A stretch of DNA of 64,000 nucleotides from Opitutaceae bacterium. Lineage in GTDB: Bacteria; Verrucomicrobiota; Verrucomicrobiia; Opitutales; Opitutaceae. Below are positions 1-64,000 of the stretch, piece by piece; the first letter of the stretch is position 1, and the number at the start of each line of letters is the position of its first letter. The stretch lies in the NCBI GenBank assembly GCA_028280945.1, contig JANQKV010000058.1, positions 1-64,000 of the forward strand, given 5' to 3'. The position numbers were made by a program, and so were the translations under genes. The notes under the pieces were generated by a model, which saw only the letters and a program-made list of their open reading frames with translations, searched no databases and was not told the DNA's origin.

Positions 1-1239
1 GGTAAGTTCAAGAGTGCGATCGAACCCTACACGCGCGAAGACTTGAGTCCTGAAAACCGCGAGCAACTGGAGCACATCCTCAATGATTTATGGTCAGATA
101 TCAGGGATACGATCGCGGCGGCTCGGGATATCGATCCCCAAGAGCTGCAACGCCTCGTCGATGTGGGGGAAGCATTTCTGGCCGATGATGTTTTGGCGGC
201 GGGCATGGTCGATCGCCTGATCTATTTTGACGAGTTTATCGACGAGCTCAAGGAGGCCACGGGTTATGGAAATTCACCCAAGCCCTTCAAGCAGGTGAGC
301 TTTCGCAACTACATCAGCCAAATCAATCAGGTGCGGGCCGGGGCCGAGGCCGAACCCGAACAAACCGGGGGCGAATCGGGTCGAGTCGGCGTGGTGGTTG
401 CGGAAGGTGTCATCGTCGATGGGGAAGGCCGCTTTGACCAGATCGGCGGCGCCCGGTTTGCCCGGGCGATTCGCAGCATGCGCCAGGATTCCGACATCAA
501 GGCTTTGGTGCTTCGGGTGAACAGTCCCGGTGGCTCTGCCACCGCTTCCGACCAAATTCGCCGGGAGCTGTCGTTGGCGGCGGAGAAGATGCCGGTAATC
601 GTTTCGATGGGAGGGTATGCCGCTTCCGGCGGTTATTGGATCTCGGCTGAAAGCGACAAGATCTTCGCCGAGCCTACCACCGTGACCGGCTCGATTGGAG
701 TCTACGGCATGCTCATCAACATTCAGGAGCTGGGCAACGAGTATGGGGTGACTTGGGACACGGTGAAGACCGGCACGTTTGCCGATGCGGCAACGTTGGC
801 GCGACCGAAGACCGAGGCTGAGATGGCTTTGTTCGAACGAGCGATCACGGATGTTTATGACGACTTCATCCACTTGGTTTCGACGGGGCGTGAGATCGAT
901 CCTCAAGCCGTCAATGAGATTGCTCAAGGTCGAGTATGGTCGGGGTTTGCCGCCAGAGAGATCGGTTTGGTCGACGAGTTGGGCGGCCTCGCTGATGCCA
1001 TCGCGGCGGCGGCCGAGCAGGCTGGTCTCGAGAGTGGATTTCGGTTGACCGAGTTCCCCCGGAAGCGGGCATTGGCAGATGCTCTCGCGGAGGCGATCAA
1101 CCGTATGCCTGCCCGGGTTTTTACGCCGAGCCTTGCCAAGGAATTGCTGAGCAGTTTGAGCCGGGTTTCCGACGAGCTGGGACAGTTCAACGATCCGCGG
1201 GGAATCTATGCGCGCATGCCGTTGGAGTTGCAGCTCTAG
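1..1239 (+). CDS. sppA: Signal peptide peptidase SppA (67K type), 5'-truncated by window edge
   Basis: Membrane-anchored serine protease that degrades cleaved signal peptides in the periplasm. The reading frame is open from base 1, so the start lies before the window; 412 codons are visible against about 600 residues for the family. Two ClpP/crotonase-like repeats are expected. The visible end of the first repeat opens with GKFKSAIEP, where the Lys at bases 10-12 should be the catalytic general base by alignment with E. coli K209 (from memory of the family). The second repeat carries the nucleophile in GGYAASGGYW (Ser codon 625-627), followed by VTGSIGVYG. Both catalytic residues are therefore present. 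The downstream sufT-like gene is co-oriented, 52 nt away. Confidence 0.95.
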   Translation, partial: GKFKSAIEPYTREDLSPENREQLEHILNDLWSDIRDTIAAARDIDPQELQRLVDVGEAFLADDVLAAGMVDRLIYFDEFIDELKEATGYGNSPKPFKQVSFRNYISQINQVRAGAEAEPEQTGGESGRVGVVVAEGVIVDGEGRFDQIGGARFARAIRSMRQDSDIKALVLRVNSPGGSATASDQIRRELSLAAEKMPVIVSMGGYAASGGYWISAESDKIFAEPTTVTGSIGVYGMLINIQELGNEYGVTWDTVKTGTFADAATLARPKTEAEMALFERAITDVYDDFIHLVSTGREIDPQAVNEIAQGRVWSGFAAREIGLVDELGGLADAIAAAAEQAGLESGFRLTEFPRKRALADALAEAINRMPARVFTPSLAKELLSSLSRVSDELGQFNDPRGIYARMPLELQL

Positions 1240-1291
1240 CGGTTCACGCTTCCGCCTTTTCAATCGGGCGAAATCAGGTCATCGATAGTTT

Positions 1292-1828
1292 ATGAACGAA
1301 TCGACGCTCACTCGTGCCGTGGCAGCCACGGTGATCCCGGCGGGCTCCCCGGTGGAGTTACCGGCCGGGACCGCTGTCATGATCGTGCAGACCTTGGGGG
1401 GAAATGTGACGGTCCGGACTGATCAAGGCCTGTGTCGCATTGCCGAAAAGGATGCTGATGCGATCGACGGCTATGACCCCAGCGAGGCCGCGACGGCAGA
1501 ATCGGAGGTGACTGAGTTTAGCGAACAGGCGGTTTGGGATGCGCTGAAGACCTGTTTTGATCCAGAGATTCCGCTCAACATCGTCGACCTTGGCCTGATC
1601 TACGACATGGCCGTCGAGGATCTGGGTGAAAGCGGACGAACGGTTGAGGTGAAAATGACCCTGACGGCCCCCGGGTGTGGCATGGGTCCGGTCATAGCCG
1701 AGGATGCACGCAAAAAAGTGGCAGCTCTTCCCACTGTGGCGGACGCCAAGGTTCATATTGTGTGGGACCCGACCTGGACTCCGCATATGATTTCCGATGA
1801 GGGCCGCAAAGTGCTCGGACTGGAGTAG
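1292..1828 (+). CDS. sufT: Putative Fe-S cluster assembly protein SufT (MIP18/DUF59 family)
   Basis: A 178-residue protein with a short N-terminal region typical of SufT (LPAGTAVMIVQTLGGNVTVRT) and a C-terminal MIP18/DUF59 domain from about residue 70 (DPEIPLNIVDLGLIYDM, then LTAPGCGMGP with the conserved Cys). MIP18 proteins help mature Fe-S proteins. SufT is often encoded with sufBCDS, but no other suf gene is present here, so it is an orphan in this window. The start ATG at 1292 gives a full-length match. The convergent Dus gene ends 17 nt downstream. Family assignment is firm; the client proteins are unknown. Confidence 0.9.
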   Translation: MNESTLTRAVAATVIPAGSPVELPAGTAVMIVQTLGGNVTVRTDQGLCRIAEKDADAIDGYDPSEAATAESEVTEFSEQAVWDALKTCFDPEIPLNIVDLGLIYDMAVEDLGESGRTVEVKMTLTAPGCGMGPVIAEDARKKVAALPTVADAKVHIVWDPTWTPHMISDEGRKVLGLE

Positions 1829-1845
1829 GGAAGCGTTGCCAGGCT

Positions 1846-2919
1846 TCAACTGCTGCAGGTGGGTTCCAGCGGCGCCTCGCAATTGGGCCGGGCAATCACT
1901 CCGGAGTAAGGTTCGTTGGCGAACGGAGTTTCCGGGTTTTGCAGCAGATGTTGTTGGCAGACATTGAACAACTCCACCGCACTGTGGGTGCGGCGCATGT
2001 CGTGGAGAAACTTTCCTTCTGAATCCACGCCCTGGCCGACAAAATTGAGAAACTTCTTCATCCGATTCACGTGGGCGCGTTCGGGAATGCCGGGGGTCTG
2101 GGTGGCGGCGAACAAACGCTCGATGTATTCATGCACATCGCGCAGCGTGCGAGGTTCCGGGGCTCTTCCGGCAAACCGTTCGCGGCATTGCTGGAAGATC
2201 CAAGGGTTACGGATGGCGTGACGGCCGATCATGACGCCCGCTGCCCCAGTTGATTCGACAATACGCACCGCCGCATCAGCGGAGGTTACATTGCCGTTGG
2301 CCAGGACCGGGCACGGCACGGTGCGGACGGCATGGCCGATGAGATCGTAGTCGACCGCGCTACGATAACCGCCCTTTACCGTGCGACCATGCACCGTCAG
2401 CAGATCAACTTGATGGCGGCGAACGGAGTCCAGGATCTCATTGTAGGGACTCGAGTCCTCGAACCCGATTCGCATTTTGACGGTGAACAAGCCGGGGGAG
2501 GCCGCCCGCAAAGCAGCCAGGATGCGGTCGACCCGGGCCGGATCCCGGAGTAGGCCGCCGCCGACGTTTTTCTTGTAAACCTTGGGCGCAGGACAACCAA
2601 GGTTCAGATCGATTCCGGCAATGGGATGGTCGAGCAACAGCGCCACCGTGCGTTCCAGGTGGGGGATCGATTCCCCAATGAGTTGGGCAAAGACCGGACG
2701 CCCGGTTTTGTTTTCGTCGATCGACCGAAGGATGTGTTTCTCCGGACGCGACATGTCGTGCACCCGAAAGAACTCCGTGACGAAAATGTCGGGAGCACCA
2801 TAGTGCGCCACCACACGCATGAATTCCAGCGTCGTGACATCCTGCATGGGGGCCAATGCCGTAAGCGGTTGTCCCGCGACGATGGGCGCAGGCAACGCCC
2901 TGGGTTCAGCCGTTGCCAT
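1846..2919 (-). CDS. tRNA-dihydrouridine synthase (Dus family)
   Basis: FMN-dependent enzyme reducing uridines in tRNA D-loops. The TIM-barrel N-terminus shows LTALAPMQDVTT, the active-site segment LNLGCPAPKVYKKNVGGGLL with the catalytic Cys, the FMN-phosphate loop GNVTSADAA, and GVMIGRHAIRNPW. I place the start at the ATG at 2919 (MATAEPRALPAP, 357 residues). The frame is open further upstream, but the extra residues have no family counterpart. From 2919 the gene overlaps the end of the upstream BFN gene by 14 nt, suggesting translational coupling. Which Dus subgroup (A, B or C) it belongs to cannot be decided by eye. Confidence 0.92.
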   Translation of the reverse strand: MATAEPRALPAPIVAGQPLTALAPMQDVTTLEFMRVVAHYGAPDIFVTEFFRVHDMSRPEKHILRSIDENKTGRPVFAQLIGESIPHLERTVALLLDHPIAGIDLNLGCPAPKVYKKNVGGGLLRDPARVDRILAALRAASPGLFTVKMRIGFEDSSPYNEILDSVRRHQVDLLTVHGRTVKGGYRSAVDYDLIGHAVRTVPCPVLANGNVTSADAAVRIVESTGAAGVMIGRHAIRNPWIFQQCRERFAGRAPEPRTLRDVHEYIERLFAATQTPGIPERAHVNRMKKFLNFVGQGVDSEGKFLHDMRRTHSAVELFNVCQQHLLQNPETPFANEPYSGVIARPNCEAPLEPTCSS

Positions 2920-3379
2920 CACCGCCGGATGACTCCTCTTCGCGTTGGCGCAAAACCCGTTCAAGAATTTCGGTCATGTCTTCGACCCGATCAAACACCC
3001 GGGGAGCAACGAGGATGGGTCGCTGCTGCCGCAGGGCCAAAACCATCGAGTCGCTGGGCCGGGCGTCGATCTCGATGATCTTTTGCCCCAGCTCATTGTT
3101 CATGTGCAGGAGGATGCGCGCGAAAAAAGTGCCTTGGTCCACATCGTTGATGAGCACCTGCTTGAGCTCCACTCCCAGGCCGAGGAATATTTGCCCCATC
3201 AGTTCGTGGGTAAGCGGGCGTTCTTTTTTCACTCCGTCCAGGGTCATCTGAATCACATTTCCGACCGAGTGATCGACGTAGATCACAAACGTCTTCGAGG
3301 CGTTGCCCAGGAACACCGCGCAGCCATTGGCAGCCGGCATCACGCCGCGGACGGAGACTTCGATGTTGTCGGATGACAT
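2906..3379 (-). CDS. Bifunctional nuclease (BFN/DUF151) domain protein
   Basis: A 157-residue protein whose first 130 residues match the BFN/DUF151 fold: VSVRGVMPAANGCAVFLG, then KTFVIYVDHSVG, LINDVDQGTFFARILL, and DARPSDSMVLALR near the end. In Thermotoga and plants, members of this family act as nucleases or DNA/RNA-binding stress proteins; in many bacteria the role is unknown. The C-terminus is an acidic tail rich in Glu, Ser and Gly. It is the first gene of a two-gene unit with dus and is divergent from nothing nearby; lpxI lies 51 nt upstream on the same strand. Confidence 0.85.
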   Translation of the reverse strand: MSSDNIEVSVRGVMPAANGCAVFLGNASKTFVIYVDHSVGNVIQMTLDGVKKERPLTHELMGQIFLGLGVELKQVLINDVDQGTFFARILLHMNNELGQKIIEIDARPSDSMVLALRQQRPILVAPRVFDRVEDMTEILERVLRQREEESSGGDGNG

Positions 3380-3430
3380 TAAAGCGAAAGCTGACCCGTT
3401 GATTCGAGGAGCGCAAGCGAGGGGATGGAC

Positions 3431-4276
3431 TCAGGCTGAGAATCCTCGAATACTGATGCTCCAATCCCGGGCCTGTTTTTCGACGGCCGGTCGATCGAGC
3501 AAAATCACACTGTCGGATTCCAAGGCGACAGCCCGGATGCCGGCTTCGCGCAGCGTCTCCAGAGTGCGCATGCCGAAACAGGGCACATCGAAGCGGTAGT
3601 CCTGCTGGGTTTTAACGGTTTTCACGAAGAGCGCTTGATCGGTTTTGAAGGTTCCCGCGCGCCGGATCATTTCGTCGGTGCCTTCGAAGGCTTCGACCGC
3701 CAGCACGGTGCCTTTTCGCACGACACAACCTTGGCCGATGTCAAGACGTGCGCACTCACGGGCAATTTCAACGCCGTGTTCCAGGTATTCGTCTTCAATC
3801 GGGAAACCGGAGGCGCCGATCGTGGATGTAGGGGCAAGGTGTGCATCCAAGAAACTGCGGGCATCGAGCAACGTGATTCCGAGTTTCTGGATTTCCTCGG
3901 CGATTGCACCGAAGATGGTTTCGGCATTGCGCCGTTTCAGCGAAAACAGAATGCGGGTTGCTTTAAGGTCGGGGTGCAGGCCCCTGAAAAGCCGGCGCGG
4001 GGTGATCTGTCCGGCCATGTAAGCGTAACCCGATTTAAACGTGCTCAGGGATTTTAGCATCCTGCCCAGTTGCCCGACTTTGATGGTTACACGTTCGGAC
4101 TCGGGAAAGGAATCCACCAGAGGGCTTGGGGTTTCCTCCTCGAAAGCTATCAAACGAAGAGGCACACCGTTTGCCCGGATCGCATCAGCTACAATCTGGG
4201 GATAGGTGCCTTGGCCGGCGATGAGAGTCACCGGCCGACTGGCGTCATAGTCCGCCGGCAGAAAACGGGAAAGCAT
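3431..4276 (-). CDS. lpxI: UDP-2,3-diacylglucosamine pyrophosphatase LpxI (DUF1009)
   Basis: Cytoplasmic or peripheral enzyme that hydrolyses UDP-2,3-diacylglucosamine to lipid X in lipid A synthesis, replacing LpxH in many lineages. The 281 residues show the N-terminal LpxI_N domain (LIAGQGTYPQIVADAI; AYMAGQITPRRLF) and the C-terminal DUF1009 domain (IGQGCVVRKGTVLAVEAFEGTDEMIRRAG) with the conserved acidic EGTD segment. The length is typical. Its presence shows the organism makes lipid A. It follows the Wzc-like kinase gene on the same strand after 70 nt that include a small inverted repeat, so it may be a read-through member of the exopolysaccharide operon. Confidence 0.93.
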   Translation of the reverse strand: MLSRFLPADYDASRPVTLIAGQGTYPQIVADAIRANGVPLRLIAFEEETPSPLVDSFPESERVTIKVGQLGRMLKSLSTFKSGYAYMAGQITPRRLFRGLHPDLKATRILFSLKRRNAETIFGAIAEEIQKLGITLLDARSFLDAHLAPTSTIGASGFPIEDEYLEHGVEIARECARLDIGQGCVVRKGTVLAVEAFEGTDEMIRRAGTFKTDQALFVKTVKTQQDYRFDVPCFGMRTLETLREAGIRAVALESDSVILLDRPAVEKQARDWSISIRGFSA

Positions 4277-4328
4277 AGGGCGAGATACTTAGACGATCCG
4301 ACCAACGGGTTTCCAATAGAAACGTGGG

Positions 4329-4344
4329 GGACCAGCGGTGGTCC
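4329..4344. repeat. Short perfect inverted repeat between wzc-like gene and lpxI
   Basis: GGACCA and TGGTCC form a perfect 6-bp stem around a GCGG loop, starting 3 nt after the stop side of the kinase gene. In the minus-strand transcript it would lie between the kinase and lpxI. No U-run follows, so it may be a processing or attenuation hairpin rather than a full terminator. Confidence 0.35.
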
Positions 4345-4346
4345 GC

Positions 4347-6521
4347 TCAGGCCTCCGCTCCATAGTATTTCTTGTAACTGCGGTAATACCGGTAATTGGA
4401 GTAATACTCGATGCGGCGTGGCGACAGGCCATTAAGCACGATGCCCAGCAGGTCTTTCTTGGCGCCCTGCAGGGCACGAATGTATTGCCGGATGTGCTTC
4501 TTGTAGGCGCGGTTGAAGCGGCAGACGTAAACCACCTCGTCGATCTGCTCGGCGATGAGCAGCGAATCGGTCACGGCCCCGAGGGGCGGTGAGTCGACCA
4601 CGATCAACTCGAACTCCCTTTGGAGACGTTCGATCAGCTCTCCAAAGGACCGCGATTCCAAGATTTCGGTTGGCGTACGCGAACGACCACCCGAGCGCAA
4701 CAGGTGGAGGTTTTCGCCGACCTGCAAAACTCCCAGGTCAGGATGGTTCGTCATATTGTCCATCATGGTCGCGCCTGCTTCGAACCAGGTGATGATGCCC
4801 TTGTCGTTTTCTTGCGAAAAATGGCGGTGCATCATCGGCCGACGGAGGTCGCAGTCGATCAACAGGGTTTTCCGACCATGACGAGCGAACCCGCCCGAAA
4901 GATTGCTCGAGATGAGCGTCTTGCCTTCCCCCGGAATTGTGCTGGTCACCAGCATCGATTTGGGAAAATCCAGTTTGGAATGGATTTTGGCCGCGCTGTA
5001 GACGCTCAAGAACGACTCGGTCCCCGGTGTCTGTCTGTTTTCCAACACCAACGAGTATTTTTCTTCATCCTTCAGGGAGCTCAGGTCGGGTATGATCCCG
5101 AGAAGATTGACGCCAATGAAGTGCTCGACGTCCCAGGCACTCTTGATGCGATCATCAATGAAGCTCAGGCCAATGGCGACCCCGAGGAACACCACCACAA
5201 AAAGCATGATGGCGGTGCGGATGATTTGATTGCGATTGGGTTGAAAGGGGGCTCCGGGTTGCACCGCCGGGTCGAGCGGCCGGATCGGAACCTCCTCCAA
5301 GCGCTTTTGCACGTTAATGTTGGCGAGTCGGTCAGCTATCTGGACGAAGTTATTTCGGGCAATCTCAGCCTGGTTCTGGAGGCTGTTGTATTCGGTTGAA
5401 AGATCGTTGAGTCGCTGCTGTTCAGCCTCGGCGATTTCATATTCCCGCTGCATTGCCGCCTCGGAAGCCTTGGATTTCTCAAACGTGGACCGCAGGTCGG
5501 CGATTGCATTTTCGATCTCGGTCACGAGCTGCTGTTCAGTGATCGCAATTTCGTTGGCGGCCAAAATCATCCGGGGGTGACGTTCGAGGTAACGTTCTGC
5601 GAGAATGGATTGGTTTTTCCGCAGTTCGGAAAGAGTGACCGAAATATTCTGGATGGTTCCGTATCCGGATATGTAGGAAATTTCCAGCAGGCTGCGCCCT
5701 TGGGCTTGGAAGTTCTCCACCTGGCTGAGCAGTTCTCCTACCCGGATCCGATCAAGTCGGGCTGCGGTCAGGGCCTGGTCCGCTTGAATCAGTCGATTTT
5801 GCACCAAGTTGGTACTGCTGTCCAAGGAAAGCAGGTTGTGTCTGCGTTGGTATTGGCTGAGTGCTCGATCAGCTTCCTCCGCCTCCAATTGCAATTGCTC
5901 CGCGCGTTCCGCCAGAAAGTCAGCCGCGCCGAAAGTGCCTTCGGAGCGTTGGTCCAAAATGTAGCGCATGAACTCGTCCACGAATCGATTGGCCACCAAG
6001 GCGGCAGCCTCAGGATCGCGGTGCGTTACGCCCACCCGGACGATGTAACTTTCCCGAATGTCACTGACGCTCAGGTTTCCCAGAGCCCCTCCGGCTGAAG
6101 GGGGTTCCTGACCGGGAGCGAGGTCGGCGAGATAGGGTCGTTGCAGGATTCGAATCTCATCGGGAGTGAGAGATCGCACGACCCGGCTGCGCATCTGGCC
6201 GCTGCCCAATTCCTGAAGATATGTGTTGAGGTCGAGCCGGCCTTTGATGTCACCGGCATCGGCCACGGTGGGACCGCCAGTGATGCCCACGGAGGGTCGC
6301 TCAAAGCGCATTGTTGCAGCCGTATAGTAGAGCGGCGTCTGGCTGGCTTTGTGATAAGCGTAGCCGATGGAAACCAGGAGTGCCAAAGGAAGGGCGATCC
6401 AAAACCGCTCCCGCAGAATGATGATGTAATCACGCAGTGTGCGCCGTTCGGTCAGGGGCTCATCTTGAGCTGCTGACGAACTTGAATGCTGGGCGAGGGA
6501 AGACGGGGTGGGTTGAGCCAT
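4347..6521 (-). CDS. Wzc-like polysaccharide co-polymerase / tyrosine autokinase (BY-kinase)
   Basis: Inner-membrane protein (724 aa) controlling chain length and export of exopolysaccharide. Order: Wzz domain with TM1 about residues 41-57, long periplasmic coiled coil about 200-400, Pro-rich TM2 approach and TM2 about 435-455, then the cytoplasmic BY-kinase. Walker A is STIPGEGKT (527-535), Walker A' LLIDCDLRRP (553-562), Walker B LIVVDSPP (639-646). The tail holds eight tyrosines between 706 and 720 (EYYSNYRYYRSYKKYY), the expected autophosphorylation cluster. It is the last gene of a tight four-gene run, 7 nt after the exporter gene. The fused kinase follows the proteobacterial Wzc layout, not the split Firmicutes one. 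Confidence 0.93.
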   Translation of the reverse strand: MAQPTPSSLAQHSSSSAAQDEPLTERRTLRDYIIILRERFWIALPLALLVSIGYAYHKASQTPLYYTAATMRFERPSVGITGGPTVADAGDIKGRLDLNTYLQELGSGQMRSRVVRSLTPDEIRILQRPYLADLAPGQEPPSAGGALGNLSVSDIRESYIVRVGVTHRDPEAAALVANRFVDEFMRYILDQRSEGTFGAADFLAERAEQLQLEAEEADRALSQYQRRHNLLSLDSSTNLVQNRLIQADQALTAARLDRIRVGELLSQVENFQAQGRSLLEISYISGYGTIQNISVTLSELRKNQSILAERYLERHPRMILAANEIAITEQQLVTEIENAIADLRSTFEKSKASEAAMQREYEIAEAEQQRLNDLSTEYNSLQNQAEIARNNFVQIADRLANINVQKRLEEVPIRPLDPAVQPGAPFQPNRNQIIRTAIMLFVVVFLGVAIGLSFIDDRIKSAWDVEHFIGVNLLGIIPDLSSLKDEEKYSLVLENRQTPGTESFLSVYSAAKIHSKLDFPKSMLVTSTIPGEGKTLISSNLSGGFARHGRKTLLIDCDLRRPMMHRHFSQENDKGIITWFEAGATMMDNMTNHPDLGVLQVGENLHLLRSGGRSRTPTEILESRSFGELIERLQREFELIVVDSPPLGAVTDSLLIAEQIDEVVYVCRFNRAYKKHIRQYIRALQGAKKDLLGIVLNGLSPRRIEYYSNYRYYRSYKKYYGAEA

Positions 6522-6528
6522 GTGGCGC

Positions 6529-7182
6529 TTAGATGAATTTCATCGGCACGTAGACGATGTCGTCGGGCAGAAGAAGCATGGAGGAGTCGGTTTCATCGGC
6601 GGTTTTGCGCCCCCGCAGGACATTTTTCACGTCGACGGTGGTAGTCTGCTTGGTGCCGTCGGGGAGTGTGCGGGTTACCGTGACCGCATCACCCTTGGCC
6701 AGATCGGTGAATCCACCTGCCTTGGTGATGGCGTCCAGCACAGTCATGCCCGACTCGATGGGAAGCGGGATGCGTCCCGGTTGCACGACTTCACCTTGAA
6801 CGATGACTTCACGGGCTGCGTATTCCTCCACGATGATGGTGACCTGGGGGTCCCGCAAAAAGCGTTGGTCGCGGTAAGCATTCTCGACGGCCACTTCGGC
6901 CTGCTCGATTGTCATCCCCGCTACCTCTACGGGCCCAACAAGCTGCAGATTAACCCGTCCCTTTGAATCGACGCGCGAGATGACGCCGAGGTCGTTTTCC
7001 TGGAAGATATCAACACGCAGGCGGTCGGTCAGCGCGATGACGTAGGTGATGGCCCGGCTGTTAGGGCCAGGGCTGTAGGCTTCCGGGGCCGGTTGGGCAT
7101 GGATATTTTGGACAAACGACAGTACCAACAACAGTCCCAGCAAGCGTCTGAACGTGAATGGTTTTTGTAGCATTTGTTTCAT
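6529..7182 (-). CDS. Wza-like polysaccharide export protein (Poly_export + SLBB)
   Basis: Periplasmic or outer-membrane exporter subunit. The frame extends upstream to 7401, but I choose the ATG at 7182 because it is preceded by GAGGATTTCACC (good ribosome site) and gives a signal peptide (FRRLLGLLLVLSFVQNIHAQ). From there 217 residues: Poly_export domain (ITYVIALTDRLRVDIFQENDLG ending at VENAYRDQRF) and one SLBB domain (VIVQGEVVQPGRIPLP, LDAITKAGGFTDLA). No lipobox Cys, unlike E. coli Wza, and it is shorter, lacking the C-terminal membrane helix. The gene sits between the beta-barrel and the Wzc-like kinase genes, so the barrel may provide the outer-membrane pore. Confidence 0.9.
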   Translation of the reverse strand: MKQMLQKPFTFRRLLGLLLVLSFVQNIHAQPAPEAYSPGPNSRAITYVIALTDRLRVDIFQENDLGVISRVDSKGRVNLQLVGPVEVAGMTIEQAEVAVENAYRDQRFLRDPQVTIIVEEYAAREVIVQGEVVQPGRIPLPIESGMTVLDAITKAGGFTDLAKGDAVTVTRTLPDGTKQTTTVDVKNVLRGRKTADETDSSMLLLPDDIVYVPMKFI

Positions 7183-7192
7183 GGTGAAATCC

Positions 7193-8332
7193 TCAAAAAC
7201 GGCTGGAGGCGTCAAAAGTAATCGAATCTCGTTCAAAATCAGAAAACGCCAAGGTCGACCAGTTCCGGAAATAAGAGTAGCTGGCCCCCACCCGGAGCCA
7301 TTCGCCAAAGGTGTATTGCACGCGCCCGTAATAGTTAAAGTAAGTATCCTCGCGGTTGCCTCCGATATCGCCGAGAAACTTGGTGATACCAGCGCCGACA
7401 CCGGCGGAGAAGGTCAGTTTGGCCGAACGGGCATACTGCAGGTCCAAACCCCCGCTCAGCACGTCGGTCGATATGTTGGTCGACGTGACACTGAAATCTT
7501 TCGAGATTCTGCCGGAAAGGGCGACGGCGCGGGTGAAGCTCCACGTAGAGCTCAGGCTGGCATTATAGCCCGAGTTGTCCAGGCCGGTTCCGTTGAGGTC
7601 GACACGATTTTGGAAACCGAATCTAGCCGTGCCGTTAAGTCCACGAATCAGACGGCCGGCGACGCCAGCGGAGACCGAATGGTCTGCGAACCGGCTATCT
7701 CCGGTCGTTTCACTGAAACGGAGACGATATCCACCAAACAAATCCCGTTCCGGGGTGAACACATAAAACCAATCAGCGGCCAGGGAGGTTGTATCGATGT
7801 CCACCAGAAACGTGTTGTCGGAGTAATCCTGACGAGCCCAGTCCAAGCCACCGGTGACACTGTGGCGCTCATTGATGGGATACTTCAGTCTCAACTCGGC
7901 TCCATAGTTCCAGGAATCGGTCCGGGCATTTGCCGCAGGATCGGCTCGGCTGGAGCGTTGAGCATTAAACCCAAGGGTTCCCGTGGTGCGTCCGGTATCT
8001 TTGGTGAATTCCAACCGCATCGAGGGGTTGGTGAAATTTTCATCCACGTTTTCCGAAAAATTGGCGATCGCGAAGCCAACATTGGCGTTCACGCCGATCA
8101 AACCCGCCTGTCGGCGATACTCGATGCCGAGAGAACCGCGGATGATGTCATCTCCTGACTCTTCCGCATTGGTGTAGATGTTGGAATCATACATCCACGT
8201 GGCACCGGTCGATACATGAATCTGGTCTTTGCCTTCGTTCCAACGCATCAACGCATGAGTGGGCACACTGCTGGCGGCGGTCACCACGAGCAGCAGGCAC
8301 AGTCTTGGCAGCGTTGGGAATCGATAGGGCAT
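7193..8332 (-). CDS. Outer-membrane beta-barrel protein of the exopolysaccharide operon
   Basis: A 379-residue secreted protein: signal peptide (RLCLLLVVTAASSVPTHA) then repeated alternating amphipathic strands rich in aromatic residues (GATWMYDSNIYTN, FNYYGRVQYTFG, VGASYSYFRNW), ending in a terminal Phe (SSRF) as expected for BAM-inserted barrels. It resembles barrels associated with exosortase or exopolysaccharide loci, but I cannot name the family. It lies 10 nt upstream of the exporter gene and 30 nt downstream of the FecR-like gene on the same strand. Likely role: outer-membrane pore or secretin-like partner for the truncated Wza-like protein (inference). Confidence 0.8.
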   Translation of the reverse strand: MPYRFPTLPRLCLLLVVTAASSVPTHALMRWNEGKDQIHVSTGATWMYDSNIYTNAEESGDDIIRGSLGIEYRRQAGLIGVNANVGFAIANFSENVDENFTNPSMRLEFTKDTGRTTGTLGFNAQRSSRADPAANARTDSWNYGAELRLKYPINERHSVTGGLDWARQDYSDNTFLVDIDTTSLAADWFYVFTPERDLFGGYRLRFSETTGDSRFADHSVSAGVAGRLIRGLNGTARFGFQNRVDLNGTGLDNSGYNASLSSTWSFTRAVALSGRISKDFSVTSTNISTDVLSGGLDLQYARSAKLTFSAGVGAGITKFLGDIGGNREDTYFNYYGRVQYTFGEWLRVGASYSYFRNWSTLAFSDFERDSITFDASSRF

Positions 8333-8362
8333 TTGGTTTTCAGTTTCAGGCCGGTTGTGGAA

Positions 8363-9394
8363 CTAGCCGCCAGTCGTCACCGCGGAGGGGCTGATCGTGT
8401 TGACCTGCTCGCGATCCACTGTGTCAACCGGGGTAAGTTCGACGGGAACAATTTCCTGTGCGCCTTCCTCACCGGTCGGCTCTTCGAGGAAGATCTCACC
8501 AAAGCTTGGAGCTTCACCGCCAGTCTCATCGGATTCACCGCCAATGTCTGGATTGCTTTCAGTTTCCGGATCACTCTCCTCGGTGTCGCCTTCGTCCTCT
8601 TCCTCCTCTTCTTTGGGGGCGTCCTCCGGCAGGGTCGTTTCGGTAGTATCGTTCAATTCGGATTTCTGCTCTGCGACTTCAAAGTAGACGGTGCGGCGCG
8701 CATTGCAGGCCATCGTCACTTTGTCCTCCACGATCGGAACTTCCTCCTCGGGAATGGGACGGATATCAATGACGGGAGCCTGGCCGGGCAGGCGAGTGAT
8801 GACGGCCTGTTGTCCGTCGCTGATGACCCGGCCGCTGCTGCCGGTTCCTTCGCCCGTCACGGTGACTTCACCCTCGACGCTTGAGATCTTTGTTTCGAAG
8901 TCGTTTGCTTCCACCACGACTCTTTTACCACGAATGGACACCGATGCGTGCGGGGTGGCGTAGACCATCGAGCTGCCGGCGACCATGCGCGGCGCACAAA
9001 TGCCTACGCGGCCCCGGGGAACAAATCCATAGGTTTGGGAAATCGAGGGTTCGGTTTCGAGATCGGTTCGATTCGGGGTGAAGGGCTCCTGCACAAAGCG
9101 GCGCACTTCGACGCGGGTTTCCGGGTCGAGGAAAATACCGGTGCCGTTGGAAAACACCATCGAGTTGTTGGAATCGACTTTCGTCTCAATGACCGTGCCT
9201 TGGGCGTTGTGCACCGATTTGGCCCGGATCTCCTCGATACGCTCGCCGGTATCGATTTCGGACTGACCCTCGAGGTCGGCGACGTAAAGCTTGCTCGTTG
9301 GGTTGCGGTTCTGGGCAAATGTCAGGCTCGTGCACACGAGCAGGCCTAGCAGTACTCCCCGGACCAGCTTGATTGGGCGAACATCGGTTTTCAT
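8363..9394 (-). CDS. Secreted FecR-domain protein with acidic C-terminal tail
   Basis: First gene of the exopolysaccharide operon, 343 residues. A signal peptide (RGVLLGLLVCTSLTFAQ) is followed by a FecR-like beta domain (about residues 35-215: GTVIETKVDSNNSMVFSNGT, YATPHASVSIRGKRVVVE, SSVEGEVTVTGEG, SDGQQAVI). Residues from about 240 on form a low-complexity acidic region with runs of Glu and Asp, perhaps a calcium- or polymer-binding linker. Classical FecR is an anti-sigma sensor with a transmembrane helix; this one has no cytoplasmic domain and no sigma-factor gene nearby, so it is more likely a structural or binding protein. Function unproven. Confidence 0.75.
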   Translation of the reverse strand: MKTDVRPIKLVRGVLLGLLVCTSLTFAQNRNPTSKLYVADLEGQSEIDTGERIEEIRAKSVHNAQGTVIETKVDSNNSMVFSNGTGIFLDPETRVEVRRFVQEPFTPNRTDLETEPSISQTYGFVPRGRVGICAPRMVAGSSMVYATPHASVSIRGKRVVVEANDFETKISSVEGEVTVTGEGTGSSGRVISDGQQAVITRLPGQAPVIDIRPIPEEEVPIVEDKVTMACNARRTVYFEVAEQKSELNDTTETTLPEDAPKEEEEEDEGDTEESDPETESNPDIGGESDETGGEAPSFGEIFLEEPTGEEGAQEIVPVELTPVDTVDREQVNTISPSAVTTGG

Positions 9395-9484
9395 GGCAAA
9401 ATCATCTCCATTCTTGACAGGAAGCGCAAACTTTGACCGCCAGCAAAATCACCGGCTGGGCCTCCACTAGTGCCTCCAAATTAA

Positions 9485-9502
9485 CTAAGGTATATACCCT
9501 AG
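9485..9502. promoter_or_regulatory. Imperfect 18-bp palindrome upstream of the exopolysaccharide operon
   Basis: CTAAGGTATATACCCTAG reads the same on both strands at 16 of 18 positions, with a perfect GGTATATACC core. It lies about 90 nt upstream of the FecR-like gene start, in the 125-nt gap after the leuS stop. It could be an operator and its TATA-rich core could overlap a -10 element. A CACTAGTG palindrome lies nearby at about 9465-9472. No regulator is identified. Confidence 0.4.
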
Positions 9503-9519
9503 ATGGAGAGAAAAGTGCC

Positions 9520-12114
9520 CTATGCAACTACAATATTTAAAATCCTGCCTGGCACGTAGATGACGCGTCGCACCGTTTTTCCTTCAAGATGATTGGCGAT
9601 TCCGCCTTCCTTCTGCGCCAAAGTCAACGCGTCGCCCTCGCTTGCGTCCTTTTGCAACTCGATCTCACCACGGCGTTTGCCATTCACCTGCACTACAAGC
9701 TTCTGCGTCTGAGATTCGAGCTGCTTGGGATCAAACTCGGGCCATGCCGCATCCTGAATCATTCCATCTGCCCCCAGTCGCTGCCACAATTCCTCGCCAA
9801 TGTGTGGCGCAAAGGGTGCGAGCAATTGGACAAACGCCTGAGCCGAGCTTCGGCGGATTACCGGAGCCTTGGCCAGCGCGTTCGCAAAGATCATCATTTG
9901 AGAGATCGCGGTGTTGAAGCGAAGACCTTCAATATCTTCAGTCACTTTTTTGATGGTCTCGTGCAGCGCGCGAGTGATTTCGGCCGCTTCGGATGCATCT
10001 TCGGCAGATGAGACTCTTTCGTGCAGCTCTCCATCTTCGCCGACAAGTGCTCGCCAGACCTTTTGCAGGAAGCGGTGTACACCTTCAATACCACGAGGGT
10101 TCCAGGGTTTCATCGCTTCAAGTGGACCCAGGAACATCAGGTAGAGGCGCAACGTGTCCGCTCCGTGGGATTCTATAATGGTGTCCGGATTGGCCACGTT
10201 GCCGCGGCTTTTGGACATTTTTTCCCCGTCTTCACCCAATATGATGCCCTGATGAAAGAGCCGCCTGAAGGGCTCGTCCGTAGGCACGACACCGGCATCA
10301 AAAAGCACCTTGTGCCAGAACCGGGCGTATAGGAGGTGAAGCACCGCATGTTCCGCTCCCCCCACGTAGAGATCCGGGGTTCCCCAATAGGCCAACGCCT
10401 CCGAACCGGCGACCGCTTCCGACGAGGTGGGGTCTGTGTAGCGCAAGTAATACCAGCACGAACCGGCCCACTGCGGCATGGTGTTGGTCTCACGTCGTCC
10501 GCGCAGCCATAGACCGGAATCGGGTTGAGCGTCGGTTGCACTGACCGCTTGGCCGGAGACGGGATTATACCAAACTTCGACCCAATCGGTGGCGTGAGCG
10601 AGGGGACTCTCGCCGCTGTCGCTCGGTTGAAAGGAAGCGACTTCGGGAAGTCCCAAAGGCAGGGCCGAGACGGGGACGGGCAGGGCATAATGGGTCTTTC
10701 CATCCGCTTCAAACGTCACCGGTTCTTTCGGCACGTCCGTCACTCCGGCAGCCAAGGCGCTTTCGTATGCCTCGCGGTTGACCCATACGATCGGAATGGG
10801 CTCTCCCCAATAGCGTTGTCGGGAAAACAGCCAGTCGCGGAGTTTGAAATTGATGGTGGCATTCCCACGCTGCTTGGCCGCGAGATCCGTGGTGATTTGC
10901 CGCTTGGCCTCTCGCCACGGCAGTCCGCTGTAGCCGTCCGAATGGATCAAGTTGCCCTCGCCGATGTAGGGCAGTTGCGGCCGACCTTCTCCATTGCCGG
11001 AGTGATCACTCGGCTCGATCACTTGCACGATCGGAATGTCGAACTTTTGGGCAAATTCGTAATCACGCTCATCGTGCGCCGGCACGGCCATGATCGCGCC
11101 GGTGCCGTAACCCATGAGCACGTAATCTGCCACCCAGATCGGCAGTTTCTGGCCATTGACGGGGTTGATGGCGAACGACCCGGAGAATACTCCGGACTTG
11201 TCCTTCGCCAAATCCGTGCGTTCCAGGTCGCTTTTGGCCGCCGCCTGCTTGCGGTAGCTTTCAACCTCGGCGCGTTGCTCGGCCTTGGTGAGCTTTTCGA
11301 CCAACGGATGCTCCGGCGCCATGACCATGTAGGTCGCCCCGAACAGGGTGTCCGGCCGCGTGGTGAAAACAGTCAGATCACCCAGATTGGAGTCTTCCAG
11401 GCTGAATTTGATTTCCGCACCGTCGCTGCGCCCGATCCATGCCTCCTGCATCCGCTTGGTGGATTCGGGCCAGTCCAGATCCTTGAGGTCCTGCAGCAAT
11501 CGTTCGGCGTAGGCGGTGATGCGCAGCACCCACTGGCGCAGGGCGCGACGCTCGACGGGATGACCGCCCACTTCGGATTTGCCGTCGACGACTTCTTCAT
11601 TGGCGAGGACGGCTTTCAGCTCCGGGCACCACCACACCGGTCGTTCGTCGACGTAGGCCAAGCCTCGCCTGAACAGCTCCAAAAAGATCCATTGCGTCCA
11701 ACGAAAATAGTCCGGGTCTGTCGTATTAACCTCGCGGGAAAAGTCGTAGGAAACACCGAGCTTCTTCAACTGTTCGCGAAAGGCGGCAATGTTTTCCCGG
11801 GTCACGTCGGCCGGGTGCCGGCCTGTTTTGACCGCATAGTTTTCGGTTGGCAGACCGAAGGCATCCCACCCGATCGGGTAGAGCACGTTTTCCCCTTTGG
11901 CACGGTGATAGCGGGCCGTCACATCGGTAATGGTGTAGTTCTCACAGTGTCCCAAGTGCAGGCCGGCCCCCGATGGATACGGGAACATATCAAGCAGGTA
12001 GTATTTGGGTTTTGGAGACGCCGTCTCTGCTGCAAACGCCTGATTTTCTGCCCAGTGGGTTTGCCACCGGGATTCTATGGAAGAAAAGTCGTAGTCTTTG
12101 CTATGGGTTGCCAT
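9520..12114 (-). CDS. leuS: Leucine--tRNA ligase
   Basis: Class I aminoacyl-tRNA synthetase charging tRNA-Leu (864 aa, normal bacterial length). The HIGH-type motif appears as PYPSGAGLHLGHCENY near residue 43-58, and KMSKS as GEDGEKMSKSRGN near residue 630. The CP1 editing domain includes FTTRPDTLFGATYMVMAPEH and the conserved PAHDERD segment. The anticodon-binding and C-terminal domains (LVVQVNGKRRGEI) complete the protein. The start at 12114 gives MATHSKDYDFSSIESRWQ, typical. It is divergent from the HtrA-like gene with almost no intergenic space, so the promoters must overlap coding sequence. Confidence 0.97.
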   Translation of the reverse strand: MATHSKDYDFSSIESRWQTHWAENQAFAAETASPKPKYYLLDMFPYPSGAGLHLGHCENYTITDVTARYHRAKGENVLYPIGWDAFGLPTENYAVKTGRHPADVTRENIAAFREQLKKLGVSYDFSREVNTTDPDYFRWTQWIFLELFRRGLAYVDERPVWWCPELKAVLANEEVVDGKSEVGGHPVERRALRQWVLRITAYAERLLQDLKDLDWPESTKRMQEAWIGRSDGAEIKFSLEDSNLGDLTVFTTRPDTLFGATYMVMAPEHPLVEKLTKAEQRAEVESYRKQAAAKSDLERTDLAKDKSGVFSGSFAINPVNGQKLPIWVADYVLMGYGTGAIMAVPAHDERDYEFAQKFDIPIVQVIEPSDHSGNGEGRPQLPYIGEGNLIHSDGYSGLPWREAKRQITTDLAAKQRGNATINFKLRDWLFSRQRYWGEPIPIVWVNREAYESALAAGVTDVPKEPVTFEADGKTHYALPVPVSALPLGLPEVASFQPSDSGESPLAHATDWVEVWYNPVSGQAVSATDAQPDSGLWLRGRRETNTMPQWAGSCWYYLRYTDPTSSEAVAGSEALAYWGTPDLYVGGAEHAVLHLLYARFWHKVLFDAGVVPTDEPFRRLFHQGIILGEDGEKMSKSRGNVANPDTIIESHGADTLRLYLMFLGPLEAMKPWNPRGIEGVHRFLQKVWRALVGEDGELHERVSSAEDASEAAEITRALHETIKKVTEDIEGLRFNTAISQMMIFANALAKAPVIRRSSAQAFVQLLAPFAPHIGEELWQRLGADGMIQDAAWPEFDPKQLESQTQKLVVQVNGKRRGEIELQKDASEGDALTLAQKEGGIANHLEGKTVRRVIYVPGRILNIVVA

Positions 12115-12132
12115 CGGAACGAATCGGCCACT

Positions 12133-13485
12133 GTGACACTTTCACTATCACGGTCAATGACATGGCTCGCCGCCACCTTGATTGGACTGTTTTTGCTGCA
12201 ATCGCGCACCGTGGCGGAGCCAACGGAAGGTTTTCGCCAGCTGCTGGATGCGGTGGTGCGGATTGATGTGCGCGAGTATGCCTATGAGGCGGGCTCAAAG
12301 CGTTTTCAGAGTGGCGTCGGGTCGGGGGTCATTGTTTCGGACGACGGGCTTATCCTGACCAACGCGCACGTCGTGGGTTTGCGGGCGGTCGAGATCAACG
12401 TGACGCTGTCCAACCTGGAGCGCGTTGGGGCGGAGCTGGTGGGATGGGATCACTGGACTGACTTGGCCTTGCTCCGGCTGGATGCGGAGGAGGTCGCCCG
12501 GAAGGGCTTCGAGTTTACGGTCGCGGAGTTTGGCGATACAAAAGACCTCTACCCGGGTGAGACGGTTTATGCGGTGGGCACGCCCCACGGGCTTACGCGC
12601 ACGGTTACGCGGGGAATCATTTCCAACCCACGCCGATTCTTTGCCGATTCTCGCGGGGTCAAGGGATATGAGACGGGGCAGTTTAATACCTGGCTGCAAA
12701 CCGACGCGGCCATCAACCCCGGAAACAGCGGTGGACCGCTGGTCACCTCGGCGGGGCGAATTGTGGGCATCAACTCCCGGGGTTACACCGGCGCGGACAA
12801 TCTGGGTTTTGCCATTCCTTCGGATACGGCGCAACGGGTGATGCACGGGCTCGCGGCCGATGGTCGCATCACCCGAAGTTACATCGGCATTGTTCCCGGG
12901 GCGTTGCGGGACCTGGAGGATTTCTACGACCTCGAGCTCAATACCGGCATGTTGATCAACAGTGTTGATCCGGGATCCCCCGCCGCCCAGGCCGGTTTGA
13001 GAGGCGGAGACATTCTGCTCGCGATTGATGGCGAACCGGTGGACGGCCGTTTCCCCGAGCAACTTCCACCAATCAAGCACCGCATCGCGATCCAGCCGGT
13101 GGGGAGCGAGCTGAGCCTTACGGTCAAACGCAACGGCGAAACGAAGGACTACGTTGTCGAAACAGAGGAGCTGGTGAGTCGGGTTGGGGAGGAGTCGGTG
13201 GTCGAAGTCTGGGGTCTGAGCATACGGGAGGTTTCGCGGACCTATGCCCGGGAGAACCAATTTCCCGATGAAGAGGGTGTATTGGTAATTGGGGTGCAAC
13301 GCGGGTTTCCCGCCCGCGTCGCCGGTTTGAGCACCGGGGATGTGATCACCAAAATCAACGATCAGCCGGTGAGCACCATCGAGGACGTCATGGCGGCGGC
13401 GGAGGCCTACGCCGCAAATCCAGAGAAAGTTTTAGTGGAAGCACGGCGGCAATTTCGTGTCTCTCTCTACGTCCTCAAACCATGA
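12133..13485 (+). CDS. HtrA/DegP-like periplasmic serine protease with two PDZ domains
   Basis: Envelope quality-control protease. Trypsin-like domain with an intact triad: His in LTNAHVV (codon 12367-12369), Asp in WTDLALL (12460-12462), Ser in NPGNSGGPLV (12727-12729). Two PDZ domains follow (GSPAAQAGLRGGDILLAIDG and PARVAGLSTGDVITKIND). The frame is open far upstream, but that part is only the complement of leuS. Start candidates are GTG 12133 (used here, giving a charged n-region before the hydrophobic WLAATLIGLFLL), ATG 12157 and ATG 12103; none has a clear ribosome site. The stop overlaps the next start by 4 nt (ATGA), coupling it to a catalytically dead relative. Confidence 0.88.
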   Translation: MTLSLSRSMTWLAATLIGLFLLQSRTVAEPTEGFRQLLDAVVRIDVREYAYEAGSKRFQSGVGSGVIVSDDGLILTNAHVVGLRAVEINVTLSNLERVGAELVGWDHWTDLALLRLDAEEVARKGFEFTVAEFGDTKDLYPGETVYAVGTPHGLTRTVTRGIISNPRRFFADSRGVKGYETGQFNTWLQTDAAINPGNSGGPLVTSAGRIVGINSRGYTGADNLGFAIPSDTAQRVMHGLAADGRITRSYIGIVPGALRDLEDFYDLELNTGMLINSVDPGSPAAQAGLRGGDILLAIDGEPVDGRFPEQLPPIKHRIAIQPVGSELSLTVKRNGETKDYVVETEELVSRVGEESVVEVWGLSIREVSRTYARENQFPDEEGVLVIGVQRGFPARVAGLSTGDVITKINDQPVSTIEDVMAAAEAYAANPEKVLVEARRQFRVSLYVLKP

Positions 13486-14894
13486 GATTTTCCATTCTTT
13501 CCCGATTTCTCCTCTTCGCCGGCATTTGTGCGAACGGCCTCGAAGCGGATTCATCCGACTTCGCCACCCTGCTTGAAGAGCGACTCTCAACGGTGGTTGC
13601 CGTGGAGTTTGCCATCGAGCACGAGCTCGACCGCACGGTGAACTACACCCACGCCTTGGTTATCGACAACAACGGCACGGCGATCATTGAGGCGAGTGCC
13701 ATCAGTGACCGTGCGACTCCGGACCAGCTGGTGGAGTTCAAAGTCTATCGTCCCGGCCAGCCGACAACGCAGTTCTCGTCGGCCGAGTATCTCGGCCAGG
13801 ACGGCTACACCACCTGGCACTTTATCCGTATCGAACCGGCCGGGCGCATTGGGCTGCGGCCGATCACCGATTTTTTGGCGGAAGACGCTTCGGCTTTGCC
13901 CCGAATCGCCGAACCGATCTGGGGAATCGGTTTGCGGCAAAAAGACGAGGATTTTGCCCCGTATTTCCTGCGTTCCCATCTGAGCATGATCCAACGCCTG
14001 CCCCAGCTCACGGGCATAGCACTCAACGAGGTAGCGAGCCGGGCGTGTCCTGTCTTCAATGACCGGGGTGAATTCATTGGTGTCGGAGCCTCCGGATTTG
14101 GCCAACGCATGATGATCTACTCCCAACGCCGGCGCGGCGAGATGTCGGTCTTGATTAACCCCGACGAGGCCGCGGGATTCAGACTTGCGGGAGAGGTGCT
14201 TTCGGCGCTCGGGCGGGTGCCGGACAATCCATTTGGGCGACCGCTGCCGTGGTTTGGCATCGACGGGATCGATCCCGTCGATCCGGATGTCGCCCAGTTT
14301 TTGGGACTGGGATCCGGGGCGGGCCTGGTGATTTCGGAGATCCTCAAGGGCAGCCCGGCAGAGGATGCCGGGTTGTTGCCTCGCGATATCATCATTGCGC
14401 TCGATGGCATGCCCTTGCCGCGGCTCAAGCCCGACGAGGTGGTCTCCGCTCACCTCATGCGGGAGGTGCTCAAGCGCGAACCCGGCGTGACGCTTTCTCT
14501 CACGATCCTGCGGGACCGCACCGAGCTCGAGATTCCGATTGAATTGGGCAACGCACCAAAAACGCCCAAAGAGTCCTCCCGCCGCTACTTCGAGGATCTG
14601 GGTGTCACGGTGCGGGAAACGGTGTTCTCCGACGTCGTGGCGCGCCGGGAGGATCCGAGTGATCTCAACGGCGTGATTGTGCATTTCGTAAAACCCAGCA
14701 GTCCGGTCGGCACGGCGGGCGTGCGCATGGACGACTGGATCAAGGAGATCGATGGCACTGCAGTGGGTGATTACGATCAGGCTTTGTCGCTCCTTGAGGC
14801 TGCAGAGGCGAGTGGTCGCCCCGAGCTGGTGATGTTGGTGAGCCGGGGAGGCGAGACTGCGGTCATGCGGGCCAAACTCTCCCCGGGTTCTTAG
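13482..14894 (+). CDS. HtrA-like pseudoprotease with two PDZ domains
   Basis: Secreted protein of 470 residues (signal peptide LSRFLLFAGICANGLEA). Its layout mirrors the upstream protease: trypsin-like barrel, then PDZ1 (GSPAEDAGLLPRDIIIALDG, about residue 285-310) and PDZ2 (GVIVHFVKPSSPVGTAGVRM). The catalytic positions are lost: the strand equivalent to the His motif reads HALVIDNNGTAII without NAH, and the region where GNSGG is expected reads VASRACPVFNDRGEFIG. It starts inside the stop of the HtrA gene, so the two proteins are probably made together. A regulatory or scaffolding partner of the active protease is the likely role (inference). Confidence 0.78.
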   Translation: MRFSILSRFLLFAGICANGLEADSSDFATLLEERLSTVVAVEFAIEHELDRTVNYTHALVIDNNGTAIIEASAISDRATPDQLVEFKVYRPGQPTTQFSSAEYLGQDGYTTWHFIRIEPAGRIGLRPITDFLAEDASALPRIAEPIWGIGLRQKDEDFAPYFLRSHLSMIQRLPQLTGIALNEVASRACPVFNDRGEFIGVGASGFGQRMMIYSQRRRGEMSVLINPDEAAGFRLAGEVLSALGRVPDNPFGRPLPWFGIDGIDPVDPDVAQFLGLGSGAGLVISEILKGSPAEDAGLLPRDIIIALDGMPLPRLKPDEVVSAHLMREVLKREPGVTLSLTILRDRTELEIPIELGNAPKTPKESSRRYFEDLGVTVRETVFSDVVARREDPSDLNGVIVHFVKPSSPVGTAGVRMDDWIKEIDGTAVGDYDQALSLLEAAEASGRPELVMLVSRGGETAVMRAKLSPGS

Positions 14895-14949
14895 GAACAA
14901 AGCCTGTCCAGACTTGCCTGCAGCCCGCTGCTCGCGTGTGCATTATGCC

Positions 14950-15546
14950 ATGTTCACCGGCATCGTCGAAGAAACAGGCACTGTAATGTCGTTCACCCAA
15001 TCAGAGCAGAGCTGGCGTCTGGTGGTGGGAGCCCAAAAAGTCGTGGAGGATGCCGCCATCGGCGACAGCATCGCCGTCAACGGTTGTTGCCTTACTTTGG
15101 TGCAGTTTGACGCGCAGTCTCTGCAGTTTGACCTGCTCGAAGAAACGCGGCGCCTGACAACGTTCGATGCCCTTGATGCGGGCAGTGAGGTCAACCTGGA
15201 GCGTGCGGCTCGACTCAATGGAAAGATGGGGGGGCATTTTGTGACCGGTCACATTGATGGACTTGGCGAGATCGAAGTTATCGAACCCCGGGGAGCCGAT
15301 ACTTACCTGCGGGTGCGGGCCCCCGACGGCACCGGGCGCTATCTGGTCCACAAGGGCAGCATAGCCATTGAGGGGATTTCGCTCACGGTCGCCGAAGTCG
15401 AGGGAGACGTGTTTTCGGTTTGGCTCATTCCGCATACGATGAGCGAAACGAATCTGCACGCGAAGCAGGCGGGCGATGGCGTAAATCTCGAATTTGATAT
15501 GCTCGGAAAATACGTCGAAAAACTGGTCGCCCCGACGCTGACCTGA
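14950..15546 (+). CDS. ribE: Riboflavin synthase, alpha chain
   Basis: Dismutates two 6,7-dimethyl-8-ribityllumazine molecules into riboflavin. I use the ATG at 14950 because the protein then begins MFTGIVEETG, the invariant start of the family; upstream in-frame residues are not conserved. 198 residues with two lumazine-binding repeats (AVNGCCLTLV in the first, IEGISLTVAEVEGDVFSVWLIPHT split across the second). No other rib gene is next to it. No FMN riboswitch was recognised in the short upstream gap of 55 nt. Confidence 0.95.
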   Translation: MFTGIVEETGTVMSFTQSEQSWRLVVGAQKVVEDAAIGDSIAVNGCCLTLVQFDAQSLQFDLLEETRRLTTFDALDAGSEVNLERAARLNGKMGGHFVTGHIDGLGEIEVIEPRGADTYLRVRAPDGTGRYLVHKGSIAIEGISLTVAEVEGDVFSVWLIPHTMSETNLHAKQAGDGVNLEFDMLGKYVEKLVAPTLT

Positions 15547-15563
15547 AACGAGTCTTGCCCATC

Positions 15564-16499
15564 ATGCGCGCGACCCTGCTGGCTCTGAACGAGGAATTAC
15601 TGCGATTAAAGGCATCCGGGGTCGATACGGTCTCTGTATCCAATGATTCACTACGCATCCTCCGCAAATTGGCGGGGGGCGGGGCACCATCCCAACCGCC
15701 TGCGCCGGACTCCTCGCGGTCAGCTCGCGAACCGGGAGGAGCGGCTGCGGTGAAAACACCGCGCTTCGACGATACGAAACGGAATCCACCCCCGGCGGAG
15801 AAAGTCCCGGCGAAGTCGACCTTGCCTGAGCCGCCGGTTGTCAAACTGCCGGAGGGGGACAAGCAGGAGCGATGGGACGCTTTGCTCCGGCAGGTGCAGC
15901 AGGATCCGGTCTGCCAAAAATCGGTCCGGCCAGGCAAAAAGGTTGTCCTGGGGGTGGGGAATTTGGACTCGTCGATTTTCTTTTGTGGCGAGGCTCCGGG
16001 GGCCGAGGAAGAGGTACAAGGGGAGCCGTTTGTGGGGCCGGCGGGGCAGTTGTTGACCAAAATGATCGGGGCGATGGAGCTGCAAAGGTCGGATGTCTAC
16101 ATCGGCAACATCATGAATTGGCGGCCGCAGATTCCGACCAAAGCGGGACGGGAACAGGTGGGGAATCGTCCGCCCACGCCTGAGGAGATGGCCTACTGCC
16201 TGCCCTACATCCAGGCTCAGTTGGAGATCGTGCAACCCCGGGTCATCGTGGCGCTGGGGGCGACTGCGGCCCGGGGATTACTGGGGCAGGATCGATTCAG
16301 GGCCCTCGGTGAAGTCCGGGGCAAGTGGCAGGAGTTTGCCGGCACTCCCGTTATGGTGACCTACCACCCGAGCTACATTCTGCGGAACCAATCGATCCGA
16401 TCGAAGCGGATCATCTGGGAAGATCTCCTCGAGGTCATGGCGAAGGTGGATCTGCCCATCTCGGATAAACAACGCGGTTATTTTCGCGCGAAAACGTAA
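15564..16499 (+). CDS. Family 4-type uracil-DNA glycosylase lacking part of the Fe-S ligand set
   Basis: Base-excision repair enzyme. After a Pro/Ala-rich N-terminal region of about 100 residues comes the UDG fold: FFCGEAPGAEEEVQGEPFVGPAGQLL (motif A region, read in two parts), YIGNIMNWRPQ, and the HPSYILR motif. In family 4 enzymes four Cys bind a 4Fe-4S cluster. Here the first CxxC is reduced to one Cys (DPVCQKS) and the Cys of the KCRPP-type motif is Trp (MNWRPQ); the Cys in MAYCLPY remains. So at least two ligands are missing. Start set at ATG 15564; a TTG at 15555 is less likely. Confidence 0.85.
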   Translation: MRATLLALNEELLRLKASGVDTVSVSNDSLRILRKLAGGGAPSQPPAPDSSRSAREPGGAAAVKTPRFDDTKRNPPPAEKVPAKSTLPEPPVVKLPEGDKQERWDALLRQVQQDPVCQKSVRPGKKVVLGVGNLDSSIFFCGEAPGAEEEVQGEPFVGPAGQLLTKMIGAMELQRSDVYIGNIMNWRPQIPTKAGREQVGNRPPTPEEMAYCLPYIQAQLEIVQPRVIVALGATAARGLLGQDRFRALGEVRGKWQEFAGTPVMVTYHPSYILRNQSIRSKRIIWEDLLEVMAKVDLPISDKQRGYFRAKT

Positions 16500-16565
16500 T
16501 TCCGATCACGAGCGGTTGCGCGGACCGGAGGAGCGGTCGTAAACCCATTTTTCCTCCTACCGACC

Positions 16566-17807
16566 ATGATTAAAGCCCTGCGCGACTTGATTGCCGAACT
16601 GCGTGCGATGCCGCGCACACTTTGGGTGCTTACGGGTGGGCAGTTTATCAATCGGTTTGGTTCCTTTGTCTTCCCGTTTCTGGCGCTGTATCTGCAGGAG
16701 CGGGGGCTGCCGTTGTCTCAGGTTGCCTGGGTGTTGGGAGCGATTTCCGTCGGTGGAACGGTGGCACCGTTTTTTGGTGGCTATCTGGCGGATGCGATCG
16801 GGCGGCGGAACACGATCACGATATCCCTGGTAGGTTCCGCGTGCTCGGTATTGGCCATGTATTACAGCCCGAACCTGGAGACGCTGCTCGTCTGCGCCTT
16901 TGGCCATGGCGTGCTCACTTACATTTTTGGACCGGCGGCGAATGCCCTGATGACCGACGTATTGCCTCCGGAAAAACGGGTTCTGGGGTTCGCGGTTTTT
17001 CGATTGGCGCTCAATGCGGGTTTTGCGGCCGGTCCGGCCGTCGCCGGGTTCCTGTTCACGCGATCGCAGGCATTGATTTTTTGGGGTGACGCATTGACGA
17101 CTCTTGTTTTTGCGGTGTTGGCGTTTACGCTGCTCCCGCAAGGACTGCGCACCGTGAAAGGGCGGGTAACGTCACCGCAAGTGGCTTGGCAAAGTTGGCG
17201 CGAGGCGGCGATCGACGGCTGGCGCAACGGACCTTTTCTGCAGTTGCTCACGGCCAAACTCCTGATGGCGATCGCATTTGTGCAGGTGTTTAATGTGCTC
17301 GCCTTGGACTCCACCGAACGGGGACTGACGATGGTGGAGTATGGCCTGGTCATGGGTTTTAACGGGTTCCTGATCATGTTTTTGGAGTTGCCGCTCGCCA
17401 ACTGGGTGAAGCGTTTCCCGCCCAAGCGCATCTCCGGGATTGGCTTTGCCACTTTGGGGCTTGGGTGCACCAGCTTCGCGGCGGTCGATTCGCTTGGCGG
17501 ATTCTTTCTGGCAATGGGGCTTTTCACCCTCGGCGAAATGATAGCGCTGCCGGTGAGCGCGGCTTATGGATCGGAGTTGGCCCCGAAAGACTACCGGGGG
17601 CGCTATTTCGGATTCTTCAGCATTATGTGGGGGATATCCGCTCTGGTGGGGAGCGCGGGAGTTTGGATCTACGGTTTTGTTGGCGTGAACTGGTGGTGGT
17701 TCACCGGTCTTTTTGGGGTCGCCGCCGGTGCGCTCATGGCGCTGACGTTACGCGATCGCCGGCCGGATTTTGACTCCGCACCAGAGTCACCTCCGAAGTC
17801 TGCCTGA
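16566..17807 (+). CDS. MFS transporter
   Basis: A 413-residue inner-membrane protein with about 12 hydrophobic helices in two halves and a typical MFS loop after helix 2 (GGYLADAIGRRNTI, the GxxxDrxGRR signature). The C-terminal half has the second-half helix pattern (LGEMIALPVSAAYGSELAP). The central cytoplasmic loop holds VTSPQVAWQSWREAA. It resembles drug or sugar efflux MFS proteins, but the substrate cannot be deduced. A weak hairpin (GACCG at 16523-16527, CGGTC at 16534-16538) precedes the gene and may end transcription from the UDG gene. Confidence 0.85.
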   Translation: MIKALRDLIAELRAMPRTLWVLTGGQFINRFGSFVFPFLALYLQERGLPLSQVAWVLGAISVGGTVAPFFGGYLADAIGRRNTITISLVGSACSVLAMYYSPNLETLLVCAFGHGVLTYIFGPAANALMTDVLPPEKRVLGFAVFRLALNAGFAAGPAVAGFLFTRSQALIFWGDALTTLVFAVLAFTLLPQGLRTVKGRVTSPQVAWQSWREAAIDGWRNGPFLQLLTAKLLMAIAFVQVFNVLALDSTERGLTMVEYGLVMGFNGFLIMFLELPLANWVKRFPPKRISGIGFATLGLGCTSFAAVDSLGGFFLAMGLFTLGEMIALPVSAAYGSELAPKDYRGRYFGFFSIMWGISALVGSAGVWIYGFVGVNWWWFTGLFGVAAGALMALTLRDRRPDFDSAPESPPKSA

Positions 17808-17867
17808 AGAGGTTTGTCGTTCGTCTCGTTCGATCCGTGCTGGCTGCGGCAAACCGATCAGATCAGC

Positions 17868-18029
17868 GTGCATCTTAAGAAGAAGCTGAGGTTATGCATT
17901 GCCGGAGTTGCCGGGGCTGTTGTGCTCGTCGCGATGACGAACTTGAGGGCTGAGCTCGAACCGCGGTTGGAACGGTTTTCCTATGCCGGCGAGGACCTTT
18001 ATCGCTGGTTTCTCTCGCATTCCTTGTAG
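17868..18029 (+). CDS. Possible small membrane protein (53 aa)
   Basis: In the 264-nt gap between the MFS and site-2 protease genes, a GTG-started frame encodes a basic start (HLKKKLRL), one hydrophobic segment (CIAGVAGAVVLVAMT) and an amphipathic tail ending FLSHSL. This layout fits a small single-pass or exported protein, but there is no clear ribosome site and no family match. The frame also runs upstream to a TTG at 17814. It may be chance. Confidence 0.3.
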   Translation: MHLKKKLRLCIAGVAGAVVLVAMTNLRAELEPRLERFSYAGEDLYRWFLSHSL

Positions 18030-18071
18030 AACCGTTGAGCTTTCAGCACGCCAAAGCTGGCTGACCTTCCT

Positions 18072-18773
18072 ATGTTTCCCACCAATCAAGGTTCTCTCCG
18101 ACTCTTCCAACTGCTGGGCATCAGCGTCTGGCTGCATTGGAGCTGGGGCCTTGTTGCCATCTGGGCTTTGTCCCAGCGGCAGCATCTCTATTCCTCGCCG
18201 TGGTGGAATCTGGCGGAAACCGTTGGACTCTTCACCATCGTGTTGATGCATGAGTTTGGTCACGCCTTGGCTTGTCGCCAAGTGGGGGGGCGAGCCGATG
18301 AAATTGTGCTTTGGCCATTCGGTGGAGTGGCTTATGTGCAGGCGCCACAAAGGCCAGGGGCCCAGCTCTGGAGTATCTTGGCGGGGCCCTTGGTAAACGT
18401 GGTGCTGATCCCGGTGTTCCTGGTGCTGCCCACGCTCATTCTCAAATCAGGTTTGGCACCGGATTCCGAAGATTTCTGGAGGTGGTTGTATGTCATGTCG
18501 GCCGTGAATGTGGTCCTGCTGATTTTCAACATGCTCCCGGTTTACCCACTCGATGGAGGACAGACATTGCGGTCTTTGCTTTGGTTTAAGCTCGGTCCGA
18601 TCCGTAGTCTTTTCTACGCCAGTGCCGTGGGTTTGGTCGGATGTGCGGGCTTGCTCGTCTACGCTTTGGTTAACCAAAGCATTTGGGCGACGATCCTGGT
18701 GCTCCTGATCGGATCATACTGCTGGCGCGCCTTCAAGGCGGCTCGTCAAGCCGTTGCCGAAGGCCGGGGGTAG
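18072..18773 (+). CDS. Site-2 protease family intramembrane metalloprotease (M50)
   Basis: Polytopic membrane zinc protease of 233 residues. HEFGH at residues 60-64 supplies two zinc ligands and the catalytic Glu within a hydrophobic helix, and NMLPVYPLDGGQ near residue 160-172 supplies the Asp ligand (DG motif). No PDZ domain is present, so it belongs to the compact S2P group rather than RseP. Physiological substrate unknown; S2Ps often release membrane-bound regulators. It ends 4 nt before the convergent Hpt gene. Confidence 0.9.
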   Translation: MFPTNQGSLRLFQLLGISVWLHWSWGLVAIWALSQRQHLYSSPWWNLAETVGLFTIVLMHEFGHALACRQVGGRADEIVLWPFGGVAYVQAPQRPGAQLWSILAGPLVNVVLIPVFLVLPTLILKSGLAPDSEDFWRWLYVMSAVNVVLLIFNMLPVYPLDGGQTLRSLLWFKLGPIRSLFYASAVGLVGCAGLLVYALVNQSIWATILVLLIGSYCWRAFKAARQAVAEGRG

Positions 18774-18777
18774 AAGA

Positions 18778-19131
18778 CTACAACGCCTCCAGGGCAATTT
18801 TAACTTCTTCGAACTGAGTCACCAATTCGGCGATATCGCCCTCCAAGTCCTCGAGCGACTCACGCCGAGATTTTTCTTCGATGTGCTTTGCAATCTCGAT
18901 GACTTTTTGAGCCCCGAGATTGGCAGACGCTCCCTTGATGCTGTGCGCCGCTCGGGTCAGGCGAACTGCATCAGCCGAAGCCAGGCATTCTTTGATCTCG
19001 TCTATGCGCTTGGGTGTATCCGACAGGTAGATATCGATGACCTCTTTGAGAAAGCTATCGTCATCCATTTCATCGCCCAAGGCGCGAAGGTTTTCGATGG
19101 CTTCGGAGTCGAGAATACTGGAGTCGGACAT
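18778..19131 (-). CDS. Histidine phosphotransfer (Hpt) domain protein
   Basis: A single-domain phosphorelay protein, 117 residues, all alpha-helical by appearance. The phospho-accepting His is residue 63 in AAHSIKGASANLGA, the classic Hpt signature. It would accept phosphate from a hybrid kinase receiver and pass it to another response regulator. The nearest candidate donor is the hybrid kinase at 24167, 5 kb away, but the pairing is unproven. It is divergent from metK across a 162-nt intergenic region. Confidence 0.9.
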   Translation of the reverse strand: MSDSSILDSEAIENLRALGDEMDDDSFLKEVIDIYLSDTPKRIDEIKECLASADAVRLTRAAHSIKGASANLGAQKVIEIAKHIEEKSRRESLEDLEGDIAELVTQFEEVKIALEAL

Positions 19132-19215
19132 GGTGGGCAGCTGGCAAGGTCGCCGCGAGGGTTCAATGGCAGAGTGAAATTAGCCAAGGCGCGAGGTTTT
19201 TGTGATTAACCAATT

Positions 19216-19246
19216 AACATATCAATAAATTAGGATATGTTGATAT
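19216..19246. promoter_or_regulatory. Overlapping inverted repeats upstream of metK
   Basis: AACATATC (19216-19223) pairs with GATATGTT (19234-19241), and the overlapping ATATCAA (19219-19225) pairs with TTGATAT (19240-19246). The two pairings share bases and exclude each other, and GATAT also occurs twice as a direct repeat 8 nt apart (19234, 19242). An AT-rich operator of ArsR type or a -35/-10 region are both possible. The site lies about 50-80 nt before metK in an otherwise featureless divergent region. Confidence 0.45.
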
Positions 19247-19270
19247 AAAACTTGCGGTGAGCTTGATCGT

Positions 19271-19287
19271 GGCTTGGCTGGTAAGCC
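19271..19287 (+). promoter_or_regulatory. Start-proximal hairpin in the metK leader
   Basis: GGCTT (19271-19275) and AAGCC (19283-19287) can form a 5-bp stem that ends 6 nt before the metK ATG, exactly where a ribosome-binding site should be. No purine-rich Shine-Dalgarno sequence is visible. It could control translation, but I do not recognise a known SAM riboswitch consensus. Confidence 0.3.
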
Positions 19288-19293
19288 TTTCTT

Positions 19294-20496
19294 ATGGCTA
19301 ATTCATTCGTATTTTCATCAGAGTCTGTGGGCGAGGGTCACCCCGACAAAGTCTCGGACTTCATTTCCGACAGCGTGCTCGACGCCTGCCTCCAGATCGA
19401 TCGCAACAGCCGCGTGGCCTGCGAAACGTTGGTGAAATCCAACGTGGTCGTTTTGGCAGGGGAAATCTCCATTCCCAAGCTCAAGGGCAAGCCGCTCGAG
19501 ACAGTGATCAATCTCGATGCCATTGTGCGCGACGCCATCCGGGAAATCGGTTATGTGAATGACGACGACCTCTTCCACGCCGACAAGGTTTTCATCCAGA
19601 ATCTGCTGACCAGCCAATCTGCCGACATCGGCCAAGGAGTCGACGCGCGGAAGGCGGAAGGCAAAACCCACGCTGAACAAGGTGCTGGCGATCAGGGGAT
19701 CATGTTTGGATATGCCTGCACCGAGACGGAGGAGCTCATGCCGACGCCGGTGATGTTGGCCCATTTGCTGGGCCGCGAACTCGCGCGAGTCCGCAAGTCC
19801 GGCAAGGCGAATTGGCTACGGCCGGACGCGAAGTCCCAGGTTTCCGTGCGATACGTCGACGGCAAGCCTACCGAAGTCGTGAATGTGGTGATTTCCACCC
19901 AGCACACCGAGGAGGTCACCCGTCCGCAGATCGAGTCCTACTTGATCAAGAACGTCATTCGCAAAGTCATCCCCAGGAAACTGCTCTCCAAGAACACCGA
20001 GTTCCTCATCAATCCAACCGGGCGCTTTGTGATCGGCGGGCCCCAAGGCGACTCCGGCCTGACCGGTCGTAAGATTATTGTGGATACGTACGGAGGGTGG
20101 GGCCGCCATGGCGGTGGCGCCTTTTCGGGCAAGGATCCCTCGAAGGTCGATCGTTCGGCAGCCTACATGGCACGCTGGGTGGCGAAAAACGTCGTTGCCG
20201 CCGGTCTCGCCCCGATCGCCGAAATTCAATTGGCCTATGCCATTGGCCACCCCGAGCCGGTCAGCGTTTTTGTCGACACGTTCGATACGGGCATCGTGCC
20301 GGACAGCGTGATTTCCGAGGCGGTCACAACCGTTTTCAGCTTCAAACCAGCGGCCATCGTCAAGCAGCTCAAGTTGCTCCAGCCGATCTACCGCACCACC
20401 ACCAACTACGGTCACTTCGGCAAAGCGGATTTGCCGTGGGAAAAGACCACCAAGGCCAGGGCCCTTTCGGCCGCCGCCGCGCGACTCAACAAATGA
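19294..20496 (+). CDS. metK: S-adenosylmethionine synthetase
   Basis: Makes SAM from methionine and ATP. 400 residues with all three family blocks: [14 protein letters not shown] at the N-terminus, [12 protein letters not shown] (ATP loop), and [16 protein letters not shown] (phosphate loop). It forms an operon with ahcY 19 nt downstream, so SAM production and recycling of its by-product are co-expressed. Upstream lie overlapping inverted repeats and a start-proximal hairpin that may provide control. Confidence 0.97.
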
Positions 20497-20515
20497 TCAA
20501 ACTCGTATTTGAAAA

Positions 20516-21934
20516 ATGACTACCACAGCCGAACTCACCGACTACCGCGTCGCCGACATCAGTCTGGCCGACTGGGGCCACAAGGAAATTGCCATCGCCG
20601 AGCACGAAATGCCCGGCCTGATGGCAGTCCGGGAAAAGTTCCCCAACAAGCCGCTGCAAGGCGTGCGCGTCATGGGCTCCTTGCACATGACGATCCAGAC
20701 CGCGGTCCTTATCGAAACCCTGGTCGATCTCGGCGCCACCGTGCGCTGGTGCTCCTGCAATATTTTTTCCACCCAGGATCATGCCGCCGCCGCCATCGCG
20801 GACAATGGCGTGCCGGTCTTCGCCTGGAAGGGTGAATCCCTTGAGGAATACTGGGATTGCACCTGGAACGCCCTTGTCGGCCCGGACGGCCTTGGTCCGC
20901 AAATGGTCGTCGACGACGGTGGCGACGTGACCCTGCTGATCCATAAAGGCTACGAGCTCGAGAATGGCAGCGATTGGGTGAACACCGAATCAGGTTCTGA
21001 AGAGGAACAGGTCATCAAAAACCTGCTCAAACGGGTGCATGCCGAAGACCCGACGATCTTCCACCGCATTGCGGAAGACTGGAAGGGCGTTTCCGAAGAG
21101 ACCACCACCGGGGTCCACCGACTCTACGAACTTGCTGAGAAAAACCAGCTGCTGGTGCCGTCCATCAACGTGAACGACTCCGTCACGAAGTCGAAATTTG
21201 ACAACCTTTATGGATGCCGTGAATCGCTGGCCGATGGCCTGAAGCGTGCCACCGACGTGATGATTGCCGGCAAGGTGGCCTGCGTTTGCGGATACGGCGA
21301 CGTTGGCAAGGGCTGTGCCCACTCGCTCAAGAGCTTCGGTGCCCGCGTGATTGTCACCGAAATCGATCCGATCAACGCCCTGCAGGCCGCCATGGAAGGG
21401 TTTGAGGTCAACACGATCGAAAGCACGCTTGGTCAAGCTGACATCTACGTTACGACCACGGGCAACAAGGACATTATCACCGCTGAACACCTCCGCGGCA
21501 TGAAAGACCAGGCCATCGTCTGCAACATCGGCCACTTCGATAATGAAATCCAGGTTGCCAAAATGCAGAAAGAGCCGGGGATCATCCGCACCGAGATCAA
21601 GCCGCAGTATGACAAATACACCTATGCTGACGGGAAGAGCATCTACCTGCTGGCGGAGGGTCGTTTGGTTAACCTGGGCTGCGCGACCGGACACCCGTCC
21701 TTCGTCATGTCGGCCTCCTTCACCAATCAAGTATTGGCTCAGATCGATCTGTGGGAAAATCGCGAGACCTACACGCCAAGTGTCATGCGTCTGCCCAAGC
21801 ACCTCGACGAAGAGGTGGCCCGTCTGCATCTCGAGCGCATCGGAGCCAAGCTGACGACACTCTCGCAGGAGCAGGCCGACTACATCGGTGTGCCAGTGGA
21901 GGGACCGTTCAAGCCGGACCACTATCGTTACTAA
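20516..21934 (+). CDS. ahcY: Adenosylhomocysteinase
   Basis: NAD-dependent hydrolysis of S-adenosylhomocysteine to homocysteine and adenosine, removing the inhibitor of methyltransferases. 472 residues, the longer form with the bacterial insertion near residue 150-190. The NAD-binding motif is [18 protein letters not shown], substrate site [13 protein letters not shown] with conserved Cys, and the C-terminus KPDHYRY is the invariant family ending that reaches the neighbouring subunit. Second gene of the metK operon; a strong terminator follows 23 nt after the stop. Confidence 0.97.
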
Positions 21935-21957
21935 TCCCCACCGACTCTCTGTTTCAG

Positions 21958-21986
21958 GCCGGTCTCGAAAGAGGCCGGCTTTTTTT
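21958..21986 (+). terminator. Rho-independent terminator of the metK-ahcY operon
   Basis: GCCGGTCTC (21958-21966) pairs with GAGGCCGGC (21971-21979), nine pairs including one G-U, around a GAAA tetraloop, followed by seven T (21980-21986). This is the clearest terminator in the window. Confidence 0.92.
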
Positions 21987-22052
21987 GGGTCCAGATCGCA
22001 ACAAGCTATGACGAGCTCGAGGCGATTCCAGGCCAGTCGCTTAAATTTCAAG

Positions 22053-22079
22053 TAAAACTTTTGATAATCGTGCCGATCA
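22053..22079 (+). promoter_or_regulatory. Sigma-28 (FliA)-type promoter for the chemoreceptor gene
   Basis: TAAAACTT (22053-22060), an 11-nt spacer, then GCCGATCA (22072-22079). This matches the known flagellar sigma-28 consensus TAAAGTTT-N11-GCCGATAA at 6 of 8 and 7 of 8 positions with the exact spacer. It lies 33 nt before the chemoreceptor start, in the right orientation and clear of the upstream terminator. Implies FliA and a flagellar regulon elsewhere in the genome. Confidence 0.75.
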
Positions 22080-22112
22080 GATGGGGGTATCTCACCACAA
22101 CCCACTCGACTC

Positions 22113-23792
22113 ATGAAACTTACCTCCAAGATCACTTGGGCCGCGGTTGGCGCCGTGCTTTGCGGCCTTACCATCGGCACAGCCATTCAACGATTTGCCC
22201 TTCTTCAATTCGGCGCAGAAGAGGCACGAAAACAAATGCGCACCATTGTGCGCGGAGCCGAAGCAGTCCGAGAGCACATGGCTCGGCTCGGTGCCCGAGA
22301 AATTTATGATGTAGCTTCGATTGAAGCTGATCTGAAATTGGGAAAACCGGCCTCTGAAACATCGCTATTTGAGGCGGTTCCAATCGTCGCGGCCATTAAC
22401 AATGCTAGGGAAACGGCGGCCGAAGCGGGTTACGATTTCAGAGTCCCGAAATTTCAACCACGTAATCCGCGTAATGAGCCCACGGCGGCCGAAGCGGAGA
22501 TTCTGCGTTATCTCAAAGAGTCGGGGGAGGAGGAATACTTCGAAGTTGATTCTGATCTCGGCGAGGTGGTCTTTGCTCGCCCCATCAAACTGTCGAATGA
22601 TTGCCTGCAGTGCCACGGCGACCCGGCCAACAGCCCCAATGGGGATGGGACGGATGTCTTTGGCCAACCCATGGAGGGGTGGAAAGCTGGCGAGATTCAC
22701 GGCGCATTCGTTTTGCGAAATGATCTCTCCAATATCAACGCAGCGAGCCGCGATGCCTTTGTGGCAAGTCTGGGCGTCACGCTTGCCGTCATTCTCCCCA
22801 TTGTGGGGCTAACGATTTTTGGATTCTGGCGATTTAACAAACGATTTGTCGTCAGCCCACTCGCGAAGATTACCCAGAAAGTCCTCGGACAAGTCGATCA
22901 ACAGCGCTGCGCCGCTTCGGAAGCGGCGGACACAGCCCAGAACGTAGCCCGGGTGAGTTGTTCGCAGGCAGCAGCCGTGGAGGAGACCAGTGCGTCAATT
23001 GATGAGATGACAAGCATCACCTCAGGATTCGCCGACCATGCCTCTCAAACCACGGAACTCGCGGCCCAATCCCGTTCGTCTGTCGAGCAGTGCGTGAACC
23101 GGGCGGAACGACTGGGAGAGGCCATGTCGGCCATTCAAGAGTCCAGCGATAGTATCTCTTCCATTATCTCGACCATCGAAGAGATCGCTTTCCAAACCAA
23201 TCTACTTGCCCTCAACGCGTCAGTGGAGGCGGCTCGTGCCGGTGAAGCAGGCGCAGGGTTCGCTGTTGTGGCGGATGGTGTTCGTGCATTGGCCATGCGC
23301 GCTTCCGACGCGGCCAAGGAAAGTGCGGGTCGAATCGAAGAGGCCTCTGAACGCTCACGCGAAGGGGTCGAGATTGGCAGGGAATTCAGCGAACGATTGC
23401 AGGGTATTGGCCAGGATATGGCGGAAATTGATCAACGGATGGGTGACATCGCAGCGTCAGCGCGGCGGCACACCGATCAGACCGGCCAAATCAAGGTTGC
23501 GATCGACGAGATTGATCGAGCCACCCAGGGGCAGGCGGCTGCTGCTGACGAAAGCGCTGGAATTAGCCAAAGCCTGGCCGATGGAACCGATGAGTTGGAA
23601 CGACTTGCCCTCCGGCTGGCGGAAATGATCGGTCAAGACACCGGTGGCGAATCCGGCAAGCCTGCTGTTGAAGGTGCTCAGCGTGCGTCCACCAAACCGT
23701 CACCGGAACTTGATGGATATACGGTTTCGCCAACTGAATTTCCGGAAAGTACAGCTTCGGAAAAATCCGAGAAGTTAGTAATGACTCGATAA
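22113..23792 (+). CDS. Methyl-accepting chemotaxis protein with periplasmic c-type haem sensor domain
   Basis: A 559-residue chemoreceptor. TM1 spans about residues 8-28, the periplasmic domain 30-215, TM2 about 217-237, then the cytoplasmic signalling coiled coil with the tip hairpin near [21 protein letters not shown]. The sensor is of the DUF3365/Tll0287-like type and contains [10 protein letters not shown]: CxxCH at 164-168 should bind haem covalently in the periplasm. It likely senses redox state or a diatomic gas (inference from related sensors). No C-terminal CheR-tethering pentapeptide is present. It stands alone without che genes and is preceded by a sigma-28 promoter. Confidence 0.9.
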
Positions 23793-24166
23793 ATAAAGCG
23801 ACCGTCTTGGGCAGACGCCTTTGAAGCCTGGTCTCTTGAGAGTCAGGCTGATAGGGCGGCCCTTGGACGGTGACGGGAGAGGTAAAATTTTACGCGGACC
23901 TTTGTAAAACAGTTCGAATCCGGTGAACGGCCGAACCTTATTTTCAGTAGCAGAACTAATATAAGTCAGGTTTCACGTCCCGGCTGAATCATGTAACAGT
24001 CAGATAGGTAAGGAGATAGATTTAATGTAAGCCCAAACAATAGGGTGGCATGGGTGGGTGGCTAACGCAGACCTCTGAATGAGGATTCTACATTAACAAG
24101 TTTTTTACGAATCATTCTTGATTTAATTATGATAGAGAACTTTGTCGTCAGTGCTTACGCCCTGAC
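23793..24166. other. 374-nt intergenic region with hairpins and palindromes
   Basis: The longest gene-free stretch in the window, between the chemoreceptor and hybrid kinase genes. It contains the candidate structured element at 23801-23871, a perfect 12-bp palindrome GTAAAATTTTAC (23882-23893), and an AT-rich zone before the kinase with a possible -10 TATGAT (24128-24133) but only a poor -35. No tRNA fold and no credible ORF were seen; an AAGGAG at 24010-24015 leads only to an ATG followed at once by TAA. Confidence 0.6.
23801..23871 (+). ncRNA. Candidate structured RNA element (multi-hairpin)
   Basis: ACCGTC (23801-23806) can pair with GACGGT (23866-23871), enclosing a hairpin AGCCTG/CAGGCT (23825-23830 with 23844-23849, extended by an inner TCT/AGA and CTTG loop) and AGGG/CCCT (23853-23856 with 23860-23863). 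GTCT/AGAC (23804-23807 with 23812-23815) competes with the outer stem. No U-run follows directly. It could be a transcript end structure for the chemoreceptor mRNA, a leader of the kinase mRNA, or a small RNA; no known Rfam class recognised. Confidence 0.3.
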
Positions 24167-26617
24167 ATGGCCACCCCGTCACTGATCGATAACGAACGCA
24201 TTGCCGCGATCAAAGCCACCGAACTGTTGGATACTCCCCCTGAGGAGTGTTTCGATCAGTATTCCCGGCTCGCCAAACGCCTATTGGGGGCAGAGATGGC
24301 AATCGTTTCGCTGGTTCTGGCGGATCGGCAGTTTTATAAAAGCTGTGTGGGGTTGTGTGGCCCTTTGGAGAACAAACGCGAGTCTCCCATCGCTTTCAGC
24401 CTTTGTAAGATTGGAGTCGAACGACGCGCTCCTCTGGTCATCAGCGATGGATTAAACGATCCCGAGTTCAAAGATCATCCGGCCATTACCGAGTTAAAGG
24501 TGAGATCCTATGCGGGGGTTCCGCTGCTCGACGAGGATGACCATGTTTTGGGAACCCTTTGCGTGGCCAACCTTGCCCCTCGAGATTGGACAAAAGACGA
24601 TTTGGAAACCCTTGAGGTATTGGCCGCAGCCGTGCGCAACGAGATTCGTCTTCGCAAACTCGAGCTCCAGCAGCGCGCCGCCCAGTCCACCAAGGATCTA
24701 TTGGTCCAGATTCTGGAAACCAGCATCGCTGCAATTGCCGTAGTCGACATGGAGGGACGGATTCTTTTCTGCAATCGGGCGGCTGAGCGATTATTGGGCC
24801 TGACACCTTCCGAGGTGGAGGGCAGGGCATACGATGATCCGGAATGGCGGTCCACCGATGTGGATGGCGGACCGTGGCCCGATGAAGACCGGCCGTTCCA
24901 ACGCGTCAAAACAACCGGTGAACCAATCCATGATATACGCCATGCGATCGAATGGCCCGATGGCACGCGAAGGATCATATCGGTAAGCGGAGCACCCCTT
25001 CGCGACCATACCGGGCAGATGACCCGGATGGTCTTTCTTATCTCAGACATCACCGAGGAATTCATGGCTCATCGGCGGGTCGAAAAAGTGGCTGGACAGT
25101 TTCAACAAACGTTTCGGATTTCACCTAACTTTGCGGTTTTATGCAGCAGGTCGGACAACAAGATTGTTGAGGTCAGCAAAGGGTTTTTGGAGGCGCTCAA
25201 AATCTCTCGCGAACAGTGTATCGGAAAACGTTTGGATGAGCTGGAGGCAGGGTTCTCCGAGGACGAAATCTCGGCCCTCTACGCGGCGGACACCGACCAA
25301 AGCGGTGATTCGATGGAACTTTCGCTGCGGGCGTCGGATGACCAGTTGCGTATCATATCCGTCCGGGCGCAGACGGTCGAAGTCGGCGATGTTCGCTATC
25401 TCCGGATCACGGGCTTTGACCTGACAAATCAGAAGGCGGCGGAGCAACGTCGCGCCACGCTCGAGTTACAACTTCGCGAGGCTCAACGCACGGAGGTGGT
25501 GGCTCAGTTGGCCGGTGGATTGGCTCACGACTTTAATAACATCCTTACGGCTATCATTGGCAATGCGGAGCTCACTGCCCGAACCATTGATTCCCAACAC
25601 CCCGCCCAACGCTCCCTCGCCGTCATCAAAAAGGCCGGCCAGCGGGCGGTGGACCAGATCCGTCAGATTCTCAGCGTGGGCGACAAATCCACGGGTGAAA
25701 TTCTCAAGGCCGACGTGGTAGAGGTCGTGAATGAGTGCGTCGAACTGTTCAAACCGCAGTGTCCGGAATCGATCACCCTGCGGGTAGAGCAACCGAAGCG
25801 TCGTGCTGCCGTTCCTGCAACTGGATCCCGATTGCACCAGATCGTGATGAACATCCTCACGAATGCGCTGCAAGCGATTGGCGACCACAACGGAACAATC
25901 GTCATTCGCATCGACCCAGGCCAACAGGCGGCGCCGCAACCGCTCACTTCAAAGGACCCGGTTCTGGTCGAGATCGAGGACGACGGACCCGGCATCGACC
26001 CGGTCCACCTCGAACAGATTTTTGAGGCATTCTTCACGACGCGGGGATCGCAGATGGGTTCGGGAATTGGCCTCACCTTGGCCCGCACCTTGGCTCGCGG
26101 TTTTGGCGGCGACATTGACGTGGAAAGCGAATGGGGGAAGGGGGCAAAGTTCCGGCTTTGGCTGCCCCGCCTGGAGCTGGGTGACCAAAAACGTGTATCA
26201 ACAAACGATCCCTTCGGACTGAGGTCGGATGGAAGTTGCGCCCGCATCCTCATGGTCGATGACGATGAGCAGGTCCTCACCACCGGCCGCCTCATGTTGG
26301 AGCAACTTGGGTTTCATGTTTCTGCGACCATCAGTCCGCGCTCAGCGCTGATCAGTCTCCGGGACAAACCGGAGGGTTACGACCTGTTGATCACGGACAA
26401 CCTGATGCCGGAGATGACAGGAGTTGAGTTGATCCAAACCCTTCGCAGCGAGGGGAATAAAATTCCCGCTGTTCTGGTGTCGGGCTACGGCACGGCCAAG
26501 GCGCAGATCGCGAGATTGGCCGACAATCGGGCGGTGTTTTTGCCCAAACCGTTTTCGATGTCCGAAGTCACCGATGCGATTGAGCGCGCGTTAAGGGTCG
26601 ATCAACCGGATTCCTGA
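24167..26617 (+). CDS. Hybrid sensor histidine kinase (GAF-PAS-PAS-HisKA-HATPase-receiver)
   Basis: A cytoplasmic 816-residue two-component kinase with no transmembrane helix. GAF domain about 1-165 (ending GTLCVANLAPRDW), PAS about 185-300 (AAIAVVDMEGRILFCNRAAERLLG), second PAS about 310-420, then HisKA with phospho-His in GLAHDFNNILTAIIGNAEL (NtrB-like subtype), N box LHQIVMNILTNALQAI, G boxes DDGPGID and MGSGIGLTLAR. The C-terminal receiver (from RILMVDDDEQ) has phospho-Asp in LLITDNLMPEMTG, Thr/Ser in VLVSGYG and Lys in FLPKPF. Signal unknown. The Hpt protein at 18778 is a possible phosphorelay partner. Confidence 0.93.
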   Translation: MATPSLIDNERIAAIKATELLDTPPEECFDQYSRLAKRLLGAEMAIVSLVLADRQFYKSCVGLCGPLENKRESPIAFSLCKIGVERRAPLVISDGLNDPEFKDHPAITELKVRSYAGVPLLDEDDHVLGTLCVANLAPRDWTKDDLETLEVLAAAVRNEIRLRKLELQQRAAQSTKDLLVQILETSIAAIAVVDMEGRILFCNRAAERLLGLTPSEVEGRAYDDPEWRSTDVDGGPWPDEDRPFQRVKTTGEPIHDIRHAIEWPDGTRRIISVSGAPLRDHTGQMTRMVFLISDITEEFMAHRRVEKVAGQFQQTFRISPNFAVLCSRSDNKIVEVSKGFLEALKISREQCIGKRLDELEAGFSEDEISALYAADTDQSGDSMELSLRASDDQLRIISVRAQTVEVGDVRYLRITGFDLTNQKAAEQRRATLELQLREAQRTEVVAQLAGGLAHDFNNILTAIIGNAELTARTIDSQHPAQRSLAVIKKAGQRAVDQIRQILSVGDKSTGEILKADVVEVVNECVELFKPQCPESITLRVEQPKRRAAVPATGSRLHQIVMNILTNALQAIGDHNGTIVIRIDPGQQAAPQPLTSKDPVLVEIEDDGPGIDPVHLEQIFEAFFTTRGSQMGSGIGLTLARTLARGFGGDIDVESEWGKGAKFRLWLPRLELGDQKRVSTNDPFGLRSDGSCARILMVDDDEQVLTTGRLMLEQLGFHVSATISPRSALISLRDKPEGYDLLITDNLMPEMTGVELIQTLRSEGNKIPAVLVSGYGTAKAQIARLADNRAVFLPKPFSMSEVTDAIERALRVDQPDS

Positions 26618-27498
26618 TCCGCCGCAGATTTCCGCGAGTAATAACGGATGTAGTCGATCTCGTAACGGTGCGGGAACAACGATTCGTCCACTCCTTTTTG
26701 CCCGCCCCAGGCACCACCAATCGCCAGGTTCACGATCAGGTATTGGGGCGCATCAAACGGCCACGCCCCCACATCATCTCCCGGTTGTCGATTGACCACG
26801 AGGTAGCGCTGGTCGTTGAAGAAGAACTCGACACGGTTCTCATACCATTCGACGGCGAAAACATTGAAGTGCAACCAAGGTTCCCTGGCCGTCGTGATGC
26901 GGTTCCCGCGGCCGTTTTTGTTCTTATGGTTATAGGTGCCGGTGTGCACATTGGCGTGCACCGTCATCGGGTCGTAGCCGACATACTCGAGGATATCGAG
27001 TTCACCGCACTCCGGCCAGGACACTTCGCCGATGTTGGTCCCTAGCGTCCAGATGGCGGGCCAAGTCCCCTTGCCGGTGGGGACACGGGCGCGGGCCTCG
27101 ATCCGGCCCAGGTGAAACTCTTGTTTTCCCTTTGTGTGCAAACTCGCGGAACTGATGCCGCGTTCAAATTTCCCGTCGAGATGAGCTTCGATGATCAATC
27201 GGCCGTCCTCGACCCGCGCGTTGCGCGATTGATCGGTATAGAATTGGCGCTCGTTGTTGCGAATGTAGCCGATTTCGTGACTCCAGTTGGCGGGATTGGG
27301 AACACCGGGAACATCGAATTCCTCAGCCCAGACCAATTCCCAGGCGGCGGGCTCAAACGGCACGCTTTCAATCACCGTGTTGGTGGTGCCGGCCAATCCT
27401 TTCGGCACATCTTCGGCGGCGTTGGCTGGCATGCCTCCCAATATCAAAATGAGTGAGGCAACAACCGGGATGGGGAAGCGGGGCAATGACATGGACAT
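26602..27498 (-). CDS. Glycoside hydrolase family 16 protein (beta-glucanase-like)
   Basis: Secreted endo-acting hydrolase of beta-1,3- or mixed-linkage glucans or related galactans. The frame runs up to 28143, but the upstream part is only the complement of exbB; I use ATG 27498 (298 residues), giving a signal peptide (PIPVVASLILILGGMPANA). The GH16 catalytic motif ExDxxE is ECGELDILEYVGYD, and WAEEFDVPG, WPAIWTLG and YLIVNLAIGGAWGG are typical surrounding blocks. No carbohydrate-binding module. It overlaps the convergent hybrid kinase gene by 16 nt at their 3' ends. Exact substrate cannot be decided from the motif alone. Confidence 0.92.
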   Translation of the reverse strand: MSMSLPRFPIPVVASLILILGGMPANAAEDVPKGLAGTTNTVIESVPFEPAAWELVWAEEFDVPGVPNPANWSHEIGYIRNNERQFYTDQSRNARVEDGRLIIEAHLDGKFERGISSASLHTKGKQEFHLGRIEARARVPTGKGTWPAIWTLGTNIGEVSWPECGELDILEYVGYDPMTVHANVHTGTYNHKNKNGRGNRITTAREPWLHFNVFAVEWYENRVEFFFNDQRYLVVNRQPGDDVGAWPFDAPQYLIVNLAIGGAWGGQKGVDESLFPHRYEIDYIRYYSRKSAADQESG

Positions 27499-27609
27499 CA
27501 GCAAGAAACGTTCTCTCCATCGACTCAAGAACGACCACCCCTTGACGCCGCAGGATGGTTTGCGAACGTTGGCTGAACTTTTTCCGCCTCCGCGCGTCTC
27601 ATCCCTTTC

Positions 27610-28209
27610 ATGCTCATGACTTTTGCGCTCATCGACATCATTACCGGTGCCGACATCCTCATCTACCCGCTGGGTCTCTGCTCTCTGGTAATGGTCTTTA
27701 TCCTTTGTGAACGCGCCTACGCACTCCGCCGCGATGCTGTCATGCCGACCGACTTGGTTGAGGCTGTGGTCGACGGACGTCCCTACGCCGGAGGCAAGGA
27801 ATCGGTGCTGGCTCGCATCATTGAATTTTCGGAGCGGCACCAGGGCGACGAGGACGCCGTCAAGGCCTTTGCCCGCCTGGAGGTCAATCGGATGGAACGC
27901 GGCATCCCCTATCTGGATATCATTTACGCGGCGGCGCCCTTGCTGGGGTTGACGGGCACGGTGTGGTCTCTGCTTCGCGTGTTTTCCTCCATCTCCGGCG
28001 AAACCGGGTTGCCCGACCCGGTGGCGTTTACCAGCGGTGTGGCCTTGGCCCTGTCGGCCACTTTGTTGGGTTTGACGATTGCGATCCCGGCACTTGTCGG
28101 GGGTGGTTACATGCAGCGGCGTGTCGAGAACTACGCGGCCCAATTGGATGTGATTCTGGAGCGGGTTCTGGGACGGAAGGGATTGGTCAAGGACGAGACC
28201 TCGGCATGA
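27610..28209 (+). CDS. exbB: MotA/TolQ/ExbB proton channel family protein
   Basis: Inner-membrane protein (199 aa) with three hydrophobic helices: near the N-terminus (DILIYPLGLCSLVMVFILCE), and two after the cytoplasmic loop (LDIIYAAAPLLGLTGTVWSLL and TSGVALALSATLLGLTIAIP) carrying the conserved Gly- and Thr-rich faces that line the proton path. It pairs with the ExbD-like gene with a 4-nt ATGA overlap. It powers outer-membrane transporters or a related envelope task; no tonB gene is adjacent. Confidence 0.9.
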   Translation: MLMTFALIDIITGADILIYPLGLCSLVMVFILCERAYALRRDAVMPTDLVEAVVDGRPYAGGKESVLARIIEFSERHQGDEDAVKAFARLEVNRMERGIPYLDIIYAAAPLLGLTGTVWSLLRVFSSISGETGLPDPVAFTSGVALALSATLLGLTIAIPALVGGGYMQRRVENYAAQLDVILERVLGRKGLVKDETSA

Positions 28210-28604
28210 GCAATCTTTACCAACGGCGCCGCAAACGCCCGGAGATGAACCTGCTCCCGCTGATCGATGTCTTGGTGATGCTGATCTTCTTCGCCTTCGT
28301 AACCATGCAATTCCGTTCGGCCGCTACGCTGAATATCACGCTGCCCAAGGTGGAGACGGCGGGCAAAAACGAGTTCAAGGGCACCATCACGATCGGCGTC
28401 GATAATGAAGGCACCATTTCGTTTAACGGGCAGGTGGTCACGGAAGATGAAATCGAAGGGTTGCTTGAACAGGTGAAGGAAATCGACCGTGACATCCCGG
28501 TGCTGATCGCGGCAGACGAGCAAACGCCGCTGAAGACCGTGGCATTCCTGATGGATGCCTGCCGCAAAACCGGTCTTAACCGATTCAGCCTGCAAAGCCG
28601 GTAA
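28206..28604 (+). CDS. exbD: ExbD/TolR family biopolymer transport protein
   Basis: A 132-residue protein: basic cytoplasmic tail (NLYQRRRKRPEMNL), one membrane helix with the essential Asp in PLIDVLVMLIFFAFV, and a periplasmic domain ending RFSLQSR. Translation starts at ATG 28206, overlapping the exbB stop; longer upstream reading is not needed and would overlap exbB. Forms the energy-transducing complex with the ExbB-like protein. Two-gene operon without tonB or pal, so TolQR- and ExbBD-type roles cannot be separated by context. Confidence 0.9.
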   Translation: MSNLYQRRRKRPEMNLLPLIDVLVMLIFFAFVTMQFRSAATLNITLPKVETAGKNEFKGTITIGVDNEGTISFNGQVVTEDEIEGLLEQVKEIDRDIPVLIAADEQTPLKTVAFLMDACRKTGLNRFSLQSR

Positions 28605-28624
28605 TTTCCCTTCATCGTGCCGGG

Positions 28625-29305
28625 ATGAAGATTCTGATTACCGGAGTATCGAAGGGACTCGGCCGGGCCTTGGCCGACACTTACATGGCCGACGGGCACC
28701 AAGTGATCGGTTGCGGGCGCGACCCGGAACAGATTCTGGATCTGCGTTTTGGTTGCGACGAGGCCCATCGATTCGACATCGTCGACGTGTCGCAGGCCAA
28801 CAAAGTCAACGTGTGGTATGAGACCGTGGATGCTTCCCATGGCACCCCGGACTTGATCATCAACAACGCGGCCTTGATGAACGCCCCGGCGAATCTTTGG
28901 GAGATCCCCACCAAGGATTTTGAGCAACTTGTGAACGTGAACGTGACCGGGGTTTTCAACGTCATTCGTGCCTTCGTCCCCGACATGGTGAAACGAGGCA
29001 CCGGCGTGATTGTGAACCTGTCATCAGGGTGGGGACGCGGGGTTTCACCGCAGGTGGCGCCTTATTGCGCGTCCAAATTTGCGATCGAGGGACTGTCGAA
29101 AGCGATGGCCGAGGAGTTACCCGATCCCATGGCCTGCGTGCCTCTTAATCCCGGGGTCATCGCGACTGCCATGCTCAAGCGGGCCTGGGGGGACGACGCG
29201 GAGCGCTACCCGGACCCGACCGAATGGGCCAAAACCGCCGCGCCCTACATTTTGCAACTCGGCCGCAAGGACAACGGACAGAGCGTCAGCGTGCCGGGAG
29301 CATAG
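28625..29305 (+). CDS. SDR family oxidoreductase
   Basis: NAD(P)-dependent short-chain dehydrogenase, 226 residues. Cofactor motif ITGVSKGLGRAL at the N-terminus, NNAA in IINNAALMNAP, catalytic Ser in NLSSGWGRG and YxxxK in YCASKFAIEG, so it should be active. Substrate unknown. It lies 20 nt after exbD on the same strand and its 3' end overlaps the convergent HDAC-like gene by 20 nt. Confidence 0.85.
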   Translation: MKILITGVSKGLGRALADTYMADGHQVIGCGRDPEQILDLRFGCDEAHRFDIVDVSQANKVNVWYETVDASHGTPDLIINNAALMNAPANLWEIPTKDFEQLVNVNVTGVFNVIRAFVPDMVKRGTGVIVNLSSGWGRGVSPQVAPYCASKFAIEGLSKAMAEELPDPMACVPLNPGVIATAMLKRAWGDDAERYPDPTEWAKTAAPYILQLGRKDNGQSVSVPGA

Positions 29306-30215
29306 TTGGTTTCTCCGCGTAGTGCTGATGCCAATACGCGGCACAACGTCGCACCGTTTCGGCATGGAGGCGGGCGGTGTGAACCCGGTCTCGATTGTAA
29401 CCCCCGCCGTAAAGGACCGCGGTGGGCACCTGGTGGCGCGTGACAAGTTCCAATACGAACTGATCACGAACCGCGAAGTCCGCATCGTCCAAGCCCATCT
29501 GGCCAAATCGATCGTTGTGATGGAGGTCAGCCCCGGTGATCCAAAAGCAAAAGTCGGGGCGGAATTCCCCGAAGGCCTCGGGCAGGGTGGATTCAAGTTG
29601 TTCGAGAAAGTCGGTGCCATTCACGTAGCGCGGAAGCGGCACATCGAGTCGACCCGGCGTCTTGACGGCGGGATAGTTTTTGCCGACATGAATCGAGTAG
29701 GTGAATACCCGTTCGTCCGCGGCAAAGATACCATGGGTGCCGTTGCCTTGGTGAGCGTCGGTGTCGACAATGAAGAAGCGCAAGTTTGGCGCCGAAGTTT
29801 GCCATCTCCGGATCGCGATCGCGACGTCGTTGAGCACGCAATAACCCAGCCCCCGGTCGGCAAAGGCATGATGGGTGCCGCCCGCCAGATTGCAGGCCAG
29901 GCCCTCGGCTTGGGCCGCCTCGGTGGCTTGCAGGGTGCCGCCCACTTCCAAGGCTGAACGAGCCAAGAGCCCGGCTCCGGCTGGAAGCCCGAGTTTTACC
30001 GCCTCCGTCCGTTCAAGATGACCACGGTGAATTTTCTCCAAATAGCCCGCGGTATGTACACGTCGCAGATCGGCTTCAGTTGCCGGCACCGAATCCTCAA
30101 TGGAGAGGTGTGCCGTTCCTTCGAGCATCGCGGCGGAGCGCCAGAATTTGTCCATCGGAAACGGATGCCTCACCGGAAGCGGGAAAACGTAGTCGGGATG
30201 GGTAAAACAGCGCAT
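29286..30215 (-). CDS. Histone deacetylase-family (acetylpolyamine/acetyllysine amidohydrolase-like) protein
   Basis: Zinc amidohydrolase of 309 residues. Conserved blocks: RRVHTAGYLEKI, the His pair in LAGGTHHAF, zinc ligands Asp and His in DTDAHQGNGT, third ligand Asp in TGADLHHNDRFG, and the Gly-rich loop VLYGGGYNR. All key residues appear present. Bacterial members act on acetylated small molecules or possibly proteins; it resembles the class IV-like bacterial group. The neighbouring MFS gene is 12 nt upstream on the same strand, forming a small unit HDAC-MFS-Dtd reading in the order dtd, MFS, HDAC. Confidence 0.9.
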   Translation of the reverse strand: MRCFTHPDYVFPLPVRHPFPMDKFWRSAAMLEGTAHLSIEDSVPATEADLRRVHTAGYLEKIHRGHLERTEAVKLGLPAGAGLLARSALEVGGTLQATEAAQAEGLACNLAGGTHHAFADRGLGYCVLNDVAIAIRRWQTSAPNLRFFIVDTDAHQGNGTHGIFAADERVFTYSIHVGKNYPAVKTPGRLDVPLPRYVNGTDFLEQLESTLPEAFGEFRPDFCFWITGADLHHNDRFGQMGLDDADFAVRDQFVLELVTRHQVPTAVLYGGGYNRDRVHTARLHAETVRRCAAYWHQHYAEKPTMLPAR

Positions 30216-30227
30216 GGAGACAGGCCA

Positions 30228-31460
30228 TCAGTCTGCCGACGCGGGGGGTTGGCGGCGACCGATTGCCGCGGCAACACTCCCCAATCCCAGTGCAATCGCA
30301 AATGCGGTGAGCATGACGGGAAATCCCACTCCTGCCTCAAGGAGCAGGCCCGCCAGAACCGGGCCGGCCGCCGAGGAAAAGACCGCCAGGGATCCCGTCA
30401 TGCCTTTGATCGCACCGAGTTGAGCACTGCCGTAAATCTCAGCCCACATGGCGGTGAACACGCTGCTGGCGGCACCGAACGTCAGACCAATCAAACCAAA
30501 GCAAAGCATCCCAACCGGAGGCGCATCGATCCATGCCAACAGTCCCAGGGCCGCGGCCGCCGGAATCGATACCCAGGGCACCAACGACAGGGCACCCACT
30601 TGGTCGATTCGTTTGCCGGCGACCAACGAGGTTCCTGCCCTGAATACGGCGAACACGGTGAACAGTGATGCCATGTAAGGCAGGCTCCAACCCTTGCTCG
30701 TGGCAATGGGAGCCTGGTAGAGAAACACCGCTGTCATCAACATGGGGATGAGCATCTGCACCGGCAACAACCACCAGAAGCGACGTTCGCCGGCCATGGT
30801 GCGAAAGGAACGGCGGAGGTGACCTTGGGGTGGAGGCGTTGCGGACGCGCCATCGAAGTCGCTGGCCACAAACGTTTCGAAGCGAGCTCGTCGAATCAAG
30901 GCGCTGAAACCCCATGGCAGCACCACCAGATAGAGTGCGGCGATCGCGAACCAGAGGGTCTGCCAGGGGACCCAAAGCAAGAGCAGGGCGACGACGGGAG
31001 GTAACAATGCTTCTCCGCCGGCGTAACCCAGGGAGCTGATTCCGAGCGCCACGCCGCGACGTTTTTCGAACCCCTTGGCCATGGTGGTATTGGCGATGTG
31101 CGTGACCAATCCCGGCCCGGTCAGTCTTAGTCCGATTACCGCCAAAACCAGCATGATGGGATGAACGGTAAGTGCCATCAACAGCGCGGCCAGTCCGAGT
31201 CCGCGCAGCACCCGGCGCGTGTAAAGCGCGAGTGGCGTCGTGTCATAATGTGCCGCAATAAAGGGCAGCAATGCCGCGCCGATCAGAGTGCCTGTTCCGT
31301 AGACGGTGCCGAACTGGCCTTCCGTCAAAGGCAGGGCGACCACCAGCGAAGGCACGAACAATGAAATAAAAAACGTTTGCCCGCAGCTGGTGAAAAACGT
31401 CGCGCCGAAACCAAAACCGGCTTCAACCGGCTGTTCCCGCATGAACCGGCGATAGCTCAA
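30228..31460 (-). CDS. MFS transporter
   Basis: A 410-residue protein with about 12 hydrophobic helices (for example TFFISLFVPSLVVALP, GLVTHIANTTMAKGF after helix 4, and WLLPVQMLIPMLMTAVFLYQ). The start overlaps the dtd stop by 4 nt (ATGA), so it is coupled to dtd. It differs in sequence from the MFS protein at 16566. Substrate unknown; it resembles oxalate/formate or monocarboxylate-type MFS members only loosely. Confidence 0.85.
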   Translation of the reverse strand: MSYRRFMREQPVEAGFGFGATFFTSCGQTFFISLFVPSLVVALPLTEGQFGTVYGTGTLIGAALLPFIAAHYDTTPLALYTRRVLRGLGLAALLMALTVHPIMLVLAVIGLRLTGPGLVTHIANTTMAKGFEKRRGVALGISSLGYAGGEALLPPVVALLLLWVPWQTLWFAIAALYLVVLPWGFSALIRRARFETFVASDFDGASATPPPQGHLRRSFRTMAGERRFWWLLPVQMLIPMLMTAVFLYQAPIATSKGWSLPYMASLFTVFAVFRAGTSLVAGKRIDQVGALSLVPWVSIPAAAALGLLAWIDAPPVGMLCFGLIGLTFGAASSVFTAMWAEIYGSAQLGAIKGMTGSLAVFSSAAGPVLAGLLLEAGVGFPVMLTAFAIALGLGSVAAAIGRRQPPASAD

Positions 31461-31918
31461 GATCGGTGCGCCTCCGGCGAATCGACAATGAGAGTGACCG
31501 GACCGTCATTCACCAAGGACACCGCCATTACTGCGCCGAACTCACCGGTGGCGACTGCGTCATGGCCCAGCATGCCGCGCAACCGCTCGACAAACTCGTT
31601 GTAGAGCGGAATCGCGTGTTCGGGGGGAGCTGCATCGTTGAACGATGGGCGGGTGCCCTTGCGGGTGCGCGCGTGCAGGGTGAACTGGCTGATCACCAGC
31701 GCCTGGCCGCCGACGTCGATCAAAGACCGGTTCATGTTGCTGTTGTCGTCGGGATAGATGCGCAACCGGCAGACCTTTTCCGCCAACCACGCAGCGGCAT
31801 CCGGGGTGTCCGATTTGGCGATACCAACGAGAACCACCATACCGGGACCGACTGAGCCAATGGTTTCGCTGCCAACAGCCACGGATGCTTGGCTGACACG
31901 TTGAACAACGGCGCGCAT
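31457..31918 (-). CDS. dtd: D-aminoacyl-tRNA deacylase
   Basis: Removes D-amino acids (and glycine from tRNA-Ala) mischarged onto tRNA. 153 residues with the two signature motifs: SQFTL (in LVISQFTLHAR) and NDGPVTL near the C-terminus, which corresponds to the Gly-cisPro (GP) motif that enforces chirality. The N-terminus MRAVVQRVSQASV is typical. It heads a coupled minus-strand unit with the MFS and HDAC-like genes. Confidence 0.95.
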   Translation of the reverse strand: MRAVVQRVSQASVAVGSETIGSVGPGMVVLVGIAKSDTPDAAAWLAEKVCRLRIYPDDNSNMNRSLIDVGGQALVISQFTLHARTRKGTRPSFNDAAPPEHAIPLYNEFVERLRGMLGHDAVATGEFGAVMAVSLVNDGPVTLIVDSPEAHRS

Positions 31919-31927
31919 GGTCCGGAT

Positions 31928-33268
31928 TTAGTCCAAGGGCTTCACCAGCACCTTGGCGTTGCGGCCATTTGACTGGGCCGCCTCGCGCCGGTCAGCGGGC
32001 AACACCCTGTCATCACTCAGCGTGAAGCCACATACGGAGGTGAAAAAGCTCGAGCTCTGGGTGGAAAGGGCAACGAGCTGGCGCGCGCCGCGCTCCTTTG
32101 CCTGCAGGGCGGCGAATTCGACCATCTTGCGCCCTATGCCCCGTTTGTGGTGGAAGGGCATCACGCAGAGGGAGCCCAATTCAGCGATCTCCGGGGTATC
32201 CGGATCAAAGTAGAGCGTGATGCAGGCGATGATGTTTTCATCGATGGCAAAGACATAGAAGTCGTCGATGTGGGTTTCGATTGCCGCCAGATCACGATAA
32301 ATCAGCTCCTCTCGTTCCACGGCACTGCGGATCAAGCTGTGGATAAAGCGGGCATCGTTGCGTTCGGCCGGCCGGATTTGCTGGTAGTCATTGCCATAGA
32401 TCAGGGTGCCGATTCCATCGCTGGAAAACACCTCGTTCAGCAGTCCGTCATAGACACGGCCATCGATGAGGTGAACCCGTGGCACCCCGCTTTGGATGCC
32501 CCGGACGGCGTGTTCAGCTTTCGAATGAACATCGGCCGGGATGCGATGAGACTCGGACTTAAGCAGTCCGGCCAACTCCTCCACCGCAATGTCACGACGG
32601 AGCGATTCATCAACGAAGAGGCCTTCCCGTTGGCTGAGGAAAATGACTTTGGTCGCCTCCAGTGCCTTCGCGACCTCCACCGCCAGCAGGTCGGAATTGA
32701 TGCGCAACGTGCCGCCATCGGGACCGAATCCGATCGGTTGAATGATGGGCACAATGTCCGCGGCGAAGAGATGCTTGAGTGTTTCCCGATCGATACGGTC
32801 GACTTTGCCGGTAAACTCACGGTCGGATCCCTTGATCACTCCAACGGGAAGTGCACGCACGGCATTGGTGATGGCGCACTTGAGACCGGTCTGGGTGAGT
32901 CCCTCCAGAATGAGGTGGGATACCCGGGAGGATGCGCGCACGGCAAGGTCGAGGGTGGCGGCATCCGTGGTGCCGGTGCCATCAGCGTCGCTGAGAACAA
33001 TGCTACGGGCGCCAGCCAAATCAGTCAGTTGGGCCGAGATGCCGTGAACGAGCACCACTTTGATTTTCAGACTGCGCAGGACCGCGATGTCGACCAGGAG
33101 ATTGGCCAGATTGTCGTCAGCGATCACGGCCCCGTCCAATGCCACCACAAAAATCTGATCCCGAAAGCGCGGGATATACTTCAGGATGCCCCGCAGGTCG
33201 GTGGGTTTAAGTTGCGGCTCACCGGAGGAGGGTGAAGGCGCGGAGGTTGATTCGTGGCCGGAAGTCAT
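31928..33268 (-). CDS. argA: Amino-acid N-acetyltransferase (N-acetylglutamate synthase, ArgA type)
   Basis: First step of arginine synthesis by classical NAGS. N-terminal amino-acid-kinase-like domain (about 30-290: IFVVALDGAVIADDN, KVVLVHGISAQLTDL, IQPIGFGPDGGTLRINSDLLA) and C-terminal GNAT domain (ELGSLCVMPFHHKRGIGRKMVEFAA with the acetyl-CoA loop). Length from ATG 33268 is 446 residues; a TTG at 33316 is less likely. The kinase-like domain usually binds the feedback inhibitor arginine. It lies 9 nt from dtd on the same strand, but the pathways are unrelated. Confidence 0.93.
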   Translation of the reverse strand: MTSGHESTSAPSPSSGEPQLKPTDLRGILKYIPRFRDQIFVVALDGAVIADDNLANLLVDIAVLRSLKIKVVLVHGISAQLTDLAGARSIVLSDADGTGTTDAATLDLAVRASSRVSHLILEGLTQTGLKCAITNAVRALPVGVIKGSDREFTGKVDRIDRETLKHLFAADIVPIIQPIGFGPDGGTLRINSDLLAVEVAKALEATKVIFLSQREGLFVDESLRRDIAVEELAGLLKSESHRIPADVHSKAEHAVRGIQSGVPRVHLIDGRVYDGLLNEVFSSDGIGTLIYGNDYQQIRPAERNDARFIHSLIRSAVEREELIYRDLAAIETHIDDFYVFAIDENIIACITLYFDPDTPEIAELGSLCVMPFHHKRGIGRKMVEFAALQAKERGARQLVALSTQSSSFFTSVCGFTLSDDRVLPADRREAAQSNGRNAKVLVKPLD

Positions 33269-33344
33269 GGCGGTGGGCAGGTGCGGCGTTCTCGGGCAAA
33301 CGAGGGAGTTCGTCAACCACGCGGGAGAGGCCGTCTCTAAACGG

Positions 33345-33968
33345 TCAGAGGACCGTGAGTGTCCAACGCAAGGATTCGCGTTCTCCCAGAAGGCTCACCT
33401 GGTAGGTGCCCGGATCGAGCGTATTGGCGGGCACGGTAAGCTGAGCCGTTGCGTTGAGATCACGGTTTTCCAACTCGCTGGACGTCGCATCATGGGCGAC
33501 GACGATGACGATTTGAGATCCGCGTTGGTAAAGTTGAGCCGATGCTGCTCGTTCGCCGGGACCAGGTGGGGATCCGTCATAAGTGAGAACATAGGGAATG
33601 CCGGCTGGCACTGACGTTGGGGCAGAAACCCGCGGCAAACGGGCAGGCAGGGTCGGGCGATCGATCAACAAATCGCGAAGCAAGGGGGGGAGACCGCCGG
33701 CGATGCGCTCCGGTTCAGCCCTCTCCACGGGGGACTCATCAACGTCCTCCGGGAATTCGAGTGACACGTCAAAGCGGTAAAACCCGCTGTCGAGGAGCCG
33801 CAGGGTTTGAGCCCGGTCCTTGTTGTCCTGATAGGGCTGGTGGGCGGGGTTTTCCTTCCGATATGCAAGCGTGAGCCACGTGTAGGGGATAATGCATACG
33901 ATGATCGCGAGCACGATCCACTTCATCGGCCATGGCTTTCGATTTAAGGGATCAGGTGAAGCAGCCAT
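33345..33968 (-). CDS. Membrane-anchored hypothetical protein
   Basis: A 207-residue protein of unknown family. One transmembrane helix near the N-terminus (WIVLAIIVCIIPYTWLTLAY, about residues 18-37), then a long periplasmic part with a Pro-rich middle and a C-terminal beta-sandwich-like stretch (IVIVVAHDATSSELE ... LDPGTYQVSLLGE). Such tails occur in bacterial Ig-like or DUF proteins. It sits between argA and glyA on the same strand. No function proposed. Confidence 0.7.
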   Translation of the reverse strand: MAASPDPLNRKPWPMKWIVLAIIVCIIPYTWLTLAYRKENPAHQPYQDNKDRAQTLRLLDSGFYRFDVSLEFPEDVDESPVERAEPERIAGGLPPLLRDLLIDRPTLPARLPRVSAPTSVPAGIPYVLTYDGSPPGPGERAASAQLYQRGSQIVIVVAHDATSSELENRDLNATAQLTVPANTLDPGTYQVSLLGERESLRWTLTVL

Positions 33969-34006
33969 GACGGCGATTCAGCAAGCGGCGCCGGAGGCGC
34001 AGTCAA

Positions 34007-35266
34007 TCAATAGGGCAGCGGATGGGCTTCGGCCAAAACCGCGACCCGTTTTTGAACCTGCAACAACACCTCCTCCAGCGCATCGGTATCTATCGCCTTC
34101 AGCACGGCATCGATACAGTCGGCCACTTCATCCATGTCTTCGAGGGTGAAGCCCCGGGTCGTCACGGCGGGGGTGCCCAGTCGGATTCCGGAAGCCTGGA
34201 AGGGCGAACGCGATTCGAAGGGCACGGTGTTTTTGTTGCAGGTGATGTGGGCGCGATCGAGGGTCTCCTGTGCTTTCTTGGCGGTGAGATCGGGCAGATT
34301 CTCCCGCAGGTCGATGAGGAACAGGTGATTTTCACTGCCCCCCGAGACCACCTTGTAACCCCGCTTGATGAATGCTTCCGCCAGTGCCTGGGAGTTGGCG
34401 ACAACCTGGGCGGCGTAGTCCTTGAACTCCGGTTTCATGGCTTCGGCGAAGCAAACCGCTTTGGCAGCGATGACATGCATGAGAGGACCTCCCTGGCCTC
34501 CGGGAAACATCGCGGAGTTGATCGCTTTCGCGTGTTCGGCTTTGCACAGAATCAATCCACCACGGGGCCCGCGCAGGGTTTTATGGGTGGTTGTGGTGAC
34601 AAAATCGGCGTGCGGCACGGGGGACGGATGCACTCCGGCTGCGACGAGTCCCGCGATGTGGGCGATGTCCGCGAACAGGTAGGCGCCCACGGAGCGCGCA
34701 ATTTGTCCCATTCGTTCAAAATCGATAATACGGGAGTAAGCTGAAGCACCGACCGTAATCATTTTGGGTTGTTCGCGCTCGGCGATCACCGCGAGTTCAT
34801 CGTAGTCGATGTAACCGGTCTCTTCGTTGACCCCATATTGGACAAAATTGTAGAGCTTGCCGGAGAAGTTCACGGGATTGCCGTGAGTAAGGTGTCCACC
34901 GTGTGCGAGGTTCATGCCGAGAACTTTGTCACCCGGCTGCAGGACGGCGGTGTAGACGGCGAAATTTGCCTGGGAGCCGGAGTGGGGCTGCACGTTGGCG
35001 TGTTCCGCACCAAAAAGCCGCTTGGCTCGTTCGATGGCGATGACCTCGGCTTTGTCGACCTCCTCGCAGCCACCATACCAGCGTTTGGCGGGGTAGCCTT
35101 CCGCATACTTGTTCGTCAGCACGCTGCCCTGGGCTTCCATGACAGCGGGATGGGTGAAGTTTTCCGACGCAATCAGCTCGATATGGCTGGATTGGCGGGA
35201 GCCTTCGGCCGCGATAATCGCGGAGATTTCTGGGTCGAGGGTGGCAAGCGGCGTGGCGTTCAACAT
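34007..35266 (-). CDS. glyA: Serine hydroxymethyltransferase
   Basis: PLP enzyme interconverting serine and glycine and loading tetrahydrofolate with one-carbon units. 419 residues from ATG 35266 ([13 protein letters not shown]); the extra upstream codons to 35311 are not conserved. Motifs: [28 protein letters not shown]-Lys in [15 protein letters not shown], and [14 protein letters not shown]. purD lies two genes upstream on the same strand, consistent with glycine use in purine synthesis. Confidence 0.97.
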
Positions 35267-35326
35267 GGGCGGCAAAAGGACAATCTCAGGAACGATTGTC
35301 CAAAATCCCAAATCGAAAATGCCCCG

Positions 35327-35806
35327 CTAACCGAATTCTTTCCGCAAAAATGCCACGACTGACGGGATCGATTCCACGATCTCATCCCGGCAGGCTTCAT
35401 AGAGCGGCAACGAGCCGCCGTAAGGATCGGCAATTTCCTTGTCCGCCTCACGAGGCATAAACTCCCGCAACAAGTAAATGTGGCGGGGCGTCGGATCGAA
35501 TCCGGCTTGAATCACCGCGCGATGGGTTTCGGTCATCACGAAGATGGCGGCAGCTTGGTCGATCAGATCCGGGGTCAGGGGCTGGCTCCGGTGATTGGTG
35601 ATGTCCAAACCAACTTTCTTCATGGCGGTCACCGAATTGGCCGACGCTGGATCTCCCCGTCGAGCAGCCACTCCTGCCGAAACCACTTGCATATCTTTAA
35701 GAGGAGACTCTTCGGCCGCCAGCGCGTGAGCGAGCAATCTTTCAGCCATGGGCGAGCGGCAGATGTTTCCCGTGCAAACTGCCACGATAAGTCGCTTTTC
35801 GTCCAT
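35327..35806 (-). CDS. Low-molecular-weight protein-tyrosine phosphatase
   Basis: A 159-residue phosphatase with the CX5R loop at the N-terminus (VAVCTGNICRSPMAERLL) and the general-acid Asp in the DP loop (ADPYGGSLPLYEAC). In many bacteria such enzymes (Wzb type) dephosphorylate the BY-kinase of exopolysaccharide export; here the only visible kinase, at 4347, is 30 kb away, so the link is unproven. Related members act on arsenate, but the loop is of the tyrosine-phosphatase type. Confidence 0.85.
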   Translation of the reverse strand: MDEKRLIVAVCTGNICRSPMAERLLAHALAAEESPLKDMQVVSAGVAARRGDPASANSVTAMKKVGLDITNHRSQPLTPDLIDQAAAIFVMTETHRAVIQAGFDPTPRHIYLLREFMPREADKEIADPYGGSLPLYEACRDEIVESIPSVVAFLRKEFG

Positions 35807-35854
35807 GATGTAGCGTTACTTCTGAAAGTACTGATTCGCAACCCGGTGGATTGA

Positions 35855-37162
35855 TCAGCTCTGTCCGAGTTGGCGAGCCCCGATGTCCCGTCGGAATATT
35901 TTACTGGGGCATTCGATTCGATCGCACACGTCGTAGGCGGCATTGGCGGCAGATTGGAGATCAGGCCCGAGTGCCGTCACGCCCAGGACCCGGCCTCCGG
36001 CGGTCACCAGTTGTCCGGATTCGTTCCTGGCCGTGCCCGCCTGGACGATTGCCACCTTATCAGGCATGGGTTCAGGAAACGTGATAACGTCACCTTTCGG
36101 ATAGCTCGCAGGGTATCCCCGGGCCGCAATGACCACACACATCGCGTGTTCCGGTTTTACCTGCAGATCGAAATCCTGCAGATCACCCTGCGCTGCTCGC
36201 CACAGGAGCTCCAAAACGTCACAACCCAGTCGAGGTAGCACGACCTGGGTCTCGGGGTCGCCGAAGCGGGTATTATATTCGAGCACGGAGGGGCCTTGGG
36301 CGGTGAGCATGATGCCAATGAAGAGGGTGCCGCGAAAATCTATGCCTTCATCGGCAATGGCTTCCACGGATGGTCGCACAATTTCGTCCTCAATTTGCTG
36401 CAACAGTCCGGGGGTAACCACCTCCGCCGGAGAGTAGGTTCCCATGCCGCCGGTATTGGGCCCAGTATCGCCTTCGCCGATACGCTTGTGATCTTGGGAG
36501 GTGGGGAGGATCAGGTAGTCGCGCCCTGAGACGATCACCAGAATCGAAGTCTCGTCCCCGACCAGGCAGTCTTCGATAAGGACCCGTGATCCCGATGCGC
36601 CAAATTTGTTGCCTTCCAGCATGTCTCGAACTGCTTCCTCGGCTTCAATGCGATTGGCGGCCACGATGACTCCCTTTCCAGCGGCGAGGCCGTCCGCCTT
36701 GATGACGATCGGGGCAGATCGGACCTTGAGATATTCAAGGGCGGGTTTGACCTCGGAGAACACCTCTGCCGGGGCGGTGGGAATCCCGTATTTCTGCAGA
36801 ATCTGTTTGGTGCGGATCTTGGACGCCTCCAACTCGCCGCCATCTGCCTTGGGGCCAAAGGCGGGAATGCCGACGTCAGCCAAGGCGTCCACCAGTCCGA
36901 GGGCGAGGGGCACTTCCGGTCCCACCACCACAAATTCAGTCGCGGTGGATTGGGCCAGCTTCACCAACCCGGGAATATCGTCGGCTGCCACTTGGTGGCA
37001 GGTGGCACCCTCGGCCTGCATCCCCGGATTTCCCGGAGCCGCAATCAGTTGTGGCTGGGTCGGGGAGGCGGCGAGCGCGCGGACAAGGGCGTGCTCCCGG
37101 CCACCGGAACCGACTACCAAGACCTTGGTCGGAAGGGAGGTGCTGTCAGCAGGCGAAACCAT
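35855..37162 (-). CDS. purD: Phosphoribosylamine--glycine ligase
   Basis: Third step of purine synthesis (GAR synthetase), an ATP-grasp enzyme of 435 residues. N-terminus KVLVVGSGGREHALVRAL, GPEVPLALGLVDAL, ATP-grasp segments VIKADGLAAGKGVIVA and VLEYNTRFGDPETQVVL, all as in the family. Slight N-terminal extension of about 10 residues. The convergent or upstream pilin gene is divergent and 109 nt away. Confidence 0.97.
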   Translation of the reverse strand: MVSPADSTSLPTKVLVVGSGGREHALVRALAASPTQPQLIAAPGNPGMQAEGATCHQVAADDIPGLVKLAQSTATEFVVVGPEVPLALGLVDALADVGIPAFGPKADGGELEASKIRTKQILQKYGIPTAPAEVFSEVKPALEYLKVRSAPIVIKADGLAAGKGVIVAANRIEAEEAVRDMLEGNKFGASGSRVLIEDCLVGDETSILVIVSGRDYLILPTSQDHKRIGEGDTGPNTGGMGTYSPAEVVTPGLLQQIEDEIVRPSVEAIADEGIDFRGTLFIGIMLTAQGPSVLEYNTRFGDPETQVVLPRLGCDVLELLWRAAQGDLQDFDLQVKPEHAMCVVIAARGYPASYPKGDVITFPEPMPDKVAIVQAGTARNESGQLVTAGGRVLGVTALGPDLQSAANAAYDVCDRIECPSKIFRRDIGARQLGQS

Positions 37163-37271
37163 GGAGGCGAAACTTCGGGATGGAGAAATCCACGCAACGT
37201 AGAAATGCGAAATCTACTTAGGAGTATGGGATTGATTCCTGAACGGGGCCTCGGATTATTAACGATCGTCG

Positions 37272-37745
37272 ATGGTTAGCAGGCGAAAAAATAAGGGATT
37301 CACCCTAGTCGAAATCATGGTGGTTGTGACCTTGATCGGGTTTCTCGCCATGTTGGCCGTCCCCACTTTTAAACGGATCAAGCTGCGGGCACTCTCCGCC
37401 TCTTACACGGCGGATACACGTCTTTTTTCAGAGGCGTTTCAGCGCTACGCGCAGGAAAACGGCAGGTTTCCTCCCACCAGTGGAGTCGGCGTCATCCCCG
37501 ATGGGATGGACGAATACCTCAACATCAACGATTGGAACAAGACATCATCAATTGGCGGTAATTACAGCTGGCTGAGCGTCCAGAATGCGGGCGCCACCAT
37601 CGGAGTCTTGGTGGTGGCGGGGGCGACACTTTCGTTGGACGAGCTGGAGCTCGTCGATACTTGGATCGATGATGGAAACCTTAACTCAGGCAACGTGATT
37701 ACCGCCGCCGCGGGCACGATCGTCTACTATATCGTCGAGAACTGA
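37272..37745 (+). CDS. Type IV pilin-like / pseudopilin protein
   Basis: A 157-residue protein with a class III prepilin leader: basic MVSRRKNKG cut before Phe by prepilin peptidase, then the hydrophobic helix FTLVEIMVVVTLIGFLAMLAVP with Glu at +5. The rest is a globular domain (RLFSEAFQRYAQENGRFPPTSG) resembling the GspG-like or TIGR02532-type pseudopilins. No assembly ATPase or secretin genes are adjacent, so it may use a general secretion or pilus machine encoded elsewhere. The following gene starts 5 nt later. Confidence 0.88.
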   Translation: MVSRRKNKGFTLVEIMVVVTLIGFLAMLAVPTFKRIKLRALSASYTADTRLFSEAFQRYAQENGRFPPTSGVGVIPDGMDEYLNINDWNKTSSIGGNYSWLSVQNAGATIGVLVVAGATLSLDELELVDTWIDDGNLNSGNVITAAAGTIVYYIVEN

Positions 37746-37750
37746 GCGAA

Positions 37751-38524
37751 ATGAGTTCATTGCCTGTTTTACTTTCCGCTCAAGGCCTTTCCGCCGATTG
37801 CTCAACCCCGGAATCCGGACGCAAGGTGCCCATGTCGAAAATGGACATCGAGCAGGCGCTCGGTCGACTGCGTTCATTCGCCGCGCTCACATCCATTCAG
37901 TTGAATGGGGTTGAGGCGTCGGTTACCGTCGCACGCGGGGATCTTCGTTTGGTGGTAACCAACCAAGGCGGCCGACTGATGGCTCAGGACGCTCGCGATA
38001 CTGCTGCGGTGCCCCAGGAAAAGTCTCCCGAAGAGATAGGTGCTTGGCTCATGTCGTCGGATGGGGCCTCGACCCCCAAAAAGAGTTCCGCAACCAGTGG
38101 AGGTGGTGAAGGTCGATTTGCTTCCCTCGCCGGAGAAGGCAAAAAACTGGCCTTTATCGGCGTGATGTTGGTGGGCATCGTGGTGATGGGCTGGTTCAAC
38201 TTCGCCCCTCGCAAGGTAGCCGAAGGCATCGTGTTCATCGATCATCCCGTGCGTGTCGCCGGTTTGAACCAGCAGTTCTTGGGCCGCTACGGCGACCTCA
38301 CGGATCCCAGCCAAGTTGTCTTTGTGGTGGAAGAGGAACAGCTCCGGGTGCACCTCATCAATGCCGGGATCATGGAGGCAGAGCCGCTTCGGGTGATGTC
38401 GTTCCGCTACGGCAGCCGAGGTTTGGAAGAAGTGATGGTAGCGGAGAATGGCGCCGTCATTGAGCGCGATACTTCCGGTAATTTGGTCTACAGCGGCACC
38501 ACTTATCCGCGGATCAGGAGCTAA
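37751..38524 (+). CDS. Hypothetical membrane protein next to pilin gene
   Basis: A 257-residue protein I do not recognise. About 130 polar cytoplasmic residues, one transmembrane helix (LAFIGVMLVGIVVMGWFNF), and about 100 residues outside with beta-rich sequence (VVFVVEEEQLRVHLINAG). Cotranscribed with the prepilin gene (5-nt gap), so a role in pilus or secretion assembly is plausible. An ATG at 37832 (MSKMDIEQALG), preceded by AAGGTG, is an equally credible start. Confidence 0.6.
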   Translation: MSSLPVLLSAQGLSADCSTPESGRKVPMSKMDIEQALGRLRSFAALTSIQLNGVEASVTVARGDLRLVVTNQGGRLMAQDARDTAAVPQEKSPEEIGAWLMSSDGASTPKKSSATSGGGEGRFASLAGEGKKLAFIGVMLVGIVVMGWFNFAPRKVAEGIVFIDHPVRVAGLNQQFLGRYGDLTDPSQVVFVVEEEQLRVHLINAGIMEAEPLRVMSFRYGSRGLEEVMVAENGAVIERDTSGNLVYSGTTYPRIRS

Positions 38525-38530
38525 TCCCAG

Positions 38531-38558
38531 CCCGGTGCAAACTCGGGAGCGGACCGGG
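38531..38558. terminator. Inverted repeat between convergent genes
   Basis: CCCGGT (38531-38536) and ACCGGG (38553-38558) flank a 16-nt loop that itself contains CTCGGGAG. It fills the 35-nt gap between two convergent genes, so it may end transcription from both sides, although no T-run follows. Confidence 0.4.
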
Positions 38559-38559
38559 G

Positions 38560-40518
38560 TCAAAGCACTTGAAGCTTGTCCCGGTAGAACGTGACAACCT
38601 CGTCCGGATCATCGGTAAACAAAAGGTAGTCGGACATCCACGAAGGGGCGCGCTTTTCACGAATCATGGTGGTGAACTGCTTGCGCAGGTCTCGGAAATA
38701 ACGGGCATCAAAAAAGACGAATGGTACCCGCGGCCGGATGCCGAGTTTGAGATTGCACATCTCGATTCCGATTTCCTCGAGGGTGCCAACACCGCCGACG
38801 TTGAAGACACAGAAATCGGCGACTTCAAACCACTTTTGCCGGAAATGCCGGGAGGACTCCTGGAAGGTATTGAAGAAATCCACGCCCAATTCCGGCGGTT
38901 GGGCCTCAAGTTCGAGGAAACACGCCCCGGTCAAGCAGCCTTTTGCCCTGGCTTGTTCACAGGCGAGTCCCATGACCCCACCCCCGCCGCCAGTGATCAT
39001 GCCTACATTGGGCGCCATGTAGTCGGTCAAACGGTCAATGAGATGGGTGATGCGCTGCGACTGTTGTTCATTGAGCCCCGCCGCGCTACCGTAAAAGGCG
39101 AGGATCGTTGATTCCTGGAATCGCCGACTGGCTTCCTCGCGAAGGAAGAATCCATGATTCTTTTTATAGACGTGAAGGTAAAGGTCGCCGAGTTGAGGAG
39201 TGAACCAATAGACGTCGATGCCGAGCGCCTCAAGTGTATCGAGCCGGGTGTGGGCGTTGTGGGAAAGAAAAAAGCCGTGGGTGCGTGAGGCGTTGCGGAA
39301 AATTATCCGCTTCAACTTCAAATCGGGCAGGGCTCCCAGCAACTCCACCTGCTCCAGCAGGTTGGGAAAATAGTTGGTCACCAGGGTGTCGCAGCCCTTC
39401 GGTGCTGCCGCGACGGCAGCGATGAGGGTGGGATGCGTCATGGCAGGATCTATCTGAGCCACGGCGGCTTGAATTCGCGCCGGGCTGTTGCCGAGATGCA
39501 GCAATACCGAAGGGTTCGGCATGGTGGAGTTCTGCCCCTTTACCGACACGCGCAGTCGCGGTTTTGGCGGTGACTTGGGTTTGGACGCGGGTTGTTGCGA
39601 CGCTTCATCGATCGCGGCGAACGCTTGTTCGCTGGCAGCGGTCAAGTTCTGCCGGCGTTGGCGGCGGGTCTGTGCCCGTGAGCCGTCGGTTTCAGGTGCC
39701 CGGAAGATTTCGACCGAGACCATGGGGTTTACCACCGGCTGATCGCCGGGGTTGTAGATCTCCAGCATGATGTTGGTCCCAAACGTTTTCACCGGATCGA
39801 GCACCACCGCGCTAGTGTGGATCCCAAAGTTGCCGCGTCCCTGGTTCAGCACGACGTAGTGCTCTTTCAAATACATCGAACAGCTCGTGAGCACCCCGGC
39901 CTGCGGGGGGATGCTCAACGGCGACGCGGAGTGCCGCACTTGAACCTTGTCCAGCAGCGTTCGGCTGGCTTGGCCCGCCACCAATTGAGCGAAGGTCTCC
40001 CGCTCCAGATCGGCTTTGAGCGCATAGCGGACGTGATGGGGAGTTAAAAACACCCGGCCGTCGCGATCGATGGAGATCGTGTTGGGGAGTTTGATTACAT
40101 TGGAGCGGACGGCCTGCCAAATCTCCTCGGTGGGCAGCTTGGCCTCGGGGGGCGCATAAAAAAGCCGGCCCACGGGGGTGCCGGGGCGAAAGAGTTTTCG
40201 CCAATAGGCCGCATGGGGCACCGTCGAATCGTAGACGAAGGCCTCGGCCTCAACGATCAATCGATTGCCGTCGATTTGGGCGGGCTGCGGGGTGAGCATT
40301 TCAATGCCGATGCGGGCCAGCGTGCTGCGTTCGGTGAACTTGAAAGACGGGTGATGCTCCTGCCAAAAGGTCCATTCGGAGTGGTTGCGCGGCCAAAAGG
40401 CGAGGGTGAGGGAAAGAGGGTGGTCATCGCCTTGGGGGCGGACAGCGAGCACTTGGCCGTCCTGACTGGTCCAAAACTGAGGGGCTTTCATGGACGGAAC
40501 AAATCGGAGCAGAGACAT
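38560..40518 (-). CDS. Large LOG-family (lysine decarboxylase-like Rossmann) protein
   Basis: From ATG 40518 a 652-residue protein whose C-terminal ~230 residues match the LOG family: LAFYGSA, PNVGMITGGGGGVMGLACEQARAKGC and a GGVGTLEEI motif in place of PGGxGTxxE (first Gly present, Pro replaced by Val). LOG proteins cleave ribose from cytokinin-type nucleotides or other NMPs. The ~420 residues before it, including a Rossmann-like stretch (LLHLGNSPARIQAAVAQ), have no family I can name; normal LOG proteins are about 200 residues. Start alternatives are 40491 and 40596. Function unproven. Confidence 0.8.
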   Translation of the reverse strand: MSLLRFVPSMKAPQFWTSQDGQVLAVRPQGDDHPLSLTLAFWPRNHSEWTFWQEHHPSFKFTERSTLARIGIEMLTPQPAQIDGNRLIVEAEAFVYDSTVPHAAYWRKLFRPGTPVGRLFYAPPEAKLPTEEIWQAVRSNVIKLPNTISIDRDGRVFLTPHHVRYALKADLERETFAQLVAGQASRTLLDKVQVRHSASPLSIPPQAGVLTSCSMYLKEHYVVLNQGRGNFGIHTSAVVLDPVKTFGTNIMLEIYNPGDQPVVNPMVSVEIFRAPETDGSRAQTRRQRRQNLTAASEQAFAAIDEASQQPASKPKSPPKPRLRVSVKGQNSTMPNPSVLLHLGNSPARIQAAVAQIDPAMTHPTLIAAVAAAPKGCDTLVTNYFPNLLEQVELLGALPDLKLKRIIFRNASRTHGFFLSHNAHTRLDTLEALGIDVYWFTPQLGDLYLHVYKKNHGFFLREEASRRFQESTILAFYGSAAGLNEQQSQRITHLIDRLTDYMAPNVGMITGGGGGVMGLACEQARAKGCLTGACFLELEAQPPELGVDFFNTFQESSRHFRQKWFEVADFCVFNVGGVGTLEEIGIEMCNLKLGIRPRVPFVFFDARYFRDLRKQFTTMIREKRAPSWMSDYLLFTDDPDEVVTFYRDKLQVL

Positions 40519-40604
40519 CGTTTCAAGGGTTCCGACGATAAAGACCTCGTGTCGTTGCGATGGGCGTTTGCCTCGGGTGAGTGAAATGGTTCTCAATCCC
40601 GTGT

Positions 40605-41351
40605 ATGCGAACTACCTTCCGATTTATTCTCGTCGCTATCACGCTGGGATGCAGTGCTGCAACCCTGGCGCAGACTGAAAACTCCCCTGCGGCATCGGTC
40701 ACTTCGGATTCAATTCCTGTCGAGAGCCCGGCGTTGAGTGAGGAACAGATGCTGGAGATCTATGGTTGGATGGCTGGGATGCGAGCTGGTCTCAGTCGAC
40801 TGGGATTAACCGAAACGGAGATGGCCGCGTTTCTTCGGGGGATCGAAGCAGCTGGAGCGGGCAAGAACTGGGAAGTAAACATCGCCACGGCAGGACCCGC
40901 CATTTCCCAAATGGTGCAAGCCAAGTTCGATGCCTACATGGCGGCCGAAAAAGCCAAGCAAATGGCGATTGCGGAAAACTTTTGGCAGACCCTGCGGGAA
41001 ACCCCCGGTGTCACTCAACTGCCTTCCGGGTTGGCCTACAAAATCACCGAACCCGGAACGGGACCCAAACCCGCCCCGGTGGACACCGTGATTGCCCATT
41101 ACACCGGCCGTTTGATTGACGGCACGGTGTTCGATTCTTCGCAGGGGGGTGGGCCTTTCGAGACGCAACTGAACCGCGTCATCCCGGGATGGACCGAAGG
41201 ACTTGGATTGATTGGCGCAGGCGGGAAAATCACCCTCTACATTCCCGCTTCGCTGGGCTACGGCGACGCGGGCACGGACAATATTCCTCCCGGTGCCACT
41301 TTGATTTTTGAGGTGGAACTGCTCAAGGTGATCCCGGCTCCAGCGCCGTAG
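40605..41351 (+). CDS. FKBP-type peptidyl-prolyl cis-trans isomerase (exported)
   Basis: Periplasmic folding catalyst of 248 residues from ATG 40605; an in-frame GTG at 40581 is possible. A signal peptide (FRFILVAITLGCSAATLAQ) is followed by a helical N-terminal part like Mip/FkpA (dimerisation) and the FKBP domain (VIAHYTGRLIDGTVFDSS, PGWTEGLGLIGAGGKITLYIP, IPPGATLIFEVELL). Active-site Tyr, Asp, Trp and Phe positions look conserved. Divergent from the LOG gene with 86 nt between. Confidence 0.92.
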   Translation: MRTTFRFILVAITLGCSAATLAQTENSPAASVTSDSIPVESPALSEEQMLEIYGWMAGMRAGLSRLGLTETEMAAFLRGIEAAGAGKNWEVNIATAGPAISQMVQAKFDAYMAAEKAKQMAIAENFWQTLRETPGVTQLPSGLAYKITEPGTGPKPAPVDTVIAHYTGRLIDGTVFDSSQGGGPFETQLNRVIPGWTEGLGLIGAGGKITLYIPASLGYGDAGTDNIPPGATLIFEVELLKVIPAPAP

Positions 41352-41391
41352 AGTCTTGCTGTGTTGATGACCTGACCAATTCTCCTCCCGG

Positions 41392-42456
41392 TTAAGCGGC
41401 GGGGTTGGTTTCAACGAGATCCCGCGTAAACGATTCCAAGTCCTCGTCGGTTGTATCCCAATTGCACATCAGGCGATAGCGCTCGGGGCCCAGGAAATTG
41501 TAGAAATGCCAGCCCCGCTCATGCATCGCTGAGGCGTGCTCAGGAGCCATGTCGACAAAGAGTGCGTTGACCTCCGGTTCGAGAAATACCGAAACCTCCG
41601 GTATGGGGTGCAACCGGTCGGCTAGCGACCGGGTCATGGCATTCGCATGTGCGGCGTGGTCCAGCCAGGCGCCGTCTTGCAGCATCCCCAGCCATTGGCT
41701 GCTGAGAAACCGCATTTTTGAAGCCAGCTGTCCGGCTTGTTTGCAGCGGTAGTCAAACTCTACCGCCTGCTCCGGATTAAAGAATATCACGGCTTCTGAT
41801 GTGTTCATGCCGTTTTTGGTGCCGCCAAAACACAACACGTCGACACCGGCTCGCCAGGTGAAGTCCGCTGGCGAAGCCCCTTCTTTGTCCCGCAAAGCCA
41901 CGGCTGCATTGGCGAACCGGGCCCCGTCCATGTGCACGGCGAGTTGGTGGTGGCGGGCCAGTGCGCTGAGTGCTTCGATTTCAGCGGTCGAGTAAACCGT
42001 GCCGAACTCGGTCGACTGGGTAAGGGAAAGCACGCGGGGCTTGGGGTAGTGGATGTCGGTGCGTTTGCGAATGACTCTTTCGACCGCATCGGCATCGAGT
42101 TTCCCATGAGTTCCCCTGGCGGTCAGGATTTTGGTGCCATTGGAAAAGAATTCCGGGGCCCCGCACTCGTCCGTCTCCACGTGGGCGACTTCATGGCAGA
42201 TCACGCTGTGGTAACTGCGGCACAACGAGGCGAGGGCCAGCGAGTTTGCCGCCGTGCCGTTGAAAACGAAAAAGATCTCAGCCTCCGGCTTTTCGAAAAC
42301 CTCCCGTATGAGATCACAGGCTCGATTCGTCCAATCGTCGGCACCGTAAGAAGGAAGGCGGCCTTGATTGGCTTGGCTCATGGATGCCCAGGCCTCGGGG
42401 CAGATTCCTGACGTGTTGTCGCTGGCAAAGTGATGGCGATGGATGGGAGAGGACAT
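41392..42456 (-). CDS. Threonine aldolase-like PLP enzyme
   Basis: Fold-type I PLP enzyme splitting threonine into glycine and acetaldehyde (L-threonine aldolase group). From ATG 42456, 354 residues: FASDNTSGICPEA, EVAHVETDECGAPEFF, HMDGARFANAAVAL with the PLP-binding Asp, and PLP-Lys in CFGGTKNGMNTSEAV. Longer reading to 42549 adds a non-conserved extension overlapping the divergent aroK start. Side activity and exact stereospecificity cannot be read from sequence. Confidence 0.9.
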   Translation of the reverse strand: MSSPIHRHHFASDNTSGICPEAWASMSQANQGRLPSYGADDWTNRACDLIREVFEKPEAEIFFVFNGTAANSLALASLCRSYHSVICHEVAHVETDECGAPEFFSNGTKILTARGTHGKLDADAVERVIRKRTDIHYPKPRVLSLTQSTEFGTVYSTAEIEALSALARHHQLAVHMDGARFANAAVALRDKEGASPADFTWRAGVDVLCFGGTKNGMNTSEAVIFFNPEQAVEFDYRCKQAGQLASKMRFLSSQWLGMLQDGAWLDHAAHANAMTRSLADRLHPIPEVSVFLEPEVNALFVDMAPEHASAMHERGWHFYNFLGPERYRLMCNWDTTDEDLESFTRDLVETNPAA

Positions 42457-42539
42457 ACTCGGCGTCGGTTGAGTCGGCGAGTCAGGGGGATTTTTCGTAT
42501 TTGGCAAACGCGGGATCTGGCCGTTGATATCTCGCTGCC

Positions 42540-43112
42540 ATGCCCCCAACCGATCGTCCCAGCCCCAACCTGTATCTGGTCGGATTCATGGGAACGGGAA
42601 AATCGACCATCGGTCGTGCGGTGGCCTATCGCCTCAAATATGGATTCTGGGACAGCGATCATGAAATTGAAAAAAGAGAAGGCACCACCGTGGCGGAGAT
42701 TTTTGCCGCCAAAGGTGAGGATTCCTTTCGAAGGCTGGAGCGCGAGTTCATCGAGTCGGGTCATGACGCCCAAAGTTCGGTGGTGGCTTGTGGTGGTGGC
42801 CTGGTCGTGCAAGAGGGCATGCTTGATCGGCTGATGAGCCGGGGAGTCGTGATTTGTCTGCACGCATCGTTGGAAACGATTTTGCAGCGCACCTCCACCA
42901 ACCGTAACCGGCCTCTGCTGCACGTGGATGATCCCATGGCCCGACTTCGGGAGCTCTATACGAAACGTGAGCCGATTTACCGTAAAGCCGGGGTGGTCAT
43001 CCTGACCGATCAACGACCCACCAGCGATATTATATCACACGTGATGAGGGTTTATCGCCGGGAGGTAGCCGAGCGCTCGAAACCTCGGGGGAAACGTCAA
43101 GATGCGACCTGA
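42540..43112 (+). CDS. aroK: Shikimate kinase
   Basis: Phosphorylates shikimate in aromatic amino acid synthesis. 190 residues with P-loop GFMGTGKSTIG, the shikimate-binding DSDHEIEKREG segment (Asp of the DxD-like motif), VACGGGLVV and the LID Arg in NRPLL. A basic C-terminal tail (ERSKPRGKRQD) extends past the usual end and overlaps queG by 11 nt. Confidence 0.93.
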   Translation: MPPTDRPSPNLYLVGFMGTGKSTIGRAVAYRLKYGFWDSDHEIEKREGTTVAEIFAAKGEDSFRRLEREFIESGHDAQSSVVACGGGLVVQEGMLDRLMSRGVVICLHASLETILQRTSTNRNRPLLHVDDPMARLRELYTKREPIYRKAGVVILTDQRPTSDIISHVMRVYRREVAERSKPRGKRQDAT

Positions 43113-44262
43113 TCCCGAAGCGTTGCGATCGCGGTTGCACACCTTGGGGTTCGATGTCGTGCGCTTTGCTCCGATCGGTGAATTCACTCCAGGATCAAAA
43201 GCGTTCGCCGACTGGCTCGAACTGGGTTACCAAGGCGAGATGGCTTGGCTCGAGCGTTCGTTGCCCAAGCGCTCCGATCCCGATTTGGTGCTGAAGGGTG
43301 CCCAAAGCATGATCGTGTTGGGGGTGAACTATGGGGACACCCCGGCCCGCTCCGGTCGCCCGACTTGGGCACGATACTCGTTGTATCGAGATTACCACGA
43401 CACCATCAAGCCGGGTTTGGTGGCGGCGGGACGGGAGCTTGAGCAGTGGGGTGGTCTTTCCGACCGGGACTATCGCTACTATGTCGACACGGGGCCGGTG
43501 TTGGAGCGCTCCTGGTCCGCCCAGGCGGGCGTTGGGTTTACCGGCAAGAATGCCATGCTGATTTCCCGTGATTTCGGAAACTGGCTTTTTCTCGCGGCTA
43601 TCCTGGTCCGTACTGATTTACCCGCCAATGCGGCCGTGAGTCGTCGTTATCAGGATCAGCCGGTCGGAACCCTGTGTGGTGGTTGCACGGCTTGCCTCGA
43701 GGCGTGCCCGACGGGAGCGTTGCCGGCCCCGGGCGTTTTGGATGCACGCCGCTGCATCTCATACCTCACCATTGAGTTGAAGGGGGTGATTCCTGTTGAG
43801 TGGCGCCAGGCGATTGGAGACCGCATCTACGGCTGTGATGTGTGCGCCGAGGTGTGCCCGTGGAACCGTTTTGCCCAGGTGTCCCGATCAGTTCTGCTGG
43901 CTCCCAGGCCCGAGATTGCCGAATTGACTCTCCGGGACATTCTCGAACTCACCCCTGAACGGTTTGCCGAGGTCTTCAAAGGAACCGCGATCAAGCGTCT
44001 CAAGTTGCGGGGGCTATTGCGGAATGCGTGTATTGTTGCAGCGAATATCGACGCCCAAGACTGCATCCCGGCGATTCACCGCTTGGCCGGGAACCATTCC
44101 GAGGCGATGGTTCGTGCTCATGCCGTCTGGGCATTGCGCGTTTTTGGTCTCGAAACGGCGGAACTCGTGCACTTGGCCGAGCAGGAGGAAGATGAGGTGG
44201 TCTTGGCGGAATACCGCCGGGAAGAACTCAATCCGGGAACACCTCCGCGATCAACTTCTTGA
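43102..44262 (+). CDS. queG: Epoxyqueuosine reductase
   Basis: Last step of queuosine tRNA modification: cobalamin-dependent reduction of the epoxide. 386 residues with the DUF1730-type N-terminal domain (HTLGFDVVRFAPIG), two 4Fe-4S motifs CGGCTACLEACPTGA and CDVCAEVCPWN, and a C-terminal helical repeat (AMVRAHAVWALRVFG). Its 3' end overlaps the convergent thioesterase gene by 35 nt. Confidence 0.95.
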   Translation: MRPDPEALRSRLHTLGFDVVRFAPIGEFTPGSKAFADWLELGYQGEMAWLERSLPKRSDPDLVLKGAQSMIVLGVNYGDTPARSGRPTWARYSLYRDYHDTIKPGLVAAGRELEQWGGLSDRDYRYYVDTGPVLERSWSAQAGVGFTGKNAMLISRDFGNWLFLAAILVRTDLPANAAVSRRYQDQPVGTLCGGCTACLEACPTGALPAPGVLDARRCISYLTIELKGVIPVEWRQAIGDRIYGCDVCAEVCPWNRFAQVSRSVLLAPRPEIAELTLRDILELTPERFAEVFKGTAIKRLKLRGLLRNACIVAANIDAQDCIPAIHRLAGNHSEAMVRAHAVWALRVFGLETAELVHLAEQEEDEVVLAEYRREELNPGTPPRSTS

Positions 44263-44629
44263 AGACTTCGGGCGGGCGGGTGGGCCGGCCGGAGTGGTCC
44301 ACGAATACGTGCTCAGTGCTGGCTTCCGCGATCAAGTCCGACCCCCTGGTGAGCACGTAGTCCAAACGGAAGCGAAAAGTAGGTTTCTGCTTCAACCGCA
44401 CCTCAACGGTAATTTCGTCGTCGTAGTGCGCAGGCTGCTTGAACTGAAGGTTAAGGCCCAGCAACGGGAGCCGATAGCCCATTTCCTCCAGCTCCCGGTA
44501 AGTGAGCCCGGACTGGCGAAAAAGATCGGTGCGAGCCACCTCGAGCCAGGGCACGTAATCGCCATGGTAGACGATGCCCATCATGTCGGTTTCCGCATAA
44601 CGGACGCGGATGGTGGATTGCGACTTCAT
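44228..44629 (-). CDS. Acyl-CoA thioesterase, YbgC/FcbC (4HBT) family
   Basis: Hotdog-fold thioesterase of 133 residues from ATG 44629. Active-site block RVRYAETDMMGIVYHGDYVPWLEVAR has the catalytic Asp and conserved Tyr-His. The family hydrolyses short to long acyl-CoA or aromatic acyl-CoA. It sits 33 nt from the glycosyltransferase gene on the same strand and near the lipid locus, so it might feed that pathway, but YbgC-type genes are common everywhere. Confidence 0.88.
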   Translation of the reverse strand: MKSQSTIRVRYAETDMMGIVYHGDYVPWLEVARTDLFRQSGLTYRELEEMGYRLPLLGLNLQFKQPAHYDDEITVEVRLKQKPTFRFRLDYVLTRGSDLIAEASTEHVFVDHSGRPTRPPEVFKKLIAEVFPD

Positions 44630-44662
44630 CACGCGGAGACAGAAGCCCACCGCGCTCAGGCG

Positions 44663-45802
44663 TCAACTTGCGGGCTCACCAAACAGTTTTAAGGCGGAGT
44701 CTCGCCACGTGTGTTTGCGCGACCAAACACGGCCCTTTTCCCCGAGTTCATGACGCAATGCAGGAGTCGTGATAAGCTTGGTGAGGGCGCGAGTGAGGGC
44801 GTCGGCATCGTGGGGAGGAACCAGGATCCCAGTTTGACCACTGATTACAGCTTCGGAAACTCCGCCGACCGCATGGGCCACGATTGGCAGTCCGTGAGCC
44901 GATGCTTCCAAATAAACCAATCCGAACCCTTCAACGCTTTTACCGTAGTCGATGCTTGTCATCGCAAACACGTCCGCTTCGTCGTAAATTTTTGTCAGTT
45001 GGTCGTCGGATACTCCGCCGAAGAATCGGACGGTGAAATCGCACCACTCGGCGGCGGTTTTGAGTTCTTTTTCATAGGCCGGTCGAGCTGTCGTGCCGAC
45101 GATCCAATACTCGATGTTCTCACGGACCGGCGCGGGGAGCCGGTGCAGGGCACGCAGGGTTTCTAGCTGGCCCTTACGTGGGTGAAGGCGCGCGACGGTC
45201 AGGATTCGCACCTTTGGTGCGCTCGAGCGAGCGCGTCGCTGTGGCATTTCAAAACCGGCTCGAAGCGCACCTGGGGTTTTCAGCAACTTGGATTCGGTTT
45301 CCGGAAATAGATTGGTCAGAAGCCCTCCAGTATATTCGGTGAGCACGCTGATCTTCTTCGCGTAGTTCATCAGTCGCTTCGCCATGGGGCGAATCCAAGG
45401 ATTGTGATAAAACTTGAGGATTTCCGAGCCGTGGAAGGTAAGAAACAGATTGCGCGGGCGAAATGCATGAAACCGCTGCAAAAGCATGAGTGTGAGCATG
45501 GGGCCGGGCTCAGGCAGGAACACGGTGGCGCGTCGCAGGTCGCGTCGGCGTTTGATCAGCTGGACGGCCAGTCTCAGCTGACAAGTCAGGTCGTGCGTGC
45601 CTTTCAGGGGCAGTCGCCAAACGCGAAAAGGCCATTTTTTGTCATCCTTCTCTGTGGCATGTTGAGCCCACACTTCCACATCCCAACCCAACTGCTTCGC
45701 CGCCAGCGCCATTTCCTCCGTAAATGTGGCGATACCACCCCGTTTGGGGTAGAACTCGTGGGTAACAACGAAGACTTTGGAGGATTGAGACTTATCCTGC
45801 AT
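44663..45802 (-). CDS. Glycosyltransferase family 4
   Basis: GT-B fold sugar transferase of 379 residues. N-terminal Rossmann half begins VFVVTHEFYPKRGGIATF with the Gly-rich acceptor loop; the C-terminal half has ILTVARLHPRKGQLETL (donor loop, Arg-Lys) and the EGFGLVYLEASAHGLPIVA motif with the EX7E-type residues. Donor and acceptor unknown. It is divergent from the ACP-dehydratase gene across 234 nt and may belong to the adjacent lipid or glycan locus. Confidence 0.9.
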   Translation of the reverse strand: MQDKSQSSKVFVVTHEFYPKRGGIATFTEEMALAAKQLGWDVEVWAQHATEKDDKKWPFRVWRLPLKGTHDLTCQLRLAVQLIKRRRDLRRATVFLPEPGPMLTLMLLQRFHAFRPRNLFLTFHGSEILKFYHNPWIRPMAKRLMNYAKKISVLTEYTGGLLTNLFPETESKLLKTPGALRAGFEMPQRRARSSAPKVRILTVARLHPRKGQLETLRALHRLPAPVRENIEYWIVGTTARPAYEKELKTAAEWCDFTVRFFGGVSDDQLTKIYDEADVFAMTSIDYGKSVEGFGLVYLEASAHGLPIVAHAVGGVSEAVISGQTGILVPPHDADALTRALTKLITTPALRHELGEKGRVWSRKHTWRDSALKLFGEPAS

Positions 45803-46036
45803 CAGAAGTTATAGGACTTCGGAATATCGTGGCGGTGGGAAGTCGCCGGGCGACCGTGCAGATGCCAAGCGGCAACAACAATCCTACTCCGGTCAATGCG
45901 TTAATATTGCGCGACGTTTTTGAGAAACCGCTGACAAATGTTGCCAAAGTTCCGCCAAAACGTGACGAACTGACCCAGATTTAGGGATGTAGAATAGCGT
46001 TTACATTACCAAACACGAATCCTTAGTAGGGACCTC

Positions 46037-46999
46037 ATGCCAAAAGCCGACACCAAGGCTCAAAAGGAATCCAAATCTGCTGGTTCAGCGCCCAAGCCGC
46101 TCTCGGTTGAAGAGGAATCCACTCTTCGCGAATCCCTCAAACGATGCTCTCCCGCCACAATTGAGGCGGCCATCGCCTACCGTAAAACCGAGGAAGCCAG
46201 CCACCTTCCGGCGGTGATCATTGGTGTCATTGAACGTTTCGTGGAGCCTGATCTGCGGGCTAAGCTGAAGGAAGCGGACGACGAACTCCGGCTCGTGGAG
46301 GACTTGGGTATCGATTCGCTGACGATGATGGAAATCGTGATCCTCGTCGAAGACGTGCTCCAGATGCAGATCAACAACGAAGATTTGCGTAATCTCCGTA
46401 CAGTGGGTGACATCAAGGTCTTCATTGACTGCAAGGTGCGAGGCCTTCCGCCGCCCCAGCCGACCAAATTCCTCCCGATCGAACAGATTGTTTCGGTCAT
46501 GCCCATTCAGGCACCGTTTCTCTTCCTCAACGAGGCATCGATCACTGGCAGCGGAGCCCAAGGCAAATACAAGATAACGGGGCAGGAGTTCTTTCTGCAG
46601 GGGCATTTCAAGGACAACCCGGTCATGCCTGCCTCGCTCATGCTCGAAGCATTGGGTCAACTTGCCGTGCTCTACCTTTTGGAGGGAGCGCCCCCAGAAG
46701 AGGGAAAAGTCGTCGACCAGACCAAGATTTTCTTCACCTCGTGTGAGGGCGTCCGTTGCCATCGTATCTGCCGTCCGGGTGACCTGCTTTCGCTGTCGAT
46801 CAAGCCGAAGCGCACGAAAATGCCGCTGGCGACTTTCGAGGGATCTATTCGAGTGGGTCAGGATAAGGCCGCCATGGCTGAAGAGATCACGCTCACATTT
46901 GCCTATTCTGATGCGAAGACCAGCGACGCCGAGGTTGCGGCGCTCGATGCAGTGGAAGGCGATACCCGTCCCCCGACCATTACCGCGGCGACTGCCTGA
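46037..46999 (+). CDS. Acyl carrier protein - FabZ-like 3-hydroxyacyl-ACP dehydratase fusion
   Basis: A 320-residue fusion. N-terminal ~50 residues are Lys/Ser/Ala-rich, then an ACP domain (about 55-135) with the phosphopantetheine Ser94 in EDLGIDSLTMME, then a hotdog dehydratase (about 145-300) in which His190 in QGHFKDNPVMPASLMLEA and Glu204 keep the FabZ active-site spacing of 14 residues. The chain would be dehydrated while attached to its own carrier. It opens the lipid locus; the beta-ketoacyl synthase gene follows after 172 nt. Fused ACP-dehydratase proteins are unusual compared with separate FabZ and AcpP. Confidence 0.88.
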   Translation: MPKADTKAQKESKSAGSAPKPLSVEEESTLRESLKRCSPATIEAAIAYRKTEEASHLPAVIIGVIERFVEPDLRAKLKEADDELRLVEDLGIDSLTMMEIVILVEDVLQMQINNEDLRNLRTVGDIKVFIDCKVRGLPPPQPTKFLPIEQIVSVMPIQAPFLFLNEASITGSGAQGKYKITGQEFFLQGHFKDNPVMPASLMLEALGQLAVLYLLEGAPPEEGKVVDQTKIFFTSCEGVRCHRICRPGDLLSLSIKPKRTKMPLATFEGSIRVGQDKAAMAEEITLTFAYSDAKTSDAEVAALDAVEGDTRPPTITAATA

Positions 47000-47171
47000 C
47001 CAACCTCGGTTCCTAGAAAAGGGTCCAGCGGAGGTTTTGGAGTCTTTCCGCTCATGACGATCGTTGACGACAGCGATGCGGATAACATGGTAGGGAAAAA
47101 TTCCCAACTTGCGCCCCTGTCGGCACCTAACCATTCACTCTGGGCTCGGCGGCGGCCTGACCCGATCAGTT

Positions 47172-48443
47172 ATGGCTAAAGTTTATGTAACCGGACTCGG
47201 TTTCATCACCAGCATCGGTAATGACATTACCAGCGTAGCTGAGAATCTGCGTGAGATGCGGCATGGGATTGTCGCTTACGAGCCGTTCGCCGCTTCGGAG
47301 ATACCCGTAAAGGTGGCTGCGCCGGTGAGAGACTTCGACACGGATTCGCTGGATCCAGAGGACTGGACTTACCCGAATCGATACCGGGTGCGGCGCGAGT
47401 ATCTTCGCAGCATGGGTCCTCATGGACTCTACAGTTTTTGCTCGATGATTCAGGCCATCGAAGACGCTGGTTTGGCCCCAGAAGACGTTTCCGATGAGGA
47501 GACCGGGCTATTTGGAGCCTCCGCGGGGTCTCCCAACCTGCTAACTTATTACGTGCGCCGGATGCACGATCTTGGCGTGATGAGATGTTCGCCCCTTGGG
47601 ATTGTCGCATCGATAGCGGGCACGGTGCAGTTCAACCTAGTAGCCCACTTCAAAATCAAGGGAGCTTCCACCGGGTTTGCGTCGGCCTGTGCTTCCTCAT
47701 CTCATGCGTTGGGATACGCCTATGATGAAATCGCGCTGGGGCGGCAAAAACGGATGTTTGTGGTGGGAGCCGAGGACGGAAATGTAGAGACGATTTTGCC
47801 TTTTGCCGGGATGCGTGCGCTCTCGCCCAGCGACGACCCCGACACGGCTTCACGGCCATTTGACCGTGGGCGGGACGGGTTCGTCGGAACCGGTGGCGCT
47901 ACGACCTTGGTTTTGGAGAGCGAAGAGGAAGTCGCTCGCAGGGGAGTTGTTCCCTACTGCGAATTAGCGGGATGGGGACAGGCTTCTGATGGTCATAATG
48001 TCGCCATCTCGCACCCTGACGGACATGGCTTGGCGAACGCATTGTCGCGGGCCATTCAAAGTTCCAGCATTGAGCCGAGCGCAGTAGACTACATCAATGC
48101 CCACGCGACTTCCACGCCGATTGGTGACGTGTCGGAAGGCAAGGCGATCCGAACGGTATTTTCTCCTTCGGGCTCAAAGCCGGCTATAAGCTCTACCAAG
48201 GCCTTAACGGGACATGGTTTGTCCTTGGCCGGCGCCATGGAGACCGGCTTCTGTGCCCTGGCGCTGCGCCAGGGTTTTATCCCGGGATCAGCCCATGTCA
48301 CAGACCTTGATCCCGCAGTGGTTGATTTGAACATCCTGCTCGAAACCGAAGAGCGACGTCCTCAAATAGTCATTAATAACAGTAGTGGATTTGGGGGGGC
48401 CAATGTTGCCTTGGTGATGCGTGCGGTGCCCTCCGTGGGATGA
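47172..48443 (+). CDS. Beta-ketoacyl-ACP synthase (KAS II-like)
   Basis: Condensing enzyme of 423 residues from ATG 47172 (MAKVYVTGLGFITSIG); codons upstream to 47109 are not conserved. Active-site Cys173 in STGFASACASSSHALG, His311 in NAHATSTPIGD and His348 in STKALTGHGLSLAG make a complete Cys-His-His triad, so it can condense, unlike chain-length-factor types. Start of a tightly packed plus-strand run: its stop overlaps the next gene by 4 nt. Sits apart from the usual fab genes, so a specialised acyl chain is likely (inference). Confidence 0.9.
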   Translation: MAKVYVTGLGFITSIGNDITSVAENLREMRHGIVAYEPFAASEIPVKVAAPVRDFDTDSLDPEDWTYPNRYRVRREYLRSMGPHGLYSFCSMIQAIEDAGLAPEDVSDEETGLFGASAGSPNLLTYYVRRMHDLGVMRCSPLGIVASIAGTVQFNLVAHFKIKGASTGFASACASSSHALGYAYDEIALGRQKRMFVVGAEDGNVETILPFAGMRALSPSDDPDTASRPFDRGRDGFVGTGGATTLVLESEEEVARRGVVPYCELAGWGQASDGHNVAISHPDGHGLANALSRAIQSSSIEPSAVDYINAHATSTPIGDVSEGKAIRTVFSPSGSKPAISSTKALTGHGLSLAGAMETGFCALALRQGFIPGSAHVTDLDPAVVDLNILLETEERRPQIVINNSSGFGGANVALVMRAVPSVG

Positions 48444-49285
48444 GCGAAAAAACCACATCCGTTCGGAATCGAAGTGCGTTTATTACGGGTGCGTCAGCCG
48501 GTATCGGCAAAGCCCTGGCCCTGGCTCTTTTGCGCGATGGATGGCAGGTTTGGGGCACCTCTCGGGATCTTCAGCGGTTGGACTCATTTTCGAGTGAAAG
48601 GGGATTTCACCCGGTGGAGTTTGATTTGGCGGAGCCTTCGCGGGCTTCCCACGATGAGTTTAAGAGCGCTGACGAAACTGCTGGTGGATTTCAGCTTGTG
48701 GTGAACAACGCAGGCTTCGGCCATTTCGGAATGTTTGCTGAAACGAAATGGCCCGAGTGGCAGACACAACTGCAGGCCATGATCTCACAAACGACCGCCC
48801 TTATCCACGAACAGGTCAGACTCATGCGGCAACGCGAGGGTGGGACCATCGTAAACGTGTCCTCGCTTGCGACAGAGTTTCCCCTTCCGTTCATGAGTGG
48901 ATACAATATGTCCAAGGCGGCAATCAGCGCGCTGAGCGAGTCGCTTGTGCAAGAACTGCGAGGCACAGGCATTTGTGTCATTGATTTTCGTCCTGGAGAT
49001 GTTCGGACAGGTTTTAACAAAGCGATGTCGGCAGATGCTCGAGATGCGATCAACGCCCAACCTGACTCTGATTTGGCGGCTGCGTGGCGAAAAATGGAAA
49101 CTCACGTGGCGGCGGCTCCCTCCGCCGAGCAGGTTGTGGCGGCTCTATTGCGCGCCGTGAAGAAAGGCCGCCCGGGAGTTGTGCGATCGGGAGGTTTTTT
49201 TCAGGCGACTTTGGCTCCATCCCTTATTCGGCTGGCCCCGCAGTATCTCGCGCGTCACATCCGTTGGCGCTATTTTGGCATTTGA
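48440..49285 (+). CDS. SDR family reductase of the lipid locus
   Basis: A 281-residue short-chain dehydrogenase. Cofactor loop FITGASAGIGKALALALL, catalytic Ser in NVSSLATEF, YxxxK in SGYNMSKAAIS. The C-terminal ~50 residues are extended (RLAPQYLARHIRWRYFGI), as in reductases acting on long chains or membranes, such as 3-ketosphinganine reductases. It follows the ketosynthase gene with an ATGA overlap and could reduce the ketone of an acyl-ACP or of the alpha-oxoamine product. Confidence 0.85.
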   Translation: MSEKTTSVRNRSAFITGASAGIGKALALALLRDGWQVWGTSRDLQRLDSFSSERGFHPVEFDLAEPSRASHDEFKSADETAGGFQLVVNNAGFGHFGMFAETKWPEWQTQLQAMISQTTALIHEQVRLMRQREGGTIVNVSSLATEFPLPFMSGYNMSKAAISALSESLVQELRGTGICVIDFRPGDVRTGFNKAMSADARDAINAQPDSDLAAAWRKMETHVAAAPSAEQVVAALLRAVKKGRPGVVRSGGFFQATLAPSLIRLAPQYLARHIRWRYFGI

Positions 49286-49292
49286 CTGACTC

Positions 49293-50567
49293 GTGGAGAA
49301 AAAGCTTCGCATTCTCGTTTTAACTTCCAGCACCGGGGGAGGGCATGACGCCCGTGCTCAAGCCTTCGCGCAATGGTGTTTTGTGCTCTACCAACATGGC
49401 GTGGACGTGCGGATCGAGCAGATGCTGGAAAACTCATCGGTGGTGAACCGCTCCGGGGTTAAGCTCTATAATTGGATCCAGCTTAATCTGCCCGTCCTCC
49501 ACAACGCCTTCTACGCTGCTGTGGAGTTGTTGAGTTTGCTCAATCGCAATCGAGTGACGCTCGGCAACCGCTATTATCGCGAAGTGCTGGAGGAGTATCG
49601 CCCCCATTTGGTGCTGAGTGTCCACGACTGTCTGAATCGAGGGTATTTCCAGGTGGCTCGGGAAGTGCTTGGTGAAGACCAGGTAAAGTGTGCGACCTAT
49701 TGTGGGGAGTTTTCCGGAGGCTGGGGATATAGCCGCAATTGGCTGGAACCCTCCGTGGACCTTTTCATCTCCCGCACGCCGACAGCACGTGACTATGCGG
49801 TCAAAAATGGGGTGCCGGCGGATCACACGCTCGTGCGCGGCCACCTCATGCGACCGCGGGCCATGTTGGAGAAATTATCCGAAAAGGGGAGGGTGCGTTA
49901 TCTTTGGCGGGAACTGCGGCTGAAACCGGATCGGTTTACGGTTTTCCTCGCGACCGGTGGCAATGGCGCCAACAACCACTTTGCGCTCTTGCCAGCCTTG
50001 GCGCGTCACGCTGACAAACTCCAAGTCATCGCGATTTGTGGCAGGAACAACGATACCTACAACCAACTGCTGCACTGGCGCGCCAACCACCCGGAAATGC
50101 CTTTCTTTGTCGATGGTTATTCGGATGTCATGCACCTGCTCATGCAGGTCAGTGATGTGATCATCACTCGTGGAGGCACTACCACCTGTGCCAAGGCCCT
50201 GCACTTTGGCTGCCCGATCGTGTTCAATGCCTTTGGGGGAATCATGCCGCAGGAAAAGCTCACGTGGAAGTTTTTCCGCAATGGCGCGAGGTCCCTGAAG
50301 GTCGAAAGTGGGGATGATTTTGGTCGAATCATCGATGATTGGATGCACGCTCCCCAAGCGTATCAGCGTTACCGGGACGACTTTGTGCGCATGCAGTATC
50401 CTGATGATCAGACTCTACTGATCGATGATCTGGTCAACTTGGCGAGACGGGTAACCGATCTGCCGGTGAAGCGTTTTCCCTTCCCACCGGAAGGGCATCT
50501 TGAGGATGAAGCGGGAGCAGAGGCTTCGGATTCATCTCGCCGGGGTGACGCGGCCGCGGCCAAGTAA
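49293..50567 (+). CDS. MGDG-synthase-like glycosyltransferase (GT28 group)
   Basis: GT-B glycosyltransferase, 424 residues from GTG 49293, 7 nt after the SDR. N-terminal MGDG-synthase-type domain (LVLTSSTGGGHDARAQAFAQW with the Gly-rich acceptor loop) and C-terminal GT28 half (VIITRGGTTTCAKALHFGCP, then PQEKLTWKFF with a Gln-Glu donor-site motif). Family members add galactose or glucose to diacylglycerol, acting at the inner membrane. In this locus the acceptor may be the product of the acyl and oxoamine enzymes (inference). Confidence 0.88.
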   Translation: MEKKLRILVLTSSTGGGHDARAQAFAQWCFVLYQHGVDVRIEQMLENSSVVNRSGVKLYNWIQLNLPVLHNAFYAAVELLSLLNRNRVTLGNRYYREVLEEYRPHLVLSVHDCLNRGYFQVAREVLGEDQVKCATYCGEFSGGWGYSRNWLEPSVDLFISRTPTARDYAVKNGVPADHTLVRGHLMRPRAMLEKLSEKGRVRYLWRELRLKPDRFTVFLATGGNGANNHFALLPALARHADKLQVIAICGRNNDTYNQLLHWRANHPEMPFFVDGYSDVMHLLMQVSDVIITRGGTTTCAKALHFGCPIVFNAFGGIMPQEKLTWKFFRNGARSLKVESGDDFGRIIDDWMHAPQAYQRYRDDFVRMQYPDDQTLLIDDLVNLARRVTDLPVKRFPFPPEGHLEDEAGAEASDSSRRGDAAAAK

Positions 50568-50610
50568 GCTCTTGGCCGGGAGGACGAACTCCCGCAACGT
50601 AACCCCCCCA

Positions 50611-51822
50611 GTGTCGCGTCAATCCCTTCGCATCGCCTACCTGTTTACCACCTTCCCGAAGTCGACCGAAACCTTTCTCCAGCGGGAGGTTCGTTCGATG
50701 TTGGCGCGCGGATATGATCTGCGTTTGTATTCACTTTTTGGAGGCGGGGGCACTTTTGCCGGTGTCACCGTGACCAGGTTTTCCATGTGGAGGCTGCTGG
50801 AACTCATCTGGATCATCCCTTGGGTGGCGGTCTCCCGCTGGGATGTCTTTGGAGTGCTGTGGCATGGGCTGTGGACACGGCGGGCACCGGGTTGGCTGAA
50901 TTTTTGGGAGAACATGCTGGGGGCGGGTTTCGCCGGGGTGTTTGCCCCGGCCTTTCGACGTGACCCGCCCGACCTGATTCACGCTGCTTGGGGCGGTGCG
51001 CCGGCGACAGCGGCTTGGATTCTCTCAAGGCTGGGTGGATATCGCTACAGTGCGGCAGCCCATGCTTACGACATCTATGAACACGGAGGAGATTGGTGGC
51101 TGGATGAAAAATTGGTCGATGCCAGATTTGTGCACACGTCCACCCGAATGGGACGGAATTCCTTGGTGGAACGAGGCCACAATCCGGATCGGGTTCATGT
51201 CGTTTGCCGAGGAATCGATGTCTTCCGGGCTTGCCGTGCGTTGCGGGCGGACCGATCCACCCTCCATTTGATCTGCATCGCCAGGCTGGTGGAAAAAAAG
51301 GGCCTGTTTCATCAACTTGAAATCTATCGGCAGCTTGTGAGTCGAAACGTTCCGTTCGAAGCGCGCATCATTGGCGACGGCCCTCTGCGTGATGCGCTGG
51401 TAAACCAGATCGGTCAATTCGACTTGCAGGACCGGGTTTACCTCTTGGGGCACCTTGCGGAGGAGGATGTTTGGGAGCAACTGGATTGGGCGGACGCGCT
51501 CCTGCACACCGGAATCGTCGCGGCCAGTGGCGATCGGGATGGACTTCCAAACGTGATACCCGAGGCCATGATGGCAGGCGTGTTGGTGATGACCTCGCCT
51601 GCGGCTGCCACGACGGAGGCCATTGACCACGACCGCACGGGCTGGGTCCTGCCGGTCGAGGAGTCAGGTCAGTGGTGCGATCGGCTGGCCGCGTTACGCG
51701 AGCAGAACCCGCGATGGGACGAGGTTCGCATTGCGGCCCGGCAATGGACCGAAGAAAACTATGACGGGCTGCGGAACGCCGACCGCTTGGCTGAGCTTTT
51801 TGAGTCGGCGGTATCGTCATGA
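50611..51822 (+). CDS. Glycosyltransferase family 4
   Basis: GT-B protein of 403 residues from GTG 50611 (SLRIAYLFTTFPKSTETFLQREV, a typical GT4 start); upstream ATGs at 50500 and 50506 lie inside the previous gene. C-terminal half with CIARLVEKKGLFHQLE and DGLPNVIPEAMMAGVLVM (donor-binding EX7E-type region). The FPKxSETF start is common in colanic acid-type transferases. Its stop overlaps the next start by 4 nt. Confidence 0.85.
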   Translation: MSRQSLRIAYLFTTFPKSTETFLQREVRSMLARGYDLRLYSLFGGGGTFAGVTVTRFSMWRLLELIWIIPWVAVSRWDVFGVLWHGLWTRRAPGWLNFWENMLGAGFAGVFAPAFRRDPPDLIHAAWGGAPATAAWILSRLGGYRYSAAAHAYDIYEHGGDWWLDEKLVDARFVHTSTRMGRNSLVERGHNPDRVHVVCRGIDVFRACRALRADRSTLHLICIARLVEKKGLFHQLEIYRQLVSRNVPFEARIIGDGPLRDALVNQIGQFDLQDRVYLLGHLAEEDVWEQLDWADALLHTGIVAASGDRDGLPNVIPEAMMAGVLVMTSPAAATTEAIDHDRTGWVLPVEESGQWCDRLAALREQNPRWDEVRIAARQWTEENYDGLRNADRLAELFESAVSS

Positions 51823-52838
51823 TCTACTTTGACGTTACGAAATCGGCCAAGTCTCGACACGTTTCGGGACTGATGCGGGTGAATCGCAAGCTTCAGCAAG
51901 AGCTGGGGGGCGACATCGTGCCCGTGGTTTGGGGCCAATGGGATCATCACGCGGTTAAGCCGGACGATTGGTATTTCACAACAGAGATCTTTGATGTGGT
52001 TAGTCGGCCGGGATTTGCCGATTTCCTGCGGTCGCGCACCTGTCAATTGGCGGCTCTCTTTCCAGATGCGATTCCGCTGAAGTTTCCTCGCATTGTTTGG
52101 CCTCATTCGGTTGCGCGGCATCCCCACTACATGCATGCGCTATCGCGATTCGACCACGTGTTTGCGATCTCTGAGGCCGTGCGCCGGGACTTGGAAGAGT
52201 TTTGGCGATGGCAGGGGAATGAAACATCAACGGAGGTGAGCGTATTGCCGTTGGGAGCCGACTTCGATGGCAGCCCTCGGCGTCCACAAGTTACCGGGAC
52301 CCGCGCTGCCGAACTGGTCTGTATAGGAATTCTTGAGCCACGGAAGAACCAGGCGTTTTTGATGAAGGTCGCAGAAAGCCTTTGGGCGGATGGCGTGGAG
52401 TTTAAGCTGCACCTGATTGGTCGAGTGAATCCTCATTTTGGGCGCTCCATTGCCGACCACGCCCAGTTGTTGTCGAGCCGTCACCGCGATCGATTTCAGT
52501 ATCATGCGGCTGCCACTGACGTTCGTTTGGCTGATTTGCTCGGTCGGGCGCGAGCAGTGGTGTTTCCGACCATTGCGGAGGGGTGCGGTCTGCCAGTTTT
52601 GGAGTCGTTGTGGCGGGGACTCCCGTGCGTTTGTTCCGATTTGCCGGTGTTGTTGGAGAATACCGACGGAGGTGGGTGTGTGCCTCTGCCGGTCAACGAT
52701 ATCGAGGAATGGAAAAAGGGACTGAAACGTCTTCTCGAAGACGACGCGTGGTGGCTTGCCCTGGCCCAAGAAGCTGCGGCGCGCTCGCTGCCGACTTGGG
52801 CTGACTCGGCGAACCAGGTACGCCGGACTCTTTGCTGA
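51819..52838 (+). CDS. Glycosyltransferase family 4, short paralogue A
   Basis: A 339-residue transferase. N-terminus IYFDVTKSAKSRHVSGLMRVN; donor half ILEPRKNQAFLMKVAE and TIAEGCGLPVLESLWRGLPCVCS. It shares start and end patterns with the protein at 54113, so they look like paralogues of the WbdA-type mannosyltransferase group. Last gene of the plus-strand run that began with the ketosynthase. Confidence 0.85.
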   Translation: MIYFDVTKSAKSRHVSGLMRVNRKLQQELGGDIVPVVWGQWDHHAVKPDDWYFTTEIFDVVSRPGFADFLRSRTCQLAALFPDAIPLKFPRIVWPHSVARHPHYMHALSRFDHVFAISEAVRRDLEEFWRWQGNETSTEVSVLPLGADFDGSPRRPQVTGTRAAELVCIGILEPRKNQAFLMKVAESLWADGVEFKLHLIGRVNPHFGRSIADHAQLLSSRHRDRFQYHAAATDVRLADLLGRARAVVFPTIAEGCGLPVLESLWRGLPCVCSDLPVLLENTDGGGCVPLPVNDIEEWKKGLKRLLEDDAWWLALAQEAAARSLPTWADSANQVRRTLC

Positions 52839-52856
52839 AAATCGACTGTGGCGAAG

Positions 52857-54053
52857 TTAGAGCTTTTTGACCGCGTAGGTCATGGCCTCGCCGATTTGAT
52901 CGATCTGGTCCTCCGTGTGAAGGGCCGAAACCGCCGTGCGAATGAGGTCTTTGCCCGGGGGCACGGCCGGAGCAATGGACATTACCGTGAACACGCCTTT
53001 TTCCAGCAGCGCCTGCCAGAAACGATAGACCGCCTCCCGTGAACCCAAAACAATCGGAACCGCCGGAGTTTCACTCTCCCAGATATCCAGTCCCAACGAT
53101 TTCAGAATATTGGTGTAGCGCTTGGTGTTGCGCCATAGACGCTCATGGTGCTCGGGTTCTTCCTGCATCACGTCCAGAGCGGCTGAAGCGACCGCAGCTT
53201 GAGAGGGAGGCACTGCTGCAGAGAAAATGGTCTGTTTGGAATTGGTGCGAAGATACTCAATGATCTCACGGGAGGCAGCGATGAATCCACCAGTGCTGGC
53301 CAATGACTTCGACATGCTGCCACAAATGATATCCACTTGGTCATTCAAGCCAAAGTGATCGACCGTGCCACGTCCTTGGCGGCCAAGAACGCCGAAGCCG
53401 TGGGCATCATCCACCACGCTGAAACAGCCGAACTCTTCGCCGATCCCAATGATCTCAGGCATGCGAGCGATATGACCCTCCATCGAATAAACCCCTTCGA
53501 TCACGAGCATCTTGCCGCGGCGGGAATCGACCGTTTCGACAATGTCGCGAAGATCGGATGGGTTGTTGTGAGAGAATCTTTCGACCGTGGCCATCGAGAG
53601 ACGAACACCGTCCCACAGGCACGAGTGAATATTCTTGTCCGCCAGGATCACGTCTCCCTTTTGCGCGAAGGCCGCCACGCTGGTCAGGCAGGATAAATAG
53701 CCCGCGGCGTGGATGTGGCATGCTTCGCGGCCGAGAAAGTCGGCCAGTTTTTGCTCAAGGTCCGTGTGATAGAGACGGGATCCGTTCGAGGGGCGCGCCC
53801 CGGTCGGACTCGTGCCCCATTGCGACATGGCTTTCTGCCCGGTTTCAATGACCTTGGGGTGAAAAGAAAGGCCCAGGTAATCATTGCTGGAGAGCATGAT
53901 CATGTCGCGGCCGTCGAGGCGGATGGAGGTGCCTTTTTGGGCCTCCATCGCATGGTAGTAGGGTGCGTATTTGAGACGCATCTTCGTCGCGTAGTCGTCG
54001 CGCGAACGTTGCAAAATCGCCTTGGGGCTTCGCTTGAAGAAAGTCAGTGCCAT
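52857..54053 (-). CDS. Alpha-oxoamine synthase (serine palmitoyltransferase/BioF/KBL-like)
   Basis: PLP enzyme (398 aa) joining an amino acid to an acyl thioester with loss of CO2. Key residues: His143 stacked on PLP (DKNIHSCLWDG), Asp215 and His218 in VVDDAHGFGVLG, PLP-Lys249 in GSMSKSLASTGG. A basic N-terminal extension (LTFFKRSPKAILQRSRDD) precedes the catalytic fold. It could be BioF, KBL, SPT or a CqsA-like synthase; the lack of other bio or tdh genes and the neighbouring ACP, ketosynthase and glycolipid genes favour a sphingolipid- or aminolipid-type synthase. It is convergent to the ketosynthase run. Confidence 0.85.
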   Translation of the reverse strand: MALTFFKRSPKAILQRSRDDYATKMRLKYAPYYHAMEAQKGTSIRLDGRDMIMLSSNDYLGLSFHPKVIETGQKAMSQWGTSPTGARPSNGSRLYHTDLEQKLADFLGREACHIHAAGYLSCLTSVAAFAQKGDVILADKNIHSCLWDGVRLSMATVERFSHNNPSDLRDIVETVDSRRGKMLVIEGVYSMEGHIARMPEIIGIGEEFGCFSVVDDAHGFGVLGRQGRGTVDHFGLNDQVDIICGSMSKSLASTGGFIAASREIIEYLRTNSKQTIFSAAVPPSQAAVASAALDVMQEEPEHHERLWRNTKRYTNILKSLGLDIWESETPAVPIVLGSREAVYRFWQALLEKGVFTVMSIAPAVPPGKDLIRTAVSALHTEDQIDQIGEAMTYAVKKL

Positions 54054-54112
54054 GCGGTGACGAAGCTAGGAGGTTGAATCGGGTCGGGGAAAGGGGAAAG
54101 TTGCGGGCTGAA

Positions 54113-55318
54113 TCAGCGGCCAGGTGGCAGCGTTTGGATCCAATCCAGCAATAAATCGGCGCAATCGCTCCACAAAGGGGACGGTCGTGCGGCTGCCTCA
54201 CGGGCCAAGGATTCGCGTTTGGACGTATTGTGCATCAGCTCCCGGATCGCTTTGGCAACCGGCTCACGGTGCCGTGTGTCGATTGCCAAACAGCCTCCTC
54301 CTCGGGCGGTTTCGCCGGTCGCTCCGTGAGCGGAGCAAATGCAGGGTTTGCCGTGTAGGAGACTCTCCCACACGGGGAACCCAAATCCCTCCAACAACGA
54401 GGGATAGACAGTGAAGGCGCACTCCTCGAACGCCTGTTCAAGGCCCTGATCTGAGATCCAGCCATCGTAACGTAGCGGGCGACCCTTTGTTTGAAGGCCT
54501 CGTATTCGTTCCATGGCTGTTTGTCCGGTTTCACGCTGAAACATGCCGATCAAACGCAACTCGAATCTCTCGCCCGCTTCCCACAACAACTCGCAGGCCT
54601 CGAGGAGGGTGACGTGGTTTTTACGTCCTTCGATCGAGCCTACGCACAATATTGTGGGAGGTGTGGATTTTTTTCCCTCATTGATGTGGTTGGGGTTTGT
54701 CTGGTGGTGCGTAGCGGGCAAGTGATCCATTCCCGGGGGAAGCACCACAACTTCGGGGTGGTTGCTCCATCCCGCCCAGTCCCAATAGCCGAGCAGTGAT
54801 GCCTTCGAATCCTCTGAAAGGGCGCAGATTCCGTCGAAATCGTGGAGTTCGGCCATATACACGGGAAAGCGGCTGACCGCGCCGGGCGGGGTCAAATCGG
54901 GCAGTCGCAGTGAGATGGCGTCATGGAACAAAGCCACCTTGGGGCAGCGCAAACCAGCAAAGAGCCCAAGTAGATTTCGTCCTGTCCGCTGGGTGAAGAT
55001 TTCCGGAGTGAAAAACGCTTCGGCGTCGGATGGGATGTTGTATTGGGTGGCCGGACCAGATGTCAGTCGACGCAGCCTGCCGCGGATCTGAGCCGACAGC
55101 GGCCAATATGCTCCACGGCGTTTGGCCGGAGCGGGAGGGCATTCGAGGGTCGCACTTTCCCAAGCCTCCAAAAAGCGCCAGCTACGTTGGTGAGGGTCAT
55201 GGGTGATTTCCCGTAATTTTGTTTTTTCGCCCAGCGCTTTGCGCAGCTCCAACGCCACCCTTTGCACACCGGTGCGAGCTCGGCTGTGGCTGGTATGCGA
55301 CAGGTCGTAGAGCAACAT
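54113..55318 (-). CDS. Glycosyltransferase family 4, short paralogue B
   Basis: A 401-residue GT-B protein similar to that at 51819: N-terminus LLYDLSHTSHSRARTGVQRV, donor half GSIEGRKNHVTLLEACELL and SLLEGFGFPVWESLLHGKPCIC. Sits 59 nt upstream of the oxoamine synthase gene in its transcription direction and 5 nt from a GT2 gene, so it probably forms a minus-strand unit GT2-GT4-AOS in the order GT2 first. Confidence 0.85.
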   Translation of the reverse strand: MLLYDLSHTSHSRARTGVQRVALELRKALGEKTKLREITHDPHQRSWRFLEAWESATLECPPAPAKRRGAYWPLSAQIRGRLRRLTSGPATQYNIPSDAEAFFTPEIFTQRTGRNLLGLFAGLRCPKVALFHDAISLRLPDLTPPGAVSRFPVYMAELHDFDGICALSEDSKASLLGYWDWAGWSNHPEVVVLPPGMDHLPATHHQTNPNHINEGKKSTPPTILCVGSIEGRKNHVTLLEACELLWEAGERFELRLIGMFQRETGQTAMERIRGLQTKGRPLRYDGWISDQGLEQAFEECAFTVYPSLLEGFGFPVWESLLHGKPCICSAHGATGETARGGGCLAIDTRHREPVAKAIRELMHNTSKRESLAREAAARPSPLWSDCADLLLDWIQTLPPGR

Positions 55319-55323
55319 TCCGC

Positions 55324-56022
55324 TTAGCGATGCCAGGTATTGTATTTGAGGATCGCGAAAATCGCACGAACACCGTCCCGCCAGCCTATCTTTTTGCCTT
55401 CAGCGTAAGTCCGCCCTGCATAACTGACGCCTACTTCATAGATCCGGCAATTCTGGCGGGATATCTTGGCGGTGAGCTCGGGTTCGACACCAAAACGGTC
55501 CTCTTCGATCTCGATGCGTTGGATGATCTCACGGCGAAAGAGCTTATAGCAGCACTCCATGTCCGTAAGATTCAAGTTGGTGAACATGTTGGAGAGCAGG
55601 GTCAGAAACTGATTTCCGAGGGAGTGCCAGTAGTAGAGCACTCGATGCGGTTCGCCGCCCATGAACCGTGATCCAAAAACGACATCGGCTTTCTCCGCAA
55701 GAAGGGGGGTCAACAACCGGGGATAGTCCTGAGGGTCGTATTCCATGTCCGCATCCTGGATGATCACGTAATCGCCCGTTGCCTCGCGGATTCCCGTCCG
55801 CAGCGCAGCACCCTTGCCTTGATTGACTTCGTGGTGAATGACTTTGGCTACCCGAGGAGCGATTTTGTCGTCCAATACCTCGCGAGTGCCGTCAGTGGAA
55901 CAATCGTTCACCACGATGACCTCCTGTTCAATGTCGATTGGGGCCGCCTGCACGGCATCGATCAACTTCGCAACGGTGTCGCGTTCGTTGTAACAGGGAA
56001 TGACGATCGAAAGGGTGGGCAT
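55324..56022 (-). CDS. Glycosyltransferase family 2 (DPM1/polyprenyl-phosphate type)
   Basis: A 232-residue GT-A transferase from ATG 56022 ([17 protein letters not shown]). Donor motifs [10 protein letters not shown] and the DXD-like [18 protein letters not shown] and [10 protein letters not shown] follow. No membrane helices, so it resembles soluble polyprenol-phosphate mannosyl- or glucosyltransferases providing lipid-linked sugar. ATG 56046 (MGSISLP) is an alternative start. The frame upstream overlaps the divergent membrane protein gene and is ignored. Confidence 0.88.
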
Positions 56023-56139
56023 GGTGGGAAGCGAGATTGAGCCCATCGAATTGAATCGCGCAATGCCAGAGCGCGGCCGCTTCTGATCCATTCCGGCAGT
56101 TGACCAAGCGGCGCGTCCCCTTCTGCCTAGGCGCCAAGC

Positions 56140-57783
56140 ATGCTGCAAAATGTCTGGTCATGGTTGTCGACCCCTTGGGGAGAGCGCGGTTTTCGCCCGG
56201 GCTTGCTGCTGCTCTATGTCTTCGCCGGGGTGGGATTGCTCTCCAAGTTATCGGAGTATCATATTCCCGAATACGGGTTTACCTACCTGATCGGCCAAGG
56301 TGATGAACCGGCGCGGGAGTTTGATTGGATCGAAGAGCGCGACGTCACGGTTTACCGCCATTTTCGATCTTCGGGTTACGATGCCCAATACTATGCTCAA
56401 CTGGCAATAGACCCCGTCCTGCAGGACCCGACGCTGATCCAGTCGGTCGACAATGTGCCGTATCGTGCCCGCCGGATCCTACTGCCTTGGACAGCTTATC
56501 TCTTTGGCTTGGGGCAACCCAATTGGGTGCTCAACGTGTTCGCGCTGCAGAACGTCGTTTGCTGGTTTTTATTGGGCTGGGTCCTGCTTACATGGTTTCC
56601 CCCAACGTCGATCGATCGAGCGGTGCGCTGGCTCGGCGTCATGCTGTCGGGGGGGATCTGGTTCAGCGCTTTTTCTTCGTTGGTCGATGGCCCCAGCCTG
56701 CTTATGCTGGCACTGGCATTGCGGTGGATAGACCGGGGGCAGACCTGGCGTGGAACCGCGATACTGGCCCTCAGTGGTTTGGCGAAAGAAACCAACATCA
56801 TGGGAGCGGCTGCGCTTTCGCCGCCAAATTGGAAAAATTGGCGCGGGTGGGGAAAGGCTATTTTCCAGGGGCTGTTGGTGGCGGTGCCTTTAGTCGCTTG
56901 GTTCTTTTTTCTTCGCTGGCGTTTTATTGATTCGGGTTCGCTCGCGGGGGCACGCAACTTTGCTGCGCCGTTTACCGATTATTTCGACCGCTGGGCGTCA
57001 CTTGTCGCCAGTGGCCTCAGTGGCGAGGTCCCCTGGAAATTCCTCTCCAGTGGATTGGCCACCCACCTTAGTGTTACGGTGCAGGCTGCCTTCTTGCTGC
57101 TTTGGTGGCAATGGCGGAAAGCCGCCTGGCGCTTGGCCGTGCCGTTCGCGGTCCTGGCCTTTGTCTTGGGGCAAGCGGTGTGGGAGGGATATCCAGGAGC
57201 CTCCAGTCGCGTGCTCCTGCCGCTTTTGTTGGGATTCAACTTATTGGTCCCGGTTGGCCGGCGTTGGTGGTTAATTTTACTGCTGGGCAACGCCACTGTA
57301 TTCGTGGGACCGACAGCGCTCGAACCTCGACCGGGCGAAACCTATTCGGTGCGGATAATGAATCGGGAAATGCTCCCTCCGGAGACTATAAATGCGGCCA
57401 TTACGGTTGAGTTTCCGCGGCCGTGGTATCGGGCCGAAAGCAACCGCAAACGGCAGTGGCGTTGGTCCGAAGACGACGCGGATATTCTGATCACGAATCC
57501 GTACTCCCGACCGCTGCAGGTGGAAATCCGGGGAGCGTGGTCCGCTCAGACCGATCGCACGGCACGCGTGATACAGGGAGGCAGCCTTCTCTGGCAACAG
57601 CACATCGGACTTGATCCCAAGGACTGGCGGCTTGCGGGTATTCGGTTGAAGCCGGGCCTCAATCGGCTGCGGATCGAATCTGATACCAACAACACCGAAG
57701 CCAGTCCGGGAGATGAGCGTCGGTTGGCGGTTTGCCTGCTCCGATTTGCGATCAAAGGCCGATTGCTCGAACCTGAGTCCTGA
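56140..57783 (+). CDS. Multi-pass membrane protein, GT-C-like, with C-terminal beta domain
   Basis: A 547-residue protein with about 8-10 hydrophobic helices. An early extracytoplasmic loop holds [23 protein letters not shown], with acidic residues placed as in GT-C sugar transferases that use polyprenyl-phosphate sugars. From about residue 400 a beta-rich tail ([47 protein letters not shown]) extends outside the membrane. The GT2 gene just upstream on the opposite strand could supply the lipid-linked sugar. Enzyme activity unproven. Confidence 0.75.
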
Positions 57784-57785
57784 GC

Positions 57786-60368
57786 TTAATCGGGCCAGAG
57801 CCGAGAGGCGGCCAGTCGGTTCGCGTAGCGTCGTCCGATCGCAGCAGGCGAGTAGTGTTCCCGAATGTATGCCGCGGCCCGAGCCCCACGCCGCCGGGCT
57901 TCGCCAGGGTGTTGGACAACGTGTTGCATCAAATCGGCGGCCGCTTCGATTCTGGGGTTAGCCCAGATCTGCCCTTTTTCATAGGGGCCGTGAGTCTCGC
58001 TCAACTCGATCAGATCAAAGGGCACCGGATAGCCTGTCTCCCCACTCACAAACTCGGCGGTTGCCGACCAGTCTGTGCTTATCACCGGTTTCCCCAAAAA
58101 CATGCACTCTGCAACTGCCAAACCAAATCCCTCCGAGCGATGTAATGACACAAAGGCATCACAGGCTGCTTCCAAATTATGGACGTCTTCTCGCGAAAGC
58201 GTTTCGGCAATCAGGGTAGTGTGTTCAAGACCATTCAGTGCTGTCTTCAGCTTGTGGTAGGCTTCCGGGTTGCGTTCGGGGTTTTGAGTCTTGATCACCA
58301 ACTGCACGCCGTGTTCATCGGGAAAAGCGGCACGATATGCGTCGATCACCGCGTGAGGGTTTTTTCGCTCCTGATAGGAATTTAGATCGTAGAGAAAAAG
58401 AAAGCAGATCCGATCTTCGGGCAGGGAAAATCGCGGTTTTTGGCCACCGATCGGGGGCGCGAAGTCGATGGCATGCGGCATCACCAATACCGGCAGCGGA
58501 ACCTTGGCGGCGATGGCGTCCCGCACAAAGGCCGACGGGCACCATACCTCATCGTAATACTGCACCGCATCCACCCAGGCGTCAGGAAACTCCGGCAGCT
58601 CCCACGCCCAATAGGCAACGTTGTGTCGATCACGCCGAAAGGGGACGCCGTGGTGATGATCGATGTCACCCGAAACAGGCGGATCAATGTGGAACACGTT
58701 TACGCGGTAGGGGTTCGTGCTCTGGAGCTTCGCGGCATAGGTGTTATCTCCCATCCGGTTCAGACATGGCAGTTTCATGTCGACCAACGCATGCGGCATT
58801 TCTGCTGCTGCGGTCGCCCGTGCCATGCAGCGGGCACTTTCTCCGATACCCAACTCGGCTCGAAACCATCCGACAACATTGAGCCCCAACGGATAGTCTT
58901 TCTTTTCCTTCCGATTAACCCGCAAGGGTTGACGGTGACTGAAGTCATAAATCGGTCGCTCGTCGCACAAAATCTGATTCACCCGCAACCGACGATTTTT
59001 GAGTTGCGGTCGGTGCGCCTCGAGGACGAGCCGCCATTTACGGGGCAGGAGCCAGCGCTGGGTGATGCGCCCCGCCCAGGCCAGGAAATCCTCCCGGGCA
59101 GTGCCGATGATTTCGACGGCCAGCTCTACCGGTTCGTCCATCACGACCATGGGGCGATCGATGCCACAGTTGTAGTTGGTGCCATCTATCGGGAAAAACT
59201 CCTCGGTTTGCACACCGTTGATCGTCAGACGAAGCCCCAGCTCCCCGTCCGTCTCAGGCCGGTCTTTGGTCGGCGGCATAATGAAGCCGTTGATGAAGAC
59301 ATTTCGTTCGATCGTGCCAGGCGCGAACACAACAGTGAATTTGTTGCGAAACGAATAGCTTTTGTAGTGAATGTCGTCTCTGCGAAGGCCTCGAAGTTCG
59401 TAGGCTGTTGGATCATCGCCGGCAGGAGGACGCTCGATCCCAAGGGTTTTGCGCCAGTGAATTTCTTCGTAAAAGATCGAGCTGCCAACTTCGACCCAAG
59501 CTTCCCGCGGCACGGCCTTGATTAAACCGGTTCGGTAGGCCAATGCACGCAGTAGCGTCCTATACGGCACCGACGTTATACCCGAGCGCCATTGCTGAAT
59601 TTTCTGCCTCGCCCAATCCGCGGCACAAAGGTTGATGATTTCTCCGCGCCATCGTCCAAACAGGCGTCGGCTGTTGGCCTCATCGTGAGGCCGTGCCTTG
59701 CCCCTGGCCGCACTGACGTGGTGCCGCACCACGCTGTTTAGGGCAATCGCCACGCGTTGCCCCCGGTCGGCCAAGGCGAGGCAGAGGTCAACGTCCTCGC
59801 CGCCATTGATGAACTCCTTTTGGAAGCCGCCCCCGGTTTCGATGAAGACTTTCCGTCGCACCAGGCAGCAGGCTGCGGTCACGGCCGGGACATAGCGAAT
59901 AGGCTTTCGCTTGATGCTGCTGGCCCGAGGCAAATCCCGAGTGTGCTCGAGTTTGGCATTGGCCCTGAATCGGATCCCGGCGTGATCAACTTCGTTGTTG
60001 TCCACCCGACGCTGCACATTGCCGATCAACGCAATCGAGCGGTCTTCCTCGAGTGCTCCCAGCATCGGTTCTATCCACCCGGGCAGGAGCTCGAGATCGT
60101 TGTTCAGGAGGGCCAGATATTCTCCCTTGGCGGCCTCTGCGCCACGGTTGTTGCTACCGGCGAAGCGGAGGTTTTCCTGATTGATCAAGTATCGGCAGGG
60201 CGGAGGCAGCGTTTGAATCCACTCGCGTGATCCATCCGTGCTGCCGTCGTCGACAAAAATGATCTCATGCGAAAGACCGGCGGGCAGGGTTTCCTGCAGG
60301 GTGCGCAGGCAGGTCTTGGTCAGTTCCAGCCCGTTGTAGAGAGGGATGATGAATGAAACCTTGATCAA
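57786..60368 (-). CDS. Double glycosyltransferase (GT2 + GT4) with central beta domain
   Basis: An 860-residue protein. Residues 1-260: GT2 (FIIPLYNGLELTKTCLRTL, VDDGSTDGS, GGEDVDLCLALADRG). About 300-480: a beta-rich insertion (FINGFIMPP, LRLTINGVQTEEF) that matches no GT. About 490-860: GT4 (GWFRAELGIGESARC, YQERKNPHAVIDAYRAAF, SLHRSEGFGLAVAECMFLGKP). Two sugar-adding sites in one chain suggest that it builds a disaccharide repeat of an O-antigen or capsule. The gene follows rfbA by 18 nt. Confidence 0.88.
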   Translation of the reverse strand: MIKVSFIIPLYNGLELTKTCLRTLQETLPAGLSHEIIFVDDGSTDGSREWIQTLPPPCRYLINQENLRFAGSNNRGAEAAKGEYLALLNNDLELLPGWIEPMLGALEEDRSIALIGNVQRRVDNNEVDHAGIRFRANAKLEHTRDLPRASSIKRKPIRYVPAVTAACCLVRRKVFIETGGGFQKEFINGGEDVDLCLALADRGQRVAIALNSVVRHHVSAARGKARPHDEANSRRLFGRWRGEIINLCAADWARQKIQQWRSGITSVPYRTLLRALAYRTGLIKAVPREAWVEVGSSIFYEEIHWRKTLGIERPPAGDDPTAYELRGLRRDDIHYKSYSFRNKFTVVFAPGTIERNVFINGFIMPPTKDRPETDGELGLRLTINGVQTEEFFPIDGTNYNCGIDRPMVVMDEPVELAVEIIGTAREDFLAWAGRITQRWLLPRKWRLVLEAHRPQLKNRRLRVNQILCDERPIYDFSHRQPLRVNRKEKKDYPLGLNVVGWFRAELGIGESARCMARATAAAEMPHALVDMKLPCLNRMGDNTYAAKLQSTNPYRVNVFHIDPPVSGDIDHHHGVPFRRDRHNVAYWAWELPEFPDAWVDAVQYYDEVWCPSAFVRDAIAAKVPLPVLVMPHAIDFAPPIGGQKPRFSLPEDRICFLFLYDLNSYQERKNPHAVIDAYRAAFPDEHGVQLVIKTQNPERNPEAYHKLKTALNGLEHTTLIAETLSREDVHNLEAACDAFVSLHRSEGFGLAVAECMFLGKPVISTDWSATAEFVSGETGYPVPFDLIELSETHGPYEKGQIWANPRIEAAADLMQHVVQHPGEARRRGARAAAYIREHYSPAAIGRRYANRLAASRLWPD

Positions 60369-60386
60369 CGGAATGGGATGGAGGAG

Positions 60387-61274
60387 TCAGTCCCGCTTGC
60401 GCGGCCATGCCTTCAGGTAGGCTCCGTAAGACGATTTTCCGAGGCGCGCGATCTGGGCGTCCAGCTGCTCGTCGGATATCCAGCCGCGGCTGTAGGCGAT
60501 CTCCTCCAAGCACGCGATTTTTTGCCCCTGGCGGTTGGAGATAATGCTCACGAACTCACCTGCTTCCAGCAACGAGTTGTGGGTGCCGGTATCCAGCCAC
60601 GCCGTGCCTCGCCCGAGCAATTCCACATGCAGGTCGCCACGCTGGAGGTAGCACCGGTTGAGATCGGTGATTTCGAGTTCGCCTCGAGCGGAGGGCTTGA
60701 GCTCACGGGCAAAAGCAACCACATCATGGTCATAGTAGTAGAGACCGGGGATCGCGTAGTTGGATTTTGGTGACGAGGGTTTTTCTTCCAGGGACAGGAC
60801 CCGGCCATCGGCCGAAAACTCCACCACGCCATAGTCCCGGGGATTGGATACATGATAACCGAAAACCGTGGAGCCCGTATCCCGGGCGGAGGCGGCGGCC
60901 AAGGCGTTCACGAAGTCGTGTCCGTAGAACATGTTGTCTCCCAAGATCAGAGCCGACGGCTGGGTGCCGTCGAGAAAACCAACTTGCTCGGCAATCAGGA
61001 AGGCTTGGGCCAGTCCATCGGGGCTGGGTTGTTCGGCGTAGCTGAGTGCCAGGCCAAAGTTGGAACCATCGCCCAGCAGTTTTTGGAAAAGCGGCAAATC
61101 CTGTGGAGTGGAAATGATCAACACCTCCCGAATGTCGGATAGCATGAGAACCGACAGGGGATAGTAGATCATCGGCTTGTCATAAACCGGCATCAACTGT
61201 TTGGAAACCGCGATGGTGAGGGGGAAGAGGCGAGTGCCGCTGCCGCCGGCGAGAACAATACCTTTTCGATTCAT
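60387..61274 (-). CDS. rfbA: Glucose-1-phosphate thymidylyltransferase
   Basis: Makes dTDP-glucose from dTTP and glucose-1-phosphate. 295 residues with the nucleotidyltransferase signature [35 protein letters not shown] and EKPSSPKSN. Minus-strand order is RmlD/NRS-ER-like gene, rfbB, rfbA, so rfbA is third in the dTDP-sugar run, 8 nt after rfbB. The dTDP-sugar is probably used by the adjacent glycosyltransferases. Confidence 0.96.
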
Positions 61275-61282
61275 GATCTAAC

Positions 61283-62341
61283 TTACGATGACGATGTGCC
61301 GAGGCGCTCCAGTCGATAGTCGCCACTGAGGATTTTTTCCGTCCAAGCCTGGTTATCGAGATACCACTGCACCGTTTTGCGAAATCCCGAAGTATGATCC
61401 TGCCGGGGCGACCAGCCCAGCTCGGTTTTGATCTTTGATGCGTCGATGGCGTATCGCAGATCATGCCCCGGGCGGTCGGTTACAAAGGTGATTTGTTCGG
61501 CGTAGGACCTGTCATCTTCGCGTGGCCGGAGCTCGTCCAAGAGGCTGCACAAAAGTCGAACCAGATCGATATTCTGACGCTCGTTGTTACCCCCGATATT
61601 GTAGGTCTCGCCGATTTTTCCCTGCGCGATCACGGTGTGCAGAGCCTCGGCGTGATCGCCAACGTAAAGCCAGTCGCGGACGTTTTCACCTTTGCCGTAG
61701 ACCGGAATGGGCTCGCCGCGAAGTGCCTTGAGAATGACCACCGGGATCAGCTTTTCCGGGAATTGGTAGGGACCGTAGTTGTTCGAGCAGTTGGTGACCA
61801 GCACCGGCAGATCATAGGTGTCGGCCCAGGCCCGGGCCAAATGGTCAGAGGCTGCTTTCGAAGCGGAATAGGGGGAATGCGGATCGTAGGGAGTGGATTC
61901 GGAGAACAGACCTTCGACGCCGAGGGATCCGTAAACCTCATCGGTGGAGACATGCAAAAACCGGAAAACCTGCTTGGCTTCGCCCTCCAGAGACTCGTAG
62001 TGAGATCGGGCCGCTTGCAGCAGCGTAAAAGTTCCCACGACGTTGGTTTGGACAAACTCACCGGGACCATCGATGGACCGATCGACATGTGATTCAGCGG
62101 CCAAATGCATGATCCAATCCGGGGCAAATTCCGTCATGAGTTTGGTCATGGCGGTTCCGTCGCAGATGTCGGTTTGGGAAAAATGATAGCGCGGGTTGTC
62201 CGCCAAATCGGCCAGTGAGTGGGGATTACCTGCGTAGGTCAGCTTATCGATGTTCAGGACGGAATGAGATGCCTCCGCGAGGAGGTGTCGGACGAGATTG
62301 CTGCCGATGAAGCCGCAGCCGCCGGTTACCAGAATTTTCAT
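61283..62341 (-). CDS. rfbB: dTDP-glucose 4,6-dehydratase
   Basis: Converts dTDP-glucose to dTDP-4-keto-6-deoxyglucose with tightly bound NAD. 352 residues: [14 protein letters not shown] cofactor loop, catalytic STDEVYG with Asp-Glu, and [10 protein letters not shown] (YxxxK). The start overlaps the stop of the upstream gene by 4 nt (62338-62341), showing coupling with the NRS/ER-like enzyme that would act next. Confidence 0.96.
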
Positions 62342-63219
62342 ACCGTTGCCTGTTCGGGTTGCCAGTTTGCGAGCGACTGCCGAATGGCGTCGTGGACTTC
62401 CGTCATCTTGATTCCAGCGTTTGCCAGCTTAGTGGAGTCCATGACACAGTTCGAGCGAGGGGTCTTCGCCGCGATTTGCATAAATTCATCTTCGTCATCA
62501 AAGAAATCAAAATCTTTGGTGCAGACCCCGCTGGCCTTGATCAATTCGACCACGTCTCGCGTCGTAACGTGTCCGGGGTTGGTGACGTTATAGGTGCCGA
62601 ATGGAATGCGCTTCTCCCAGCACGCGAAGGTGCCAGCCACAAATTCGTGCAATTGTGAAATGGAGTTTTCCGCCTCAAGCAGGCGCTGGTATCGCATCAG
62701 CTTGGTCAGGTAGTTGCGCGGTCCCTCGCGGTGATCGAAGGGAATCCGTAACCGCCAGATAAATACATTGTCCACCCCCTGAAGGGTCTCCTCTCCGAGT
62801 GCCTTGGTTCCGCTGTAGAACGAACAATTATTGGTGCGAAAACTGAAATTGGGTTCGTCGTCCTCACGAAAACCGCCGCCATCCGGTCGGGATCCCGTAT
62901 AGATGCACCCGCTCGAAACATGTCCCCATGGTATCCCAACGTCCGCACAGGCCTCGGCAATCCGGCCGGGCAACACGGCGTTGCCGAACAGGCACTCCGC
63001 CTTGTCCTGCTCGCAGGCATCCACGTTGGGTTTGCCGGTATATCCCGCTGCGTTGATCAGAAACTCAGGTTGATCTTCGGTGAGGGTTTTCCGCAGGGTG
63101 GTAACATCGGTATAGTCGACCTCAGCCCGCCGCAGGTTGCGAAACGGGATGTTCTTGTGCGTGAGCAAGGCTTGATAGGCCTGCCCCACATAACCGGAGC
63201 CTCCAAGTAGATAAATCAT
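62338..63219 (-). CDS. Bifunctional-type nucleotide-sugar epimerase/reductase (NRS/ER- and RmlD-like)
   Basis: A 293-residue SDR with cofactor loop [15 protein letters not shown] and YSGTKALGE (YxxxK). Unlike usual RmlD, it strongly resembles the plant bifunctional 3,5-epimerase/4-reductase: [15 protein letters not shown], the Cys in [25 protein letters not shown] with a Lys, and [13 protein letters not shown]. In the plant enzyme (from memory) a Cys and a Lys at these places perform the epimerisation. No rfbC or separate rfbD is in the window, so this protein alone may turn dTDP-4-keto-6-deoxyglucose into dTDP-L-rhamnose. Confidence 0.85.
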
Positions 63220-63268
63220 ATGGCGCAGCGAATCGTTTGGAGCGGTGCGACCAATTCAACTCCCTTTC

Positions 63269-64000
63269 TCACAAGCGATCGTCCTGCCGGTGGTAATCCC
63301 CGCGGCTGAAATACTTTTCCAGCCACACATACATGCAGATGAAAAAGTAGCGGCTGCCCATTTCTTTGATCTTGAGCTTTGCCTCGCCAAACTGGCGGTT
63401 ACGCCAAGTGATAGGTATCGTCTCCCAGGAAAAGCCACGCACAATGGCCTTGAGGGGAATTTCCACGGTCAGGTTGAAATGGGGGGAGAGAAAAGGGCGA
63501 CAGCCGTCTATAACCGAACGTCGATAGGCCTTGAAGGCGTTTGTCGTGTCATTAAGCGGAATGCGAAAGAGACTTTTGATGAACAGGTTAGCGAGCCGGT
63601 TTACGAGCAGCTTCAATCGGGGATAGTCGTGGACCTTTCCGCCTTTGACAAAGCGGCTGCCAAACGCGCACTCGTAGCCTTGGCAAAGCAGCAGCCAATA
63701 CTTCGCAGCGTCTTCAGGATCGTCTGAACAGTCGGCCATCATGATCACTACTGCATCGCCCTGACTGTGGTTAAGGCCATAAATGATCGCTCGACCAAAA
63801 CCGTGCGGACCGGGGTTCTGCACGTGAGCCAGGCTGGGGTAGTTTTTTTTCAGCCCGTTGAGCACCTCCCAAGTACGATCGGTGCTACCATCATCAACCA
63901 CTACGATTTCATGCGGAATCCCCTCTCGCTGAAACACCTTATCGATGGCCGCGATGGTGACCGGTAAAGACTCTTCCTCATCGCGAGCTGGAATGATAAC
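63269..64000 (-). CDS. Glycosyltransferase family 2, truncated by window edge
   Basis: The frame is open to base 64000, so the N-terminus lies beyond the window; the visible N-terminal end reads VIIPARDEEESLPV, a standard GT2 start. Further: VVVDDGSTDRTWEV, VIMMADCSDDPED with the metal-binding Asp region, and FGSRFVKGGKV. 243 codons are visible. The C-terminal tail is short without membrane helices, like polyprenyl-phosphate sugar transferases. It lies 49 nt from the NRS/ER-like gene and begins the dTDP-sugar and glycan run as seen from the right. Confidence 0.88.
   Translation of the reverse strand, partial: VIIPARDEEESLPVTIAAIDKVFQREGIPHEIVVVDDGSTDRTWEVLNGLKKNYPSLAHVQNPGPHGFGRAIIYGLNHSQGDAVVIMMADCSDDPEDAAKYWLLLCQGYECAFGSRFVKGGKVHDYPRLKLLVNRLANLFIKSLFRIPLNDTTNAFKAYRRSVIDGCRPFLSPHFNLTVEIPLKAIVRGFSWETIPITWRNRQFGEAKLKIKEMGSRYFFICMYVWLEKYFSRGDYHRQDDRL

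Follow-up and report, generated by a model that had tools for sequence, protein, structure and literature searches.

Bacterial serine palmitoyltransferases (SPTs) that are fed by a specialised ACP or by a PKS are already known, and are summarised here from passages of the papers cited. In Pseudomonas fluorescens MYb115, SgaABC comprises an SPT fed by a type I PKS and a KDSR-like SDR, and yields C24-C28 sphinganines with a phosphoglycerol head group (PMC12134224). In the rhodobacterial AcpR/AasR/SPT ceramide genes, specialised ACPs feed the SPTs (PMC9386255, PMC11324152), and SulA, the cysteate acyl-ACP transferase of sulfonolipid synthesis, prefers acyl-ACP (PMC9304779).

Spt-like genes have been reported in 22 Verrucomicrobiota genomes (PMC11334938). 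Within the open-access literature, a scope that may miss papers in subscription journals, we found neither measured sphingolipid synthesis in the Opitutales nor lipid data bearing on the locus described here. The passages of PMC11165907 on a Coraliomargarita species, which may lack the locus, give three unidentified lipids and no sphingolipid, and the available part of PMC7203096 has nothing on Opitutae lipids.

Gene content and layout of the locus

The window is a stretch of 64,000 nucleotides from an Opitutaceae bacterium (GCA_028280945.1, contig JANQKV010000058.1). A preliminary description had placed an ACP-dehydratase fusion, a ketosynthase (KS), an SDR, an MGDG-like GT28, two GT4 enzymes and an alpha-oxoamine synthase (AOS) between positions 46037 and 54053. 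Pfam and ORF reading recovered all seven genes at their coordinates (Table 1), with catalytic motifs intact wherever these were inspected. The order GT4d< ACP-DH> KS> SDR> GT28> GT4a> GT4b> <AOS <GT4c recurs in Opitutaceae, so the arrangement is not due to chance; GT4d also adjoins the ACP gene in a locus outside the Opitutales (L203).

The tight packing by ATGA overlaps and gaps of a few bases that had been described holds for KS/SDR and GT4a/GT4b, which overlap by four bases, and for SDR/GT28, seven bases apart, but not for GT28/GT4a. The ORFs listed for the KS and GT4a begin too early, their likely starts being an ATG at 47172 and a GTG near 50599, respectively. With these starts, GT28 and GT4a are separated by a gap of about 31 bases instead of overlapping, and the ACP-dehydratase and KS genes by about 172 bases. 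The AOS gene is convergent on the minus strand and thus does not belong to the same operon as the plus-strand genes.

Table 1. Features of the locus and its immediate neighbours, with coordinates in the window.
Feature	Coordinates	Strand	Evidence
ACP + FabA/FabZ-like dehydratase fusion, 320 aa, candidate dedicated acyl carrier	46037..46999	+	Pfam FabA-like + PP-binding
FabF-like beta-ketoacyl synthase (KS)	47172..48443 (ORF listed from 47109)	+	Pfam ketoacyl-synt N and C
Classical SDR, candidate 3-ketosphinganine or 3-ketoacyl reductase	48440..49285	+	Pfam adh_short
GT28 (P0004), MGDG-synthase/diglucosyl-DAG-synthase-like	49293..50567	+	Pfam Glyco_tran_28_C, NCBIfam, PDB 4wyi
GT4a glycosyltransferase, tracks AOS	50599..51822 (ORF listed from 50500)	+	GT4-type Pfam domain, A4 profile, fold model
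GT4b glycosyltransferase	51819..52838	+	GT4-type Pfam domain; clusters with GT4c
SPT-like alpha-oxoamine synthase (AOS), 398 aa	52857..54053	-	Pfam Aminotran_1_2, trees, residues
GT4c glycosyltransferase, same family as GT4b	54113..55318	-	Pfam; in 69/80 Opitutaceae AOS loci
GT4d glycosyltransferase, divergent neighbour of ACP gene (possible part)	44663..45802	-	Pfam; 21/80 loci
4HBT thioesterase-like protein (possible part)	44228..44650	-	Pfam; 20/80 loci

The alpha-oxoamine synthase falls in the SPT clade

In both trees the AOS falls among the SPTs and separately from KBL, BioF and ALAS, the supports being 100/99 in tree 1 and 99/94 in tree 2, the latter being midpoint-rooted with few references and omitting Bradyrhizobium BioF, R. 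etli ALAS and six Opitutales rows. Its sister and nearest outgroup is the AOS of a Rubrobacter plasmid (L163; supports 95/92 and 97/98), whose neighbours, a GNAT and an epimerase-type reductase, can be read as bCerS and CerR. The AOS scored below every NCBIfam SPT cut-off (380/640, 348/500 and 266/670 bits), and we therefore call it SPT-like; the Rubrobacter AOS (best 444/640) and the AOS of locus L212 (575/640) also fall below an SPT cut-off.

The relevant residues of the AOS are N57, H143, D215, H218, K249, A279 and R372. The PLP lysine, the stacking His, the Asp, the His, and the carboxylate-binding Asn and Arg are all kept as in SPT, and are also common to other AOS enzymes. Position 279 is Ala in 15/15 locus-type AOS and in 5/5 SPT rows (three carry the name SPT in their records, and two were labelled from gene neighbours), and Asn or Thr in all six KBL/BioF/ALAS rows. 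Ala279 does not prove serine as the substrate, since the five PKS-linked AOS carry Val there. Cysteate is disfavoured because SulA has a Lys (Lys281) at the equivalent position (PMC9304779), a mapping taken from that paper's text, with our alignment built without SulA. At thirteen positions the 15 locus-type AOS all share a residue that none of the 11 references has, and some of these positions lie near the active site, so that the substrate could differ. Three of them were rechecked in genomes from outside the order: G093 and G156 both keep C122 and S246, and G156 alone keeps S144.

ACP and GT4a accompany the alpha-oxoamine synthase

The AOS was found in 26 genomes of a 240-genome sample of the Verrucomicrobiota, and every one of these carries the locus ACP and GT4a, G055 by the ACP half only. 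The Fisher p values for co-occurrence of the AOS with ACP and GT4a are 6e-31 and 6e-34, respectively, uncorrected for kinship. Six of the 26 AOS genomes had contributed rows to the AOS profile; overall, profile rows make up 18/31 AOS-cluster ORFs (A1), 15/31 ACP/DH ORFs (A3) and 19/27 GT4a ORFs (A4). Two of the 26, G093 and G156, lie outside the Opitutales and gave no rows to the profiles; they possess all three genes, in G093 at three separate sites. G163 lacks AOS, ACP and GT4a alike, and G212, of the same genus, has all three. The interpretation offered in the preliminary description hinged on an AOS distinct from BioF and KBL and on genes that occur together in relatives; the AOS does fall outside both families, and the relatives do hold the genes together.

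The reverse relationship is looser. Among 87 genomes of the order, 53 were counted as having the ACP: in 39 the match spans ACP and dehydratase (in six of them with an internal stop codon), in 11 the dehydratase half matches strongly, and G055, G057 and G072 have an unfused ACP gene. Ten of the 53 have no AOS, including one genome only 61% complete; G063 was scored as lacking it on fragments at contig ends only. The sole AOS genome without ACP in this count, G017, is 50% complete. In the phylum sample, 4/30 ACP genomes (G020, G039, G054 and G021) lack the AOS, and these four have the KS as well. The ACP-KS part would thus have another use as well. The AOS also lies far from the ACP gene in several genomes, and in several families the KS and SDR do not adjoin the ACP gene.

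Catalytic residues and the identity of the SDR and glycosyltransferases

The ACP serine (S94) and the dehydratase residues H190 and E204 are invariant in 15/15 aligned ACP-dehydratases, and the Cys-His-His of the KS is retained in all 18 locus-type KS. Eight of eight locus SDRs keep the Tyr and Lys, and seven the Ser. Against the KdsR model the SDR of the window scored 104 bits (rank eighth, cut-off 400), with FabG-type models at 98-100. KdsR was the top model for three of the six locus SDRs scanned (L067, L200 and L203), none near the cut-off; FabG-type models outscore it for the L038 SDR, and it is absent among the models listed for L050 and, likewise, among the 25 listed for three SDRs beside PKS-linked AOS. 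On these scores, KdsR does not stand out as the identity of the SDR. The SDR is dispensable to the locus: it had no match in 7/32 KS-bearing Opitutaceae loci, nor in locus L210 of the same genus.

GT4a matched its profile with at least 373 bits in 27/240 genomes, 26 of which are the AOS genomes. Below the orthologues, the strongest match (276 bits, in G136) lies next to another AOS; a bCerS-like gene is found about 5 kb from there. The predicted structure of GT4a has a GT-B fold (mean pLDDT 93) whose neighbours in a fold search are ordinary GT4 enzymes (BshA, HepE, PimB' and WaaG), uninformative on the acceptor. Since GT4a is present in 26/26 genomes with the AOS, its glycosylation of the AOS product is plausible. 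GT28 matches PDB 4wyi (E 1.3e-13) and is present in 14 of the 43 sequences read.

Ceramide enzymes

The bCerS profile (A2), whose member E. coli YghO was chosen from the locus order given in a passage of PMC9386255, detected none in the genome of the window and matches in four of the 87 genomes of the order, scoring 317-319 bits in two, 166 in the third and a weak 43 in the fourth. Its matches in the close relatives G050 and G080 show that the search works in Opitutaceae; in both, bCerS adjoins a different, PKS-fused AOS. The AOS part of such fusions in relatives belongs to another clade, making them an analogy to the locus, not direct evidence of its fused form. A single Rubrobacter bCerS-like query, a weaker test than the profile, found nothing in the genome of the window at E 1. 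The best match there to the CerR profile reached 144 bits, compared with 458 and 495 for two records that had supplied rows to this profile, and CerR as the reductase was rejected, with no match of adequate strength among the 10 genomes searched, G132 excepted.

Proposed pathway and alternatives

Gene content, motifs, placement in the SPT clade, co-occurrence of ACP, AOS and GT4a, and the lack of bCerS and of a match at CerR level can be read directly from the DNA. We infer all reactions, the order of the steps, the amino acid, the glycosyltransferase acceptors and any N-acylation of the amine. We consider it probable that the locus encodes a sphingolipid-type glycolipid pathway in which a dedicated acyl-ACP feeds the SPT-like AOS and GT4a glycosylates the product. 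The dehydratase-fused ACP would carry the acyl chain, which the KS and SDR, where present, would extend or finish. In a decarboxylating condensation, the AOS would join acyl-ACP to an amino acid, for which serine is the likeliest candidate, and so produce a 3-keto long-chain base; its ketone would then be reduced, possibly via the locus SDR. The initial sugar would come from GT4a; GT4b, GT4c or GT28 may add further sugars or act on related lipids. Of the earlier reading, in which an acyl chain is made, condensed with an amino acid, reduced and glycosylated, condensation and glycosylation thus gain from the SPT-like AOS and from GT4a; reduction by the SDR and action of the GT28, two genes of patchy distribution, are less secure.

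If the proposed pathway is correct, sphingolipid-type glycolipids would be made in members of the Opitutales that dispense with the ceramide enzymes known from bacteria, a testable claim. Measured sphingolipid synthesis would be added to a clade for which we found no report, a candidate glycosyltransferase would be on offer, and a dissociated chain-building set would join acyl-ACP synthetase and type I PKS as a further mode of feeding an SPT.

A serious contender, which is compatible with this pathway and to which we give somewhat less than even chances, is that the product is an ordinary glycosylated ceramide, made by the standard pathway with replaced parts, the amine being N-acylated by an unrecognised enzyme not homologous to bCerS. 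Spt-like genes without bCerS or CerR nearby are common, and non-homologous replacement has been suggested (PMC11334938, in the passages available); in tree 2, too, the enzymes that group with the AOS include ones encoded beside CerS/CerR-like genes. On the other hand, 30 loci have 284 ORFs within five of the AOS, and among these the recurrent families, as read from representatives, held no N-acyltransferase save LpxD in three loci, with 91 of the ORFs being singletons outside annotation, and in G050 and G080 the bCerS sits by the PKS-fused AOS. Rather doubtful, in our view, is the most far-reaching version of the proposed pathway, a ceramide-free, dissociated (type II) route in which ACP-dehydratase, KS and reductase would build the chain, the SPT-like subfamily would condense it and a GT4 would glycosylate an amine lipid of the Opitutales outer membrane that is never N-acylated.

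Rhizobial AcpXL genes make a very long acyl chain for lipid A, AcpXL being accompanied by a dedicated FabZ, FabF and LpxXL acyltransferase. By analogy, the locus might combine two unrelated pathways, with ACP-dehydratase, KS, SDR and GT28 supplying a glycerolipid or lipid A with a very long or modified chain, and the AOS using ordinary acyl thioesters. The four genomes with ACP and KS but no AOS fit such a split, among them G021, where ACP-dehydratase, KS, GT28 and GT4a stand together and no AOS of the locus clade occurs anywhere in the genome, as do the opposite strand of the AOS and its distance from the ACP in several genomes. We nevertheless regard it as unlikely, in view of the one-way dependence: no AOS genome among the 26 is without the ACP, even where the genes are unlinked, and G163 lacks AOS, ACP and GT4a.

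Equally improbable to us is that the AOS takes an amino acid other than serine, be it alanine, glycine or something larger, to give a deoxy or novel base, or a non-sphingolipid amino ketone: the clade-specific C122 and S246 near the active site and the missed SPT cut-offs would fit it, but the AOS matches SPT in Ala279 and in the residues that bind PLP and the carboxylate, a match that falls short of proving serine. That the AOS is a BioF or KBL can be dismissed almost entirely, for although these belong to one superfamily and the BioF model gives it 330 bits (cut-off 426), both trees place it with SPT, and the only other AOS found in the genome is a true KBL, with 658 bits against a cut-off of 460, and has tdh (548 bits against 380) as its neighbour.

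Comparison with known systems

The preliminary description knew of no described pathway with this gene set, which needs tempering in the light of SgaABC, since that system already couples chain-building, SPT and a KDSR-like SDR (passages of PMC12134224), albeit with a type I PKS and phosphoglycerol. Both have KS/ACP chemistry dedicated, putatively so in the present locus, to an SPT together with an SDR, on the SgaABC side towards very long chain sphinganines with a head group. In contrast to SgaA, a type I PKS, the KS and ACP-dehydratase here are discrete, with no type I PKS beside the AOS, and the AOS of L225, a PKS cluster on a Pseudomonas plasmid, taken as a proxy for SgaB, falls in a separate clade (100/100). 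With rhodobacterial AcpR-SPT, as described in the passages cited, the locus would share a specialised ACP serving an SPT, but its ACP is dehydratase-fused and adjoins a KS, and bCerS and a CerR-level match are missing. Spt-bCerS-CerR loci (Rubrobacter L163 and Aureispira L164, assigned from gene neighbours) likewise have an SPT-like AOS, and differ in their bCerS and in the strength of the CerR match noted above. SulA belongs to the same AOS family and uses acyl-ACP, as hypothesised here, but has Lys281 in place of Ala279. P0004 matches both MGDG synthase and diglucosyl-DAG synthase, far under the curated cut-off (71/500 bits). Beside the known specialised-ACP- and PKS-fed SPTs, what appears to be new is a dissociated chain-building SPT locus with glycosyltransferases.

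Gene content and conservation of the locus

All seven genes that the preliminary description had assigned to the candidate glycolipid locus were found in the window, with Pfam domains matching that description, and start sites were revised for two of them (Table).

Table. Genes of the locus and of the region beyond it.
Feature	Coordinates	Strand	Remarks
Ketosynthase (KS)	start 47172		start site revised
GT4a	start about 50599		start site revised
Alpha-oxoamine synthase (AOS)	52857-54053	-	convergent to the operon
GT4 (GT4c)	54113-55318	-	beyond the AOS, far side from the operon; clusters with GT4b
GT2			beyond GT4c (Pfam)
Protein without Pfam match			follows GT2
GT2-GT4 protein			follows the preceding protein (Pfam)
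Two genes, presumably RmlA and RmlB			after the GT2-GT4 protein; from reading of the sequence
RmlD-type protein			past the RmlA/RmlB-like pair, beyond GT4c

Among the best 80 of 561 confirmed AOS relatives, the nearest named matches are Opitutaceae (top identity 93%), and the record titles read Opitutaceae, Opitutae, Opitutia, Opitutales, Opitutus, Lacunisphaera, Candidatus Didemnitutus or unclassified Verrucomicrobia(ota). At these 80 loci, tblastn recovered GT4c (69/80), GT4b (56/80), GT4a (53/80), KS and the MGDG-synthase-like GT28 (32/80 each), the ACP-dehydratase fusion (ACP-DH, 27/80) and the SDR (25/80), many of the loci being interrupted by contig ends. The gene order, wherever the genes occur, is that of the window; one of the few exceptions is L127, a locus where a GT4c-type gene lies ahead of the AOS. 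Across a wider set of 42 stretches (39 from relatives, three from the window's own genome) plus the window, KS, SDR and GT28 are missing in some families, and the AOS is located elsewhere in others. In three genomes of this set (L056, L062, L064) the AOS adjoins genes that we take, from their sequences, to be BamA, Skp and LpxD (outer-membrane assembly, lipid A). A class III aminotransferase adjoins the locus in L049, L050, L054 and L200 (46% between L050 and L200), accompanied in the first three by a protein of 268 aa, for which Pfam gave no match in the L050 copy.

Co-occurrence of AOS, ACP and GT4a

AOS scores split cleanly in a phylum sample of 240 genomes, 26 reaching at least 583 bits and the next 400. 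ACP or ACP-DH was detected in 30/240 (E 1e-25) and GT4a in 27/240 (at least 373 bits; next score 276), and both accompany the AOS in 26/26 genomes, G055 through an unfused ACP only. The order sample (n = 87) comprised 43 genomes with AOS and ACP, one, half-complete, with AOS alone, ten with ACP alone and 33 with neither. Fisher values are tiny, though inflated by shared ancestry. Greater weight falls on G163, where none of the three genes is present despite their occurrence in G212 of the same genus, and on two genomes outside the order, G093 and G156, that carry all three, G093 at three separate sites. As counterevidence, four of the 30 ACP genomes have ACP and KS without AOS, one of which (G021) also has GT4a.

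In L222 (G136) a GT4a-like enzyme adjoins, divergently, a different SPT-like AOS, and the neighbourhood includes a bCerS-like gene at a distance of about 5 kb; this may be a glycoceramide cluster of other phylum members. The window's genome holds a second ACP (L075, contig C37, 52000-70000), about 50% identical to that of the locus, beside a methyltransferase; at a distance of about 6 kb, a KS-like protein keeps the Cys and lacks both catalytic histidines.

Identity of the AOS

The AOS shares 39% identity with Sphingobacterium serine palmitoyltransferase (SPT) and 44% with a Rubrobacter plasmid AOS, whose GNAT and epimerase-type neighbours match the pattern of bacterial ceramide synthase (bCerS) plus the reductase CerR. 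Two midpoint-rooted trees (11 and 17 non-Opitutales rows) placed it within the SPT clade, and its Ala279 is shared by SPT rows and differs in SulA, KBL, BioF and ALAS, PKS-linked AOS having Val. The sole further AOS found in the window's genome is a KBL adjoining tdh. Curated SPT cut-offs were not reached, which is why we class the enzyme as an SPT-like subfamily and not as a confirmed SPT.

Reductase and ceramide enzymes

The locus SDR has an intact Tyr-Lys motif and scored 104 with KdsR against 98-100 with FabG-type models, seven other SDR models scoring higher. KdsR was the top model for three of six locus SDRs; FabG-type models scored higher for L038, and KdsR was unlisted for L050. Since the SDR had no tblastn match in 7/32 KS-bearing loci (within the best 80 of 561) and none was seen in a same-genus locus, at least one other reductase must be possible.

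We infer the entire chemistry of the proposed pathway, in which a dedicated acyl-ACP would probably be condensed with an amino acid by the SPT-like AOS to a keto base that would then be reduced and receive sugar from GT4a. A more tentative alternative would have the base N-acylated by a non-bCerS enzyme; as N-acylation is the sole difference, our confidences in the two overlap. A bCerS profile (three bCerS-type proteins) had no match in the window's genome and matched 4/87 order genomes (strong matches in G050 and G080, 166 bits in G076, a weak match in G057). With a CerR profile built from four proteins, the best score in the window's genome was 144 bits, against 458 and 495 bits in two records supplying its rows, a positive control by construction.

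Fused PKS-AOS systems

In G050 and G080, bCerS adjoins a protein of 1349-1366 aa that combines KS, ACP, PKS-dehydratase and AOS domains and whose AOS part groups in a tree with the AOS beside a Pseudomonas PKS; this system is separate from the locus. Genes at L208, L209, L219 and L220 (G080, G050, G163, G212) constitute a fused PKS-sphingolipid system: proteins of 1319-1366 aa, each beside a bCerS-type GNAT, with ketosynthase, ACP, PKS-dehydratase and AOS in the two scanned with Pfam (L208, L209). An SDR lies nearby, and L209 also has a PAP2 protein. On a Pseudomonas plasmid typed as mobilizable (L225, NZ_CP016850.1), a type I PKS, an AOS, an LTA-synthase-family protein and an SDR lie together, resembling the Sga phosphoglycerol-sphingolipid genes.

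Comparison with known systems

SgaABC, rhodobacterial AcpR-SPT and SulA come nearest to the locus among the systems described. The accessible part of a Black Sea study records 22 Verrucomicrobiota genomes with Spt-like proteins, notes the lack of bCerS/CerR neighbours in Cloacimonadota, and does not describe the gene set of the locus (PMC11334938). We therefore regard the locus, on the literature covered here, as a new form within a known type of system.
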